A DNA stretch of 64,000 nt from Flavobacteriaceae bacterium (GTDB lineage: Bacteria; Bacteroidota; Bacteroidia; Flavobacteriales; Flavobacteriaceae). A program made the translations under genes and the position numbers. The stretch's first letter is position 1. Every line of letters begins with the position of its first letter. Location: contig CANGTQ010000007.1 in assembly GCA_947456955.1 (NCBI GenBank), forward strand, positions 60,487-124,486, read 5' to 3'. A model generated the notes under the pieces. That model ran no database searches. It was given only the letters and a program-made list of their open reading frames with translations, and was not told the origin of the DNA. Positions 1 to 64,000 of this stretch are shown in pieces.

Positions 1-477
1 AACACTCGAACGAACAATATTCGGATTGTATAAATCAGTTTTTGGATTGGCGATAATTACGGCATCTATTTTAGCCGCATCACAAGTTCGCAAAACCGCA
101 CCAATATTTCCTGGTTTTTCAATGGCTTCCATCACTAAAATCAAAGGATTTTCAGAAAGTTTTAAATCAGCTAATTGTAGCGATTTGGTTTTGGCAACAG
201 CTAAAATTCCTTCAGTCGTATCTCGATAGGCAAGCTTTTGATAGACTTCTTTTGAAATCTCTATTGGGTTATCTGTTAATTTGGTTATTTGGTTATTTGA
301 AACCAATTCGGGAAGAAATAAAATGGTTTCAATTTCGTAATTTCCTTTAATGGCTAACTCAATTTCGCGCATACCTTCAATCAAAAAAGTACCTGATTGT
401 TTTCGGGCTTTAGCTTTTTCCTGAAGCTGAATCATAGATTTTATAAATGAATTTTGAGCGGAAGTAATTTGTTTCAT
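1..477 (-). CDS. TrmH/SpoU family RNA 2'-O-methyltransferase (partial, C-terminus outside window)
   Basis: Reverse strand reads MKQITSAQNSFIKSMIQLQEKAKARKQSGTFLIEGMREIELA...LILVMEAIEKPGNIGAVLRTCDAAKIDAVIIANPKTDLYNPNIVRSS, with SpoU motif 1 (NIGAVLRTCDA). Open at window start. Confidence 0.9.
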   Translation of the reverse strand, partial: MKQITSAQNSFIKSMIQLQEKAKARKQSGTFLIEGMREIELAIKGNYEIETILFLPELVSNNQITKLTDNPIEISKEVYQKLAYRDTTEGILAVAKTKSLQLADLKLSENPLILVMEAIEKPGNIGAVLRTCDAAKIDAVIIANPKTDLYNPNIVRSSV

Positions 478-513
478 GCTTTACTTAAATTGTGCCTAAG
501 TTACTTTGTTTTT

Positions 514-2337
514 TTAATGATTTAAATATAAAAATCCTTTCAATGGTTCAGGATAATCAATATCATTTAAAAATAGCAAATAGTAATAAGTGCCATCGGG
601 TGCGTTTTTACTGCCAACTCCGTCTTTGACGTAACCATTCCAATCTTCGGTATTTTGATTTCCAGACCAAAGTAACCTTCCCCAACGACTGTAAATTTCC
701 AATTTAAAATCCAAAAAAATATCGCGCAAACCGCCAATAGTAAAATTGTCATTATAACTGTCATTATTGGCTGAAACAAAGTTATAAACAGTTGGCGGAC
801 AATTTCTGGTGGTCAGTAAAAATGAAGTAATGTTAAAACAATTTTGATTGAAAATCCTAACGAAAATTTCTTTAGGGGTTTGCATTGCCTGATAATTGGA
901 TGTATTTAAAATTGGATTCACATCGAGTGTGGCATTTTCAAGAGTTTCATAAAAACGAACATTATCTTCCGGATTTGTTTTGACCAAATCTTCAAAAGAA
1001 GAAAAGTCAAAAGTGCCGCGGGTGAATCCTTCGTTACAAACCAATAAATTTTCTAAAAAATTAAAGGTTGGTGAAAACCAAAGCGAATCGTTTTGAACAG
1101 CTGTATTATTATTTTCTTCCAATTCTGCTATAATTCCGGTTCCGTCTCCAATATCATCAACCATAAATTTAATTTCAAAATCCAAAGTAACTGTGTCTGG
1201 TAAAACAAGAGTAATTTGACCCGAAATAGAATCACCGATTGGAATTTCGGCAGTGGTCGTTATGGTTTGAAACAGTTGTCCATCAATGAATATTGAAATG
1301 GGTGTTGCTGCCGGCAATGCATTGGTGGAATTTATATTTGAAACAGTGTAATTAACCACGATTGTTTTAGAATCGCATTGTTTTTCAACGGATTCGATAG
1401 AAACGGTAGCATCGGGTAATTGACTGTTTAATTTAGTAACAACTGTATTAATCATCACAAAATCCTGGAAAGAAGTTAGTGTAATCTCAGCGCTTGTATC
1501 TCCAACAGCAATATTGTTCTGAATATCATAGATATCCAAATCCATATTGTACAAAGTTGAATTGCCGGTTATCGAATTTGTTCCATTAAAAACATTATTT
1601 AGAGGATTTAATGCGTTACTTAATAATGTTCCATTCATTCTGAATTCTTCAGTTGCCAAACCAGAATCACCTTCCCAGGCAACAAAACCTACTTTGGAAT
1701 TATTGTCATCAATAACATTTAAACTGCTTAAAGTAATGGACAATTCATCTGGAACACCTTGTAAACCATCGTAAACATTGATTTGGTTTAATGGAAGTGC
1801 ATCATTTTTATAGATAATTACAATTGCCCAACCTGCAAAATTAGTTTTTCGTTGAAAATGGAACTCTTCAAATGCCGAAATGTCTAAATTGGATAGCGTA
1901 TAATCACCATTTCCAGTGGTTTGAATGAGAGTTGTAATATCTTTAAAAGCACTAAAATATGTAAAAATGAGATTGCCAAATACCCTAAAAAGCGAGAAAG
2001 TTCTATCTGGAGTTATGACCTCTGAATTTAAATTGACTTCAAAATCACCATCGCCACTTCCAGCCCAATATAAATATGCTTTTTCAATTACATCACCAGA
2101 ATTTAAAGAAAGTGTTGCTGTCGAAGAAGTGTTTGTCACATAACCAGGAGAAGGATTGTTCTCGGCCGTATTCATAGTATTACCTATAAAAGTAAAATCA
2201 TAGCGACCATTAAACTGGTTGTACAACGATACATTTTGTCCATTGGTTTTAAAAATGAAACAAATAAGAACAATAAAAAAGAAAAAAAGTCGTTTTAAAT
2301 TCAATGCAAAAACAGTTGAGATGATAAAATTAAACAA
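514..2337 (-). CDS. Secreted protein with C-terminal gliding-motility/T9SS type B (CHU_C-like) sorting domain
   Basis: 607 aa ORF with N-terminal signal peptide. C-terminus NDSYNDNFTIGGL...FKLEIYSRWGRLLWSGNQNTEDWNGY...APDGTYYYLLFLND is typical of the CHU_C domain. Confidence 0.88.
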   Translation of the reverse strand: MFNFIISTVFALNLKRLFFFFIVLICFIFKTNGQNVSLYNQFNGRYDFTFIGNTMNTAENNPSPGYVTNTSSTATLSLNSGDVIEKAYLYWAGSGDGDFEVNLNSEVITPDRTFSLFRVFGNLIFTYFSAFKDITTLIQTTGNGDYTLSNLDISAFEEFHFQRKTNFAGWAIVIIYKNDALPLNQINVYDGLQGVPDELSITLSSLNVIDDNNSKVGFVAWEGDSGLATEEFRMNGTLLSNALNPLNNVFNGTNSITGNSTLYNMDLDIYDIQNNIAVGDTSAEITLTSFQDFVMINTVVTKLNSQLPDATVSIESVEKQCDSKTIVVNYTVSNINSTNALPAATPISIFIDGQLFQTITTTAEIPIGDSISGQITLVLPDTVTLDFEIKFMVDDIGDGTGIIAELEENNNTAVQNDSLWFSPTFNFLENLLVCNEGFTRGTFDFSSFEDLVKTNPEDNVRFYETLENATLDVNPILNTSNYQAMQTPKEIFVRIFNQNCFNITSFLLTTRNCPPTVYNFVSANNDSYNDNFTIGGLRDIFLDFKLEIYSRWGRLLWSGNQNTEDWNGYVKDGVGSKNAPDGTYYYLLFLNDIDYPEPLKGFLYLNH

Positions 2338-2416
2338 TATTTTTGAAAATTGAATTTTTAATAAAGTGCACTTTTTTAAAATAAATGTTTAATTTTCCAA
2401 TGTTTAAAAAATACAG

Positions 2417-3394
2417 GTGAAAAACTATTCAGTTAGACTATATACTTCAGAGGATTATGCCATTTGGAACAACTTTGTAAGCACTGCCAAAAATGCGACT
2501 TTTCTGTTTCATCGCGATTTTATGGAATACCATTCCGATAGATTTCAGGATTTCTCTTTGTTGGTTTTTGAAGAAGATAAATTGGTTTCGATTCTACCAG
2601 CTAACAAAGTAGGAGATACTGTTTTTTCTCATCAAGGCTTGACTTATGGTGGATTTGTTTTTGACAATAAAATCAAATTAGGTGAAGTAATTGCTATTAC
2701 AAAAGATGTCCTAGCGTTTTTGAATTCAGTTGATATTACAAAATTTCAGCTAAAATTAATTCCATCAATTTACACCGATTATTTTTCTGAAGAAATTGAA
2801 TATGTTATGTTTTTGGCCAATGCGAAACTAATTCGCAGAGATTGTCTTTCGGTGATAGATTTGACAAAACCTTTTGTTTTATCCAAAACCCGTAAAGAAA
2901 GTATCCGTCGAGGCGAAAAGAACAATTTGGTGATTAAGGAAGAACTTAAATTCGATTTGTTTTGGAATGAAATATTGATTCCTAATTTGGCAAAAAAGCA
3001 CAATTCAAAACCAGTGCACACAATAGATGAAATAAGTAACTTGCAGCAAAAATTCCCAAACAGCATTCGTCATTTTAACCTATATAATAATGATAAAATT
3101 ATCGCAGGAACTACAGTTTTTGTTACTGATAAAGTAGCGCATCCACAGTATATTTCCGGGAATGAACAAAAGAATGAATTAGGAAGTTTAGATTTACTCT
3201 ATAATTATTTGATTACCCAAGTTTTTGCAGCTAAAAATTTCTTTGATTTTGGAATTTCTCATGAGCAAAACGGTAAGAAAATTAATCAAGGTTTATTGTT
3301 TTGGAAAGAAACGTTTGGTGCCAAAACTACGATTCAGAATTTTTACGAAGTTCAAACGTCAGATTATCATCTATTAGAAAATGTAATGCTATGA
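2417..3394 (+). CDS. FemAB/GNAT-like acyltransferase in polysaccharide locus
   Basis: 325 aa ORF; N-terminal [33 protein letters not shown] and [13 protein letters not shown] segments resemble FemAB-like GNAT proteins of glycan clusters. 3' ATGA overlap with next gene. Confidence 0.7.
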
Positions 3395-4500
3395 TTAAGT
3401 TCCTCGACTTACAAAAAATAAATCATCAATATCAAGAACAGTTTCAGCAAAAAATGAAATTGGTTTCAGATAAAGGTTGGTTTATTTTGGGCGATGAAGT
3501 CAAAACATTTGAAAGTAATTTTGCCAACTATTGCGGAACCAAACATTGCATTGGTGTTGGTAATGGTTTGGATGCCTTGGTTTTAATCTTTAAAGCATAC
3601 ATTCAACTCGGAAAATTGCAAAAATCAGATGAGGTTATTGTTCCATCAAACACTTATATTGCTTCTATATTGGCCATTTTACAAGCCGATTTAGTGCCAG
3701 TTTTAGTCGAGCCAAAATTAGAAACGTACAACATCAATCCCGATTTGATTCAAGGTAAAATAACTTCAAAAACCAAAGCCATTTTAGCGGTGCATCTTTA
3801 TGGTCAATTGGCAGAAATGGAAGCTATAAATGCTATTGCCAAACAAAATAATTTATTGGTAATTGAAGATGCAGCGCAATCGCATGGCGCAGTTTCTAAT
3901 TATAAAAAAGCAGGAAATTTAGCTGATGCTGCAGCATTTAGTTTTTATCCGGGAAAAAATCTTGGTGCATTGGGTGATGCTGGTGCGATAACTACCAATG
4001 ATGACGCTTTATCTAAAGTGATTTTCGCTATGCGAAATTATGGCTCAGAACAAAAATATCATAACGAATACATTGGTGTAAACTCAAGGTTGGACGAATT
4101 ACAAGCAGCTTTTTTGAACGTCAAATTACCCAATTTGGATAAAGAAAATGATACCCGACAAGCAATTGCTAAACGGTATTTAGCAGAAATCAAAAATGAG
4201 AAAATAATTCTGCCAACATGTGACTTGTCAGGAAATCATGTATTTCATTTATTTGTTGTCCGAACTTCAGATAGAGATAGACTTCAATCTTATTTAAAAC
4301 AAAATAATATAGAAACACTAATTCATTATCCAATTGCACCACACAAACAAAAAGCTTTTGCTTCCGAAACTTCAGGATGGAGTTCGCTTTCGTATCCAAT
4401 AACCGAAAAAATTCATCAGGAAGTAGTAAGTTTGCCAATAAGTCCAGTAATGACCAATGAAGAGGTTGATTGTGTAATTAAAATTTTAAATCTGTATTAA
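3391..4500 (+). CDS. DegT/DnrJ/EryC1/StrS family sugar aminotransferase (FdtB-like)
   Basis: [18 protein letters not shown]...[18 protein letters not shown]...[10 protein letters not shown]...[18 protein letters not shown], with PLP-lysine motif. ATG at 3391 preferred over the ORF-track start at 3301. Confidence 0.9.
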
Positions 4501-5069
4501 TGGGAATTTTTAATAAAATAAAATTTTTCTTTTTTGTTACGTTACGAATTTGGAAATATAAGCTGCTCTCTGATTGCAAACATATTTCCGGAAAACCTAA
4601 TTTATACATACCACTTTTGTTAAACGGAAGAGGTAAAATTAAGTTTGGTACTAATTTTCAAAATGGAGTGAGCGCAGCACATTATACTTATTCATCCTAT
4701 AATTACATTCTTTCAATGTATGAAGACAGTGAAGTTAATTTTGGTCATAATGTTGTTATGGCAAATGGTTCAACAATACAGGCGGTTTCAAAAATAAATA
4801 TTGGAAATGATGTCATGATTGGTATTAATTGTATGCTTGTTGATACTGACGGACACGATCTTAATCCTGAAAAAAGAATGACTGGCGATATCAAATCTGC
4901 GCCAATTACAATTGGAAATAATGTTATTATTTACTATAATTCTGTTGTTTTTAAAGGCGTAACCATTGGAGATAATTCTGTAATTGGAGCGTGTTCTGTT
5001 GTTACTAAAGATATTCCACCCAATGTTTTTGCAGCAGGAAGCCCAGCTCGCGTAATCAGAAATCTTTAA
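4500..5069 (+). CDS. Left-handed beta-helix (hexapeptide) acyltransferase
   Basis: Hexapeptide repeats INIGNDVMIGINCML...ITIGNNVIIYYNSVVFKGVTIGDNSVIGACSVVTKDIPPNVFAAGSPARVIRNL. Confidence 0.9.
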   Translation: MGIFNKIKFFFFVTLRIWKYKLLSDCKHISGKPNLYIPLLLNGRGKIKFGTNFQNGVSAAHYTYSSYNYILSMYEDSEVNFGHNVVMANGSTIQAVSKINIGNDVMIGINCMLVDTDGHDLNPEKRMTGDIKSAPITIGNNVIIYYNSVVFKGVTIGDNSVIGACSVVTKDIPPNVFAAGSPARVIRNL

Positions 5070-5070
5070 A

Positions 5071-6339
5071 TTGAAAGTTATTAAGCAAAATACACTATTA
5101 AAGGTTTTGTCGCTGAATTCTATTTCAGTAGCAGTGAGTTTTGTTTTGGGTATTTTTTCTTCTAAAATTATTTCTGTTTTTCTGGGAACATCGGGTATGG
5201 CTTTGACAGGAAGTTTCAGAAACTTTGCCTTAATGATTAAATCAGTGGCAACGCTGGGCATTAACAATTCTATTGTCAAGTTATTTGTCGAAAACAAAGA
5301 AGATAAAAAGGAACTTTCGGTTATTTATTCTACTTTTTTTTGGGTGTTTTTATTTATTTCTGCCTTATTAGCATTGCTTATTTTAGCATTTGCCTCCCCA
5401 ATTTCAGACTTTTTATTTTACACAACTAACTATACAACGCCAATTCGCTTTTTTGGAATCTTGCTGCCATTTATGGTTATCAATACGTTTTGGCTAGCTA
5501 TTTATAATGGCTTAGAAAAATATAAAGTCATTGTTATAGTTCAAATAATATCTAATATTTTAGTTTTTGTACTGACCGCTTTTTTGATTTGGAAACAAAA
5601 TATTTTTGGAGGCCTTTTATCTATAGCTATTGGAGAATTTTTAATGGTGGTGGTTACCTTTTTGTTTGTTAGAAACGACAGTGATTATTTCAAATTTGAT
5701 TTGCATAAAATCATGAGTAAGAAATACATTAATGTCATCAAGAAATTCTCTGTTATGGCATTGTTGAGCGCCGTAATTGTTCCAATTACTTTGTTGTTTA
5801 TCCGAAATCAAATCGTTCAAAATTATTCTATTCACGATGCCGGAATTTGGGATGCAGTAAATAGATTGTCCAGTTTTTATATGATGTTTTTTAGTTCAGG
5901 TTTGTCCTTGTATTATATGCCAAAATTGGCTTCAATCCATACGGAAAAAGAGTTCAAAGCAGAATTGAAATCCTATTTTAAAATTTTTGTTCCACTGTTT
6001 TTGTTTATGCTTATCGTAATTTATTTTGCAAAAAGCATTATTCTTAATGTGGCTTTTACCCGAGAGTTTTCAGGGATCAATGAATTATTAATTTGGCAAT
6101 TAGCTGGCGATTTTATAAAGATAATCACATTGGCTTTTGGTTTCCAAATTGTTGTAAAAACGATGATGAAGCGCTATTTTATTGGAGAAATTGCCTTTAA
6201 CTTATCCTATTTTTTGTTAGCTGTTTATTTGATGAAAAAGTTTTCAGTTGAAGGTGTTTTACAAGCTTATTTCTATGCTAATCTTGTTTGTTTAGTATTG
6301 GTTTTATTCATGTTTAGAAAACTCTTTTTCAAGCGTTAG
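5071..6339 (+). CDS. Polysaccharide flippase (Wzx-like, MATE/MOP superfamily)
   Basis: 422 aa polytopic membrane protein; N-term SLNSISVAVSFVLGIFSSKIISVFLGTSGMALTGSFRNF typical of O-antigen translocases. TTG start at 5071. Confidence 0.87.
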   Translation: MKVIKQNTLLKVLSLNSISVAVSFVLGIFSSKIISVFLGTSGMALTGSFRNFALMIKSVATLGINNSIVKLFVENKEDKKELSVIYSTFFWVFLFISALLALLILAFASPISDFLFYTTNYTTPIRFFGILLPFMVINTFWLAIYNGLEKYKVIVIVQIISNILVFVLTAFLIWKQNIFGGLLSIAIGEFLMVVVTFLFVRNDSDYFKFDLHKIMSKKYINVIKKFSVMALLSAVIVPITLLFIRNQIVQNYSIHDAGIWDAVNRLSSFYMMFFSSGLSLYYMPKLASIHTEKEFKAELKSYFKIFVPLFLFMLIVIYFAKSIILNVAFTREFSGINELLIWQLAGDFIKIITLAFGFQIVVKTMMKRYFIGEIAFNLSYFLLAVYLMKKFSVEGVLQAYFYANLVCLVLVLFMFRKLFFKR

Positions 6340-7471
6340 CTTTCTGCCATAATGCTAGATAATTTGATGCAATTGTAAGGTAATCATGTTCTCTTTCTAT
6401 AAATATTCTTGCTCGTTTTCCCAGTGCTATTATTTCATTCGGATTGTCAATTAAAAAGGACAATTCTTTTACCAAATAGTCCACATCGGGTAAGCCATTT
6501 ATGGCTACTTTTTCAACTAAATTATACTGCTTTTCAAAAACATCACTTGCATTTGTAAAAACAGCTTTCCCTTTTGCCATCGACTCAAGTCCGTTACTGC
6601 CTTGGTCATGACCATATAATTGATCTAATACAATATTTGCTTTGTCATACATGTTGATGTATTGTTCGTAGGCAACATTTTCTGCAGTCAAAATTTCAAT
6701 CTTATTTCCATATTTATCTTTGATAATTTCCAAAGCTTTCTCAAAAAAATCATTTCCTTTTTTGAAATAACTTTCTCTGTTGATACCATGAAAAATGACA
6801 ATTTTATCGGTTATTTCTATTTCGCTTTTTGGAAATTTAGCAAGGTTCATCGGACTTGGAATTAAACCCAAATACTTTGGATGATTTTGCAACGGAATAT
6901 GATAATCTAAATCGGTTGCAATTACACCTTGGACGTTTTCATAAACATACTGATGCAGTTTTTTAAAAGGCTTGGTTCTGTATTTTAACACATTCGAAAA
7001 ATCTTTATCTGCAATTTTTCCGGCTAAATAAGGCTGTACAATCGACGGATTTTCAGGATGCTCAAAGTTGTAATTTACATACATATAATCATCGCCAGCC
7101 GAAAGAAGAAATACTTTTTTGTTGTGTTTAAATAAGTATTTCAAAATCTTTTTCTCATGCGTATAGTCACAAAAAAAGCTATTCTCATTTATCAATTGAA
7201 CAAAGTCATACTCTTTGAATTTGTTTCTTTTTTTCCAGAATTGTCGATAGGTTAAATAGGAAGAAATATCAAAACCGGTAAGGATTAAAAGCGCCAGTTT
7301 AATTTTTTTTCGAAATCCCGAATCCCATTTTTTCTCCAAAGGAAAATCAACCGGAAAGTCTTTGAAACCATCTTTAAAACCCAAAATGGTCACATCGTTT
7401 CCAAGCTTTTGCAAACCTTCTTTTAAGGAATTGTGCAATCTACTGTATTCTCCAATGAGTAAAATCTTCAT
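6329..7471 (-). CDS. Glycosyltransferase (GT-B/group 1-like)
   Basis: MKILLIGEYSRLHNSLKEGLQKLGNDVTILGFKDG...DQLYGHDQGSNGLESMAKGKAVFTNA; GT-B-like architecture and polysaccharide-locus context. Confidence 0.8.
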   Translation of the reverse strand: MKILLIGEYSRLHNSLKEGLQKLGNDVTILGFKDGFKDFPVDFPLEKKWDSGFRKKIKLALLILTGFDISSYLTYRQFWKKRNKFKEYDFVQLINENSFFCDYTHEKKILKYLFKHNKKVFLLSAGDDYMYVNYNFEHPENPSIVQPYLAGKIADKDFSNVLKYRTKPFKKLHQYVYENVQGVIATDLDYHIPLQNHPKYLGLIPSPMNLAKFPKSEIEITDKIVIFHGINRESYFKKGNDFFEKALEIIKDKYGNKIEILTAENVAYEQYINMYDKANIVLDQLYGHDQGSNGLESMAKGKAVFTNASDVFEKQYNLVEKVAINGLPDVDYLVKELSFLIDNPNEIIALGKRARIFIEREHDYLTIASNYLALWQKANA

Positions 7472-7491
7472 TTTTATTTTCTATTTTTTTC

Positions 7492-7615
7492 AACCACATA
7501 GAAACATAGTTTCTACTATTTTTTTGAAGGCGTTTCACTTTTTTTAGATAAAACAAAGCTATGTTTATTCAAGAATTGAACTAGATAAACCTATTTTCTA
7601 TGTTTCTATGTGGTT
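7492..7615. repeat. Perfect 18-bp terminal inverted repeat AACCACATAGAAACATAG / CTATGTTTCTATGTGGTT flanking an 88-nt spacer
   Basis: Arms at 7492-7509 and 7598-7615; spacer contains AAGGCGTTTCACTTT (7527-7541), repeated at 56009-56023. Confidence 0.92.
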
Positions 7616-7701
7616 TGTTTTGTATTTTTTTGCGTTTAAAATAACTGCACCAAACAGGTTATTTCTATATTTGACAAATATCCATGCAATATAAGTAAGA
7701 A

Positions 7702-8787
7702 ATGAAAAACAACAACAAAATTGCTATAGTTTCCGCTTCACTTGGTGTTGGCGGAGCTGAACGTTTTGCAGGTTTGTTGAGTTTTATGCTGCACGACTTA
7801 GGCTATGAAGTCCATAACATTATTATTCTGGATTGTGTTGAATATGATTTCAAAGGGAAGTTAGTCAACCTCGAGCAACTGTTTACCGAAGAGAAGGGCA
7901 TTTTCAGAGCCATAAAAAAAGGGAAATACATCGCCAATTATCTCCATGAAAATGATATTGAGATGGTTATTGATAATCGTTCCAGACCAACAATAGTAAG
8001 AGAATTATTTACCAAATGGATTTACGGTAACCGCAAAGTGTATTATTTCTTCCACAGTTCTAATCTAGAAATGTACTTGACGAATTCTGTTTTTTGGGCA
8101 AAATATATTTTTGGAAAAGCAACCAAATTAGTTTGTGTGTCAAACGAAATAGAAGATAAACTTAAGAACAAATACCAATTCACCAATACAAAAACCATTT
8201 ATAATCCAATTGTTTTTCCTGAAAAAGTTGTCGAAAAACCTCTCGCTATTCCTGAAAAATACATTTTGTTCTTTGGAAGACTGGAAGAAAAAATTAAAAA
8301 CTTCAGCCTGCTGTTGAATGCATTTTTAAAATCAAAAGTTTATGAAAATGGCACGAAATTGCTCATTATTGGTGATGGTTCAGACAAGGATTTTATTTTA
8401 ACAAAAATCGCAGCATTGCAACTGAAAAATTATGTTCAGGTTTTACCTTTTCAAAAAAATATTACGCCATACATCCAGCATGCAAGATGCACCATTTTAA
8501 CAAGCCATTTTGAAGGATTTCCTATGGCGATAATTGAATCATTGGCAGTTGGAACTCCAGTAATTTCAGTTGATTGCGAAACCGGACCAAAAGAAATCAT
8601 CCAAAATAATTTTAATGGATTATTAGTTCCAAATCATGATGATATTCCTTTGTCTGAAGCGATAAAAACCATGATTGAAAATGAAAAGCTGTATCAAACT
8701 TGTAAAAATAATGCGCAAAAAAGTGTAGAACATTTATCTTTGACAACCATTGCGCAACAATGGAAACAATTACTATCCGAAAAATGA
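7702..8787 (+). CDS. Glycosyltransferase family 4-like protein
   Basis: IVSASLGVGGAERFAGLLSFMLHDLGYEV...ILFFGRLEEKIKNFSLLLNAF...LTSHFEGFPMAIIESLAVGTPVISVDCETGPKEII. Confidence 0.93.
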   Translation: MKNNNKIAIVSASLGVGGAERFAGLLSFMLHDLGYEVHNIIILDCVEYDFKGKLVNLEQLFTEEKGIFRAIKKGKYIANYLHENDIEMVIDNRSRPTIVRELFTKWIYGNRKVYYFFHSSNLEMYLTNSVFWAKYIFGKATKLVCVSNEIEDKLKNKYQFTNTKTIYNPIVFPEKVVEKPLAIPEKYILFFGRLEEKIKNFSLLLNAFLKSKVYENGTKLLIIGDGSDKDFILTKIAALQLKNYVQVLPFQKNITPYIQHARCTILTSHFEGFPMAIIESLAVGTPVISVDCETGPKEIIQNNFNGLLVPNHDDIPLSEAIKTMIENEKLYQTCKNNAQKSVEHLSLTTIAQQWKQLLSEK

Positions 8788-9197
8788 CAAACATAAACGA
8801 CGTTCAGATAATTGATATTACCAAAGTCCACGATACACGAGGCAACCTTTCGGTTTTAGAAGGAAATGCGGTTCCATTTGAAATGAAGCGTGTTTATTAT
8901 CTTTATGATATTCCCAGTGGCGGTAGACGTGGTGGGCATTCGCACAAAGATTGCCAAGAACTTTTGGTAGCGTTGAGCGGTAGTTTTGATGTGATTGTAA
9001 ATGACGGAAACGAACAAAAAACAGTTATATTGAATAAACCCAACGTGGGGTTACTGATACCAAATGGTATTTGGCGTGAACTGGAGAACTTTTCTTCGGG
9101 TTCGGTTTGTTTGGTTTTAGCTTCTGATGTTTTTGTAGAGGAAGATTATATCCGTGATTTTGAAGATTTCAAATTATCTAAAAACAGAATTTCCTAA
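8784..9197 (+). CDS. FdtA/WxcM-like sugar 3,4-ketoisomerase (cupin)
   Basis: MTNINDVQIIDITKVHDTRGNLSVLEG...VYYLYDIPSGGRRGGHSHKDCQELLVALSGSFDV; classic FdtA/WxcM signature. ATGA overlap with preceding gene. Confidence 0.92.
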   Translation: MTNINDVQIIDITKVHDTRGNLSVLEGNAVPFEMKRVYYLYDIPSGGRRGGHSHKDCQELLVALSGSFDVIVNDGNEQKTVILNKPNVGLLIPNGIWRELENFSSGSVCLVLASDVFVEEDYIRDFEDFKLSKNRIS

Positions 9198-10106
9198 AAT
9201 TCGTTGAAGACCGATTAGCACTTTTACTATTATTGGTGGTAGTTCCAATAAAACCCTTTTTTTAAAGCTAAGATTTTTTATATCAATCTCTGATTCTATA
9301 TCGATTGCTATTCTCCATTCTCGATTGAGTCGGCACTTTATCACAGCCGAAAACCGATTTAAATCCATATATTTTTTCAAGGCCGGATTTTTCTTTTCTT
9401 CTACAGTATATTTATCGAAAGTATATTGCTCAAAATAATAGTTTGAATTTCGAGAAATGCTTTTGTCGTCATAAACATAGCGCGCCAGTATTTTGCGTAT
9501 AAAAACAATTGGGAATTGTAGCCCAATTCTAATCCACAATTCAGTGTCTTCACCGTGCTTTATTTTGGTGTCAAAGTCGCCGACTTTCTCAAAAACACTT
9601 TTGTGAATACAAACACTCGATGTCCACAATGCACATTCCTTTTGGCTGGCATCAAAGAAATTCACTATTTCAAAATCTGATGTTGACGGAATAGAATAGT
9701 GCGCCGGAATGGTTTTGTTTTTGGTTTCAATTTCTATAGCAGTAGCAAAAACTTTTTGTTCAGGAAGTTCTGAACTATAGCGATGCATCGTTTCTAAAAA
9801 GGTGGGATACCAATAATCATCTGCATCTAGGAAGCAAATATAATCAGCGGTTGCTTTTTCTATTCCGAAGTTTCTGGCTAGAGCAACACCCTCATTTTTT
9901 TTGGAATAATATTTAATTCGGTTGTCTTTAAATGTTGAAATTTTGGCTTCGCTTTGATCGGTTGAACCATCGTTCATAATGATTATTTCATAGTCAGTAA
10001 ATGTCTGGTTCAAAACACTTTCAATTGTTTTGACAACAAATTTTTCTTTGTTATAAACGGGTATGACTATTGAAAAATATGGCATTAACGAGAATTTATT
10101 TGACAA
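9174..10106 (-). CDS. Family 2 glycosyltransferase
   Basis: FSIVIPVYNKEKFVVKTIESVLNQTFTDYEIIIMNDGSTDQS...FLDADDYWYP. Start may be Met at 10085. Confidence 0.93.
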   Translation of the reverse strand: MSNKFSLMPYFSIVIPVYNKEKFVVKTIESVLNQTFTDYEIIIMNDGSTDQSEAKISTFKDNRIKYYSKKNEGVALARNFGIEKATADYICFLDADDYWYPTFLETMHRYSSELPEQKVFATAIEIETKNKTIPAHYSIPSTSDFEIVNFFDASQKECALWTSSVCIHKSVFEKVGDFDTKIKHGEDTELWIRIGLQFPIVFIRKILARYVYDDKSISRNSNYYFEQYTFDKYTVEEKKNPALKKYMDLNRFSAVIKCRLNREWRIAIDIESEIDIKNLSFKKRVLLELPPIIVKVLIGLQRILGNSVFR

Positions 10107-10981
10107 AAATAACCCAATCGATAAAGGTCAAAAATGAATAGTGAAGGATTTTTTGAGAGTAAATTTTTGGTAAATGAGTTTTTAACTATTTTAAATCCAA
10201 AAGCAACAGCTTTTACCAAATACAACCGTTTTAAATTCATGTATGTTTTTGTTAAAGCTGTATCTTCAGGGTTAATGATATTTTTATCTAAAACCAATTT
10301 TAGATTCTGTAATGAACTGTGGAATTTCTCCAGGAAAATTGCTGATTTTTCCAAATTCAGATGATAAGATGGGTTTTCGATATGACCAATAGCAATCTGT
10401 TCTCTTTTTAAGCGCAAAATAAAAACGATATCTTCATAACCATAATTATAAATTTCACTGTCAAACGGATGTTTAAGTAGGATATCTTTCTGTATCAAAA
10501 TATTTGAAATTAAAGTATAATGAAAGGGATTGGCAAGTCTTTTACTCAAAGGAATATCTTCTCTGCTTTTGCCAAAAATCCACCGTAGCATTTCGTCGTC
10601 TTTTGGTTTTTCATTGTAATAGATAATGCCTCCAAAAATTACTTTCTCTTCCCGATTTTTTATACTTTTAATATAGTTACGGATAAAATTTTTGTCTTTC
10701 GGAAAAGTATCACAATCCATCAGTAAAACCCAATCGTATTTTGCTTTTTGAACCAAAGTATTTCTATTTTGACCACGACCGAGATTAACTTCATTTCGCA
10801 AAAACCGGCAGTTTGCAATCTGATTTATTTTAGCATTGTTTTCCGTATTTTCGTTAATTGGTGATGCGTCATCGGCCACAATAATTTCAAATTCAAGGCT
10901 TTCCGAAATTGCCTGACGATACAGTTCTTCTACCAAAGGCAAAGTGTTATAATTGTACGTCGGAATTAGAATCGAAATCAT
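10085..10981 (-). CDS. Family 2 glycosyltransferase
   Basis: MISILIPTYNYNTLPLVEELYRQA...EIIVADDASPINENTE...NLGRGQNRNTLVQKAKYDWVLLMDCDTFP. Confidence 0.92.
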   Translation of the reverse strand: MISILIPTYNYNTLPLVEELYRQAISESLEFEIIVADDASPINENTENNAKINQIANCRFLRNEVNLGRGQNRNTLVQKAKYDWVLLMDCDTFPKDKNFIRNYIKSIKNREEKVIFGGIIYYNEKPKDDEMLRWIFGKSREDIPLSKRLANPFHYTLISNILIQKDILLKHPFDSEIYNYGYEDIVFILRLKREQIAIGHIENPSYHLNLEKSAIFLEKFHSSLQNLKLVLDKNIINPEDTALTKTYMNLKRLYLVKAVAFGFKIVKNSFTKNLLSKNPSLFIFDLYRLGYFCQINSR

Positions 10982-11043
10982 TCAGAAAACAGAATTAAAT
11001 AATATATTTACAAAGAAAATGTTTTTTTCACAATTCTAACCTT

Positions 11044-11865
11044 ATGAACCGAATAGAATTAGCAACGCTGATTTTTGACCGACTTGTTTCTGAAAAGGAA
11101 CGTCTCAAGACTGAATTTCAGAATTCAGATTCAAGTATTGGTTATTTTTCTCTGGATGATTTGTTGCCCAATGATATTGCATTGCAAATTCATGCTGTTT
11201 TTCCAAAACCGGAAGAAATGGTTTTGAAGAAAAGCCTACGCGAAGACAAGTATGTGGCAGCTCAAATGAATTTGTATCATCCGTTGTTAGAGGAAATAAT
11301 CTATGCTTTTCAAGACGAAAGGGTAGTGATGGTTGTTGGCGAAATATGCAACATAATAAACCCAATTCCCGACCAAAATCTATATGCCGGTGGGATTTCT
11401 ATGATGGGAAAGAAACAGTTTCTGAATCCGCATTTAGACAATTCGCATGACAAAGACCGCAACTTGTGGCGCGTGTTAAATTTGTTGTATTATGTTACGC
11501 CAAATTGGGAAGAAACAAACGGCGGCAATTTGGAACTATGGCCAAATGGTTTGAAGCAGAAACAAATAACTATTCATAGTAAATTTAACCGATTGGTTGT
11601 GATGGAAACGCATAATAATTCATTGCATTCGGTTTCTCCAGTAGTTTTTGATGATTATCGTCGTTGTGTTTCTAATTATTATTTTGCGAATGAACCTTTG
11701 CAAGATTCAGATCGATTTCACGTCACTTCATTTCGTGGTCGTCCTGAAAATAAATTTTCTGATTTGGTTTTGCAACTGGACACTTTTTTGAGAATGACTT
11801 TGCGAAAAATATTCAAAAAAGGAATCAAAGAAAATCCACATGTTTATAAAAAGGACAAACACTGA
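11044..11865 (+). CDS. 2OG-Fe(II) oxygenase-like protein in polysaccharide locus
   Basis: NPHLDNSHDKDRNLWRVLNLLYYVTPNWEETNGGNLELWPNG...FNRLVVMETHNNSLHSVSPV...RRCVSNYYF; HxD...H plus R arrangement of prolyl-4-hydroxylase-like 2OG oxygenases. Confidence 0.8.
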   Translation: MNRIELATLIFDRLVSEKERLKTEFQNSDSSIGYFSLDDLLPNDIALQIHAVFPKPEEMVLKKSLREDKYVAAQMNLYHPLLEEIIYAFQDERVVMVVGEICNIINPIPDQNLYAGGISMMGKKQFLNPHLDNSHDKDRNLWRVLNLLYYVTPNWEETNGGNLELWPNGLKQKQITIHSKFNRLVVMETHNNSLHSVSPVVFDDYRRCVSNYYFANEPLQDSDRFHVTSFRGRPENKFSDLVLQLDTFLRMTLRKIFKKGIKENPHVYKKDKH

Positions 11866-13124
11866 TGAAGTCTTTTTTACTAAAATATAAATACCATTTT
11901 CTAATCATTTTTGTGGGTTTGTGTTGTTTGGAAGTGTTGAATTTCCTATTGCAATTAGACAAACAAATGCTGATTTATCCTGATTGTTCTAACTATTTAG
12001 AGTCAGCAAAAAAAATGTATCTGAAATTTACAGGTCATTACTATCGACCGATGTTGATGGCATTTATCACAGGAATTCCATATTTATTTGGAAGTTCTGA
12101 TGCTGGTATTTTCGAATGGAGTTTTGTGGTAAATGTGTTTTGCTGGTTTGGAACTTCCATTATTTTATTTGAAATTTTGAAGAGTTTTTTCAAAGAAAAA
12201 GTAGCTTTTTGGTTTGCAATGTTGCCTTTATTTATTCTGGGAAATATTATTTTGAATTATCATTTACTGACTGAAAATATATTTGTTTTTTTTACCATTC
12301 TTGCTTTTTATTTATTGTTCCAATATTATAAAACAGGTAAGTTTTGGTATTTATCTTTATCCTTATCGCTAGCATTATCGAGCATGCTCATAAAACCCGG
12401 AGCTAAGTTTTTTGGGATTGTTATGCTGTTGTTTTTTATCAAAGAAATTTTGAAGAACTACAAGCATAAAAGCATGATTTTTCTTTATGGAAGTTTTTTG
12501 ATGATAGTGATTCAGGTTGTGGGAATGAAGGTGCAATATGGTGATTTTACAATTAGTTATATTGATGGTGTAACCTATCATAATTATATCTGCAGCAAAG
12601 CCGAATGTTATAAAAACGGAAAAGAATACGAGCAAATCAACAATCCAAGAGCAGAATATTTATTTGGTTTGGACTTTACAGACCAGAAGAAAGTGGCATT
12701 AGAAGATTTAAAACAACAAATCAAGACTAATTTTTCAAATCTGGTGAAAGCCTATTTTTCTGATGTAATTGAGAATTCCAAAACCGGAAATGCATGCGTA
12801 GAAGATTTAAAGAATTATGAAAATAACCACTATTTTTCGTTTTGGAAATCATTTGTTTTCGATATTTCCAAATGGCAAAACAGACTATTTACTTTACTTG
12901 GATTAGTCTTATCAGTTTTCTTTTTATTCAAAGGATTTATAAAAGAAAAGGCATACTTTTTTGTTGCCTTTTTTGTTGCTTACATTATAATTTTATCCGG
13001 AATTTCCTGTGGGCAAGGCGATAGATTTCACCTCGTGACTTTTCCTTTTGTAATATTGCTTTTGGCTAAGTTTTTATCAGAAAAAAAACGACTTAAATCG
13101 TTTTTTGAAGCACTTCAAAAATAG
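11865..13124 (+). CDS. Polytopic membrane protein, possible GT-C/ArnT-like glycosyltransferase
   Basis: 419 aa with many predicted TM segments, translationally coupled to upstream gene, cluster context. Family not certain. Confidence 0.6.
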   Translation: MKSFLLKYKYHFLIIFVGLCCLEVLNFLLQLDKQMLIYPDCSNYLESAKKMYLKFTGHYYRPMLMAFITGIPYLFGSSDAGIFEWSFVVNVFCWFGTSIILFEILKSFFKEKVAFWFAMLPLFILGNIILNYHLLTENIFVFFTILAFYLLFQYYKTGKFWYLSLSLSLALSSMLIKPGAKFFGIVMLLFFIKEILKNYKHKSMIFLYGSFLMIVIQVVGMKVQYGDFTISYIDGVTYHNYICSKAECYKNGKEYEQINNPRAEYLFGLDFTDQKKVALEDLKQQIKTNFSNLVKAYFSDVIENSKTGNACVEDLKNYENNHYFSFWKSFVFDISKWQNRLFTLLGLVLSVFFLFKGFIKEKAYFFVAFFVAYIIILSGISCGQGDRFHLVTFPFVILLLAKFLSEKKRLKSFFEALQK

Positions 13125-13776
13125 TATTGTCTTCGCATTTCAGTGTCTTAGCTGGGAATTTCATAATCACAGCATAATCATGAGTGGCCATAATAACTGT
13201 TTTTCCGTTTTCATTGATTTTTTTCAAAACGCCTAAAACTTCAGCACTCGTTTGTGGATCTAGATTTCCTGTTGGTTCATCAGCTAAGATTAATTCAGGA
13301 TCATTCAATAAAGCACGGGCAATAGCCACTCTTTGTTGTTCTCCTCCTGAAAGTTGGTGTGGCATTTTATTCGTCAGACCGACCATACCAACACGTTGCA
13401 AAACATCATCAATTTTAACCTGCATTTCAGTTTTGTCTGTCCAGCCTGTTGCTTTTAATACAAACAACATATTCTCGTTTACATTTCTGTCAGGCAATAA
13501 TTGAAAATCCTGAAAAACAATCCCGATTTTTCTTCTCAAAAACGGTATGTCATTTTCTTTCAGATTTAATAAATCATAGCCAACAATATTTCCCGAACCT
13601 TCAGTTAGAGGCAAATCACCATAAAGTGTTTTCATAAAACTACTTTTACCTGTTCCGGTTTTACCAATAATATAGAGGAATTCACCTTCTTTAACTTCAA
13701 GATTTATTTGTGATAAAATCACTCTATTTTCTTGGTAAATCGTTACATTCTTTAGAGATAAAACAGTTTCTGACAT
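13093..13776 (-). CDS. ftsE: ABC transporter ATP-binding protein, FtsE-like
   Basis: Walker [18 protein letters not shown], signature [33 protein letters not shown]; closest pattern FtsE. Confidence 0.8.
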
Positions 13777-13862
13777 GGGTAATTAGTTTATTGGGTAAAT
13801 GTAATAAGATAAGGTTTGTATTCAAAATTATTTTCTAAAATAACTTAATGCATAATCAGAAA

Positions 13863-13949
13863 ATAGAAAATAGACGGATAGATGATAGACAAATAATTTG
13901 CGGTCCATAATAACGTATCTATTATCTCTTTGTCTTTTATCTATTATCT
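13863..13949. repeat. Inverted heptamer arrays (ATAGAxx arm / TATCTxx arm)
   Basis: ATAGAAA ATAGACG GATAGAT GATAGAC (13863-13890) versus GTATCTA TTATCTC TTTGTCT TTTATCT ATTATCT (13915-13949). Confidence 0.8.
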
Positions 13950-14045
13950 ATAAAAAAATGTTTACAACAATGTTTATAATAAATGAAGTTGTTTTTACGT
14001 TATAGGCTTTAGGATACTATTTTTGAATAAATTAAAATAAAAACC

Positions 14046-17000
14046 ATGCGCAACGTTTTAATGTTATTTTTTCTGTTTTTTATGGCTGAAATACCACAAA
14101 TTTCAGCACAGCAATCCGCCATTTACACTAACAGTTTGTTTGAATTTGACAATGCGTTTAAATTGTTTAAAGACAAGCAGTATCAATCGGCTCAAATACT
14201 TTTTGAAAAGGTAAAGCAAAACAATAATTCACAAGATGTTCAGGCTGACTGTGCCTATTATATCGGAATTTGTGCCATTCATTTAAACCAAAATAATGCG
14301 GATGAATTGATTGAAAAATTCATTAAGGATTACCCAACAAGTTCCAAAACAAATCAAGCCTACATCGAAGTAGCGCAATATTATTTTGAACAGGGAAAAT
14401 TTCCACAAGCGTTACAATATTTTGACAAAGTCGATGAGAATGCGATGACATATGAGCAAACTGAAAAATATTCTTTCCAAAAAGGATACGCATATTTCAC
14501 GGCAGGCGATAAAATAACAGCAGCCGATTATTTTAATAAAGTAATTAATTCTAAAGTATATGGAACGCAAGCCAATTATTATTTAGGGTTTATGCAATAT
14601 GAAGGAAACAATTATCAAGAGGCTAATAAGTATTTCCAAAAAGTAGAAGGCGAAGAAAAGTATTCGGATAAATTATCGTATTTTAAAGCAGATATGGCTT
14701 TCAAGGAAGGTAGTTTCCAAAAAGCTATTGATGCCGGTCTTGCTGCCATGCCAAAATCGAACGCTTCCGAAAAATCAGAATTAAACAAAATCATTGGCGA
14801 AAGCTATTTTAATTTACAGCAATACGATAAAGCATTACCCTATTTAAAAGAGTTTAAAGGCAAAAAAGGCAAATGGAGTAATACTGATTTTTACCAATTA
14901 GGTTATACGTATTACATGCAAAAGGATTATGAAAATGCGATATCGCAATTCAATAAAATCATTGACGGAAACGATTCGGTAGCTCAAAACGCTTATTATC
15001 ATTTGGGTGAATGCTACTTCAAAACCGATAAAAAACAACAAGCATTAAACGCTTTCAAAAGCGCTTCGGAGATGGATTTCGATAAAAAAATTCAAGAAGA
15101 TGCCAATTTGAATTATGCTAAATTGAGTTACGAAATCGGAAATTCATTCCAAAGTGTGCCGGATGTGTTGACTTCGTTTTTGAATAAATACCCAAATTCT
15201 CCAAACAAAACCGAAATTGAAACTTTATTGATTAACTCTTATATCACTTCTAAGAATTATAAAGATGCTTTGACATTATTGGAAAAAAATAATTCACCTG
15301 AAAACAAAGTAGCTTACCAAAAAGTATTGTTTTATAGGGGAATTGAATTGTATACCGATGGAAATTACCAGGAAGCATTGAGCATGTTTAAGAAATCAAT
15401 TGCCAATCAGAAAAATGAGAAAATAACGGCTCGTGCCACATTCTGGAAAGGGGAAACCGAGTATGGTTTAGATAATTTTGGTGATGCTTTACAGAGTTTC
15501 AAACAATTTGAAAGTTTGGCTGAAGCTAAAACAACTCCGGAAAACAAGAACATTAATTATAATATTGCTTACGCTTATTTTAAACAAAAAGAGTACGATC
15601 AAGCCGGAAATTATTTTCAAAAATATGTTGATGGCCCTAAAGATGATAAAGTGCGTTTGAATGATGCTTATCTAAGATTAGGGGATTCACGATATGTTTC
15701 TGCTAAGTATTGGCCCGCAATGGATGCCTACAACAAAGCCATCGACATGAAAGGAATTGATGCCGATTATGCTGCCTTCCAAAAAGCGTTGAGCTACGGA
15801 TTTGTGGGTAAAACCGACAAAAAAATTGATGATTTTAATTCGTTTCTGGCAAAATTTAAAACTTCACAATATCGTGATGATGCTTTGTTCGAATTAGGAA
15901 ATACATACGTAACCGAAAATAAAACCGATTTAGCAATTAAAACGTATGACCAGTTATTGAGCGAATTCAAAAACGGTTCGTTTGCTTCAAAAGCGATATT
16001 ACGTCAGGGATTGATTTATTATAACACACAAAAAGATGAATCGGCTATCGCTAAATTTAAAGAAGTGGCCGCTAAATATCCGAGAACTCCCGAAGCTTTA
16101 GAAGCCGTTTCTACAGCAAGATTGGTTTATATGGATAACGGAAAAGTGAATGAATATGCAGCTTGGGTGAGAACTTTGGATTTCGTAGAAGTGTCGGATG
16201 CCGATTTAGATAACGATACTTATGAAGCAGCAGAAAAGCAATTTTTGCAAAACAATACGAAGCAGGCTATCACGAGTTTGAGCGGTTATGTTTCCCAATT
16301 TCCAAATGGAATTCATGCTTTGAAAGCCAATTTTTATTTGGCACAATCACTTTACACTGACGGAAAAGAAAGCAATGCTGTTCCAAATTATGAATTTGTC
16401 ATCAGCAAACCAAGAAACGAATTTACCGAGCAGTCATTAGCGCGTTTATGTGAAATTCATTTGAAAAAAGATGATTATACGAAAGCGGTTCCGGTGCTGC
16501 AACGTTTAGAAACCGAAGCCGATTTTCCGCAAAACGTAACCTTTGCGCAAGCCAATTTGATGCGTTCGTATTACGACCAAAAAGATTATGCCAATGCGGT
16601 TGTTTATGCCGATAAAGTTTTAGCAAATCCAAAAACAGATAATAAAATAAAAAGTGATGCTCAAATTATTGTTGCCCGTGCTGCGATAAAAGTGAACGAT
16701 GAACAAAAAGCTAGAGTGGCTTACGCCAAATTGTTAACCATTGCCAAAGGAGAATTAGCTGCTGAAGCGTTGTACTATGAGGCGCATTTTAAGAATAAAG
16801 ATGGCAAGTACGATGAATCTAATAAAACAGTTCAAAAATTAGCTAAAGATTATTCGGGTTATAAATATTTTGGAGCCAAAGGTTTGATTGTAATGGCAAA
16901 AAACTATTACCAATTGAAAGATAATTTTAGCGCGACTTCTATTTTAGACAGCGTAATAAAAAATTTCAAGGAATTCGATGACGTTGTTGCTGAAGCACAA

Positions 17001-17060
17001 ACCGAATTGAACCTGATTAAAGGCGAAGCAGCAAAAACAAATTCATCATTAACAGAATAA
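14046..17060 (+). CDS. Large tetratricopeptide-repeat protein (secreted/envelope)
   Basis: 1004 aa, signal peptide, many TPR units (YQSAQILFEKV, FPQALQYFDKV, YENAISQFNKII, YQEALSMFKKSI). Confidence 0.9.
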   Translation: MRNVLMLFFLFFMAEIPQISAQQSAIYTNSLFEFDNAFKLFKDKQYQSAQILFEKVKQNNNSQDVQADCAYYIGICAIHLNQNNADELIEKFIKDYPTSSKTNQAYIEVAQYYFEQGKFPQALQYFDKVDENAMTYEQTEKYSFQKGYAYFTAGDKITAADYFNKVINSKVYGTQANYYLGFMQYEGNNYQEANKYFQKVEGEEKYSDKLSYFKADMAFKEGSFQKAIDAGLAAMPKSNASEKSELNKIIGESYFNLQQYDKALPYLKEFKGKKGKWSNTDFYQLGYTYYMQKDYENAISQFNKIIDGNDSVAQNAYYHLGECYFKTDKKQQALNAFKSASEMDFDKKIQEDANLNYAKLSYEIGNSFQSVPDVLTSFLNKYPNSPNKTEIETLLINSYITSKNYKDALTLLEKNNSPENKVAYQKVLFYRGIELYTDGNYQEALSMFKKSIANQKNEKITARATFWKGETEYGLDNFGDALQSFKQFESLAEAKTTPENKNINYNIAYAYFKQKEYDQAGNYFQKYVDGPKDDKVRLNDAYLRLGDSRYVSAKYWPAMDAYNKAIDMKGIDADYAAFQKALSYGFVGKTDKKIDDFNSFLAKFKTSQYRDDALFELGNTYVTENKTDLAIKTYDQLLSEFKNGSFASKAILRQGLIYYNTQKDESAIAKFKEVAAKYPRTPEALEAVSTARLVYMDNGKVNEYAAWVRTLDFVEVSDADLDNDTYEAAEKQFLQNNTKQAITSLSGYVSQFPNGIHALKANFYLAQSLYTDGKESNAVPNYEFVISKPRNEFTEQSLARLCEIHLKKDDYTKAVPVLQRLETEADFPQNVTFAQANLMRSYYDQKDYANAVVYADKVLANPKTDNKIKSDAQIIVARAAIKVNDEQKARVAYAKLLTIAKGELAAEALYYEAHFKNKDGKYDESNKTVQKLAKDYSGYKYFGAKGLIVMAKNYYQLKDNFSATSILDSVIKNFKEFDDVVAEAQTELNLIKGEAAKTNSSLTE

Positions 17061-17065
17061 AAAAA

Positions 17066-17230
17066 ATCTCTGTGTAACAAAACAATTTCACAGAGCCACA
17101 CAAAGAAAAATGAAGATACACAGAGGTTTTTTAATATCAATCTCTGTGAATCTCAAAAAGAAAAAATCAAATAAAACTCTGTGACTCGAGCCCGAAGGGC
17201 GAACTGACGAAGTAATCTCTGTGTAACAAC
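17066..17230. repeat. Multiple CTCTGTG(TAAC)/CACAGAG units, mixed orientations
   Basis: ctctgtgtaac, cacagag, acacagag, ctctgtgaa, ctctgtgactc, ctctgtgtaac between the TPR and TBDR-like genes. Confidence 0.8.
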
Positions 17231-17238
17231 ATCTAAAT

Positions 17239-18963
17239 ATGAAACAAGTAAAATTTATAATAATAGCATTTCTTTTGACCCAACTTTCCTTTTCCCAAAA
17301 GAAAGACGACAACATTGGAACCGAAGTAGTAAATGTGGTAAAACCTTATACGCCAACAATTTCTGACGCATTTAAAGTAAAAGAAACACCAACTTTGGAT
17401 GACGATGATACTTCGAAAAAAGAAAACATTCAGTACACTATTTTCTCTTTTCCTGTGGCTTCTACTTTCGCACCTTCAAAAGGAAAAGCAGCTAATGTAG
17501 ACAAGAGTGCTCAAGAAAAAATATACAGTAACTATTTGACTTTAGGAGCGGGAAATTTCGGTACGATCAACGCCGAACTTTTTGTTACCGAAAACATCAG
17601 CAACACCGATTATTTTGGTGGAATGTTACGTCACAGTTCGTCTCAAGGCGGAATAAAAGATGTGGTTTTGGATGATAAATTCTTCAATACAGCGTTAGAT
17701 TTAACCTACGGAAGCAGAACAAAAGCAATGTCTTGGAATGCTGATTTAGGCTATCAAAATCAAGTATACAATTGGTACGGAATTTATCCTGGGCTATTAT
17801 CTGACGCAACTATTGAAACCATTGATGAACAACAAACCTATCACACTTTATATTTAGGTGGTAGATTAGGATTAGATAATATTTTAAAAGAAAGCACATT
17901 TAAATTCACCCGTTTTTGGGATGCTTTTGGTTCGGCCGAAAATCGTTTTGTAGCCAAACCTTCTCTAGAGTTTGATTTCGTTGAGCAAAAAATAAGAACC
18001 GATTTTGTATTGGATTATATCAGTGGATCTTTTGATCAGAATTTAGACAAAACAGCTTCCATAAAATACGGTTTTACCAATGTTGGATTTCAACCAAGTA
18101 TCAAAATTCACAAAGATGATTTAACAATTAATGCCGGCGTAGGTTTATTTTACAGCGCTGCACAGGAAGCTGGAGAAAGTAAATTCTTTGTTTATCCTCA
18201 GGTTACAGGTTCGTATAAAATTGTTGGCGATTTGATGATTCTCTATGCTGGTTTGGAAGGAACATTACAGCAAAATTCCTATCATGATTTTGTACAAGAT
18301 AATTTCTTTGTTTCTCCAACACTTGCTGTTGCTCCTACTGATCAGAAGTTTGATATCTATGCCGGATTAAAAGGGAAGTTGGCAAGCAGTATTAGTTATA
18401 ACATTCGCGGATCATACAAAAATGAAGATGGGAAAGCATTATTCAGAAGCAATATTTATAATCTATCTAACGCTAATACTGATGGATATACTTATTCCAA
18501 TTCCTTTGACGTAGTATATGATAAAGTAAAAACGGTAAGTTTCTTTGGTGAATTGAAAGCTGATTTTTCAAAAAATGTCTCTTTTGGTATCAACGGAACG
18601 TTTAGTAGTTATTCGACTAATGACCAACCAGAAGCATGGAATTTACCGGCTATAAAACTAGCATCAACGATTGATGTTAACATCACACCAAAATGGTATG
18701 CTGGAACGAGTTTGTTCTTTGTAGGAGAAAGAAAAGATGTTTTCAGACAAGCTACAGTAACGCTTCCTTTTCCACCGGATGAAAACATTACATTAAAAAG
18801 CTTTTTTGATTTGAATGCGCATGTTGGATTTAAATATAGTGAGCGTTTGACATTCTTCTTAAAAGGAAACAATTTGGCCAATCAGGATTACCAAAGATGG
18901 TTGAATTACCCGGTGCAGGGTTTACAGATATTGGGTGGCGCGAGTTATAAATTTGATTTTTAA
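17239..18963 (+). CDS. TonB-dependent receptor-like outer-membrane beta-barrel protein
   Basis: Signal peptide, beta-barrel-like repeats, C-terminal FKYSERLTFFLKGNNLANQDYQRWLNYPVQGLQILGGASYKFDF typical of TBDR barrels; no obvious plug in the 574 aa. Confidence 0.78.
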   Translation: MKQVKFIIIAFLLTQLSFSQKKDDNIGTEVVNVVKPYTPTISDAFKVKETPTLDDDDTSKKENIQYTIFSFPVASTFAPSKGKAANVDKSAQEKIYSNYLTLGAGNFGTINAELFVTENISNTDYFGGMLRHSSSQGGIKDVVLDDKFFNTALDLTYGSRTKAMSWNADLGYQNQVYNWYGIYPGLLSDATIETIDEQQTYHTLYLGGRLGLDNILKESTFKFTRFWDAFGSAENRFVAKPSLEFDFVEQKIRTDFVLDYISGSFDQNLDKTASIKYGFTNVGFQPSIKIHKDDLTINAGVGLFYSAAQEAGESKFFVYPQVTGSYKIVGDLMILYAGLEGTLQQNSYHDFVQDNFFVSPTLAVAPTDQKFDIYAGLKGKLASSISYNIRGSYKNEDGKALFRSNIYNLSNANTDGYTYSNSFDVVYDKVKTVSFFGELKADFSKNVSFGINGTFSSYSTNDQPEAWNLPAIKLASTIDVNITPKWYAGTSLFFVGERKDVFRQATVTLPFPPDENITLKSFFDLNAHVGFKYSERLTFFLKGNNLANQDYQRWLNYPVQGLQILGGASYKFDF

Positions 18964-18969
18964 TTTTCC

Positions 18970-19065
18970 TAACCGCAAAGTTCGCTAAGAATCCGCTAAG
19001 CACGCAGTTTTTTAATAGTAATTCTTGGCGAACTTTGCGTAAAACCTTGCGCCCTTTGCGGTTAA
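18970..19065. repeat. Inverted repeat of CGCAAAG/CTTTGCG-type units between the TBDR-like gene and the GreA-like gene
   Basis: aaccgcaaagttcgctaagaatccgctaagcacgcag ... cttggcgaactttgcgtaaaaccttgcgccctttgcggtt, ending just before ATG 19071. Confidence 0.85.
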
Positions 19066-19070
19066 ATAAA

Positions 19071-19520
19071 ATGACTTTAAAACAACAGACTCTACTTCGC
19101 TACAAAGAAATGCTACAGGACCGAATAGATGTTTTCCAGGACATGATTTCAGGTTTGACTTTAGATGCGCAAAACGATGCTAAAGGTTCGGCTGGTGACA
19201 AACATGAAACAGCGCTTTCAATGATGCATCTGGAGCAGGAAAAACTAAATCATAAACTCAAGGAAATCCTAGAACAAAAAGCTATTCTAGATAAAATTGA
19301 TGCTTCTCAAACACATAAAAAAGTTGCCTTGGGAAGTTTGGTAAAATCTAATGGAATGTTATTATTCATAAGTACCGCTTTGCCAAAATTAAGTATTGAA
19401 AACAAAACCATTTTTGCACTTTCGCCACAATCGCCATTGGGATGTAAATTGATGGGGAATGAAGTTGGGTTTGAATTTGATATGAATGGAAAACCGTATA
19501 CTATTGAAAGCGTTATATAA
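19071..19520 (+). CDS. Small GreA/GreB-like coiled-coil protein, uncharacterised
   Basis: MTLKQQTLLRYKEMLQDRIDVFQDMISGLTLDAQNDAKGSAGDKHETALSMMHLEQEKLNHKLKEILEQKAILDKID...ALSPQSPLGCKLMGNEVGFEF; GreA-like coiled coil followed by small C-terminal domain. ATG at 19071 preferred. Confidence 0.6.
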   Translation: MTLKQQTLLRYKEMLQDRIDVFQDMISGLTLDAQNDAKGSAGDKHETALSMMHLEQEKLNHKLKEILEQKAILDKIDASQTHKKVALGSLVKSNGMLLFISTALPKLSIENKTIFALSPQSPLGCKLMGNEVGFEFDMNGKPYTIESVI

Positions 19521-19678
19521 CATTTTCTAACTCCAAACAACATTTTTTAAGTTTTATACTTTCATAATATAATTGTATTTATATTTTTAGTTATAATTTA
19601 TAATTAAATAACTAAATATATTTTCCATTTATAACTTTTATTTCACCTTTGTCCAACTAAAAAAATAATAGTATTATT

Positions 19679-21352
19679 ATGTGTGGAATTGTATGTGCTT
19701 TTGATTTAAAACAAAAAGCAGAAGTGGTAAGGCCAAAAGTGTTGGAAATGTCGAAAATTATTCGTCACCGTGGTCCGGATTGGAGTGGGATTTATAGTAA
19801 CGATAAAGCAATTATGGCCCACGAACGTTTAGCTATTGTTGATCCCGCTTCAGGAAAACAACCGTTGTTTACCGAAGACAAGAGTCTGGTTTTGGCTGCC
19901 AATGGAGAGATATATAATCATAGAGAGTTGCGTAAGCAATTTGAAGGAAACTATAAATTCCAAACCGAAAGTGACTGTGAAGTTATTTTGGCTTTATACA
20001 AAGAAAAAGGCGTTCACTTTCTAGATGAAATGAACGGTATTTTTGGCTTTGCGATTTATGATGTTGCCAAAGATGAATATTTCATAGCTCGAGATCATAT
20101 GGGAATTATTCCCTTATATATTGGCTGGGATCAAAACGGAACTTTTTATGTGGCTTCCGAATTGAAAGCGTTAGAAGGCTATTGTGCTAAAATCCAATTA
20201 TTCCCTCCGGGACATTATATGTCAAGCAAAGACGGCGAATTTGTGCAATGGTACAAAAGAGAATGGACCGATTACGATGCCGTAAAAGACAATGAAACCA
20301 GCATTGAAGAAATCAAAATCGCCTTAGAAGCTGCCGTTCACCGTCAATTAATGAGCGATGTGCCTTATGGCGTTTTACTTTCAGGAGGTTTAGATTCATC
20401 AATCACTTCGGCTGTAGCCAAAAAATATGCGCAAAAACGTATCGAGTCTGGAGATACCGTCGATGCTTGGTATCCTCAATTGCACTCGTTTGCTGTTGGC
20501 CTAGAAGGTTCTCCTGATTTGGCTGCGGCACAAAAAGTAGCGGATCATTTAGGAACAATCCACCACGAAATTAAGTTCACCATTCAAGAAGGTTTGGATG
20601 CTGTTCGCGATGTGATTTACAACATAGAAACTTACGATGTAACTACGATAAGAGCTTCCACGCCAATGTATTTGATGGCACGTGTTATAAAATCAATGGG
20701 AATAAAAATGGTATTGTCCGGTGAAGGATCCGATGAATTATTTGGAGGCTATTTGTATTTTCATAAAGCACCAAATGCAAGAGAGTTTCATGAAGAAACG
20801 GTCCGTAAATTGAGCAAATTACACATGTACGATTGCTTGCGTGCCAACAAAAGTTTAGCAGCATGGGGAATTGAAGGACGTGTGCCATTCTTAGATAAAG
20901 AATTTATGGATGTTGCGATGCGTATCAATCCGCAGGACAAAATGATTAATGGTGAAAGAATGGAGAAATGGGTGCTTCGTAAAGCATTTGAAGATATGTT
21001 GCCGGCAAGTGTGGCCTGGAGGCAAAAAGAACAATTTAGTGATGGTGTTGGTTACAGTTGGATTGACACATTGAAAGAAATGGTAGCTGTTGAAATTTCG
21101 GATGAGCAATTAGCGAATGCTAAATATAAATTCCCAATTCAAACGCCAACATCAAAAGAAGAGTATTATTACCGTTCCATTTTTACGGAACATTTTCCAA
21201 GTGATGCTGCCGCTTTAAGCGTTCCTCAGGAAGCAAGTGTAGCATGCAGTACCAAAATTGCATTACAGTGGGATGAAGCGTTTAAAAACATGAATGATCC
21301 ATCAGGAAGAGCAGTTGCCAATGTTCATGATGACGCCTATATTAAATCATAA
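19679..21352 (+). CDS. asnB: Asparagine synthase B (glutamine-hydrolysing)
   Basis: N-terminal MCGIVCAFD (Cys2 nucleophile), RHRGPDWSG, LSGGLDSSITSAVA PPi loop, EGRVPFLDKEF. Confidence 0.97.
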   Translation: MCGIVCAFDLKQKAEVVRPKVLEMSKIIRHRGPDWSGIYSNDKAIMAHERLAIVDPASGKQPLFTEDKSLVLAANGEIYNHRELRKQFEGNYKFQTESDCEVILALYKEKGVHFLDEMNGIFGFAIYDVAKDEYFIARDHMGIIPLYIGWDQNGTFYVASELKALEGYCAKIQLFPPGHYMSSKDGEFVQWYKREWTDYDAVKDNETSIEEIKIALEAAVHRQLMSDVPYGVLLSGGLDSSITSAVAKKYAQKRIESGDTVDAWYPQLHSFAVGLEGSPDLAAAQKVADHLGTIHHEIKFTIQEGLDAVRDVIYNIETYDVTTIRASTPMYLMARVIKSMGIKMVLSGEGSDELFGGYLYFHKAPNAREFHEETVRKLSKLHMYDCLRANKSLAAWGIEGRVPFLDKEFMDVAMRINPQDKMINGERMEKWVLRKAFEDMLPASVAWRQKEQFSDGVGYSWIDTLKEMVAVEISDEQLANAKYKFPIQTPTSKEEYYYRSIFTEHFPSDAAALSVPQEASVACSTKIALQWDEAFKNMNDPSGRAVANVHDDAYIKS

Positions 21353-21459
21353 AAAAGTAAATTAAATAGGAACAACCTTAATATTAAAATCAAGTGAAGT
21401 AGTTTGAGTTTTGTTTAAAGTTTAGTTTGTTTGTTAAATCTTCGCTTGATTTTGTTTCT

Positions 21460-21490
21460 AAACGTTCGTCAAAAATGTCGAACGTTTTTT
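21460..21490 (+). terminator. Terminator-like hairpin between asnB and gyrB
   Basis: AAACGTTCG tcaaaaatgt CGAACGTTTtttt. Confidence 0.75.
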
Positions 21491-21608
21491 GTTGAAATAA
21501 TATCAAAAATGTTAATAACTTAAAGGTTTTAAACCCAATTTTCAATAGGAAATCCTATGCGTTTTTATATATTTGCTCGTTAGACAAAAAATAGATTTTT
21601 TACCATAA

Positions 21609-23555
<1,947 letters not shown>

Positions 23556-23561
23556 ATAAAA

Positions 23562-23639
23562 AGTTTATAGTTTGTGGTTTTTAGTTAACCACAAACTACA
23601 AACTACAAACTATAAACCATAAACAACAAATACAAATAT
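23562..23639. repeat. Inverted heptamer arrays (AGTTTxT arm / ACAAACT arm)
   Basis: AGTTTAT AGTTTGT GGTTTTT AGTTAAC (23562-23589) then ACAAACT ACAAACT ACAAACT ATAAACC ATAAACA ACAAATA CAAATAT (23591-23639) between gyrB and mdh. Confidence 0.9.
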
Positions 23640-23646
23640 TATAGAA

Positions 23647-24582
23647 ATGAAAGTTACGATTGTAGGAGCAGGAAACGTTGGGGCTTCTTGTGCAGATGTT
23701 ATCTCTTATAGAGGAATAGCAAGTGAAGTAGTAATCTTAGATATCAAAGAAGGTTTTGCCGAAGGTAAAGCAATGGATTTGATGCAATGTGCAACAAATA
23801 CAGGATTTAATACCCAAATTACTGGAGTTACAAATGATTATTCTAAAACAGCTAATAGTGAAGTAGTAGTTATCACTTCAGGGATACCTAGAAAACCAGG
23901 AATGACTAGAGAAGAATTAATAGGCATCAATGCTGGAATTGTAAAGTCTGTTGCAGAAAACTTATTGAAGCATTCTCCAAAAGCTACATTTGTAATTGTG
24001 TCTAACCCTATGGATACGATGACCTATTTAGCATTCAAATCATTAGGTTTACCAAAAAATAAAATCATAGGAATGGGTGGTGCTTTAGATAGTTCTCGTT
24101 TTAGATATTATTTATCAAAAGAATTGGGCATACCTTCTAATGATGTTTCAGCTATGGTAATTGGTGGTCATGGAGATACCACAATGATTCCATTAACACG
24201 TTTGGCTTCTTACAATGGAATTCCAGTTTCAGAGTTTTTATCTCAAGAAAAATTGGACAAAGTAGCAGCCGACACTATGGTTGGTGGCGCTACTTTAACA
24301 GGGCTTTTAGGTACTTCGGCTTGGTATGCTCCAGGTGCATCTGTGGCTTATTTGGTTGATAGTATAGTAAACAACCAAAAGAAAATGATAGCCTGTTCGG
24401 TATTCTTAGAAGGTGAATATGGGCAAAACGATATTTGTATTGGAGTGCCATGTATTATAGGTAAAAACGGTGTAGAAAAAATTGTCGATATCACATTAAA
24501 TGCTGATGAAAAAGCAAAATTTGCTAAGAGTGCGGATGCAGTTAGGGCAATGAATGGTGACCTAAAATCGATATTAGGATAA
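23647..24582 (+). CDS. mdh: Malate dehydrogenase
   Basis: MKVTIVGAGNVGASCADVI, VVITSGIPRKPGMTREELI, VSNPMDTMTYLAFK, VIGGHGDTTMIPL. Confidence 0.97.
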   Translation: MKVTIVGAGNVGASCADVISYRGIASEVVILDIKEGFAEGKAMDLMQCATNTGFNTQITGVTNDYSKTANSEVVVITSGIPRKPGMTREELIGINAGIVKSVAENLLKHSPKATFVIVSNPMDTMTYLAFKSLGLPKNKIIGMGGALDSSRFRYYLSKELGIPSNDVSAMVIGGHGDTTMIPLTRLASYNGIPVSEFLSQEKLDKVAADTMVGGATLTGLLGTSAWYAPGASVAYLVDSIVNNQKKMIACSVFLEGEYGQNDICIGVPCIIGKNGVEKIVDITLNADEKAKFAKSADAVRAMNGDLKSILG

Positions 24583-24674
24583 TAATTATTATAATTATTC
24601 ATAAAAGGCTGCATAATAGCAGTCTTTTTTTTGATATTAATCAGTAAAATATTGGTTAATCTTATCTATAATTA

Positions 24675-24682
24675 TATATTTG
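24675..24682 (+). promoter_or_regulatory. Bacteroidetes-type promoter (TTG - 20 nt - TATATTTG) upstream of secDF
   Basis: TTG at 24652-24654 and TATATTTG at 24675-24682. Confidence 0.5.
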
Positions 24683-24801
24683 CACGTTTAAAAAAAAGTT
24701 AGATTATTGTAAATCCAGGGCTTTAGCTTCTAATGTTTTGAATTTCAGTATATTTTTATAAAAAAAACAACAATAAAAAAATTAATTAATTTTTAGGAAT
24801 A

Positions 24802-27771
24802 ATGCAGAATAAAGGACTAGTTAAATTTTTCGCAATACTATTTGCATTGGTAAGTATCTATTCACTTTCGTTCACTTTTGTGGCCAATAAAGTGAAAGAG
24901 GATGCCAAAAACTTCGCAGGAGGAAACCCATTTAAAGAAGTTAAATACCTTGACTCTATTGGAAAAGAAAAAGTTTTCCTTGATTTTTTTACTTACGATG
25001 AAGTAAAAGACAAACAAATCAATAAAGGTCTTGACCTTGAAGGAGGAATAAACGTAATTCTTCAAATATCTGTAAAAGATGTTTTGAAACAATTATCAAA
25101 CAATTCTAAAAACCCGGTTTTCAACAAATCATTAGAAGATGCTAAAAGGGATCAAGTAGGAAATCAATCTTATCTTGATGCGTTTTTTGTGGCTTTTGAT
25201 AAAAACTCAAATGGTAGCGTAAAATTGGCTTCGCCTGATATTTTTGCTAACAGAAATCTACAGGGACAAATCGATTTCAATATGACCGATGACCAAGTGA
25301 AAAAAGTCTTGGTTAAAAAACTTGACGAGTCAGTTGAATCTGCTTTTGGTGTATTGAGAAGCCGTATTGATAAATTTGGTGTAACACAACCAAACATTGT
25401 TAAACTTGGACAAACAGGAAGAATTCTTATTGAATTACCAGGTGCAAAAGATGTTGACCGTATCAAAAAATTAGTTTCTAGCAAAGCAGAATTAGAGTTT
25501 TGGGAAACCTACAAAGCTGAAGAAATGATGGGCTTTTTGCAACAAGCAAACGAAGCTTTGAAAGCTACTGTTAAAACTGATGAGAAAGTTGTGGCTGCAA
25601 AACCTGCAGATACACTGACCAAATTATTGACAGATGATAAAGTAAAAGATTCAGCTGCGGCCAAAAAAGGAAACAATCCGTTATTTGATAAATTCATTTC
25701 TCAAGGTGGCGGTGCTGTTTTAGTAGTTGCTTCACCAAAAGATACTGCAACGATTAACTCTTATTTAAGAAGACCTGAAATTCGTAATTTATTACCAGCT
25801 GACAAACGATATTCAAAATTTGCCTGGGGTAAACCTGATGTAAATGTTGACGAGAAAACAAAAAAAGAAACGGAATCAGTCGGTTTATATGCTCTAAAAG
25901 GTAATAGAGATAATATAGCCCCAATGAGTGGTGGTGTAATTGTTGACGCTAGAGATACGTTTGACCAAATGGGTAAACCAGCGGTTTCTATGCAAATGAA
26001 TGGAGCAGGAGCAAGAGTTTGGGAAGAATTAACAGGAAGAGCTTTTACACAAAAAAGTTGTATAGCAATTGCTTTAGATAACGTTGTGTATTCTGCTCCT
26101 GGAGTTACTTCTGGACCAATTTCAGGTGGAAGATCAGAAATCACTGGAAGTTTTGAAGTTGCAGAAACTAAAGATTTAGCCAACGTTTTAAGAGCTGGTA
26201 AATTACCTGCGGCTGCCGAAATTATTCAGTCAGAAGTGGTTGGGCCATCTTTAGGAGCCATAGCAATTAATGCAGGTTTAATATCTTCTATCGTTGGATT
26301 CCTTATGGTATGTTTATGGATGGTGTTCTATTATGGAAGAGCAGGTTGGTATGCTAATGCTGCTTTGATATTGAACTTACTTTTCTTGTTTGGTGTTATG
26401 GCAAGTTTTGGTTTCGTATTAACATTACCTGGAATTGCTGGTATCGTTTTAACTTTAGGAACTGCAGTTGATGCAAACATTATCATCTATGAAAGGGCAA
26501 AAGAAGAACTACGCGACGGAAAAACATTAGGTGATGCTGTCATTACTTCTTATGGTTGGAAAGGAGCTATGCGTTCTATCATTGATGCAAACGTTACACA
26601 CGTATTGACAGGAACAATCTTATACGTTTTCGGAACAGGATTGGTTCAAGGATTTGCCTTAACACTTTTAATTGGTATAGTAACGTCATTGTTTACTTCA
26701 ATCTTTATAGCAAGAATCTTTATCGATAGAGATATTGCTCACAATAGAAAATTGACTTTCGCAACTAATATCACTAAAAACTGGTTTACAGGTTTCAATT
26801 TTGATTTTATCGGAATTAAAAAATGGACATACTTGTTTTCATCTGTAGTTGTAGTTGGCAGTTTAATTTCTATTTTCTTCGTTAATGGTTTGGATCAGGG
26901 TGTTGATTTTGTTGGAGGAAGAACCTTTCAAGTGAGATTCGAAAAACCGGTAGAACCAACTCAAGTTTCTGAAGAATTATCAAAAGCTTTTGGAACTACT
27001 GTTGAAGCTAAAGTATTTGGTAGTGATGACCAATTAAAACTTACGACCAAATACAAAATACAAGAAGAAGGAGTTGAGGTTGATAAAGAAGTAAACGAAA
27101 AATTATTTGCCAGTTTGAAAAAGTATTATGGTGCTAATCAAACCTATGAGAAATTCATAAACTCTTATGATGGCAAAAAATTCGGAGTATTGCAATCTTC
27201 TAAAGTTGGAGCAGCGATTTCTGCGGATATCAAAACAAACTCATTCTGGGCTGTTATCGGTGCCATGTTGGTTGTTGGTTTATACCTTGTAATTTCGTTC
27301 CGCAAATGGCAATATTCACTCGGAGCTTTAGCCGCTGTTTTCCATGATGTTGTTTTTGTATTGGGTATTTACTCTATATTATACAAATACATGCCTTTCC
27401 ATATGGAAATGGATCAGCACTTTATTGCAGCCATACTAACCGTTATTGGATACTCAATGAACGATACCGTAATTGTATTTGACAGAATTAGAGAGTTCCT
27501 TGCAGGAGACAGAAAAGGGCACTTTAAAGATGTGGTAAACGCGTCTATTAATACAACACTTTCAAGAACCTTAAATACGTCGTTAACGATGATTATGGTA
27601 TTGTTAATCATGTTCATCTTTGGTGGCGATTCTATCCGAGGATTTATCTTCGCGATGTTAGTAGGTATCATTGTTGGAACGTATTCTTCGTTGTTTATTG
27701 CAACACCGGTATTGGTTGATACAATGAGTAAAGAAGCCATTGAAGATATTGAAAAAAGACACGGTAACTAA
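24802..27771 (+). CDS. secDF: Fused protein translocase subunit SecDF
   Basis: 989 aa with SecD (GLDLEGGINVILQI, GTAVDANIIIYERAKEELRDGK) and SecF (GVDFVGGRTFQVRF, SMNDTVIVFDRIRE) halves. Confidence 0.97.
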   Translation: MQNKGLVKFFAILFALVSIYSLSFTFVANKVKEDAKNFAGGNPFKEVKYLDSIGKEKVFLDFFTYDEVKDKQINKGLDLEGGINVILQISVKDVLKQLSNNSKNPVFNKSLEDAKRDQVGNQSYLDAFFVAFDKNSNGSVKLASPDIFANRNLQGQIDFNMTDDQVKKVLVKKLDESVESAFGVLRSRIDKFGVTQPNIVKLGQTGRILIELPGAKDVDRIKKLVSSKAELEFWETYKAEEMMGFLQQANEALKATVKTDEKVVAAKPADTLTKLLTDDKVKDSAAAKKGNNPLFDKFISQGGGAVLVVASPKDTATINSYLRRPEIRNLLPADKRYSKFAWGKPDVNVDEKTKKETESVGLYALKGNRDNIAPMSGGVIVDARDTFDQMGKPAVSMQMNGAGARVWEELTGRAFTQKSCIAIALDNVVYSAPGVTSGPISGGRSEITGSFEVAETKDLANVLRAGKLPAAAEIIQSEVVGPSLGAIAINAGLISSIVGFLMVCLWMVFYYGRAGWYANAALILNLLFLFGVMASFGFVLTLPGIAGIVLTLGTAVDANIIIYERAKEELRDGKTLGDAVITSYGWKGAMRSIIDANVTHVLTGTILYVFGTGLVQGFALTLLIGIVTSLFTSIFIARIFIDRDIAHNRKLTFATNITKNWFTGFNFDFIGIKKWTYLFSSVVVVGSLISIFFVNGLDQGVDFVGGRTFQVRFEKPVEPTQVSEELSKAFGTTVEAKVFGSDDQLKLTTKYKIQEEGVEVDKEVNEKLFASLKKYYGANQTYEKFINSYDGKKFGVLQSSKVGAAISADIKTNSFWAVIGAMLVVGLYLVISFRKWQYSLGALAAVFHDVVFVLGIYSILYKYMPFHMEMDQHFIAAILTVIGYSMNDTVIVFDRIREFLAGDRKGHFKDVVNASINTTLSRTLNTSLTMIMVLLIMFIFGGDSIRGFIFAMLVGIIVGTYSSLFIATPVLVDTMSKEAIEDIEKRHGN

Positions 27772-27790
27772 GTTACTTAGTTTATAAAAT

Positions 27791-27825
27791 AAAAAAGGGT
27801 TGTCAGTTTTTACAACCCTTTTTTT
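27791..27825 (+). terminator. Rho-independent terminator after secDF
   Basis: aaaaaagggttgt cagttttt acaacccttttttt: stem-loop followed by T run. Confidence 0.85.
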
Positions 27826-27889
27826 GTTAGATTTGTGTAGGTATACGTATATATTCAATTTACTGGCAATTTTCGACGAAACTTTATCT

Positions 27890-28339
27890 ATGAAGAATTT
27901 TTTAATTATATTTTCATTGCTCTTTTTGACTAGTTCTTTTACAGATAAAGATGTTAAAAGATTTGGATTCTATTCAAACGAAAAAAGTACTGACGGAGAG
28001 CATTCTATTGGATATACGATTCGGTTGTGGAAGTATAACAATAATATCATTGGAAAAATTGAGTTTAATGAAGGTTTGATTGGTGACCAAGTTGGAGGAT
28101 TTATTCAGAATGTTAAATATAACTCCAAAACGGGAAACTTAACTTTTGAAAGTCTATTAGAATTAGAAAAAATCACTTTCATTGGAAAAGTTTACCGAGC
28201 AAAGATTATTGGAAATGTTATATGGAAAACAAAAACAGATAAAAATCAAGTTTTGGCAAAATGTTGTAATGATGCAGAAATTAACCGAGACTTCCCAACA
28301 ATAAAAGAATGGAAATCTATGTGGCGGAAGTTTGAATAA
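27890..28339 (+). CDS. Small secreted hypothetical protein (cassette-like island gene A)
   Basis: MKNFLIIFSLLFLTSSFTDKDVKRFGFYSNEKSTDGEHSIGYTIRLWKYNNNIIGKIEF...; signal peptide. ATG at 27890, inside the ORF-track frame starting at 27800. Confidence 0.7.
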   Translation: MKNFLIIFSLLFLTSSFTDKDVKRFGFYSNEKSTDGEHSIGYTIRLWKYNNNIIGKIEFNEGLIGDQVGGFIQNVKYNSKTGNLTFESLLELEKITFIGKVYRAKIIGNVIWKTKTDKNQVLAKCCNDAEINRDFPTIKEWKSMWRKFE

Positions 28340-28368
28340 TAACTGCCAGTAATAGCCGTTTCAATCAA

Positions 28369-28411
28369 TTGCGAAAGAAAAATGTGCAAAATTCACATTT
28401 TTCTTTCGCAA
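28369..28411. repeat. Perfect 18-bp inverted repeat with 7-nt loop
   Basis: TTGCGAAAGAAAAATGTG (28369-28386) / caaaatt / CACATTTTTCTTTCGCAA (28394-28411). Confidence 0.9.
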
Positions 28412-28545
28412 GAATTTTTATATTTAACGGACCCGAGGGCACAGGCCCAACCCATGGAATGAAATATAAAGTTCCGAAGTTCGCAACTTCGCCAAGCGCC
28501 GGAAGGTTAGCAGCAACCGCTTGAAAACCATTGTAAATTGAAAAT

Positions 28546-28821
28546 ATGACAACCGTAATCAAAATATTAAAATGGTTAAATTACATCCTTATTCCGATAG
28601 CAATTTTGAGCTTTTTGTATATTACAGTTAGCAAAATTTATATGGGAATATTAATTCCTGCATATTTTTTTGTTTTTATATTTTTGAATTTAATTGTAAT
28701 AACTGTTCTTAATAGAATTTCTAATAACCCAACCGTTGAAATATTTAAAGATTGGAAATGGTTTTTTGCTTTAATATTTTCATATTTTCTTATTACACTC
28801 AGTGTGGCTGTGTTAACTTAA
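28546..28821 (+). CDS. Small membrane hypothetical protein (cassette-like island gene B)
   Basis: 91 aa ORF, about three hydrophobic segments, flanked by 15-bp imperfect inverted repeats. Confidence 0.6.
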   Translation: MTTVIKILKWLNYILIPIAILSFLYITVSKIYMGILIPAYFFVFIFLNLIVITVLNRISNNPTVEIFKDWKWFFALIFSYFLITLSVAVLT

Positions 28822-28883
28822 TGAAGATGTAAAGTGCGGTAGCTGCTAACAGCAGTTTGTAAAACGGTCTGTCAAACCAAAAA

Positions 28884-28907
28884 AAGCCAAAGTAACTAGT
28901 TTGGCTT
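28884..28907. terminator. Bidirectional terminator-like hairpin
   Basis: AAGCCAAA gtaacta g TTTGGCTT with flanking A/T runs between converging genes. Confidence 0.65.
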
Positions 28908-29282
28908 ATTGTTTTTAATAATGTTTCTCAACACGGCTTTATCAGGATAATTGAGCACTTCTAAGGTAATATCTATGTTTTTGGAAGTCTTTCCATAAAT
29001 GATATACAGTTTGCCGCCTTCTTCCTTGATATTGCTTTTGTCAAAATCCACATCGCCATGGGTTAAAACATTTTTGATATCAATTGTATCAACCCAATCT
29101 TCTGAAAGTCTACGCGAAGCTTCAATATCGTACAAAAAAGGCTTGTTTCTAAGGTCATTTAAAACTCTCGCATTGGGGAAATAATTGCAACGGGTATCTT
29201 TTCCGCTAAGTACCATAGCCACAAAAAAACATCCAATAACCAAACCCACTAAATAGTAGGCAAAACGTTGGTAAAACTTCAT
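28896..29282 (-). CDS. DUF4258-like hypothetical membrane-anchored protein
   Basis: MKFYQRFAYYLVGLVIGCFFVAM...VLTHGDVDFDKSNIKEEGGKLYIIYGKTSKNIDITLEVLNYPDKAVLRNI. Confidence 0.65.
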   Translation of the reverse strand: MKFYQRFAYYLVGLVIGCFFVAMVLSGKDTRCNYFPNARVLNDLRNKPFLYDIEASRRLSEDWVDTIDIKNVLTHGDVDFDKSNIKEEGGKLYIIYGKTSKNIDITLEVLNYPDKAVLRNIIKNNKPN

Positions 29283-29378
29283 ACTGATTAATTTTGTGCA
29301 AAAGTAATCAAATGTTTTACTATGCGCATTGGTTATGTGCTAAAGTTTAAACCGTTGTCATTTCCGCGAAGGTGGAAA

Positions 29379-30581
29379 TTAGAAAACAATCAAATTAATA
29401 TCATTATCAGGAAGATTAAACCAGTCGCCTATGGCTTTGTTGGTTAAAATACCATGATATAAATAGACACCGTTTTTCAATCCTTTGTTGCAGCGAATGG
29501 CACTTTCTAAACCGCCATCTTCGGCAATTTGAAGTAAGTAAGGTGTAATGATATTACTAATAGAAAGCGAAGCTGTTTTAGAATATCGCGAGGGAATATT
29601 CGGCACGCAATAGTGAATGACATTATTTTTAATAAAGGTTGGAGATTCGTGTGTAGTAACTTCCGAAGTTTCGAAACAACCGCCGGTATCAATACTAACA
29701 TCTACAATCACAGCGCCTTTTTTCATGTGTTCTACCATCGTTTCGGTTACGACAACCGGACAACGGTCTTTTCCCCGCATGGCACCAATAGCAACATCAC
29801 ATCTTCGCAACGCTTTTAATAATGATTTGGGTTGTATGGTTGAAGTAAATATTCTTTGATTTAAATTATTCTGTAAACGACGTAATTTGGTAATCGAATT
29901 GTCAAATACTTTTATGTTGGCACCCAAACCTAGTGCTGTTTTGGCTGCAAATTCACCCACAGTTCCAGCTCCTAAAATTACCACATCAGTCGGAGGAACA
30001 CCAGTAATATTACCAAGTAATAATCCTTTTCCGAATTCGTTGTTTATCATTAGTTCGGCTGCAATTAAAACAGAGGCGATCCCTGCAATTTCACTCAAGG
30101 ATTTCACAGCAGGATAGGAGCCATCTTCATCTTTGATGTATTCAAAAGCAAGTGCGGTAATTTTTTTCTTTGATAATGCTTCAAAGTATTCTTTTTTTCG
30201 GGTTTTTAACTGAATAGCAGAAATCACAATAGCATTCATGCTTACTATTGCAATTTCTTCCATGGTTAAGGGTTCAACTTTCAGAATCATTGGGCAACTC
30301 AACACTTTTTTAATGTCATTAGTAATAGTTGCTCCAGCATCGCTAAATTCTTTATCTGTATAGCTAGAACTCAATCCGGCACCTGATTCAATCATTACTT
30401 TATGGCCATGAGAAGTAAGTGAATTGACAGCATCAGGCGTTAAACAAATACGTCTTTCCTGATAAGAAGTTTCTTTCGGAATTCCGATAAAGAGTTCGCT
30501 TTTGTGACGATATACTTCTAATTTTTCCTCTTGAGGTAAAAGCTGCTGCTTAGTGAAAGGGGTAATAGCCATACTGCACAA
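29379..30581 (-). CDS. ald: Alanine dehydrogenase
   Basis: IGIPKETSYQERRICLTPDAVNSLTSHGHKVMIESGAG...VVILGAGTVGEFAAKTALGLGANIKVFD...HYCVPNIPSRYSKTAS. Confidence 0.93.
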   Translation of the reverse strand: MCSMAITPFTKQQLLPQEEKLEVYRHKSELFIGIPKETSYQERRICLTPDAVNSLTSHGHKVMIESGAGLSSSYTDKEFSDAGATITNDIKKVLSCPMILKVEPLTMEEIAIVSMNAIVISAIQLKTRKKEYFEALSKKKITALAFEYIKDEDGSYPAVKSLSEIAGIASVLIAAELMINNEFGKGLLLGNITGVPPTDVVILGAGTVGEFAAKTALGLGANIKVFDNSITKLRRLQNNLNQRIFTSTIQPKSLLKALRRCDVAIGAMRGKDRCPVVVTETMVEHMKKGAVIVDVSIDTGGCFETSEVTTHESPTFIKNNVIHYCVPNIPSRYSKTASLSISNIITPYLLQIAEDGGLESAIRCNKGLKNGVYLYHGILTNKAIGDWFNLPDNDINLIVF

Positions 30582-30678
30582 TTGTAATTTTGCCCCAAAT
30601 TACAAAAAAAATCAATATCAATGTCAATGGCAAAAATCAATGACAAAAAATCAAAAAAATAAAATTGCTATTGAAACT

Positions 30679-31086
30679 CTATGTCAATCTAAGGTTTCTT
30701 TTCCCATCAACAGATTGAGACAAAATAATGGTAGAAAAATCATCAGGAAGTAAATTCGGAATTTTTTCTGCCCACTCAATAAAGCACCAGTTTCCGGAAT
30801 ATAAATAGTCCTCAATTCCCATATCTAACGCTTCAATTTCCGATTTCAACCGATACATATCAAAATGATATACCTTTTGATTATCCTCGGCTTGGTATTC
30901 ATTTACTAATGAAAATGTTGGGCTGCTAGTGGCATCGGTCACACCTAATTCTTTTGCCAAAGCTTTGATTAATGTTGTTTTACCAACACCCATATTGCCA
31001 TGAAAAAGAATTACTTTATGGGGCTTTTCAAGTATGATTTTTTTTGCTACTTGTTTTATTTCGTCAAGTGAAAAGATGATTTCCAT
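30679..31086 (-). CDS. tsaE: tRNA threonylcarbamoyladenosine biosynthesis ATPase TsaE
   Basis: FHGNMGVGKTTLIKALAKELGV (Walker A), SSPTFSLVNEY, YHFDMYRL, IEWAEKIPNLLP. Confidence 0.95.
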   Translation of the reverse strand: MEIIFSLDEIKQVAKKIILEKPHKVILFHGNMGVGKTTLIKALAKELGVTDATSSPTFSLVNEYQAEDNQKVYHFDMYRLKSEIEALDMGIEDYLYSGNWCFIEWAEKIPNLLPDDFSTIILSQSVDGKRNLRLT

Positions 31087-31090
31087 TGTT

Positions 31091-31159
31091 TGTTTAGGGT
31101 TTATAGTTCATAGTTTATGGTTATAATAACTACAAACCATAAACTACAAACAATTAACT
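31091..31159. repeat. Inverted heptamer arrays (GGTTTAT arm / ATAAACT arm)
   Basis: TGTTTAG GGTTTAT AGTTCAT AGTTTAT GGTTATA (31091-31125) and ACAAACC ATAAACT ACAAACA ATTAACT (31132-31159) between porX and tsaE. Confidence 0.85.
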
Positions 31160-32748
31160 TACTTAGGATTAAAAACTAAAAAGGGAACAATCATTTCTTC
31201 CAGTGAAATTCCGCCGTGTTGGTAGGTATTTCGGTAATAACTAACATAATGATTGTAGTTATTTACGTATGCCAAAAACAAATCATTCTTCGCAAATATA
31301 TAAGAGCTGCTCATATTGATAGTTGGTAACCCTATTATCTTTGGGTCTTTCACTGCATAAACGTCTTTATCTTCATAGGTGAGACTTCTTCCTGTTTTGT
31401 ATCTTAAATTCAAACTAGTGTTTTTGTCACCTATAACTTTAGTTGGGTTTTTTACATTTATGGTTCCATGATCCGTGGTAATTATTAATTTAAAACCTAA
31501 TTTTTGAGCTTGCTGAATTATTTCTAATAAAGGTGAATTTTTAAACCAGCTCAGTGTTAAGGAACGATAGGCTTTATCATCCGAAGCCAATTCTTTTACA
31601 ACATCCATTTCGGTTTTGGCATGCGACAGCATATCCACAAAATTGTAAACTACAGTAACCAAATTGTTATCTTTTAATCCTTTGAAGTTTTCGGCTAATT
31701 TTTTTCCGCTTGCTAAATTGGTAATCTTAAAATAATCCTGTTTGATATTTAATCCCAATCGTTTCAAATGTGCTGTTAAAAACTCGGCTTCATAAAGGTT
31801 TTTACCTCCTTCTTCCACGTCATTTTTCCAATATTGTGGGAATTGTTTTTCCATTTCTAATGGAGTTAAGCCTGAAAAAATGGAGTTTCTGGCGTATTGT
31901 GTTGCGGTTGGTAAACTGGCGTAATACGGAACTTCTTTTTCCAGTTTATAATGATTTGCAACAACACTTTCCATTACTTTCCATTGATCATAACGAAGGT
32001 TGTCGATTACGACAAAAAGCACGGGTTTAGCTTTGCTAAGTTCGGCTCCGCTTTGTGTATCTTTTTTTACTAATTCAGGAACCACTAATTCTCTGAACAA
32101 AGTATGTGACTGAATCGGCTTATCCGCTTTTGGTTGAAACCAATCTTCATAGTTGCGCTCAATGAATTTTCCGAATTGCGCATTGGCTTCCACTTTTTGA
32201 CTTTCGAGAATTTCAAACATGCTTTGGTCATTAATGTTTTCTAATTCCAATTCCCAAAAAATAAGTTTTTTATAAAGCTCAACCCAATCTTCGTGGCTGT
32301 TTACCATTGCCATTTCCATTGCAATTTTTCGAAATTCTTTTTGATAATCTAAGGTCGTTTTTTCAGAAATCAATCGGGAATGATCGAGATTTTTCTTCAA
32401 GCTCAATAATATCTGATGGGGATTTACAGGTTTTATCAAATAGTCCGCAATTTTAGAACCAATGGCTTCTTCCATGATATATTCTTCCTCACTTTTGGTA
32501 ATCATTATCATTGGAGTAGACGATTTTTTTTCTTTCATTTCTGATAGCGTCTCCAAACCACTCATTCCTGGCATATTTTCATCAAGGAATACAATGTCGT
32601 AGTTACCCTCTTCAAATGCATCAACGGCATCCCGGCCATTATTGAAAGTTGTTACTTTATAGTTTTTCTTTTCTAGAAAAAGGATATGAGGTTTAAGTAA
32701 ATCAATTTCATCATCAACCCAAAGTATTTTGATAGGATCCATATTCAT
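31159..32748 (-). CDS. porX: T9SS response regulator / alkaline-phosphatase-fold protein PorX
   Basis: N-terminal receiver ILWVDDEIDLLKPHILFLEKKNYKV...VFLDENMPGMSGLETL plus C-terminal PglZ-like domain (VIDNLRYDQWKV...TTDHGTINVKNPTKVIGDKNTSLNLRYKTGRSL). Start possibly 32742. Confidence 0.94.
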   Translation of the reverse strand: MNMDPIKILWVDDEIDLLKPHILFLEKKNYKVTTFNNGRDAVDAFEEGNYDIVFLDENMPGMSGLETLSEMKEKKSSTPMIMITKSEEEYIMEEAIGSKIADYLIKPVNPHQILLSLKKNLDHSRLISEKTTLDYQKEFRKIAMEMAMVNSHEDWVELYKKLIFWELELENINDQSMFEILESQKVEANAQFGKFIERNYEDWFQPKADKPIQSHTLFRELVVPELVKKDTQSGAELSKAKPVLFVVIDNLRYDQWKVMESVVANHYKLEKEVPYYASLPTATQYARNSIFSGLTPLEMEKQFPQYWKNDVEEGGKNLYEAEFLTAHLKRLGLNIKQDYFKITNLASGKKLAENFKGLKDNNLVTVVYNFVDMLSHAKTEMDVVKELASDDKAYRSLTLSWFKNSPLLEIIQQAQKLGFKLIITTDHGTINVKNPTKVIGDKNTSLNLRYKTGRSLTYEDKDVYAVKDPKIIGLPTINMSSSYIFAKNDLFLAYVNNYNHYVSYYRNTYQHGGISLEEMIVPFLVFNPK

Positions 32749-32819
32749 AATATTGTTTTGTGCAAATTACTATAATTATAAAACGCAGCATTATTAAAAT
32801 TATTATAAAAAAATTAAAA

Positions 32820-32840
32820 TTTATACAAACTTTGTATAAA
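32820..32840. promoter_or_regulatory. 21-bp perfect dyad TTTATACAAA-C-TTTGTATAAA, candidate operator
   Basis: Located in the divergent intergenic region between porX (-) and the small Cys-rich secreted protein (+). Confidence 0.6.
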
Positions 32841-32938
32841 CTTTAGCGGTCAAATTAATGTTAAAGTATTTTTTGGTTTTATTATATTAACTACTTTTGG
32901 TATTATTGTTCGACAAATTATAATTTAAATCTATACAA

Positions 32939-33133
32939 ATGAAAAAAGTAATCTTATCAATGGCTGTTGTAGCTTTTTTATTTTCAATGAATGTTTATGC
33001 TCATGAAACACCAAAAGAAAAAAAGAAAAAAGCAAAAACTGAAAAAAACTGTTCTATGGAAGAAAAAAAATCTTGTAGTTCAGAGAAAAAAACATCATGC
33101 TGCGCTTCTAAAAAAGCAGAAGAGAAAAAATAG
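32939..33133 (+). CDS. Small secreted Lys/Glu/Cys-rich protein
   Basis: MKKVILSMAVVAFLFSMNVYAHETPKEKKKKAKTEKNCSMEEKKSCSSEKKTSCCASKKAEEKK: signal peptide plus short Cys-containing charged tail, followed by a terminator. Confidence 0.75.
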   Translation: MKKVILSMAVVAFLFSMNVYAHETPKEKKKKAKTEKNCSMEEKKSCSSEKKTSCCASKKAEEKK

Positions 33134-33152
33134 TTTTTCCTTGCTATTTTAT

Positions 33153-33180
33153 AAAGTGTCACGATTTCCGTGACACTTTT
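33153..33180 (+). terminator. Rho-independent terminator
   Basis: AAAGTGTCACG atttc CGTGACACTTT followed by T-rich sequence. Confidence 0.85.
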
Positions 33181-33267
33181 TTATTTAATTTACTTTTAAT
33201 TAGCCATAATACTATACATTTGGCAACTTTATTATTAAATAAAAATAATTTTGAAAACAATAAACGT

Positions 33268-35307
33268 ATGCAATTAAAAAACAAACTTACCCTTAGCATG
33301 CTTTCGGCTTTATTCTTTCTAAGCTGCAGCAAAAAAGAAATTCAATACGAAGATCCACTTCTTACTAACCGTGACACGACTGTAAATCCAGGAGATGATT
33401 TTTTTCATTATGCCAATGGTGGTTGGTTTGCAAAACACCCTATTCCAAGTACAGAAAGTAGTAACGGTATTTTTAGAACTATAGGTGATACTATTAACGC
33501 ACAAATTAAAGACATCTGTGAAAAATCTGCAGCAAATAAAGCTGCCTCAAAAGGGAGTAACGAACAAAAAATAGGTGATTTTTATGCTTCTGGAATGGAT
33601 ACGATATCTATTGAAAAAGTAGGGCTGAAATCATTGTCAAGTGATTTGTCGAAAATTGATGCTATTAAAGATGTCCCAACGTTAATGAATATTATTGGAT
33701 ATCTCCATACGATAGGAGCTGGTCCGGCGTTTTCTTTTTATGTTGGACAAGATGATAAAATAAGTTCTAAAAATGCTTTGTTTTTTGCACAAGGCGGTTT
33801 AGGATTAGGTAATAGAGATTACTATTTTAATACTGATGCAGAAACAGTAAAAATCAGAACTGAATATGTAAAGCATTTGGAAGCAATGTTTAAATTAATG
33901 GGAGAAGATGCCACTAAAGCAAACAAGGCGGCGTCTACAATTATTAATTTGGAAACGGATTTGGCTAAAAATAGTAGAAAACTGGAAGCCCTTCGTGACC
34001 CAATAAAGAATTACAACAAAATGACTTTGGCTCAATTCAAATCGTCAACACCATCTATCGCATGGGAAAATGTTTTGCAAAAATTAGGCATCACAAAAGC
34101 CGATACCTTAATTGTTGGTCAACCTGAATTTTTCAAAGGATTGGATAAAATTGTTACCACATATACAATAGAAGATTGGAAAACCTATTTGAAATGGGAT
34201 TTGATTAACTCATATGCTTCTTTTTTGAATAACGCTATCGAAAAGCAAAACTTTACGTTCTATTCAACTATAATGAATGGCGTAAAAGAACAAAAACCGA
34301 GATGGAAAAGAATTGTAGAGCAAACTGATGGATCATTAGGTGAATTGATAGGGCAAGTTTACATAAAGGATTATTTACCTGCAGGTTCTAAGGAAAAACT
34401 TTTAGAAATTGGAAATAACATTCGTGATGTTTATGCAGAACACATTAAGAAATTGGATTGGATGAGTGAGGCGACCAAGAAAAAAGCACTTTTTAAATTA
34501 AGTAAAATTGTAATGAAGGTTGGATATCCTGATAAATGGAAGGATATGAGCAGTATTACTATCAATAGAAATGACTATTGTGCCAATGTTATGGCAGTGA
34601 ATAAATGGGAATACAATTATATGATTAATAAATATGGCAAACCTGTAGACAGAACAGAATGGGGAATGTATCCACAAACGTATAATGCGTATTACAATCC
34701 AAGCAATAATGAAATTTGTGTTCCTGCCTGTAATATTTTGGTTCCTGGGTTTGAAGGGAGAATGCCAGATGATGCTATTTTGTATGGTATAATCGGCGGT
34801 TCTACATTTGGACACGAAATTACACATGGTTTTGACGATCAGGGAAGTCAATATGACGAAAACGGGAATTTGAACGACTGGTGGACAGCAGAAGATAAAG
34901 CAAAGTTCACTCAGAAAACAAAAGCAATTGTTGCTCAATTTAATAAGTTTGAACCGCTCAAAGGCAAGTTTGTTAACGGTGATGCGACACAAGGAGAAAA
35001 CATAGCTGATTTAGGTGGTGTTGTTATGGGATACGAAGCCTTCAAAAAAACAGCACAATACAAGAATAAAGAAAAAATAAGTAATCTTACACCTGATCAA
35101 AGATACTTCTTAGCATATGGTTATGCCTGGATGGTAAATGCTAAAGATGAAGCTTTATCTAGACAAATAATGTCTGATGTACATTCACCGGCTCAATTCA
35201 GGATAAATGGACCATTAATGAATATTCCTGAATTCTATAAAGCATTTAACGTAAAACCTGGCAATAAAATGTACTTGCCCGAAAGCGAAAGAGTAGTCAT
35301 TTGGTAA
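33268..35307 (+). CDS. M13 (neprilysin/PepO-like) metallopeptidase lipoprotein
   Basis: Lipobox-like LFFLSCSKK, DDFFHYANGGWFAKHPIP, HEITHGFDDQGSQYDENGN (HExxH), NPSNNEICVPACNILVPGF, ENIADLGGVVMGYEAF. ATG at 33268. Confidence 0.95.
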   Translation: MQLKNKLTLSMLSALFFLSCSKKEIQYEDPLLTNRDTTVNPGDDFFHYANGGWFAKHPIPSTESSNGIFRTIGDTINAQIKDICEKSAANKAASKGSNEQKIGDFYASGMDTISIEKVGLKSLSSDLSKIDAIKDVPTLMNIIGYLHTIGAGPAFSFYVGQDDKISSKNALFFAQGGLGLGNRDYYFNTDAETVKIRTEYVKHLEAMFKLMGEDATKANKAASTIINLETDLAKNSRKLEALRDPIKNYNKMTLAQFKSSTPSIAWENVLQKLGITKADTLIVGQPEFFKGLDKIVTTYTIEDWKTYLKWDLINSYASFLNNAIEKQNFTFYSTIMNGVKEQKPRWKRIVEQTDGSLGELIGQVYIKDYLPAGSKEKLLEIGNNIRDVYAEHIKKLDWMSEATKKKALFKLSKIVMKVGYPDKWKDMSSITINRNDYCANVMAVNKWEYNYMINKYGKPVDRTEWGMYPQTYNAYYNPSNNEICVPACNILVPGFEGRMPDDAILYGIIGGSTFGHEITHGFDDQGSQYDENGNLNDWWTAEDKAKFTQKTKAIVAQFNKFEPLKGKFVNGDATQGENIADLGGVVMGYEAFKKTAQYKNKEKISNLTPDQRYFLAYGYAWMVNAKDEALSRQIMSDVHSPAQFRINGPLMNIPEFYKAFNVKPGNKMYLPESERVVIW

Positions 35308-35325
35308 TTTTTGAAAACCAACAAC

Positions 35326-35356
35326 ATCCCTATCTATTCGATAGGGATTTTTTTTG
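35326..35356 (+). terminator. Rho-independent terminator
   Basis: ATCCCTATC tatt(c) GATAGGGAT followed by TTTTTTT. Confidence 0.8.
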
Positions 35357-35611
35357 GACTTACTTTTTGTCTCTTTAAACCTCTTTATCAATTCGTTAAA
35401 ATGTAAGATAAATACATTATAATATTTTAAAAAGATGCATTTCATCGATTAAATATGCATTTAAAAGATATTTTTTGAATAAACTATTTATATTTGATAT
35501 GAGATTTACGATATCATATTATAAATAATAACAATTAGCATAAAGTTGTTATTACAAATGAAAAAATAGAATCACTTTTAATTGAATTATTAACGCATAA
35601 ATTTTTTAGTT

Positions 35612-37690
35612 ATGAAAATAAAAATTACCCTTCTTTTTATAGTGTTGTTTTTCGTTGGAACTATTCATAGAGTTAACGGACAAGTTGATAATACTTTTAC
35701 AGGTGAAAATTCAGGTGTAGTTAATACTGGTAATTATAACACTGGATATGGCGTGAATGCTCTTAGAAGCAATAATAGTAATAGCAATAGTGCTTTTGGA
35801 GTTGGAACATTAAGTAATACTACTGGAGGATTTAATTGTGCTTTTGGAAATGGAGCATTAGCTTTGAATGGAAATGGAAGATTAAATTGTGCCTTGGGAA
35901 CAAGTTCTTTATCTAAAAATAATTCTGGTTCATTTAATATTGCTATAGGTCATAGATCTCAAGAAGCTAATATAATCGGAAACAATAATACTGCGATTGG
36001 TTATGCAACATTATTAACCAATTTAGGAAGTTCCAATACAGTTTTGGGAAGTTATAGTCCAAGAAGTTTACTAACAGGAGATTCTAATATTTTTATCGGA
36101 TCAGAGACTGCAATCAATTTATTGAATGGAAGCAACAATGTTTTTTTAGGGAATAGAATTACGGTTTCGAAATCTCCATCTACACCAATTTTAGCTGGAA
36201 ACGATACGAGTAATTCAATAATTATTGCTGATGGATTGGGGAATCAAAAAATCTTTATCCAAAAAAATGGAAATACAGGAATTGGTTTGGGTAACAATGT
36301 CATTCCGGTTAACAGATTAGATATAAAAGGCGGTGTTGCTATTGGTAATAATTTTACGCCAAACGGTGTTACTCCCGGAATTGTAGCTCCTACAAGCGGT
36401 TTAATAGTTGAAGGAAAAGTTGGTATAGGTACTTCTTCACCAAACAATAAAGTTGAAATAACTTCGGGAATAAATGGTAATTCCGGTCTGCGTTTTACAG
36501 ATTTGACTAGTAATTTTAATCCAGCTACATCTATAGCATCTAATAGATTTTTAACTGTTAATCAAAATGGAGATGTTGTTTTAAATAAAATGGCCAATCC
36601 AATCGAGACGAATGTTTTAACATCAAATGCTAATTTGATGACGAGTAATGTAAATAGTATTTCTTCTTCATCAACAATTATTAATTCTATTTCAAATTCT
36701 GTAAATAGCAACAATCAATTGATAACTACTGTTAATGGCGTTGCTAGTGCTCCAGTAAATTTGCCAAGAACAGATGAGCAGTCATTATCATTAACAGGTA
36801 ATACTTTATCTATATCTAATGGAAATAGTGTTACCCTACCATCATATATTGATACACCACAAGTACTTTCTCAATCAGAAAATACAATTATACTTTCAAA
36901 TGGAGGAGGTTCATTTACATTGCCAACATTTAATGATACTGATGCACAATCATTAGCGTTAAATGGTAATACTTTATCTATATCTAATGGAAATAGTGTG
37001 ACGCTTCCAACTTATGTTGATACACCACAAACGCTTTCTCAAACAGGAAATACAGTTACGCTTTCTAATGGAGGTGGATCTTTTACTATGCCGAATACAA
37101 TTGTAACAGCTGGAACTAATGTTACTGTAACTGGAAGTGGATCTTCTGTTTCTCCTTATTTAGTATCAGCAGCAGATACAAGTCTTTATGCCAATAACGG
37201 AACTATAAATAGCGCAACCACAACAAATGGAAACAGAGTGGTTACTATGAACAACAGTAATATTTGGTTCCAATCAGCCACTGCTGATACGAATAGCAAA
37301 ATCTATATTGGCACAACAGCAACGTATCCATCAACTACAGGAAACTATAAACTGTATGTTGAAGGCGGAATCCTAACTGAAAAAGTAAAAGTAGCTTTGA
37401 GAAGTACAGCCAATTGGGCAGATTATGTTTTTGAAAAAAATTATGACTTAATGCCTTTGAAAAATGTAGAAGAATATATTGCTATTCATAAGCATTTACC
37501 CGGAATTGATTCAGCAAGTGAATTGGCTAAAAATGGACTAGACTTAGCGGAAATGCAGGCTAAACATATGGCTAAAATTGAAGAGATGATGCTTTATATT
37601 ATTGATCAAAATAAAACCATTGAAAAGAACATCAAGGATATTGAAGAGTTAAAAAAACAAGTAAAAGTATTAACCGCCAACGAAGATTGA
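35612..37690 (+). CDS. Secreted fibre-like protein with YadA-head/Hep_Hag-like repeats and C-terminal coiled coil
   Basis: Repeats NTGYGVNALRSNNSNSNSAFGVGTLSNTTGGFNCAFGNGAL..., two copies of SLxGNTLSISNGNSVTLPxYxDTPQxLSQxxNTxxLSNGGGSFT, coiled-coil C-terminus AKHMAKIEEMMLYIIDQNKTIEKNIKDIEELKKQVKVL. Confidence 0.8.
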   Translation: MKIKITLLFIVLFFVGTIHRVNGQVDNTFTGENSGVVNTGNYNTGYGVNALRSNNSNSNSAFGVGTLSNTTGGFNCAFGNGALALNGNGRLNCALGTSSLSKNNSGSFNIAIGHRSQEANIIGNNNTAIGYATLLTNLGSSNTVLGSYSPRSLLTGDSNIFIGSETAINLLNGSNNVFLGNRITVSKSPSTPILAGNDTSNSIIIADGLGNQKIFIQKNGNTGIGLGNNVIPVNRLDIKGGVAIGNNFTPNGVTPGIVAPTSGLIVEGKVGIGTSSPNNKVEITSGINGNSGLRFTDLTSNFNPATSIASNRFLTVNQNGDVVLNKMANPIETNVLTSNANLMTSNVNSISSSSTIINSISNSVNSNNQLITTVNGVASAPVNLPRTDEQSLSLTGNTLSISNGNSVTLPSYIDTPQVLSQSENTIILSNGGGSFTLPTFNDTDAQSLALNGNTLSISNGNSVTLPTYVDTPQTLSQTGNTVTLSNGGGSFTMPNTIVTAGTNVTVTGSGSSVSPYLVSAADTSLYANNGTINSATTTNGNRVVTMNNSNIWFQSATADTNSKIYIGTTATYPSTTGNYKLYVEGGILTEKVKVALRSTANWADYVFEKNYDLMPLKNVEEYIAIHKHLPGIDSASELAKNGLDLAEMQAKHMAKIEEMMLYIIDQNKTIEKNIKDIEELKKQVKVLTANED

Positions 37691-37691
37691 T

Positions 37692-39665
37692 ATGTATAAG
37701 ATACTAAAAACAGTTATAGTATGTGCTATTTGTTTTAATTCTTATAACATTTCAGCACAGCTCAATGAGTATTTGAATTCTGAAGAAAATAGAATTTCAT
37801 CTGCTAACCAAATCGAATTAGAAATTCAGAAATTCATTGACAATAATTACAACAATTATGTTTTGTCAAAAGAAGTTACAGACGATCTAATCACCCATCT
37901 TAGGAGTGAAGAAGAGTTTACGGATGCTGAACTGCAAAACGCAATTAAAAAAACAAAAGTTTACGAATTAAGAAAACTTTTCTTTTCCGAAAATCCGGAT
38001 AAAAAAGACAGTTATTTCGCAAGACCTATGCCTCTTTCTGTGCAACAATCATGTGTGAATGGTGATTTTGAAAACGGAACTGCAGGTTATACCTTCTGGT
38101 CAGATGCACACCCGCAACCCGCTTCGGGAACTGCATTTTTTTTATCGTGCGCCACTCCTACAGCACCCACCGTTTTAAATGCTGTCACACCGGCTAATAA
38201 TAATTTAAACGCTGCAGTAACATTGATTGATAATACAAGTCCAGGTTACACTCAATATGATCCAATATTAGCAGGTTTAGGGGTAAACATTCCTACCTTA
38301 TTTCCAAGCGGTGGAAACAAATGTATCAAGTTAAACAATCAACAAGGTTTTGGTTCGTCAGACATAACAACGGTTTCACGTTATTTTCCAAATATAAATC
38401 AAGAAACGATTGATTTTAATTTTTCTTTGATAATGGACAACAAGCCAGCCCATGGACAACCAATTCAACCCTTTTTTAGAGTTAGGGTCTTAGACCAATT
38501 TAATAATGTTGTAGATGAAATATGTATTGTTGCTAATCCTGATAATTGCTTGTTCAATGTAATATATGTTAGTAACAACAGAAGAGTACTTTATACCGAT
38601 TGGATTTGTGCTCGATTGAATGTTGGGGAAATTCTAAACCAACCCGGAACAATTGAATTTACTGTAAGTGACTGTCAGCCTTCGGCACATTTTGGAACAG
38701 TTTATATTGATAATATCTGCGGTTCAGTTTGCGCTACTCCAAGATTAGGTGCACTGAATACAAATGCAACTAATATCAATTGTCCGGATACTATTGGCAA
38801 TACACCTATTCAGGTTTGTGGAACTTTTCAGGCGCCATTGAATGCTACTTTAAGTTCAATATCATTAGATATTACTCAAAATGGCACAGTAATCGGAACA
38901 GTTAACGCACCAACACAACTCACGGCTAATACATTTTGTTTTACTGTTTTGCCGAGTATGTTTGGAGCAAGTCCAACTGGGAATTTCGAATTTCAGATTG
39001 ATGCCAATTTCAATGTAAATTGCCCCGCGGGGACATTTATTTACACCATATCTGATAACTCTGCCAATATTGGTCCCGATGTGACTTTTATAGATTGTTG
39101 TTTATCCACCTTAACATTAGCATCTCCCGCAGATGATGTTAATAATTTGGCTCCTTCAATAGTAAAGAAAAAGGAAAGATCAGATTGGATTAAGGCAGCA
39201 AATATTGTATCCGTTGGAGATAATGCTTTATCAAATGGAGTAGTGTATCATGCCGCTAATTATGTTGAATTAAATCCGGGTTTTGAAGCCGTTTTAGGGG
39301 CGCAATTTTCGGCATATCCCGAAGGTTGTTCTGCAAATTATACTTATAAAGCGCAAGCGCCGACTACTATTCCGAGAAGTAGTGATATTTCAAATGGTGA
39401 TGAAACAATCAACTTGATAAAAGTGTTAAAAGATTTTGCCATAGTGCCAAATCCGTCAAGCAGCACTATAGAGGTTATAATGAACGACGCTAAATTTAAT
39501 AGAGTAACCATTTCAACTATCGATGGAAAAATTGTAAATGAGCGAAATATTGAAAAAACTGATAAAACCTTAATAGATGTGAGCAGTTATGCTAATGGTA
39601 TATACATAATAAACGTAACTTCAGAAAACGGACAAGTATATACTAAAAAGCTAATTAAGAACTAA
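37692..39665 (+). CDS. Secreted protein with T9SS type A C-terminal sorting domain
   Basis: Signal peptide; C-term FAIVPNPSSSTIEVIMNDAKFNRVTISTIDGKIV...IDVSSYANGIYIINVTSENGQVYTKKLIKN (por secretion tail). Confidence 0.9.
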   Translation: MYKILKTVIVCAICFNSYNISAQLNEYLNSEENRISSANQIELEIQKFIDNNYNNYVLSKEVTDDLITHLRSEEEFTDAELQNAIKKTKVYELRKLFFSENPDKKDSYFARPMPLSVQQSCVNGDFENGTAGYTFWSDAHPQPASGTAFFLSCATPTAPTVLNAVTPANNNLNAAVTLIDNTSPGYTQYDPILAGLGVNIPTLFPSGGNKCIKLNNQQGFGSSDITTVSRYFPNINQETIDFNFSLIMDNKPAHGQPIQPFFRVRVLDQFNNVVDEICIVANPDNCLFNVIYVSNNRRVLYTDWICARLNVGEILNQPGTIEFTVSDCQPSAHFGTVYIDNICGSVCATPRLGALNTNATNINCPDTIGNTPIQVCGTFQAPLNATLSSISLDITQNGTVIGTVNAPTQLTANTFCFTVLPSMFGASPTGNFEFQIDANFNVNCPAGTFIYTISDNSANIGPDVTFIDCCLSTLTLASPADDVNNLAPSIVKKKERSDWIKAANIVSVGDNALSNGVVYHAANYVELNPGFEAVLGAQFSAYPEGCSANYTYKAQAPTTIPRSSDISNGDETINLIKVLKDFAIVPNPSSSTIEVIMNDAKFNRVTISTIDGKIVNERNIEKTDKTLIDVSSYANGIYIINVTSENGQVYTKKLIKN

Positions 39666-39810
39666 TTGTGCTTTTATAGTCAGACCGTTTTATTATCTGT
39701 AAAAGTAAAGTTTGATTTTTTAACAAATTATGCATCTATATAATTACAAAATCGCATATAGTTATTCAAATTAATGACTAATATTGCACAATTATTAAAA
39801 AATTATAAAT

Positions 39811-40812
39811 ATGCCTTTTTTAGAAAAAAAGTTTTCTTTGCTTTCTGTGATAATTTTTTCAGCAGTTGCCGTACTAGTTTTCTTTTCGATTACTAGTTGG
39901 ATAAATTGTGATGATACTACTTCAGAAACAGTAAATAGTGAATATCACTGTAAATATGATATAAAACGGTTGAATGGTTTAAAATATATAAAACCAATAA
40001 TGTTTGTTGATGACGAATGCGAGTCAGATAACATGCAGGATATTAAACAGCAAATGGTTGAAATTGTTAATAGGTATAAAAATTTTGAAGGAGTTACTTC
40101 AGCTTCAATTTATCTCAGACAGTTTTCAACCAATGAGTGGATATCTGTTAATGAAACTGATAAATTTGAGCCAGGTTCTCTTTTTAAAGTACCAGTGTTG
40201 ATTTGTATTTTAAAAATGTGTGAAGAAGATCCGAGCTTTATCAATAAGCACATTTCTTATGATAAGTCTATAAATGATGGTAAAAATGTAGCATATAAAT
40301 CAAAGTCTATTCAATTAGGACAAAGTTATACTGTAAAAGAATTGTTGACTTATATGATAAAATATTCAGACAATAAAGCAACAATATTGTTAGAGTCTAA
40401 TATGAAAACAGAAGTTTTACAAAAACTTTTTACCGATATGGGTTTAGAAGTACCTAATATTTACGCAACCCAATATTTTTTTACAACTTCTCAATATTCA
40501 TTATTTTTTAGAGCTATTTATAATGCATGTTATTTATCTATTGATGATTCGGAATTTGCAGCAAAGCTTTTGAGCGAATGCAATTTTAAAGAAGGTATAG
40601 TGAGTGGGCTACCCAAAGGAACTCCAATAATTCACAAATTCGGAGAATCGGGTAGTCAAGTCGAAATGCAGTTACATGAATCAGCCATTATTTATGCCTA
40701 CAACAAACCTTTTTTATTAACTATAATGACCAAAGGCAAGGATAATAAAACATTATCAAAACTTATTAAAGAAGTAACAAACAAGGTATATACCGAAATG
40801 GCGAATAAATAA
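39811..40812 (+). CDS. Class A beta-lactamase-fold serine hydrolase (membrane-anchored)
   Basis: N-terminal TM helix; FEPGSLFKVPVLICIL (SxxK), YSDNKAT (SDN), HKFGESG in place of KTG. Confidence 0.82.
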   Translation: MPFLEKKFSLLSVIIFSAVAVLVFFSITSWINCDDTTSETVNSEYHCKYDIKRLNGLKYIKPIMFVDDECESDNMQDIKQQMVEIVNRYKNFEGVTSASIYLRQFSTNEWISVNETDKFEPGSLFKVPVLICILKMCEEDPSFINKHISYDKSINDGKNVAYKSKSIQLGQSYTVKELLTYMIKYSDNKATILLESNMKTEVLQKLFTDMGLEVPNIYATQYFFTTSQYSLFFRAIYNACYLSIDDSEFAAKLLSECNFKEGIVSGLPKGTPIIHKFGESGSQVEMQLHESAIIYAYNKPFLLTIMTKGKDNKTLSKLIKEVTNKVYTEMANK

Positions 40813-40900
40813 AACTAATTTAAGTTTGATTGGTCTTTAACAATTTAAAATCAATTTTTTTAATATGCATATCGGGTTTGAGCATATTTAAATACTTATA

Positions 40901-40932
40901 AACAAAGCTTCTCATAATTGGGAAGCTTTGTT
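40901..40932. terminator. Hairpin AACAAAGCTTC / GAAGCTTTGTT upstream of the amidinotransferase gene
   Basis: 11-bp perfect inverted repeat (40901-40911 / 40922-40932) abutting a TATATTTG box. Confidence 0.6.
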
Positions 40933-40960
40933 ATATTTGTCCATTGCCAAAAGTTATTTT

Positions 40961-41875
40961 ATGCTTCAATTAAATGTAAAAAACGAAACATCACGACTAC
41001 GAGCAGTTGTGTTAGGTTCGGCCCTTAATAATGGAAAAACGCCAACTATTGAAGAAGCTTACGATCCCAAATCTTTAGAACATATTTTAGCAGGAACGTA
41101 TCCAGTTGAAGCCGATATGGTTAAAGAAATGGAAGCTTTCAATCAAGTTTTTCAAAAGTATGATGTGAAAGTTTTTCGTCCGCAAATGATTGAAAACTAC
41201 AATCAGATTTTCACACGTGATATCGGTTTTGTAATAGATGATATTTTTATTAAAGCTAATATTCTTCCTGATAGAGAACGTGAATTAGATGCTATACAAT
41301 ATATCATCGACCAAATAGATCCTGCAAAAGTAGTTCGCCCGCCTGAAGAAGTTCATATTGAAGGTGGCGATGTTATGCTTTGGAATGATTATATTTTCAT
41401 CGGAACTTATAAAGGTTCGGATTATAAAGATTACATCACTGCACGGACTAATATGCAAGGTGTAAACTATATAAAAGGCTTATTCCCGAATAAGATTGTC
41501 AAAGAATTTGACTTGGTAAAATCAAAATTAGAGGCTCGTGACAATGCTTTGCATCTCGATTGTTGCTTTCAACCAGTTGGAAAAACCAAAGGAATAATTT
41601 ATAAAAGTGGTTTTCGTGAAGAAGCCGATTATGTTTTTTTAGTTAAACTATTTGGAAAAGAAAATCTATTTCACATCACACGAGACGAAATGTATCATAT
41701 GAATTCCAACGTGTTTTCTATTGATGAAAACGTAGTAGTTTCAGAAAAAAACTTTACAAGATTAAACAATTGGCTTCGTGAAAACGGTTTTGTCGTTGAA
41801 GAAATACCCTATGCTGAAATAGCGAAGCAAGAAGGACTTTTGCGCTGCTCAACTTTACCATTAATTAGAGATTAA
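40961..41875 (+). CDS. Amidinotransferase / dimethylarginine dimethylaminohydrolase-like protein
   Basis: MLQLNVKNETSRLRAVVLGSALNNG...FTRDIGFVIDD...HIEGGDVMLWNDYIFIG...LHLDCCFQPVGK. ATG at 40961 preferred. Confidence 0.85.
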   Translation: MLQLNVKNETSRLRAVVLGSALNNGKTPTIEEAYDPKSLEHILAGTYPVEADMVKEMEAFNQVFQKYDVKVFRPQMIENYNQIFTRDIGFVIDDIFIKANILPDRERELDAIQYIIDQIDPAKVVRPPEEVHIEGGDVMLWNDYIFIGTYKGSDYKDYITARTNMQGVNYIKGLFPNKIVKEFDLVKSKLEARDNALHLDCCFQPVGKTKGIIYKSGFREEADYVFLVKLFGKENLFHITRDEMYHMNSNVFSIDENVVVSEKNFTRLNNWLRENGFVVEEIPYAEIAKQEGLLRCSTLPLIRD

Positions 41876-41878
41876 ATC

Positions 41879-41955
41879 TGTTTGTGGTTTGTAGTTTATT
41901 GTTATTATGTATCAGTAAAAACCTTAAACTTAAAACCATAAACCATAAACTAAAA
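41879..41955. repeat. Inverted heptamer arrays (GGTTTGT arm / ACCATAA arm)
   Basis: TGTTTGT GGTTTGT AGTTTAT TGTTATT (41879-41906) and ACCTTAA ACTTAAA ACCATAA ACCATAA ACTAAAA (41921-41955) between the amidinotransferase gene and ctlX. Confidence 0.85.
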
Positions 41956-41960
41956 AACAC

Positions 41961-42896
41961 ATGAAACAAACTACCAATTCCATATTGATGATTCGTCCTG
42001 TAGCTTTTCGCATGAACGAGCAAACGGCTGTGAATAATTATTATCAAAAAGTTCTTGACGGACTTTCTCCTGAAACAGTGAATGCCAAAGCCCAACAAGA
42101 GTTTGACACTTTTGTAAATAAGTTGCGAAAAGTAGGTGTAAATGTAATTGTGGTTGAAGATACTTTAGAACCAAATACACCCGATAGTATTTTTCCAAAT
42201 AACTGGATTTCGTTTCATGATAATGGAGATGTGGCCTTGTATCCAATGTTTGCCGAAAACCGTCGTGCCGAAAGAAGAGAAGACATACTTGACACTCTTG
42301 AAGATGAAGGTTTTAGAATTAACCAAATTGTAGATTATACTTCGGCAGAAGAAGACAATGTTTTTCTGGAAGGAACAGGAAGTTTACTATTAGACAGAGA
42401 AAACGGAAAAGCCTATTGTGCACTTTCGCCAAGAGCTGACGAAGAAGTTATGATTGAGTTTTGTGAAGATTTTGAATTAACTCCCGTTATCTTCGAAGCT
42501 TTCCAAACGGTTAACGGCGAGCGAAAACTGATTTATCATACCAATGTAATGATGTGTCTGGGTGATAGTTTTGCAGTGATTTGTGCCGATTGTATCGATG
42601 ATAAAAAAGAACGCAAAATGGTTCTCGATAGCCTGCGTGGTGATGACAAAGAAATCATCTTAATTACCGAAGAGCAAGTGAATAATTTTGCAGGCAACAT
42701 GCTCGAAGTAAAAGGCAAAAACGATAAAAGATTTTTAGTGATGAGCGAGTCGGCCTATAAAAGTTTAACCAAAAAACAAATTGTTCAACTCGAAGCACAT
42801 GTTGAAATTATTCATTCTAGTTTAGATACCATTGAAGCTTGCGGTGGCGGAAGTGCACGATGCATGATGGCAGAGATTTTTCTTCCGAAAAATTAA
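41961..42896 (+). CDS. ctlX: Citrulline utilisation hydrolase CtlX-like amidinotransferase
   Basis: MKQTTNSILMIRPVAFRMNEQTAVNNYYQ...DSIFPNNWISFHDNGDVALYPMFAENRRAERR...TIEACGGGSARCMMAEIFLP. Confidence 0.9.
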   Translation: MKQTTNSILMIRPVAFRMNEQTAVNNYYQKVLDGLSPETVNAKAQQEFDTFVNKLRKVGVNVIVVEDTLEPNTPDSIFPNNWISFHDNGDVALYPMFAENRRAERREDILDTLEDEGFRINQIVDYTSAEEDNVFLEGTGSLLLDRENGKAYCALSPRADEEVMIEFCEDFELTPVIFEAFQTVNGERKLIYHTNVMMCLGDSFAVICADCIDDKKERKMVLDSLRGDDKEIILITEEQVNNFAGNMLEVKGKNDKRFLVMSESAYKSLTKKQIVQLEAHVEIIHSSLDTIEACGGGSARCMMAEIFLPKN

Positions 42897-43054
42897 CATT
42901 ATTGTCATTCCGACGGAGGAGGAATCCCATTTAGTTTTTATGGTTTTATTGAGATTTATCAATTTTAGGAATGGAAAAAACAGAAAAATCCCATCGGCCA
43001 ATGTTATAGTTGGACTTTGGGATTTGTTACTTCAAATTTGTAATTTTCTGTCCG

Positions 43055-43696
43055 TTATTCTTTCATTTTTATGAAACGGTATCCTCCTTTAGTGGCTCCC
43101 CAAACTTGTTTTCCTTCTTTATCAAATCCCTGATCCCAAGATAAAATTTCATTTTGAGTAACCGTTACTATTGAATTTGCAAAGCTGGCACCTCTCAATT
43201 CACTTGGACAAGTTTTATCGCCTGTGGCACCGGAAAAATTGTTTTTACCATCTCTTTTTAAGGTTACTTGACAGCCTTCTTTCAATTCAATATCTGACTC
43301 AGTTAGTTTGTCATAATCTTTTGGAGTTGCCCATTTTCCTGTCCAATCTTTTTCGTTTTTGATTGTAAATATTTCACTAATAAATTCGTTTTCCGATTTT
43401 TGAGTAACTCTATATACTCTAACTCTATAGGGTTTGTCTTGTTTGTCAAAAATGGCTTGTTCTACAAAAAGATAATTTCCTTTTTCTTTCCATATTGGGG
43501 TCATTCTGAGTGAGATATTATAATAATCTTTATCTTCTTTAGATTGAATTTCAGAAGAATAATGTCCTTGCATTATAGAAACTAATTCATTTAATTCGGA
43601 ACTGTTTTTTGATGATTGATTTTGGCCTGATTTACAACTAATAAATAACGTAATTCCAGCGAATAGTAAAAGTATTTTATTCATGATAATATACAT
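43055..43696 (-). CDS. CpcT/CpeT-like (chromophore lyase family) lipoprotein
   Basis: LFISCKSGQ lipobox; LVSIMQGHYSSEIQSKEDKDYYNISLRMTPIW...YLFVEQAIFDKQDKPYRVRVYRV...LKEGCQVTLKRDGKNNFSGATGDKTCPSELRGASFANSIVTV. Start may be Met at 43684. Confidence 0.8.
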   Translation of the reverse strand: MYIIMNKILLLFAGITLFISCKSGQNQSSKNSSELNELVSIMQGHYSSEIQSKEDKDYYNISLRMTPIWKEKGNYLFVEQAIFDKQDKPYRVRVYRVTQKSENEFISEIFTIKNEKDWTGKWATPKDYDKLTESDIELKEGCQVTLKRDGKNNFSGATGDKTCPSELRGASFANSIVTVTQNEILSWDQGFDKEGKQVWGATKGGYRFIKMKE

Positions 43697-44319
43697 TAAA
43701 TTCCTCTGATAATGCTCAAAACCGAGCTGATAATGTATTGAATACCAATAGCAATTGTTAGAAAGCCTATAATTCTTGATATGGCAACAATACCAGATGC
43801 TCCAAGAATTTTTGCCAAATAATGAGCACTGCGTAAAACTATAAAAATTAAAACACTAACAATTAAAATGGCTAATGAAGAAAAAATAATTTCATTAGTA
43901 GTATTGTGTTCTTGATAGAAAGCAATCAATAACGAGATAGAACCCGGTCCAGCTAGCATTGGCATGGCAAGTGGTGTAAGCGCTATTGAATTTCTCATTT
44001 GAATATCTTCCTCCACTTTTTTATCAATACCTCTATTTTTGCTGAATTTTCCATTCAAAAGTGAAAAGCCAGAACTTGCAATAATAATACCTCCAGCAAT
44101 TCGAAGTGCGGTTATGGTTATACCAAAAAAAGTTAAAACATATTGGCCAATAAAAAAGGAAATAATAAGTATGATAAATACATTGATGGCTGTTAACATT
44201 GAAACCTTTGAACGTTCTTTTTTAGTGTAATCCTGAGTTAAACCTACAAAAATTGGTACAGTGCCAATGGGATTTAGAACCGAAAAAAGCGCCGCTAATA
44301 GAAAAATAAAAAGCTCCAT
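43696..44319 (-). CDS. MarC family membrane protein
   Basis: LFSVLNPIGTVPIFVGLTQDYTKKER...RIAGGIIIASSGFSLLNGK...LTPLAMPMLAGPGSISLLI. Confidence 0.92.
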   Translation of the reverse strand: MELFIFLLAALFSVLNPIGTVPIFVGLTQDYTKKERSKVSMLTAINVFIILIISFFIGQYVLTFFGITITALRIAGGIIIASSGFSLLNGKFSKNRGIDKKVEEDIQMRNSIALTPLAMPMLAGPGSISLLIAFYQEHNTTNEIIFSSLAILIVSVLIFIVLRSAHYLAKILGASGIVAISRIIGFLTIAIGIQYIISSVLSIIRGI

Positions 44320-44405
44320 ATTTTTTTTGGCAAAGATAAATTTTGAATTTTATTTTAAATATTAAATAGAAGTTAAATAAATCTTCCCGATTATAAAGTT
44401 ACTAT

Positions 44406-44413
44406 TATCTTTG
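44406..44413 (+). promoter_or_regulatory. Bacteroidetes-type -7 box TATCTTTG
   Basis: TAnnTTTG motif 18 nt upstream of the 44432 start codon. Confidence 0.5.
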
Positions 44414-44431
44414 ACACCAAGAAATAAAATC

Positions 44432-44797
44432 ATGAAAAATAAAAAAACGCTGGTTCTTGGAGCTAGCACAAAACCCGATAGATATGCTTTCAAAGCTATA
44501 ACAATGCTTGTCGAAAAAGGGCATTCTGTTTTGGCTATTGGACAAAATCAAGGTGAAGTTGCCGGAATAAAAATTTATACGAAACAAATTCCACTTGCCA
44601 ATATTGATACAGTGACTTTATACCTAAATCCGCTTCGTCAAAGAGATTATTATAACTACATTATAGAAACCAAGCCAAAGCGAGTAATCTTTAATCCGGG
44701 AACGGAAAATCCTCAGTTTTATCAATTACTCGAAAGCAACGGAATTAAAGTCGAGGTAGCTTGTACATTGGTTTTATTGGCTACGAATCAGTACTAG
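44432..44797 (+). CDS. CoA-binding (Rossmann-fold) protein
   Basis: KTLVLGASTKPDRYAFKAITMLVEKGHSVLAIG...RVIFNPGTENPQFYQLLESNGIKVEVACTLVLLATNQY. ATG at 44432. Confidence 0.88.
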   Translation: MKNKKTLVLGASTKPDRYAFKAITMLVEKGHSVLAIGQNQGEVAGIKIYTKQIPLANIDTVTLYLNPLRQRDYYNYIIETKPKRVIFNPGTENPQFYQLLESNGIKVEVACTLVLLATNQY

Positions 44798-44817
44798 AAT
44801 TAGGAATTAGGAATTTT
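44797..44817. repeat. Short 3-unit heptamer array GAATTAG GAATTAG GAATTTT
   Basis: Directly overlaps the stop codon of the CoA-binding protein gene. Confidence 0.6.
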
Positions 44818-44822
44818 ACACT

Positions 44823-46319
44823 TTAATATCTCGTGTTTTCAGTCGCCGATTTGCTAATCAAGAGTAATCCAATAAACGTAATCAATCCATTTACGATAAT
44901 AAGTTCGTTATCAATTACATAATTTCCAAAAAGCGCGGCTGAATTTTTACTAATCAGAAAGCAAATCACCGGAGAAAGTAAGCAAATAAAAGGCACAAAC
45001 TTGTCGTGCACCGTTTTCGATTTCATAAATAACCCAAAGGCATACAATCCTAAAAGTGGTCCATACGTATAACTTGCCACTTTAAAAATCATCGTAACTA
45101 CCGATTTGTCGTTCAGTGAATTAAAAACTATAATAACCAAAAACATCAGCATTGAAAAGCCTATGTGCACAAAATGACGCGTTCTGACAATGTTAGGTTT
45201 GTTCTGATTTTCGGTTTTATCCATTCCTAAAAAATCGACGCAAAATGATGTTGTCAAAGCGGTCAAAGCCGAATCGGTTGTAGCAAATGTAGCGGCAGTT
45301 AATCCCAATAAAAAGATAATTGCCGGCACAATGCTCAAATGTTTGAAAGCAATTTCGGGAAACAAATAATCGGTTCTGGCAACGCCGTCAACCATTGGAA
45401 TGGCAATACCATTTTTGTTGGCATACAAATACAACAACGCACCCACACTCAAAAAGAAAATATTGATTATAACAAAAATTCCCGTGAAAGTAAACATGTT
45501 TTTTTGTGCTTCACCTATGTTTGCGCAACTCAGATTTTTTTGCATTAAATCTTGGTCTAGCCCAACCATAGCTATAGTTACGAATATTCCGCCTAGAATT
45601 TGCTTTAGTACAAAGTTGCCCTTTAGATAATCTTCATAGAAAAACACTTTAGAATAATTACTGTTTTTCACAGCTTCAAAAGCTTCGACTGCTCCAAAAT
45701 CCAGACTATGGCAAACAAAAATTATCGTCAAAAACACTGAGGAAACCAAGAAAAAAGTTTGTAACGTATCTGTAATAATAATGGTTTTCAATCCACCACG
45801 ATAGGTGTAGGAAAATATTAATCCCAAAGAAATCAAAACTGTTAAAGCAAATGGAATATTGAATGCATCAAATACGTAACGTTGCAATACAATAACCACT
45901 AAATACAATCTAAAAGAAGAACCGATTGTCCTGCTGATTAGGAAGATAGTAGCAGCCGTTTTATAACTTATTATTCCCAAACGTTGTTCAATATAACTAT
46001 AAATAGATGTCAGATTCATGCGGTAATAGAGCGGGAGCAAGACTTTGGCAATGATTAAAAATCCAATTGCATTTCCTAGAATAAACTGAAAGTATTTGAA
46101 CTGCAAATCAGGATTTCCCACTTCACCGGGAACCGAAATAAAAGTCACACCAGACAATGCTGTTCCAATCATTCCGAAGGCCACCAAATACCATTTCGAG
46201 TTTTTATTAGCTTTAAAAAACGTATCATTATCGGAGCTTTTTTTGCTGACTAAATTGGAAATCAATATCAATATTCCGAAATAAAGAATGATAATGATAA
46301 GAATTGTTGTTGGTGACAT
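44823..46319 (-). CDS. Sodium:solute symporter family protein
   Basis: MSPTTILIIIILYFGILILISNLVSKKSSDNDTFFKANKNSKWYLVAFGMIGTALSGVTFISVPGEVG..., 12-13 TM pattern. Met at 46319 preferred over 46361. Confidence 0.9.
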   Translation of the reverse strand: MSPTTILIIIILYFGILILISNLVSKKSSDNDTFFKANKNSKWYLVAFGMIGTALSGVTFISVPGEVGNPDLQFKYFQFILGNAIGFLIIAKVLLPLYYRMNLTSIYSYIEQRLGIISYKTAATIFLISRTIGSSFRLYLVVIVLQRYVFDAFNIPFALTVLISLGLIFSYTYRGGLKTIIITDTLQTFFLVSSVFLTIIFVCHSLDFGAVEAFEAVKNSNYSKVFFYEDYLKGNFVLKQILGGIFVTIAMVGLDQDLMQKNLSCANIGEAQKNMFTFTGIFVIINIFFLSVGALLYLYANKNGIAIPMVDGVARTDYLFPEIAFKHLSIVPAIIFLLGLTAATFATTDSALTALTTSFCVDFLGMDKTENQNKPNIVRTRHFVHIGFSMLMFLVIIVFNSLNDKSVVTMIFKVASYTYGPLLGLYAFGLFMKSKTVHDKFVPFICLLSPVICFLISKNSAALFGNYVIDNELIIVNGLITFIGLLLISKSATENTRY

Positions 46320-46359
46320 AGGTTTGGTTTTACAGTTAGCCAAAATACAAAAAAAGAAC

Positions 46360-46429
46360 ATAGAAAATAGAAAATAGAAAATAGAGAATAGACAAGTCTA
46401 TATTCTTTATTCTATTTTCTTTTCTCTTT
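46360..46429. repeat. Inverted heptamer arrays (ATAGAAA arm / ATTCTxT arm)
   Basis: ATAGAAA ATAGAAA ATAGAAA ATAGAGA ATAGACA (46360-46394) then AGTCTAT ATTCTTT ATTCTAT TTTCTTT TCTCTTT (46395-46429) between the symporter gene and recR. Confidence 0.9.
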
Positions 46430-46447
46430 TTACACTAAATTTGCCTC

Positions 46448-47068
46448 ATGGAATTTTCTTCAAAATTGCTCGAAAAAGCAGTAAACGAAATGGCACAATT
46501 ACCGGGAATTGGGAAGCGTACAGCTTTGCGGTTGGTTTTACATTTATTAAAACAACCTTCGGAACAAACCCAATTTTTATCTCAAGCATTAACAAAAATG
46601 CGTGAGGAAATTAAATATTGCGCTAGTTGTCACAACATTTCCGATGTTGAAGTTTGTGAAATATGTAATAATCCTAAGAGAATTCATAAAATAATTTGTG
46701 TAGTTGAAGATGTTCGCGATGTTATGGCCATTGAAAACACGAATCAATTTAAAGGAATTTATCATGTTTTAGGAGGTAAAATTTCTCCAATTGATGGCGT
46801 TGGTCCAAGTCAATTAAATATTGATTCTTTGGTTGAAAAAGTAAAATTGGGAAAAATTGAAGAGTTAATTTTTGCGTTAAGTTCAACAATGGAAGGCGAT
46901 ACGACTAATTTTTATATTTTTAAAAGAATAAAAGAATATAAAGTAAAAACATCAACCATCGCCCGCGGAATTGCTGTTGGCGATGAATTAGAATACGCCG
47001 ATGAGGTTACTTTGGGACGAAGTATTTTGAACCGTATACCCTTTGAGAACACCCTGAAAAGTATGTAA
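46448..47068 (+). CDS. recR: Recombination protein RecR
   Basis: [18 protein letters not shown]-x2-C...C-x2-C zinc motif ([18 protein letters not shown]), [30 protein letters not shown]. Confidence 0.97.
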
Positions 47069-47112
47069 TTAAATAATAGCAAACTACATTTTTGTAATTA
47101 GAATTGAAAAAC

Positions 47113-47120
47113 TATCTTTG
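47113..47120 (+). promoter_or_regulatory. Bacteroidetes-type promoter for the polysaccharide export operon (TTTG - 18 nt - TATCTTTG)
   Basis: TTTG at 47091-47094 and TATCTTTG at 47113-47120, 25 nt before the ATG at 47145. Confidence 0.6.
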
Positions 47121-47144
47121 TTTGCAAATTTTTTATTTAAACTA

Positions 47145-47936
47145 ATGAACAAACCTAAAATATATTTACTGCTTCTGTTGAGCATTTTAGTTACTTCTTG
47201 TATTCCAAAAAAAGATTTGATTTATTTACAAGAAAATAAAACTGCTACTAATGAAGTAGTAACTCCTTCTAATCAAAATCCGTATCGACTTCAAACTAAT
47301 GATATCTTAAATATCAATGTAAAAGCTATAGATTCAAAATTAGTTGGAATTTTTAATAATACTGAAGGAGCAGCAGCGAACGCAAATGTTAATGAACAAA
47401 GCATTTATTACAATGGATATTCTGTTGATGACCATGGCAACATCAGATTGCCTATTCTTGGTGAGATGAATGTTTTAGGCTTTACAGTTGAAGAAGTGAG
47501 AATTAAAATTGAAAAAATACTTTTAGACAAATATTTTAAAAGCGAAGCAGGAGTTTATGTGGTTGTGAAGTTAGCTGGTTTTCGATATACTATAAATGGG
47601 GAAGTTGGAATTACAGGGACAAAAATATTATATCAAGACAAGGTTAATATTATGGAAGCTATAGCTAATTCGGGCGATATTACCATAACCGGTGACAGAA
47701 AGAATGTGAAGGTGATAAGAAGATTCCCTCATGGTAATGAAACATTTAGTATCGATTTAACTGATGCGAATGCTGTTAATTCTCCCTGTTTTTATCTACA
47801 GCCAAATGATTATGTATTGGTAAACCCATTAAGCCAAAAAACATGGGGGACTGGGAAGACAGGAATCGAATCACTTACCACTATAATTACACTATTATCA
47901 TTAGCAACAACAACTTATTTGCTACTTAGAAATTAA
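47145..47936 (+). CDS. Polysaccharide export (Wza-like) outer-membrane lipoprotein
   Basis: VTSCIPKKDLIYLQ lipobox; YRLQTNDILNINVKAID; DDHGNIRLPILGEMNVLGFTVEEVRIKIE. Confidence 0.93.
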   Translation: MNKPKIYLLLLLSILVTSCIPKKDLIYLQENKTATNEVVTPSNQNPYRLQTNDILNINVKAIDSKLVGIFNNTEGAAANANVNEQSIYYNGYSVDDHGNIRLPILGEMNVLGFTVEEVRIKIEKILLDKYFKSEAGVYVVVKLAGFRYTINGEVGITGTKILYQDKVNIMEAIANSGDITITGDRKNVKVIRRFPHGNETFSIDLTDANAVNSPCFYLQPNDYVLVNPLSQKTWGTGKTGIESLTTIITLLSLATTTYLLLRN

Positions 47937-47947
47937 TACCTTTTTTC

Positions 47948-50416
47948 ATGTTAGACGTAAAAGATTTTACTTTTTTTGATAAACAAAACAGCTTTGATTT
48001 TAAAGGTTTTTTAATTAAAACGTTGAGTTATTGGAAGTGGTTTGTGGTTGGGCTAATTATCGCATTTTCTATTGCCCATCAAGTTAATGTTAGGAAACAA
48101 AAGATTTATGGTATTGAAACCACTATAGCAGTTCAGGAAGAAAACAATCCTTTTTTTACTTCAAATACAAGTTTAGTTTTTAATTGGGGAGGAACTTCTG
48201 ATAAAGTTCAGATGATTTCTACTACTTTAAAATCAAGATCGCATAATGAATTAGTAGTTGATAAATTGCAATTTTATATTGATTATTTCAAACAAACAAA
48301 ATATTTTTTACAAGATGTTTATGGTCAGGTTCCATTCAAAATAACCTTAGATAAAAATAAAAATCAATTATTCGGCCAGTTTATAAAAGTAAAAATGGTT
48401 TCAAATAATTCGTATCAAATCACTATTCCATTTCAGTCCAATACTACTCAGGTTATAAGATACATTGATAATAAAAAATCAATAGTTCCAATTGAAAATA
48501 AAGAATTCAAAGAAGTATTTAAAATTGGAGAAACGGTCAATTTGCCCTTCCTTCATTGGAAATTAGATTTATCAAATTTTGAAGAGAATAACTTCAATGA
48601 AGAAATATTAATTAGGTTCAACTCTTTTGACAATACTGTTTCTGCATGTATGGGATTAAATGTTGTAATTGATGATAAAGCGGGTTCCATTCTAAAAATT
48701 GGTGCGCAAGGAACAAATAAAAACCGTATGGTTGATTTTCTTAATTCTACTGTCGAAGTATTAATTAAAAGACAATTAGACAATAAGAATAAATTTGCTG
48801 AAAATACAATAAACTTCATTGATGAGACATTAGGATCAATGGAAAAACAATTAAAAAATTCAGGCGAAGAATTAAAAGATTTTGGTAAAAACAACAATAT
48901 ACTTGATATTGAAGAAGGTGGGACAAGTTTTAAAGATCAATTATTGGATTATGATACCCAAAAAGATGCTGTCGAAAGAAAAATAGAATACTTAAATTCA
49001 TTACGAAATTATTTAAAGAACAGCGTTGATTTTTCTAAATTGCCCGCGCCAACTATTGCAGGAATTGATGAACCAAACATTAATGCCAATGTTAGTAAAA
49101 TAATAGCTTTATCGATACAGCGTTCGGAATTAGCCTTTTCTGTAAAGGGTTCATTCTCTTATGAAAGATTGGATAATGAAATACAATCAATAAAGAAAGT
49201 ATTGCTTGAAAACGAATCAACTTATAGAAATTCCTTGAAGTATGACTTAAATTTAGCCAAACAAAAAATTGCAAAAATCGAAAGTGAAATCAGCAGGCTT
49301 CCCGAAAACAAACAGGAATGGCTAAAGTTATCCAGAAAGTACAATTTAAGTGATAACATTTACAATACATTTTTACAAAAAAGAAGCGAGGCATCTATAG
49401 TGAAAGCAGCAAACTTACCAGATATACAATTTATTGATCCTGCCAAAGATGTTGGTGGCGGTTTATTAGGTCCAAAAACCAGTGTCAACTATGTCTTAGC
49501 ATTTTTTATGGGACTATTAATCCCATTAGCATTGGTGTTTTTCATTTTCTTTATTACTAATTCAGTTCAAAATATTGAAGATATTTCATCTCAAACCCAA
49601 TTGCCATTGATTGGTATAGTTGGTGTTAAACATTCAGAAAGTAATTTGTCAGTTTTTGAAAGACCAAAATCGGCCCTTTCTGAATCATTTAGAGCCATTC
49701 GTTCCTCTTTACAGTTTTTATACAAAAAAAATAGCATTGATGGTTCAAAAACGCTAATGCTAACATCCTCTGTTAGTGGTGAAGGAAAAACATTTTGTTC
49801 CTTAAATATTGCAACTGTCTTTGCATTAAGTGAAAAGAAGACTATAATTGTGGGATTGGATTTAAGAAAACCAAAACTCTTTGATGATTTTAATATCCAA
49901 AACGAGCTCGGTGCTGTCAATTTTTTAATCGGTCAAAATACACTTGATGAAGTTATTAAAAAAACACATATCCCTTACCTTGATGTTATTACATCTGGAC
50001 CAATTCCTCCTAATCCTTCTGAGTTAATTCTTGGGGGTTCTATGAGAGATATGATTGGAGAATTGAAGAAAAAGTATGATTATATTATTCTTGATACGCC
50101 GCCTGTTGGATTGGTTTCGGATGCTCTAGAATTATCTCAATATTGTGATGTTACCTTATATGTTATACGTCAGAATTTCACCAAAAAAGAAATGTTGACA
50201 TTATTAAATAACAGAACCAAGCGTGGCGAACTTAACAATGTAAGCATCATATTTAATGGTTATGAAAATAAAGCAAAATATGGTGTTGGCTACGGTTATG
50301 GTTATGGCTACGGTTACGGCTATGGCTACGGCTACCTTGAAGAGGAAGTGCCTACCGCATTTTTTGCTAAATGGAAATATCGAATATTGAAAAAATTTAG
50401 AAATGGCAAAAACTAA
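47948..50416 (+). CDS. Polysaccharide biosynthesis tyrosine autokinase / chain-length regulator (Wzc-like)
   Basis: Wzz-like N-terminus; BY-kinase Walker A variant TSSVSGEGKTFCSLNIA, IVGLDLRKPKL, YDYIILDTPPVGLVSDAL; C-terminal Tyr cluster GYGYGYGYGYGYGYGYL. Confidence 0.95.
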   Translation: MLDVKDFTFFDKQNSFDFKGFLIKTLSYWKWFVVGLIIAFSIAHQVNVRKQKIYGIETTIAVQEENNPFFTSNTSLVFNWGGTSDKVQMISTTLKSRSHNELVVDKLQFYIDYFKQTKYFLQDVYGQVPFKITLDKNKNQLFGQFIKVKMVSNNSYQITIPFQSNTTQVIRYIDNKKSIVPIENKEFKEVFKIGETVNLPFLHWKLDLSNFEENNFNEEILIRFNSFDNTVSACMGLNVVIDDKAGSILKIGAQGTNKNRMVDFLNSTVEVLIKRQLDNKNKFAENTINFIDETLGSMEKQLKNSGEELKDFGKNNNILDIEEGGTSFKDQLLDYDTQKDAVERKIEYLNSLRNYLKNSVDFSKLPAPTIAGIDEPNINANVSKIIALSIQRSELAFSVKGSFSYERLDNEIQSIKKVLLENESTYRNSLKYDLNLAKQKIAKIESEISRLPENKQEWLKLSRKYNLSDNIYNTFLQKRSEASIVKAANLPDIQFIDPAKDVGGGLLGPKTSVNYVLAFFMGLLIPLALVFFIFFITNSVQNIEDISSQTQLPLIGIVGVKHSESNLSVFERPKSALSESFRAIRSSLQFLYKKNSIDGSKTLMLTSSVSGEGKTFCSLNIATVFALSEKKTIIVGLDLRKPKLFDDFNIQNELGAVNFLIGQNTLDEVIKKTHIPYLDVITSGPIPPNPSELILGGSMRDMIGELKKKYDYIILDTPPVGLVSDALELSQYCDVTLYVIRQNFTKKEMLTLLNNRTKRGELNNVSIIFNGYENKAKYGVGYGYGYGYGYGYGYGYLEEEVPTAFFAKWKYRILKKFRNGKN

Positions 50417-51383
50417 AACCACAATATTGATTACAGGTGGTGCGGGATTTATTGGTACTAATTTGTGTGAATATTTTTTGTCAAAAGGATATTTTGTTGT
50501 TTGCTTTGATAATTTTGCTACTGGTCATAAACATAATATTTCCGAATTTCTTCTGCATGAAAACTTCAAATTAATAGAAGGTGATATTAGAAATTTAGAG
50601 CAATGTGAAAATGCCGTTATCGGTGTTGATTATGTATTGCATCAGGCAGCGTTGGGTTCTGTCCCACGCTCTATAAACGATCCTATTACAAGCAATGAAG
50701 TTAATGTTTCTGGTTTTTTAAATATGCTTGTTGCCTCTAGAGATGCAGGTGTTCAACGATTTATTTATGCAGCAAGTTCTTCCACATATGGGGATTCAGA
50801 AAGTTTGCCAAAAGTAGAAGATAAAATTGGGAAACCACTTTCGCCTTACGCTATTACAAAATATGTAAATGAGTTATACGCTGAAATTTTCAGTAATACG
50901 TATGGTTTTGAAACAATAGGTCTGCGTTATTTTAATGTTTTTGGAAGAAGACAAGATCCAAATGGTGCCTATGCTGCCGTTATTCCAAAGTTTGTGATGC
51001 AATTAATGAAACATGAAAGTCCGGTAATTAATGGAGACGGAAATTTTTCAAGAGATTTTACCTATATAGATAATGTTATTCAAATGAATGAGTTGGCTAT
51101 GTTGACTCAAAATCCGGAAGCAATTAATACGGTTTATAACACCGCTTATGGTGATAGAACAACACTAAAAGATATGGTTTCTTACTTAAAAGAATACTTA
51201 TCCGAATTTGATTCCGCGATTGCTGGTATTGATGTAATACACGGCCCAAATAGAGTAGGGGATATTCCTCATTCTTTGGCTAGCATTGATAAAGCAAAAA
51301 GATTATTAAACTATACTCCCGAATACTCTTTTCAAGACGGTTTAAAAGAAGCTGTGAAATGGTATTGGAATAATTTAAAATAA
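50403..51383 (+). CDS. NAD-dependent epimerase/dehydratase, UDP-hexose(NAc) 4-epimerase-like (WbpP/TviC-like)
   Basis: [75 protein letters not shown]. Confidence 0.92.
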
Positions 51384-51385
51384 AA

Positions 51386-52783
51386 ATGAACATGAAAATT
51401 AAAAATATTTGTTGTATTGGTGCGGGATATGTTGGTGGACCAACAATGGCAGTTATTGCACAAAAATGTCCTGATATTAAAGTTACGGTAGTCGATTTAA
51501 ACGAAGCCCGAATAGCGGCTTGGAATGATAAAGATGTTAATAATATTCCAATATATGAACCGGGATTAAATGAAATGGTTGGCAATGTTCGCGGGAAGAA
51601 TTTGTTTTTTTCTACCGAAGTTGACAAAGCCATTGATGAAGCCGATTTGATTTTTATATCAGTAAATACGCCAACCAAAACTTACGGCACCGGAAAAGGA
51701 ATGGCAGCCGATTTAAAGCATATTGAACTTTGTGCTCGACAAATTGCCAAAGTAGCCAAAAACAATAAAATCATAGTTGAGAAATCGACCTTACCTGTTA
51801 GAACAGCCGAAGCTTTAAAGAGTATTTTAGACAATACCGGAAACGGAGTGCAATTTCAAATACTTTCGAATCCGGAGTTCCTAGCTGAAGGAACGGCTGT
51901 TGAGGATTTACTATCTCCAGATCGAGTTTTAATTGGAGGTGAAACAACACCTGAAGGTCAGGAAGCTATAAAATCTTTGGCTGATGTCTATGCCAATTGG
52001 GTTCCAAGAGAACGAATTTTAACTACTAATGTTTGGTCATCGGAATTGTCAAAGCTTGTTGCTAATGCCTTCTTAGCACAGCGCGTTTCTTCTATTAATG
52101 CTATTTCAGAATTATGCGAAAAAACAGAAGCCAATGTAAGTGAAGTGGCTAAAGCTATTGGAATGGACAGCAGAATCGGTCCTAAGTTTTTGAAAGCTTC
52201 CGTTGGATTTGGAGGTTCTTGTTTTCAAAAGGATATTTTGAATTTGGTTTATATTTCAAAAGCTTTCGGATTGCATGAAGTAGCCGATTATTGGGAACAG
52301 GTAATCATTATGAATGACCACCAGAAAAAACGTTTCTCCAAAAATATTGTACAGACACTATATAATACGGTTTCGGGTAAAAAGATAACTTTTTTGGGTT
52401 GGGCTTTTAAAAAAGACACTAACGACACCAGAGAATCAGCCGCCATTTATGTTGCCGATGATTTGATTAATGAACAAGCAAATATTGCTTTGTTTGACCC
52501 AAAAGTTTCCCAAAAACAAGTGCTTTCTGATTTGGATTATCTTGATACTAGAAAAGCTTCAGATAATGAAAAATATATCAAATCGTACGACAATCCCTAT
52601 GATGCTTGTAAAAATGCACATGCCATTGCCATACTAACCGAATGGGATGAGTTTAAAGAGTATGATTGGCAACGAATTTATGACAACATGCTAAAGCCGG
52701 CTTTTGTTTTTGATGGTAGAAACATTTTAGATGGTGAAAAATTGAAATCGATAGGGTTTAATTTTCAGTCGATTGGGAGTTAG
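51386..52783 (+). CDS. ugd: UDP-glucose 6-dehydrogenase
   Basis: [42 protein letters not shown]...[24 protein letters not shown]...[17 protein letters not shown]. Confidence 0.94.
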
Positions 52784-52788
52784 GTGGA

Positions 52789-52865
52789 GGTTATCGGTTG
52801 TCGGTTATCGGTTGTCAGTTATCAGTTATCGGTTTTGGGTTATCGGTTATTAGTTTAAGGTTAGA
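52789..52865 (+). repeat. Heptamer array, left arm (11 in-register units, consensus (G/A)GTTATC)
   Basis: GGTTATC GGTTGTC GGTTATC GGTTGTC AGTTATC AGTTATC GGTTTTG GGTTATC GGTTATT AGTTTAA GGTTAGA, immediately upstream of the four-helix-bundle gene. Confidence 0.92.
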
Positions 52866-52870
52866 AATTT

Positions 52871-53239
52871 ATGAATAGTTATAAAGATTTAGATATTTAT
52901 AAGATTTCTTTGAATTTGTTTTATGAAGTTCATCCAGCAACATTGTTATTGCCAAAGTATGAGCTCTATGAGCTTGGAAGTCAGTTAAGAAGATCATCTG
53001 ATTCTGTAGTTTCAAATATTGTGGAGGGTTATGGCAGAAAAAGATATAAAGCAGAATTTATTAGATTTTTAGTTTTCAGTCATTCTAGTTGCTTGGAAAC
53101 AAAAGCACATTTAGAAAAGATAAATCATTTGTATCAAGGACTAATTCCTGACAATTTAAAATATATTAATGAATACGATACTCTGGGAGCAAAAATTTTT
53201 ACTTTTATAAAATATGTCGAAGATAATTGGAAAACATAA
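52871..53239 (+). CDS. Four-helix-bundle protein (S23 / 23S rRNA intervening-sequence protein family)
   Basis: MNSYKDLDIYKISLNLFYEVHPATLLLPKYELYELGSQLRRSSDSVVSNIVEGYGRKRYKAEFIRFLVFSHSSCLETKAHL; SNIVEGYGR signature of the family. Confidence 0.93.
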   Translation: MNSYKDLDIYKISLNLFYEVHPATLLLPKYELYELGSQLRRSSDSVVSNIVEGYGRKRYKAEFIRFLVFSHSSCLETKAHLEKINHLYQGLIPDNLKYINEYDTLGAKIFTFIKYVEDNWKT

Positions 53240-53249
53240 TTTTCAACAT

Positions 53250-53340
53250 ACAACAGAGAACTGATAACAGAAAACGGAGAACAGAAAACTGAGAACCGAG
53301 AACAGAAAACGGAGAACCCAGAATTGAAAACAAAATAACA
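53250..53340 (-). repeat. Heptamer array, right arm (13 in-register units, inverted relative to left arm)
   Basis: ACAACAG AGAACTG ATAACAG AAAACGG AGAACAG AAAACTG AGAACCG AGAACAG AAAACGG AGAACCC AGAATTG AAAACAA AATAACA, ending exactly at the next gene's ATG. Confidence 0.92.
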
Positions 53341-54618
53341 ATGAGTACTAAAATTGCCGTTATAGGATTAGGATACGTTGGTTTACCACTGGCAAGACTA
53401 TTTGCTACCAAATATCCGGTTGTTGGATTTGACATTAATAACAATAGAATTGAGGAATTGAATTCAGGAGTCGATTCAACTTTAGAGATTGATGCAGATA
53501 CTTTGAACAAGGTGCTTGTTTCTTCATTAGCTGATTCGAATGGTTTACTTTGCAGTAGCACTTTGGATGATATAGCAAGTTGTAATTATTATATAGTTAC
53601 AGTTCCAACTCCAGTTGACAAAAATAACAGACCCGATTTGACTCCGTTATATAAATCGAGTGAAACGGTTGGGAAAGTTTTAAAAAAAGGAGATATCGTA
53701 ATTTATGAATCTACCGTTTATCCAGGAGTAACGGAAGAAGAATGTATTCCTGTTTTGGAAAGAGTAAGCGGCTTGAAATTTAATATTGATTTCTTTGCGG
53801 GTTATTCTCCCGAAAGAATCAATCCGGGAGATAAAGAGCATACGGTGGAGAAAATTTTGAAGGTTACTTCGGGTTCTACTCAGGAAATAGGACAAATAGT
53901 AAACAACCTATATAAATCGGTTATTACTGCCGGAACGCATTTGGCACCATCCATAAAAGTAGCTGAAGCCGCCAAAGTAATTGAGAACTCGCAACGCGAT
54001 ATCAATATTGCTTTTGTAAACGAATTGGCAAAGATTTTTAATTTGTTAGAAATCGATACGCATGCCGTTTTAGAAGCAGCTGGAACCAAGTGGAATTTTT
54101 TGCCTTTCAAACCAGGATTAGTTGGTGGGCACTGCATCGGAGTTGACCCTTATTATTTGGCTCAAAAAGCCCAGGAAAAAGGATACCATCCCGAAATTAT
54201 TTTGGCAGGAAGACGATTGAATGATAGTATGGGAGAATATGTAGCCTCACAAGTAGTGAAGCTGATGATTAAAAAAGGAGTTGCTATCAATGGAGCCAAA
54301 CTATTAATGCTGGGTATAACGTTTAAAGAAAACTGTCCCGATGTTAGAAACACCAAAATTGTAGATGTGGTTCATGCTTTGCAGGATTATGGAATAGAAG
54401 TTACCATTTTTGATCCTTGGGCAAAACCTTCAGAAGTAAAGCATGAATATAAATTAAACACTACCAACGAATTGCCATCAACTACTTTTGACGCTATCGT
54501 TTTAGGGGTTGCGCATAAAGAATTTACGACTATTGATTTGTCTAAATTAAAGAAGGCAAACGGAGTGCTGTTTGATGTTAAAGGTGTGTTGAATGAAAAA
54601 GCGGACGGAAGGTTGTAG
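53341..54618 (+). CDS. UDP-N-acetyl-D-hexosamine dehydrogenase (WbpA/TviB-like nucleotide sugar dehydrogenase)
   Basis: KIAVIGLGYVGLPLARLFATKYPVVGFDIN, TVPTPVDKNNRPDLTPL, GYSPERINPGDKEHTVEKI, KPGLVGGHCIGVDPYYLAQKA. Confidence 0.94.
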   Translation: MSTKIAVIGLGYVGLPLARLFATKYPVVGFDINNNRIEELNSGVDSTLEIDADTLNKVLVSSLADSNGLLCSSTLDDIASCNYYIVTVPTPVDKNNRPDLTPLYKSSETVGKVLKKGDIVIYESTVYPGVTEEECIPVLERVSGLKFNIDFFAGYSPERINPGDKEHTVEKILKVTSGSTQEIGQIVNNLYKSVITAGTHLAPSIKVAEAAKVIENSQRDINIAFVNELAKIFNLLEIDTHAVLEAAGTKWNFLPFKPGLVGGHCIGVDPYYLAQKAQEKGYHPEIILAGRRLNDSMGEYVASQVVKLMIKKGVAINGAKLLMLGITFKENCPDVRNTKIVDVVHALQDYGIEVTIFDPWAKPSEVKHEYKLNTTNELPSTTFDAIVLGVAHKEFTTIDLSKLKKANGVLFDVKGVLNEKADGRL

Positions 54619-54645
54619 TTACGGTTATCCAATTCAGTTACAAAA

Positions 54646-54704
54646 TGTCAGTCTGAGCTTGTCGAAGACCTTTTTAAATGCACTTCGACAAGCTCAGTGT
54701 GACA
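54646..54704. repeat. REP-like inverted repeat (22-nt arms, 20/22 matching, 15-nt loop)
   Basis: TGTCAGTCTGAGCTTGTCGAAG ... CTTCGACAAGCTCAGTGTGACA between the dehydrogenase and rfbB. Confidence 0.9.
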
Positions 54705-54761
54705 AACTATAATTAATTGATTTAAAAATATAATTTTACCCAACAGATTAGATATACACAA

Positions 54762-55808
54762 ATGAAAAAGATTTTAATAACAGGAGGAGCCGGATTTATT
54801 GGTTCTCATGTGGTGAGACGATTTGTAACAAAATACCCAAATTATCAAATTTTTAATTTGGATGCCTTGACCTATGCAGGCAATCTTGAGAATATAGCAG
54901 ACATTGAGCAATTACCTAATTACACTTTTGTAAAAGGCGATATCGTTGATGCTGATTTTATAGATAATCTATTTCAGAAACATCAGTTTGACGGCGTGTT
55001 GCATTTGGCAGCTGAGTCGCATGTAGACCGTTCTATAACCGACCCATTAGCGTTTGTAAAAACCAATGTTATTGGTACAATGAATCTATTAAATGCCGCT
55101 AAAACTATTTGGAAAGACAATTACGACGGCAAACGATTTTATCATATTTCTACCGATGAGGTTTATGGAAGTCTGGGTGCCGAAGGGTTGTTTACCGAAA
55201 CCACTTCTTATGACCCGAATTCACCTTATTCAGCTTCGAAAGCGAGTTCTGACCATTTTGTCAGAGCCTATGGTGAGACTTATGGTTTGCCTTATGTGAT
55301 TACCAATTGTTCTAATAATTATGGACCCAATCATTTTCCTGAAAAACTGGTTCCTTTGTTTATTCATAATATTATTAATAACAAACCACTTCCTGTTTAT
55401 GGTGATGGTAAATATACCCGTGATTGGCTTTATGTTATAGATCATGCTATCGCTATTGATTTGGTTTTTCACGAAGGCAAGAATCATGAAACCTATAATA
55501 TAGGTGGCTTTAACGAATGGCAGAATATTGATTTGGTGAAATTGCTTTGCCAACAAATGGACGTAAAATTGGGTAGGGCAGTAGGCGAATCTGAAAAATT
55601 AATTACTTACGTTAAAGACCGCCCTGGACACGATTTGCGTTACGCGATTGATGCCTCAAAAATAAACAAAGAGTTGGGTTGGAAACCTTCGGTTACTTTT
55701 GAGCAAGGTTTAGAAAAAACAATCGATTGGTATTTGTCCAATGAAGACTGGTTGCAAAATGTTACTTCTGGAGCTTATCAGGAGTATTATAAGAAACAGT
55801 ATTCGTAG
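54762..55808 (+). CDS. rfbB: dTDP-glucose 4,6-dehydratase
   Basis: [90 protein letters not shown]. Confidence 0.97.
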   Translation: MKKILITGGAGFIGSHVVRRFVTKYPNYQIFNLDALTYAGNLENIADIEQLPNYTFVKGDIVDADFIDNLFQKHQFDGVLHLAAESHVDRSITDPLAFVKTNVIGTMNLLNAAKTIWKDNYDGKRFYHISTDEVYGSLGAEGLFTETTSYDPNSPYSASKASSDHFVRAYGETYGLPYVITNCSNNYGPNHFPEKLVPLFIHNIINNKPLPVYGDGKYTRDWLYVIDHAIAIDLVFHEGKNHETYNIGGFNEWQNIDLVKLLCQQMDVKLGRAVGESEKLITYVKDRPGHDLRYAIDASKINKELGWKPSVTFEQGLEKTIDWYLSNEDWLQNVTSGAYQEYYKKQYS

Positions 55809-55840
55809 TTATCCTTGCCACCTTAGGCATGGAAGACAGG

Positions 55841-55860
55841 CCTGCCTGCCGGCAGGCAGG
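55841..55860. repeat. Perfect GC-rich 20-bp palindrome CCTGCCTGCCGGCAGGCAGG
   Basis: Exact self-complementary 20-mer in an otherwise AT-rich intergenic region. Confidence 0.95.
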
Positions 55861-56049
55861 AAGCTAAGTTTTTTTCCCACGGATTGCACTGATTTTTACT
55901 GATTGTCACGTACCCTGTTCTCCCTGCCTGCAGTTGTTTTCGTTTAGGTGTTTATGTGGAAATTGAGAATTATTTTTTAACACATAGAATCATAGAAAAA
56001 AATATATAAAGGCGTTTCACTTTGTTAGTGTAAAAAATAGTAGTTAGGT

Positions 56050-56147
56050 TGTCCTTTCCTTTTCCCTTTTTACTTTTGCCTATTGCCTATTGCCTTTTCT
56101 TTTTCCCTTCTACCATCTATTTTATTCCATCTTCCATCTTCACTCTT
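56050..56147. repeat. Pyrimidine-rich heptamer array (14 in-register units, single orientation)
   Basis: TGTCCTT TCCTTTT CCCTTTT TACTTTT GCCTATT GCCTATT GCCTTTT CTTTTTC CCTTCTA CCATCTA TTTTATT CCATCTT CCATCTT CACTCTT. Confidence 0.8.
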
Positions 56148-56317
56148 TTAATGTAAAAACTGACACTTATTTTAATTTACCCTACAACTATACCGATTAA
56201 ATACATATAAAAGCGATAATATGCTTATTTACTATTAGTTAACAATAAGTTAATATCTTTTTTCAGCGGAAAAGTTTTTTATCTATAATTTTACACCCTA
56301 AATTAATTTTATTCTTT

Positions 56318-59300
56318 ATGAAAAACATTTTACTTTTTAGAAAGTCATCTTCTTTATCGTTATGGAGTTTTGCTTTGTTGTTTTTGCTTATTTCGGGAAA
56401 AGGATATGGACAGTATTCAATTACAGGGACAGGTCCGAGTAATAACTATACTCAGAATTTTGATGCATTTAGGGGAACTTCTTTGACGCTTCCATCTAAT
56501 TGGGCTGTTGCTACTGCTTCATATAATGCTGGCACACCTGTATTAACAGCTGGAGCTGCAACTCCTACTGTTTCTAATGCAAGCGGAAATAATTGTTATG
56601 CTGGTAGGGCAACAAGCACTAGTTCAGATTATTCTATTCTTCAAAAACAAGGAACATCCGGTTCTACTACTTTTACATTCAGTGCTAGTAATGGGACGGG
56701 TAATATTATTTCAGGATTTGTAATTACTTGGAATGTTGAACAATTTTCAGCTGCTGGTAGAGCAACTACTGTTGATTTTAAATACAGAACAAATGGTGGG
56801 ACTTATAGCTCGACTGGGGTTACTGGAACTACTTTATATACATCCACAACTGGTACATCCACAACTTTTTCTATTACACAAACAGGTTATTCAATTAGTG
56901 TGAGTGGATTAAGTTTGGCGCCTAGTGCTACCGCAGATTTCCAATTTTCTATTGCAAATGGATCAGGAAGTGGCAGTAATGCTCATGTTGGGATAGACGA
57001 TTTTACGATTTATGCAAATGCTCCAGTCATAACAGCTCCAACGGCTCCAACAATTGGTACAATTACTCCGAGTAACGGTCAATTGAGTGTAGCTTTTACG
57101 GCTCCATCCTCTAATGGTGGCGCTGCAATTACAGATTACAAATGTTCTATTAATGGAGGGACATATTTTTCTCTTGCAACAACAACAAGTCCTTTTGTTT
57201 TGTCAACTTTAACAAATGGTACTGCTTATAGTATTACAATTAAAGCGGTTAATAGCGCAGGTGATGGTACTGCTTCTAACTCTGTTACTGGTACTCCAAG
57301 AACAGTGCCTTCTGCATCAACAATTACAGGAATAACTCCTGGGAACGGGAATTTATCAGTTGCATTTACTTCAGGTTCTGATGGTGGTGCAGCCGTAACA
57401 AATTATAAATATTCACTAAATGGAGGTTCGTCTTTTACAGCTTTCTCTCCAGCGCAAACGACAAGTCCTGTTTTAATGTCAGGATTAACAAACGGAACTG
57501 CTTATAATGTTCAACTTGTAGCTGTTAATGCTGCAGGTGATGGGGCAGCTTCGAATTCTGAAATAGGAACTCCTTTTACGACACCTTCTGCTGTAACTGG
57601 TTTTACTGTAACTGAAGGAAATTCTCAATTATCATTAGCTTTTACTGCTGGTGCCGATGGTGGTTCTGCTATAACAAATTATGAATATTCATTGAATGGT
57701 GGTTCAACATTTACTTCTGCAGGTGCTACAACTAGTCCTATAGTAGTAACAGGTTTAACAAATGGAATAACCTATTCAGTTCAATTAAGAGCTGTAAACG
57801 CTGCAGGTAATGGAGTAGCTACTACTAGTGTGTCAGCGACTCCAAGAACAATTTCTGACGCTCCGTCTATAACAGGTATCACAGCAGGAAATTCTCAGTT
57901 AATCGTTGCTTTTTTAGCTCCTGCATTTAATGGAGGTGCTGCAATTACAAATTACAAATACTCTTTAAATGGAGGTTCAACTTTTGTATCTGCAGGAACA
58001 ACTTCTAGTCCAATTTTAATTACAGGATTAACTAACGGAACAACTTATGATGTTCAGCTTTTAGTAGTTAATGTTGCCGGAGATGGAACTCCTTCTTCAA
58101 CAGTTCAAGGAACTCCTGAAGCTCCTTCGGCGCCAACAATAACAGCAAGTAAAACTTCTTTAAATGCGCTTTCGACTATTTATGGAACAGCTTCAACTAC
58201 GGAAGAGTTTAATGTTTCTGGTGCAACTTTATTGGGAGATATTACTGTAACAGCGCCAACAGGATTTGAGGTTTCTACTTCAAGTGCTAGTGGTTATGCA
58301 AGTTCTATTACAGTTGGAGGAGCAGGTAGTGTATCAAGTACTCCAATATATGTTCGTTTAACAGCTACAAATGCAGTGGGAACTTATTCAGGTAATATTA
58401 CTTTAAATAGTCCAGGTGCTGTTCAAGTTAGTATTGCAACAGCTAGCAGCTCAGTTGCTCCAAAAGGATTGTCTATTACAGGTCTTACAGGAGTTGATAA
58501 AACGTATGATACTACAACAACTGCTACAGTAACTGGAACTCCATCTTTAGTTGGAGTGGTTGGTTCTGATGATGTTAATTTAAATAGTTCTTCTGTTATT
58601 TATAATTTTTCAAATGCAAATGCAGGTATTGCTAAACCAATTACAGTTTTAGGATATACTTTAAATGGTATTTCGGCTTCAAATTATACGGTAGCACAAC
58701 CAACAGGAATTACTGCTACTATCAACAAAGCAGCTTCTTCTATATCAGTTACAGGTTCATCTTCATTTACTTATAATACAACAGCTCAAGGGCCAACTAA
58801 TTCAAATGTTTTAGGTTCAACAGGTACTGTTACTTATAGTTATAATGGTGTTTCACCAACTGTTTATGGTCCAAGCTCAACAAGACCAACTAATGCAGGA
58901 ACTTATACTGTAACTGCTACTGTAGCTACTGATATTAACTACGAAACAGCTTCTTCAGCTGATTTTAGTTTTATTATTAATAAAGCTGAACAAACAATTA
59001 CATTAGCTTCAACGGATGCGAAAACTACTTCAACAACCACCTATTCTTTAATACAAAATGCAAGTTCAGGATTGCCTGTTTCATATACAAGTTCTAATCC
59101 TGCAGTTGCTACTGTTAGTGGTAATACTGTTACTATAATTGGTGTTGGAACAACAACTATTACAGCAAATCAATCAGGGGATTCAAATTATAATGCAGCT
59201 CTTGAGGCTACTCAAATATTAACAGTAACTCAAGGTATTAGTACTTTACTTGCATGGCAGTTCGGAACTCCTGCATCTTCAGGTTCAGAGAGTACTTATG

Positions 59301-62300
59301 CAGCTACTACTGTTGTTAGTGGTCTTGCTACTTCTAACTTATCAAGAGGACCAGGAGTTGCTTCAACGGCTTTAGGAAGAGCTTATGCAGCTAATGGATG
59401 GTCTTCAGTTACAAACACTAAAGCTAATGCAATTACTACAAATCAATATATTCAGTTTACAGTTGCTCCTGTAACAGGAAAAACTGTGACTTTAACTGCG
59501 CTTGATGCTAGATTAAGACGATCTGGAGCTTCAGCACCAAATGCTTATGTTTGGAGATATAGTACAAATGGTACATCTTTTACTGATATTGGTTCTGATG
59601 TTAGTTTTACAAGTACAGTTGATGGTGTTGATCAAACACAAATTGATTTATCTTCAATAACAGCATTACAAAACGTACCTTTTGGTACTACACTTACATT
59701 CAGAATTTATGCTTGGGGAGGAACATCTACAGGATCAACATTCTCAATTGGAAGATTTGGTGCAAATGTTACTACAAATAGCTTAGCCATTTCAGGTTAT
59801 GTTCAACAACTACCAGCTCCTTCAATTACTAGTGCATTAACTTCTAATGGTACTGTTGGTTCAGTATTTACTTATGCTACTGCAGCTACAAATTTACCTA
59901 CAAGTTATTCAGCTACTGGATTGCCTTCAGGATTGACAATTAATACTACAAGCGGTGCTATTTCTGGAACGCCAACAGCAGCAGGAACTTTTAATGTTTC
60001 TTTAAGTGCTACAAATGGAACAGGAACTGATACTAAAACTCTAGTTATTACTGTTGGTCAAGCAAATCAAGTAATTACATTTAATACATTATCAGGTAAA
60101 ACTTATGGTGATGCATCATTCAGTTTGAATGGTACTTCTACATCTGGTTTAGCTTTAACTTATTCAAGTTCTAATACTGCAGTTGCAACTATCTCTGGAA
60201 ATACTGTAACAATAGTAGGTGCGGGTACAACTTCAATTACAGCTTCTCAATCAGGTGATGCTAATTATTTTGCTGCTTCTGATGTTTCTCAAGATATAGT
60301 AGTTGCTAAAGCAAATCAAACTATAACTTTCAATACGCTTTCTGATAAAAATGATACTGATGGTTCATTTACTTTAGATGCAACAGCTTCTTCAGGATTG
60401 TCTGTTACTTATTCTAGTTCAAATACATCAGTTGTTACTATCTCTGGAACTACAGCTACAATTGTTGCTCCAGGTATAACAACGATAACAGCATCTCAAG
60501 CTGGTAATGATAATTATAATGCGGCTACTTCTGTGGATCAGTCTCAAACAATTATTAATACACAATTAGCTAATCAAACGATTACTTTTGGTCCTTTATC
60601 GCCTGTTACTTATGGTGATGGTACATTTACATTAAACGGAACAGTTGATTCAAGTTTGGCAATTACTTATGTTAGTTCTAATCCTTCTGTTGCTTCTGTT
60701 TCAGGTGATGTTGTAACCATTCTTTCTCCAGGAACAACGACTATTACTGCTTCTCAAGCTGGTGATAGTACACATAACCCAGCTCCAAATGTGTCTCAAT
60801 CATTAGTGGTAAATACTAAAACACTAACAATTTCAAACATTGTTGTTGCTAATAAAGATTATGATGGAACTGCTGTTGCTACAATTACTTCGGCAGATTT
60901 GAATGGAGTAGTAGGAGCAGATGATGTTACTTTAACTAATACTGCTACGTTTGCTTCTGCAAATGCTGGAACAGGTATTGCTGTAACTCCAAATTTTGTA
61001 TTAAATGGTGAAGATGCAAGTCGTTACAATTTAACTCAACCAACTGGTTTATTAGCTAATATAAACATGGCTAATCAAACAATACTTTTTGATTCGTTAT
61101 CTTCAAAAGCTTATGGAGATACAGCATTCAATCTGATTGCTACCGGTGGAGCTTCAGGTCTTCCTGTAACATTTACTAGTTCTGATACTAATATCCTTAC
61201 TATTTCTGGTAATGTTGCAACTATTATCGGAGTTGGTGATGTTACTATTACTGCATCTCAAGCAGGTAATGCAAATTATAATGCAGCGTCTAATGTATCG
61301 CAAACAATTACTATAAATAAAGCAAATCAAACCATTACTTTTAATGCTTTGGTTAATAGAACCACAGCAGATTCTTCTTTTTCTTTAGCAGGTTTTGCTT
61401 CTTCAACTTTACCATTAAGTTATGCTAGTTCAAATGCAGCTGTAGCTACAATTAGTGGTAATGTTGTAACTATAGTAGGTCCTGGATCAACTACTATTAC
61501 TGTTTCACAAGCTGGTAATAATTTATACAATGCTGCAACAGATGTAAATCAGACGCAACTTATATTAACTGCAATTTCTAAATGGACTTTTGAAAATATT
61601 ACAACAACAAACTCTGGAAGGGATGTTATAATAACAGGTTCAGCTTTGGCCGATCAGGGAGTTCAAACAGCTGGAACTCTATTTAGTGCAAATCATGCAA
61701 GTAGTTCTACTTCTTGGACAAATTTGACTGGAAACGGCTCTCTTAAGTCGGTTTCGTCAAATAATTGGGCAGTTGGAGATTATTGGCAATTTAAAGTTAA
61801 TACACTAAATTATAACAATTTAGCTGTTTCTGTAGAGCAAACAGGAAGTGGTACTGGACCTTCAACATTTAAACTTCAATACAGTTTGAATGGCACTTCA
61901 TACACTGATTTGCCAGGAGGAACTTATTCACTTGATACTGGTAGTTGGTCTTCTACACTATACAAATCAGCTGCCGTTAGATCATTTGACTTGAGTTCTT
62001 TGATTTCTCTAAATAATAAATCAGAAGTTTATGTTAGATTAGTTAATGTTAATACAACTTCTAATGGGAGTGGGACTGTTGCAACTGGTGGTACCAGTAG
62101 GATTGATAATTTTGTACTTACAGGTGTAGCTTGTAACGCTACAGCAGGAATTACAAACAATACAGGAGTAACAAAAGTAACTTGTTCTGTGCCTTCAATT
62201 GCTCTAACAGCAACAGGAGGTTCGGGTTATTCTTGGTCTAATGGTTTAACAGTTGTTGGGACTACAGATAGTTTAGATGTCACTTCGGCAGGGACATATA

Positions 62301-64000
62301 CTGTTACCGTTACAAATACCAATGGATGTAGTTCAACAGCTACTATTGTTATTACTCAAGATACTGAGGCTACCTCTTCTACAGAGACAATTACAGCTTG
62401 CGATACTTATACTTGGTCAGTAAATGGACAAACTTATACTGAAAGCGGGACTTATACTTCATTAGGAACAAATGCTTCCGGATGTGTTGATACAAAAACA
62501 TTAGTTTTAACAATTAACAAAAGTTCAACTTCAGTAGAAAGTGTTACAGCATGTGATACGTATACTTGGTCAGTTAATGGAGCTACTTATACTACAGGTG
62601 GTACATACACAGGAACGAGTACCAATGCAGCAAATTGTCCTCAAGCTGAGACATTGAACTTGACGATTAATGCATCAACATCAAATACTACAACTGCTAC
62701 AGCATGTGATACGTATACGTGGTCAGTTAATGGAGCTACTTATACTTCAAGTGGTCAACGTACAGTAACTAGTACCAATGCTGCAAATTGTCCTCAAACA
62801 GAGACATTGAACTTAACAATTAATGCATCAACATCAAATACTACAAATACTACGGCATGTAATACGTATACTTGGTCTGTTAATGGGTCTACTTATACAA
62901 CAAGTGGTCAACGAACAGTAACCAGTACCAATTCCGCCAATTGTCCTCAAACAGACACTTTGAACTTAACCATTACGCCTAGCACAACAGGAACAACAAC
63001 AGTTTCAGCTTGTGACACGTATACTTGGTCAGCAGGAAATGGGAATACATATACAAGCACACCAACTACAGCGCCTACATTTGTTTCTGGTTGTAATACA
63101 CAAACATTAGCCTTGACCATTACACCAAGTACAACAAACACAACTGAAATAACAGCTTGCGAGAGTTATATTTGGCCAGTTACAGGTCTTACTTATACTG
63201 ATTCAGATGAAATCACAGAAACCGTTGGATGTGTTACAGAAACATTAGTATTAACCATTAATTATAGTACATCAAACACTACAACTATAACACAATGTGG
63301 TGGTAGTTATACATGGGAAGGACCATTAGGAAATAATGAAACATACTCTGCATCGACTACAGTCACTAACGTGACTACTAATGCAGAAGGATGTAATCAT
63401 ACAGAGACGTTGGTTTTGACTATCATACCAAGTACAAGTAATACGACTACCTTAACGGTAAATGCAGCTAGTTATATTTGGTCTGTAAATGGACAAACGT
63501 ATACAACAAGCGGAACTTATACTTCTGTTTCTGGATGTCATACTGAGGTTTTAGAGTTAACCCTTATAGTATGTTCAAATACTACTTCTAGTCAATCGGT
63601 AACTGCGTGCGATAGTTATACATGGTCAATAAATGCTCAAACGTATAATGCGTCTGGAAATTTTACATTTGTAAGTTCAATTGCTGGAGGTTGTACGGAT
63701 ACCAAAACGTTGAATTTGACAATTAACCAATCGTCTGTATATTATGCAGATACAGATGGTGATGGATATGGAAATGCAAGTAGCAGTACAAATGCATGTT
63801 CACAACCATCAGGTTATGTATCAAACAGTACAGATTGTAATGATACAAATAGTTCAGTAAATCCAGCAGCAACAGAAGTTGCCAATGGAATTGATGATGA
63901 CTGTGACGGAACAATTGATGAGGGTACAACTCCATCAGCTCCAGGAGTTACAAACTCGACACTATGTGTAGGATCTCCTTCAGTTACTTTAACAGCTACA
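56318..64000 (+). CDS. Giant repetitive secreted/surface protein (partial, continues past window): FN3 repeats, YDG and MBG/Ig-like domains, nine ACDTYTW repeats, MopE-like DTDGDGYG motif
   Basis: ATG at 56318 and no stop to 64000 (2561 codons): MKNILLFRKSSSLSLWSFALLFLLISGKGYGQYSITGTGPSNNYTQNFDAFRG... Absent from the ORF track because it is open at the 3' edge. Confidence 0.93.
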   Translation, partial: MKNILLFRKSSSLSLWSFALLFLLISGKGYGQYSITGTGPSNNYTQNFDAFRGTSLTLPSNWAVATASYNAGTPVLTAGAATPTVSNASGNNCYAGRATSTSSDYSILQKQGTSGSTTFTFSASNGTGNIISGFVITWNVEQFSAAGRATTVDFKYRTNGGTYSSTGVTGTTLYTSTTGTSTTFSITQTGYSISVSGLSLAPSATADFQFSIANGSGSGSNAHVGIDDFTIYANAPVITAPTAPTIGTITPSNGQLSVAFTAPSSNGGAAITDYKCSINGGTYFSLATTTSPFVLSTLTNGTAYSITIKAVNSAGDGTASNSVTGTPRTVPSASTITGITPGNGNLSVAFTSGSDGGAAVTNYKYSLNGGSSFTAFSPAQTTSPVLMSGLTNGTAYNVQLVAVNAAGDGAASNSEIGTPFTTPSAVTGFTVTEGNSQLSLAFTAGADGGSAITNYEYSLNGGSTFTSAGATTSPIVVTGLTNGITYSVQLRAVNAAGNGVATTSVSATPRTISDAPSITGITAGNSQLIVAFLAPAFNGGAAITNYKYSLNGGSTFVSAGTTSSPILITGLTNGTTYDVQLLVVNVAGDGTPSSTVQGTPEAPSAPTITASKTSLNALSTIYGTASTTEEFNVSGATLLGDITVTAPTGFEVSTSSASGYASSITVGGAGSVSSTPIYVRLTATNAVGTYSGNITLNSPGAVQVSIATASSSVAPKGLSITGLTGVDKTYDTTTTATVTGTPSLVGVVGSDDVNLNSSSVIYNFSNANAGIAKPITVLGYTLNGISASNYTVAQPTGITATINKAASSISVTGSSSFTYNTTAQGPTNSNVLGSTGTVTYSYNGVSPTVYGPSSTRPTNAGTYTVTATVATDINYETASSADFSFIINKAEQTITLASTDAKTTSTTTYSLIQNASSGLPVSYTSSNPAVATVSGNTVTIIGVGTTTITANQSGDSNYNAALEATQILTVTQGISTLLAWQFGTPASSGSESTYAATTVVSGLATSNLSRGPGVASTALGRAYAANGWSSVTNTKANAITTNQYIQFTVAPVTGKTVTLTALDARLRRSGASAPNAYVWRYSTNGTSFTDIGSDVSFTSTVDGVDQTQIDLSSITALQNVPFGTTLTFRIYAWGGTSTGSTFSIGRFGANVTTNSLAISGYVQQLPAPSITSALTSNGTVGSVFTYATAATNLPTSYSATGLPSGLTINTTSGAISGTPTAAGTFNVSLSATNGTGTDTKTLVITVGQANQVITFNTLSGKTYGDASFSLNGTSTSGLALTYSSSNTAVATISGNTVTIVGAGTTSITASQSGDANYFAASDVSQDIVVAKANQTITFNTLSDKNDTDGSFTLDATASSGLSVTYSSSNTSVVTISGTTATIVAPGITTITASQAGNDNYNAATSVDQSQTIINTQLANQTITFGPLSPVTYGDGTFTLNGTVDSSLAITYVSSNPSVASVSGDVVTILSPGTTTITASQAGDSTHNPAPNVSQSLVVNTKTLTISNIVVANKDYDGTAVATITSADLNGVVGADDVTLTNTATFASANAGTGIAVTPNFVLNGEDASRYNLTQPTGLLANINMANQTILFDSLSSKAYGDTAFNLIATGGASGLPVTFTSSDTNILTISGNVATIIGVGDVTITASQAGNANYNAASNVSQTITINKANQTITFNALVNRTTADSSFSLAGFASSTLPLSYASSNAAVATISGNVVTIVGPGSTTITVSQAGNNLYNAATDVNQTQLILTAISKWTFENITTTNSGRDVIITGSALADQGVQTAGTLFSANHASSSTSWTNLTGNGSLKSVSSNNWAVGDYWQFKVNTLNYNNLAVSVEQTGSGTGPSTFKLQYSLNGTSYTDLPGGTYSLDTGSWSSTLYKSAAVRSFDLSSLISLNNKSEVYVRLVNVNTTSNGSGTVATGGTSRIDNFVLTGVACNATAGITNNTGVTKVTCSVPSIALTATGGSGYSWSNGLTVVGTTDSLDVTSAGTYTVTVTNTNGCSSTATIVITQDTEATSSTETITACDTYTWSVNGQTYTESGTYTSLGTNASGCVDTKTLVLTINKSSTSVESVTACDTYTWSVNGATYTTGGTYTGTSTNAANCPQAETLNLTINASTSNTTTATACDTYTWSVNGATYTSSGQRTVTSTNAANCPQTETLNLTINASTSNTTNTTACNTYTWSVNGSTYTTSGQRTVTSTNSANCPQTDTLNLTITPSTTGTTTVSACDTYTWSAGNGNTYTSTPTTAPTFVSGCNTQTLALTITPSTTNTTEITACESYIWPVTGLTYTDSDEITETVGCVTETLVLTINYSTSNTTTITQCGGSYTWEGPLGNNETYSASTTVTNVTTNAEGCNHTETLVLTIIPSTSNTTTLTVNAASYIWSVNGQTYTTSGTYTSVSGCHTEVLELTLIVCSNTTSSQSVTACDSYTWSINAQTYNASGNFTFVSSIAGGCTDTKTLNLTINQSSVYYADTDGDGYGNASSSTNACSQPSGYVSNSTDCNDTNSSVNPAATEVANGIDDDCDGTIDEGTTPSAPGVTNSTLCVGSPSVTLTAT
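57036..58119 (+). repeat. Four fibronectin-III-like repeats within the giant protein
   Basis: Four units of the form SApsITGiTpGNsqLsVAFtaxxxGGaaITNYkYSLNGGstFxxxxxxTTSPixitGLTNGTxYxVqLxAVNaAGdGxxS. Confidence 0.85.
58984..61560 (+). repeat. Six MBG/bacterial-Ig-like repeats (QTITFNxLSxKTYGD...YNAAxxVSQ) interspersed with a YDG domain and other Ig-like segments
   Basis: Starts near 58990, 60070, 60318, 60575, 61077 and 61327; YDG-like KDYDGTAVATI at about 60850, and a preceding KTYDTTTTATV at about 58500. Confidence 0.8.
62370..63730 (+). repeat. Nine tandem about 50-aa ACDTYTWSVNGxTYT repeats
   Basis: TACDTYTW/TACDTYTW/TACDTYTW/TACNTYTW/SACDTYTW/TACESYIW/TQCGGSYTW/TVNAASYIW/TACDSYTW at roughly 150-bp spacing. 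Confidence 0.85.

Follow-up and report, generated by a model that had tools for sequence, protein, structure and literature searches.

What is a small four-helix-bundle gene, enclosed by two heptamer arrays in inverted orientation, doing between the ugd- and wbpA-type genes of a polysaccharide operon in a Flavobacteriaceae bacterium? The unit lies in a 64,000-nucleotide stretch of contig CANGTQ010000007.1 (assembly GCA_947456955.1), hereafter referred to as the window. An initial annotation, made from the letters alone, read it as a possible intervening sequence (IVS) like those found in bacterial 23S rRNA, which may have moved into an mRNA and was perhaps excised or processed by RNase III.

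The features of the locus are listed in Table 1. The inverted arrays of 11 and 13 in-register heptamers in the initial annotation proved exact in their coordinates and orientation, and both were scored by TRF. The upstream array adjoins the ugd stop codon as described, at a distance of 5 nt and not of the 6 nt claimed. The exact 10-bp complement between the arms is also present: GTTATCAGTT (52818) is the reverse complement of AACTGATAAC (53259), and each is single-copy in the window. The arms align with each other over ~79 nt (score 37), which gives the unit the terminal stem of a bacterial rRNA IVS, and it shares with the Coxiella IVS an S23p-type ORF preceded by heptamers; the rRNA-gene location of an IVS is not shared, as the unit lies between two protein-coding genes. 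In the fold check that had been suggested, the RNA of the unit folded better than shuffled sequences in the sense direction (z=-4.0) and in the antisense direction (z=-3.3). At this single locus, the arm duplex energy was -62 for the sense and -50 for the antisense RNA.

Table 1. Features of the window discussed in the text (position 1 is the first nucleotide of the window).
Feature	Position	Strand	Description
Whole unit	52784..53340	+	Entire ugd-to-wbpA-type spacer; 5-42 nt gap instead in five relatives
Upstream arm	52789..52865	+	11 heptamers in register, core (A/G)GTTNTC
Four-helix-bundle gene	52871..53239	+	122 aa; 23S rRNA intervening-sequence family PF05635/TIGR02436; closest PDB entry 2gsc, XCC0516
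Downstream arm	53250..53340	+	13 heptamers in register, core AACNGAN, the reverse complement of the upstream unit; stops at the next ATG
ugd-like flanking gene	51386..52783	+	UDP-glucose/GDP-mannose dehydrogenase family
wbpA-like flanking gene	53341..54618	+	UDP-glucose/GDP-mannose dehydrogenase family; ATG at 53341
Gene-less hairpins	13858-13951, 23563-23625, 31099-31160, 41880-41968, 46351-46430		AGTTTAT and AAAATAG types; gaps of varied orientation, some of them divergent

The assignment of the ORF to the 23S-IVS family was confirmed by matches to PF05635 (23S_rRNA_IVP; E=1e-21, 77.5 bits, curated cut-off 33.8) and to TIGR02436 (four helix bundle; E=4e-23, 81.7 bits, cut-off 24). We know of no established function for PF05635 proteins. 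At E-values up to 0.01, the sole PDB relative of the window protein is 2gsc (XCC0516), in our view the homopentameric S23p of Xanthomonas campestris to which a paper on the Coxiella IVS refers. That paper (PMC4990558) cites the Xanthomonas homologue as a homopentamer ring. PF05635 proteins were found in 89 of the 119 Bacteroidota genomes tested, with up to 16 copies per genome, and dN/dS values of 0.03-0.11 for 15 pairs of four-helix-bundle genes show strong purifying selection on their product. PF05635 was the only domain found within the unit, which contains no transposase, recombinase, reverse transcriptase or endonuclease. The window protein had no match to Avd (NF033474), the accessory protein of diversity-generating retroelements (DGRs), or to the anti-phage defence proteins of PADLOC-DB, and both neighbours of its gene encode dehydrogenases.

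The combination of this gene with inverted arms recurs. PF05635 had 15 matches in the home genome, of which 13 passed the family cut-off, and most of the 15 copies are bracketed by inverted ~7-nt repeats whose unit differs from locus to locus, e.g., TAGTAAT at gmk|nadD, GACATTAA (period 8) at nuoF|nuoG, and AATAGAT between a thiolase and an acyl-CoA dehydrogenase gene (the flanking genes of these examples were named by eye from translations). We scored each upstream arm against the reverse complement of its own downstream arm, with arms paired across loci as the baseline. For 105 Bacteroidota loci, drawn from the home genome, its genus and its phylum, the mean own-pair score was 18.7 versus 9.7 across loci, and the best of 2000 permuted means was 10.6. 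Fifty-two of the 105 exceeded the 99th percentile of the cross-locus scores and 72 exceeded the 95th; at about one quarter to one third of loci, the second arm matches weakly or not at all. The flanks of these loci show autocorrelation peaks at 7, 14, 21 and 28 nt on both sides. Identical lag peaks and an own-pair score of 16.8 versus 9.1 across loci were obtained for 56 loci from other phyla (Chloroflexi, Acidobacteria, Proteobacteria, Omnitrophota, Patescibacteria, Fibrobacter, Clostridia, Verrucomicrobia, one archaeon and others). The inverted 7-nt flanks that the initial annotation had proposed to look for around other four-helix-bundle genes are present at most loci of both sets, and the gene family is packaged alike across ~20 phyla. 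The arm architecture is clear in four of six cyanobacterial plasmid copies. On plasmid pANA02 of Anabaena sp. 90 (L321), the cas6 and cas4 genes of a type I-D CRISPR operon are separated by a four-helix-bundle gene with heptamers, and at another locus (L254, 934-1550) a four-helix-bundle unit is located between two same-direction tRNA genes. None of 20 fetched loci examined was a 23S-located copy, and 50,697 phage records contained no match.

Control genes of the home genome exhibited periodicity on both flanks in 1 of 328 cases, and the inverted scores of the four-helix-bundle genes were higher than those of home-genome controls (p=1.4e-6). In a 464-kb sample of this genome, no other gene lies between inverted heptamer arrays; the only further gene to score highly has copies of another hairpin repeat on its flanks. 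At L226 (4953-6400), a dispersed hairpin of a different kind (AACCATTAAG...CTTAATGGTT) was observed on both sides of an aminotransferase gene, and hairpins similar to it are present in L229 and L232. Seven is the most enriched repeat period in the sample (39 arrays versus 2 after shuffling). The arms are also polar: at a lag of 7 nt, upstream arms contain 476 recurrences of AG and 46 of CT, and downstream arms contain 319 of CT and 67 of AG.

Comparison of related genomes yielded the empty sites that the initial annotation had called for. At the same ugd|wbpA junction, five relatives without the unit have gaps of 18, 27, 5, 25 and 42 nt. In genome G023, the junction is occupied by a different four-helix-bundle gene (L125, 29% identity) with different octamer arms; its downstream octamer arm has become part of the sequence that encodes the wbpA N-terminus (MSQKHPITPSPRLAII...). 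Genomes G006 and G061, which are near-identical at many loci, have five units in common and five and four private ones. At mraY|murD, G006 carries a unit, and in G061 and G057 the stop codon abuts the ATG; the insertion sits between stop and ATG, and substitutions at the junction blur any target-site duplication. G015 was ruled out as the donor of this unit, its junction flanks being mismatched. At groES|groEL, a unit is present in G061 (L141) and in none of three relatives. One site has been replaced: the flanking sequences match at 99-100% as far as the stop codon of the preceding gene and again from the ATG of the following one, and the two alternative units differ in their arms and share 62% protein identity. 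The gap of L074 holds in G061 (L198) another small ORF, apparently a coiled coil with a C-terminal membrane helix, and thus accepts different cargo. At mraY|murD and murD|ftsW, the outer flanks are nearly identical and substitutions crowd within 20-40 nt of the junction (8/40 versus 2/420 and 15/80 versus about 2/380; p=6e-8 and 7e-10), a pattern that resembles what very short exchange tracts would leave.

When units at different sites whose proteins are at least 70% identical were paired, arm similarity was 18.4 against a baseline of 8.8, and that of the outer flank was 8.5. Because relatives at unrelated sites have similar arms while their outer flanks remain at baseline, gene and arms move together. 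These similar arms and the differing occupancy of near-identical genomes agree with the earlier suggestion that the units spread. Clear jumps to new sites at >85% protein identity are few (L003/L033 and L262/L277), and close relatives differ in arm length by two heptamers. Insertion into a pre-existing heptamer array was rejected because both arms would then share the same orientation. At independent sites between co-directional genes, the units are sense-oriented in 61 cases and antisense in 1. The window unit contains no flavobacterial promoter consensus, so this bias may be no more than a consequence of dependence on read-through for expression.

Inverted heptamers also occur without the gene. 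About 16 clear gene-less heptamer hairpins were counted in the 464-kb home-genome sample, in gaps of every orientation, including divergent and convergent ones; the five of the window (Table 1) are among them. In G061, G015 and G057, a small hairpin of this type occupies sites that carry the gene-bearing unit in G006 (L197, L209 and L208); those of G061 and G015 are of the GTTTCAG type, and L199 is similar. Given that the hairpin can bear a different repeat unit than the gene-bearing copy at the same site, it is not a simple deletion product. The initial annotation had named arms without the gene at orthologous loci as evidence against its own proposal. Such arms exist (L197, L199, L208 and L209) and count against a strict gene-plus-arms IVS, although gene and arms still recur as a unit.

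The arms could be matched at the level of RNA or DNA. Selection for RNA pairing predicts that G.U mismatches between arms outnumber A.C mismatches. No such wobble excess was found in the Bacteroidota set (94 G.U-type versus 119 A.C-type) or in the named set (48 versus 60). Arm duplexes average -40 kcal/mol for own pairs and -27 kcal/mol across loci, and their sense and antisense energies are equal on average (-40.10 versus -40.07). In gene-less hairpins, a raw wobble excess of 36:14 dropped to 20:11 once limited to clear heptamer hairpins, and was rejected as an RNA signal. The idea that the 7-nt period provides a stop codon in every frame was also rejected, because several units (e.g., GTTATCG and AAGAAGC) contain no stop. 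The symmetric mismatch pattern is as DNA-level copying between the arms would give. Fast homogenisation of the arms could mask selection on RNA, and these results therefore weaken the RNA-level reading rather than dismiss it.

In that reading, the arms pair in the transcript and RNase III frees the gene-bearing loop, leaving the flanking frames intact. It is in keeping with the protein family and heptamer stem of the RNase III-processed Coxiella 23S IVS, the sense orientation of units in operons, the folding of the window RNA and the stability of the arm duplexes, but wobble mismatches are not enriched, sense and antisense energies are equal, and gene-less hairpins also lie outside operons, in divergent and convergent gaps. 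The mechanism proposed in the initial annotation was thus not borne out, and we regard it as unlikely, if still credible. The lack of any element-driven mobility is an explanation that we consider distinctly unlikely. Here, spacer alleles would be swapped by homologous recombination, and the four-helix-bundle gene would be an ordinary member of its operon that happens to have unstable repeats on its flanks. Same-site exchange does predominate, and synonymous substitutions lie near some junctions as in recombination tracts; however, the tracts exchanged span a mere 0-40 nt on either side, gene and matching arms recur at unrelated sites, and the architecture is tied to one family over about 20 phyla.

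Two further explanations concern the repeats themselves. By analogy with TRAP, which binds spaced NAG triplets, a toroidal four-helix oligomer might bind the AG-per-7-nt leader and control translation of its own gene, with the downstream arm acting as a competing anti-sequence. The universal AG polarity, reversed downstream, the position of the upstream arm immediately before the ATG of the gene and the pentameric ring of the Xanthomonas homologue would suit such self-regulation, which nevertheless leaves the inverted second arm, the gene-less hairpins and the mobility unexplained and seems improbable to us. The chance that ordinary microsatellites happen to adjoin an ordinary gene is negligible: heptamer repeats are common in the home genome and slippage is visible, but slippage cannot yield inverted, mutually matching arms around one family in many phyla, and this explanation is refuted at the family level.

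Given the architecture, the locus-specific matching arms, the joint travel of gene and arms, the empty and replaced sites, the purifying selection on the protein and the sense bias, we conclude, with a probability of roughly 0.6, that the locus holds a single copy of a compact, mobile, IVS-type element composed of an IVP/S23 four-helix-bundle gene and two inverted heptamer arms. Such an element would insert, in sense orientation, into the gaps that separate the genes of an operon, would be gained, lost and exchanged there among related genomes, and would sometimes reach new gaps; same-site turnover could largely be explained by ordinary homologous recombination between alleles. The arms would lengthen and shorten by slippage of whole units, and their complementarity would be maintained by DNA-level copying between them through template switching. 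This copying would account for a repeat unit that is specific to the locus and yet agrees in both arms. The polarity of the arms, with an AG step per 7 nt on the 5' arm and CT on the 3' arm, suggests that they may be bound by the four-helix protein, which might then serve mobility or maintenance, and the gene-less hairpins would be non-autonomous relatives. More tentatively, at somewhat less than even odds, the element may represent an undescribed bacteria-wide class of mobile units that lacks a known transposase and encodes a protein recognising its arms, with rRNA IVSs and gene-less hairpins as branches. The results point to a widespread mobile element that is absent from the open-access literature searched, in which no paper joining IVSs, S23 proteins and heptamer repeats was found. 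The model predicts binding of the arms by the protein, movement of the unit and co-evolution of the arms.

Several known systems share some of these traits. REPIN/RAYT systems and MITEs are, like the present units, hairpins dispersed in intergenic DNA, of which some include a gene and others lack one. The RAYT proteins belong to the tyrosine transposases, and a single conserved sequence is common to REPs; in contrast, the present units encode no transposase, and their arms vary in sequence from locus to locus. The Avd protein of DGRs also belongs to a four-helix-bundle family, and the relative at L112 matches the Avd model at 2.8e-8, below the cut-off, whereas a reverse transcriptase and a template/variable repeat were not seen at the window locus. 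The GGGAATC heptamers of Xanthomonas and GGGGA(C/T)T heptamers of Nostoc have been described as G-quadruplex-forming simple repeats (Rehm et al. 2015, PMC4692102), which in Xanthomonas form 70-75 convergent (inverted) intergenic pairs per genome. They resemble the present arms in being intergenic and in occupying conserved loci with variable length, but no link to four-helix-bundle genes was found in the text of that paper. TAACTGA repeats of Beggiatoaceae, Cyanobacteria and Bacteroidetes, possible sites of translational regulators (MacGregor 2015, PMC4679880), are also intergenic, mostly by start codons, and close in unit to the AACTGAN of the present arms; unlike these arms, they are direct repeats, and S23 or four-helix proteins are unmentioned in that paper.

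The 23S IVSs with an S23p ORF in Coxiella burnetii and Leptospira resemble the window unit in protein family, heptamers before the ORF and inverted stem. In Coxiella, two to three tandem copies of GACAGAT followed by GACAGAA lie just upstream of the S23p ATG, and the IVS has a 28-bp terminal stem, a strain-variable number of heptamers and RNase III cleavage (PMC4990558); by our own arithmetic, 28 bp is 4 x 7. Because the published Coxiella IVS has the same parts, with an S23p-type ORF and heptamers in its terminal stem, the link to IVSs drawn in the initial annotation was a good one. These IVSs lie inside the 23S rRNA gene and are excised by RNase III, whereas the present units lie between protein-coding genes, are numerous within a genome and have a repeat unit specific to each copy. 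The shared architecture ties PF05635 proteins to rRNA IVSs and to the heptamer repeats of Xanthomonas, Nostoc and Beggiatoa. If the mobile-element model holds, a 23S rRNA IVS with an S23p ORF would be an element of this kind resident in an rRNA gene, which would account for the existence of an ORF in the 23S IVS.
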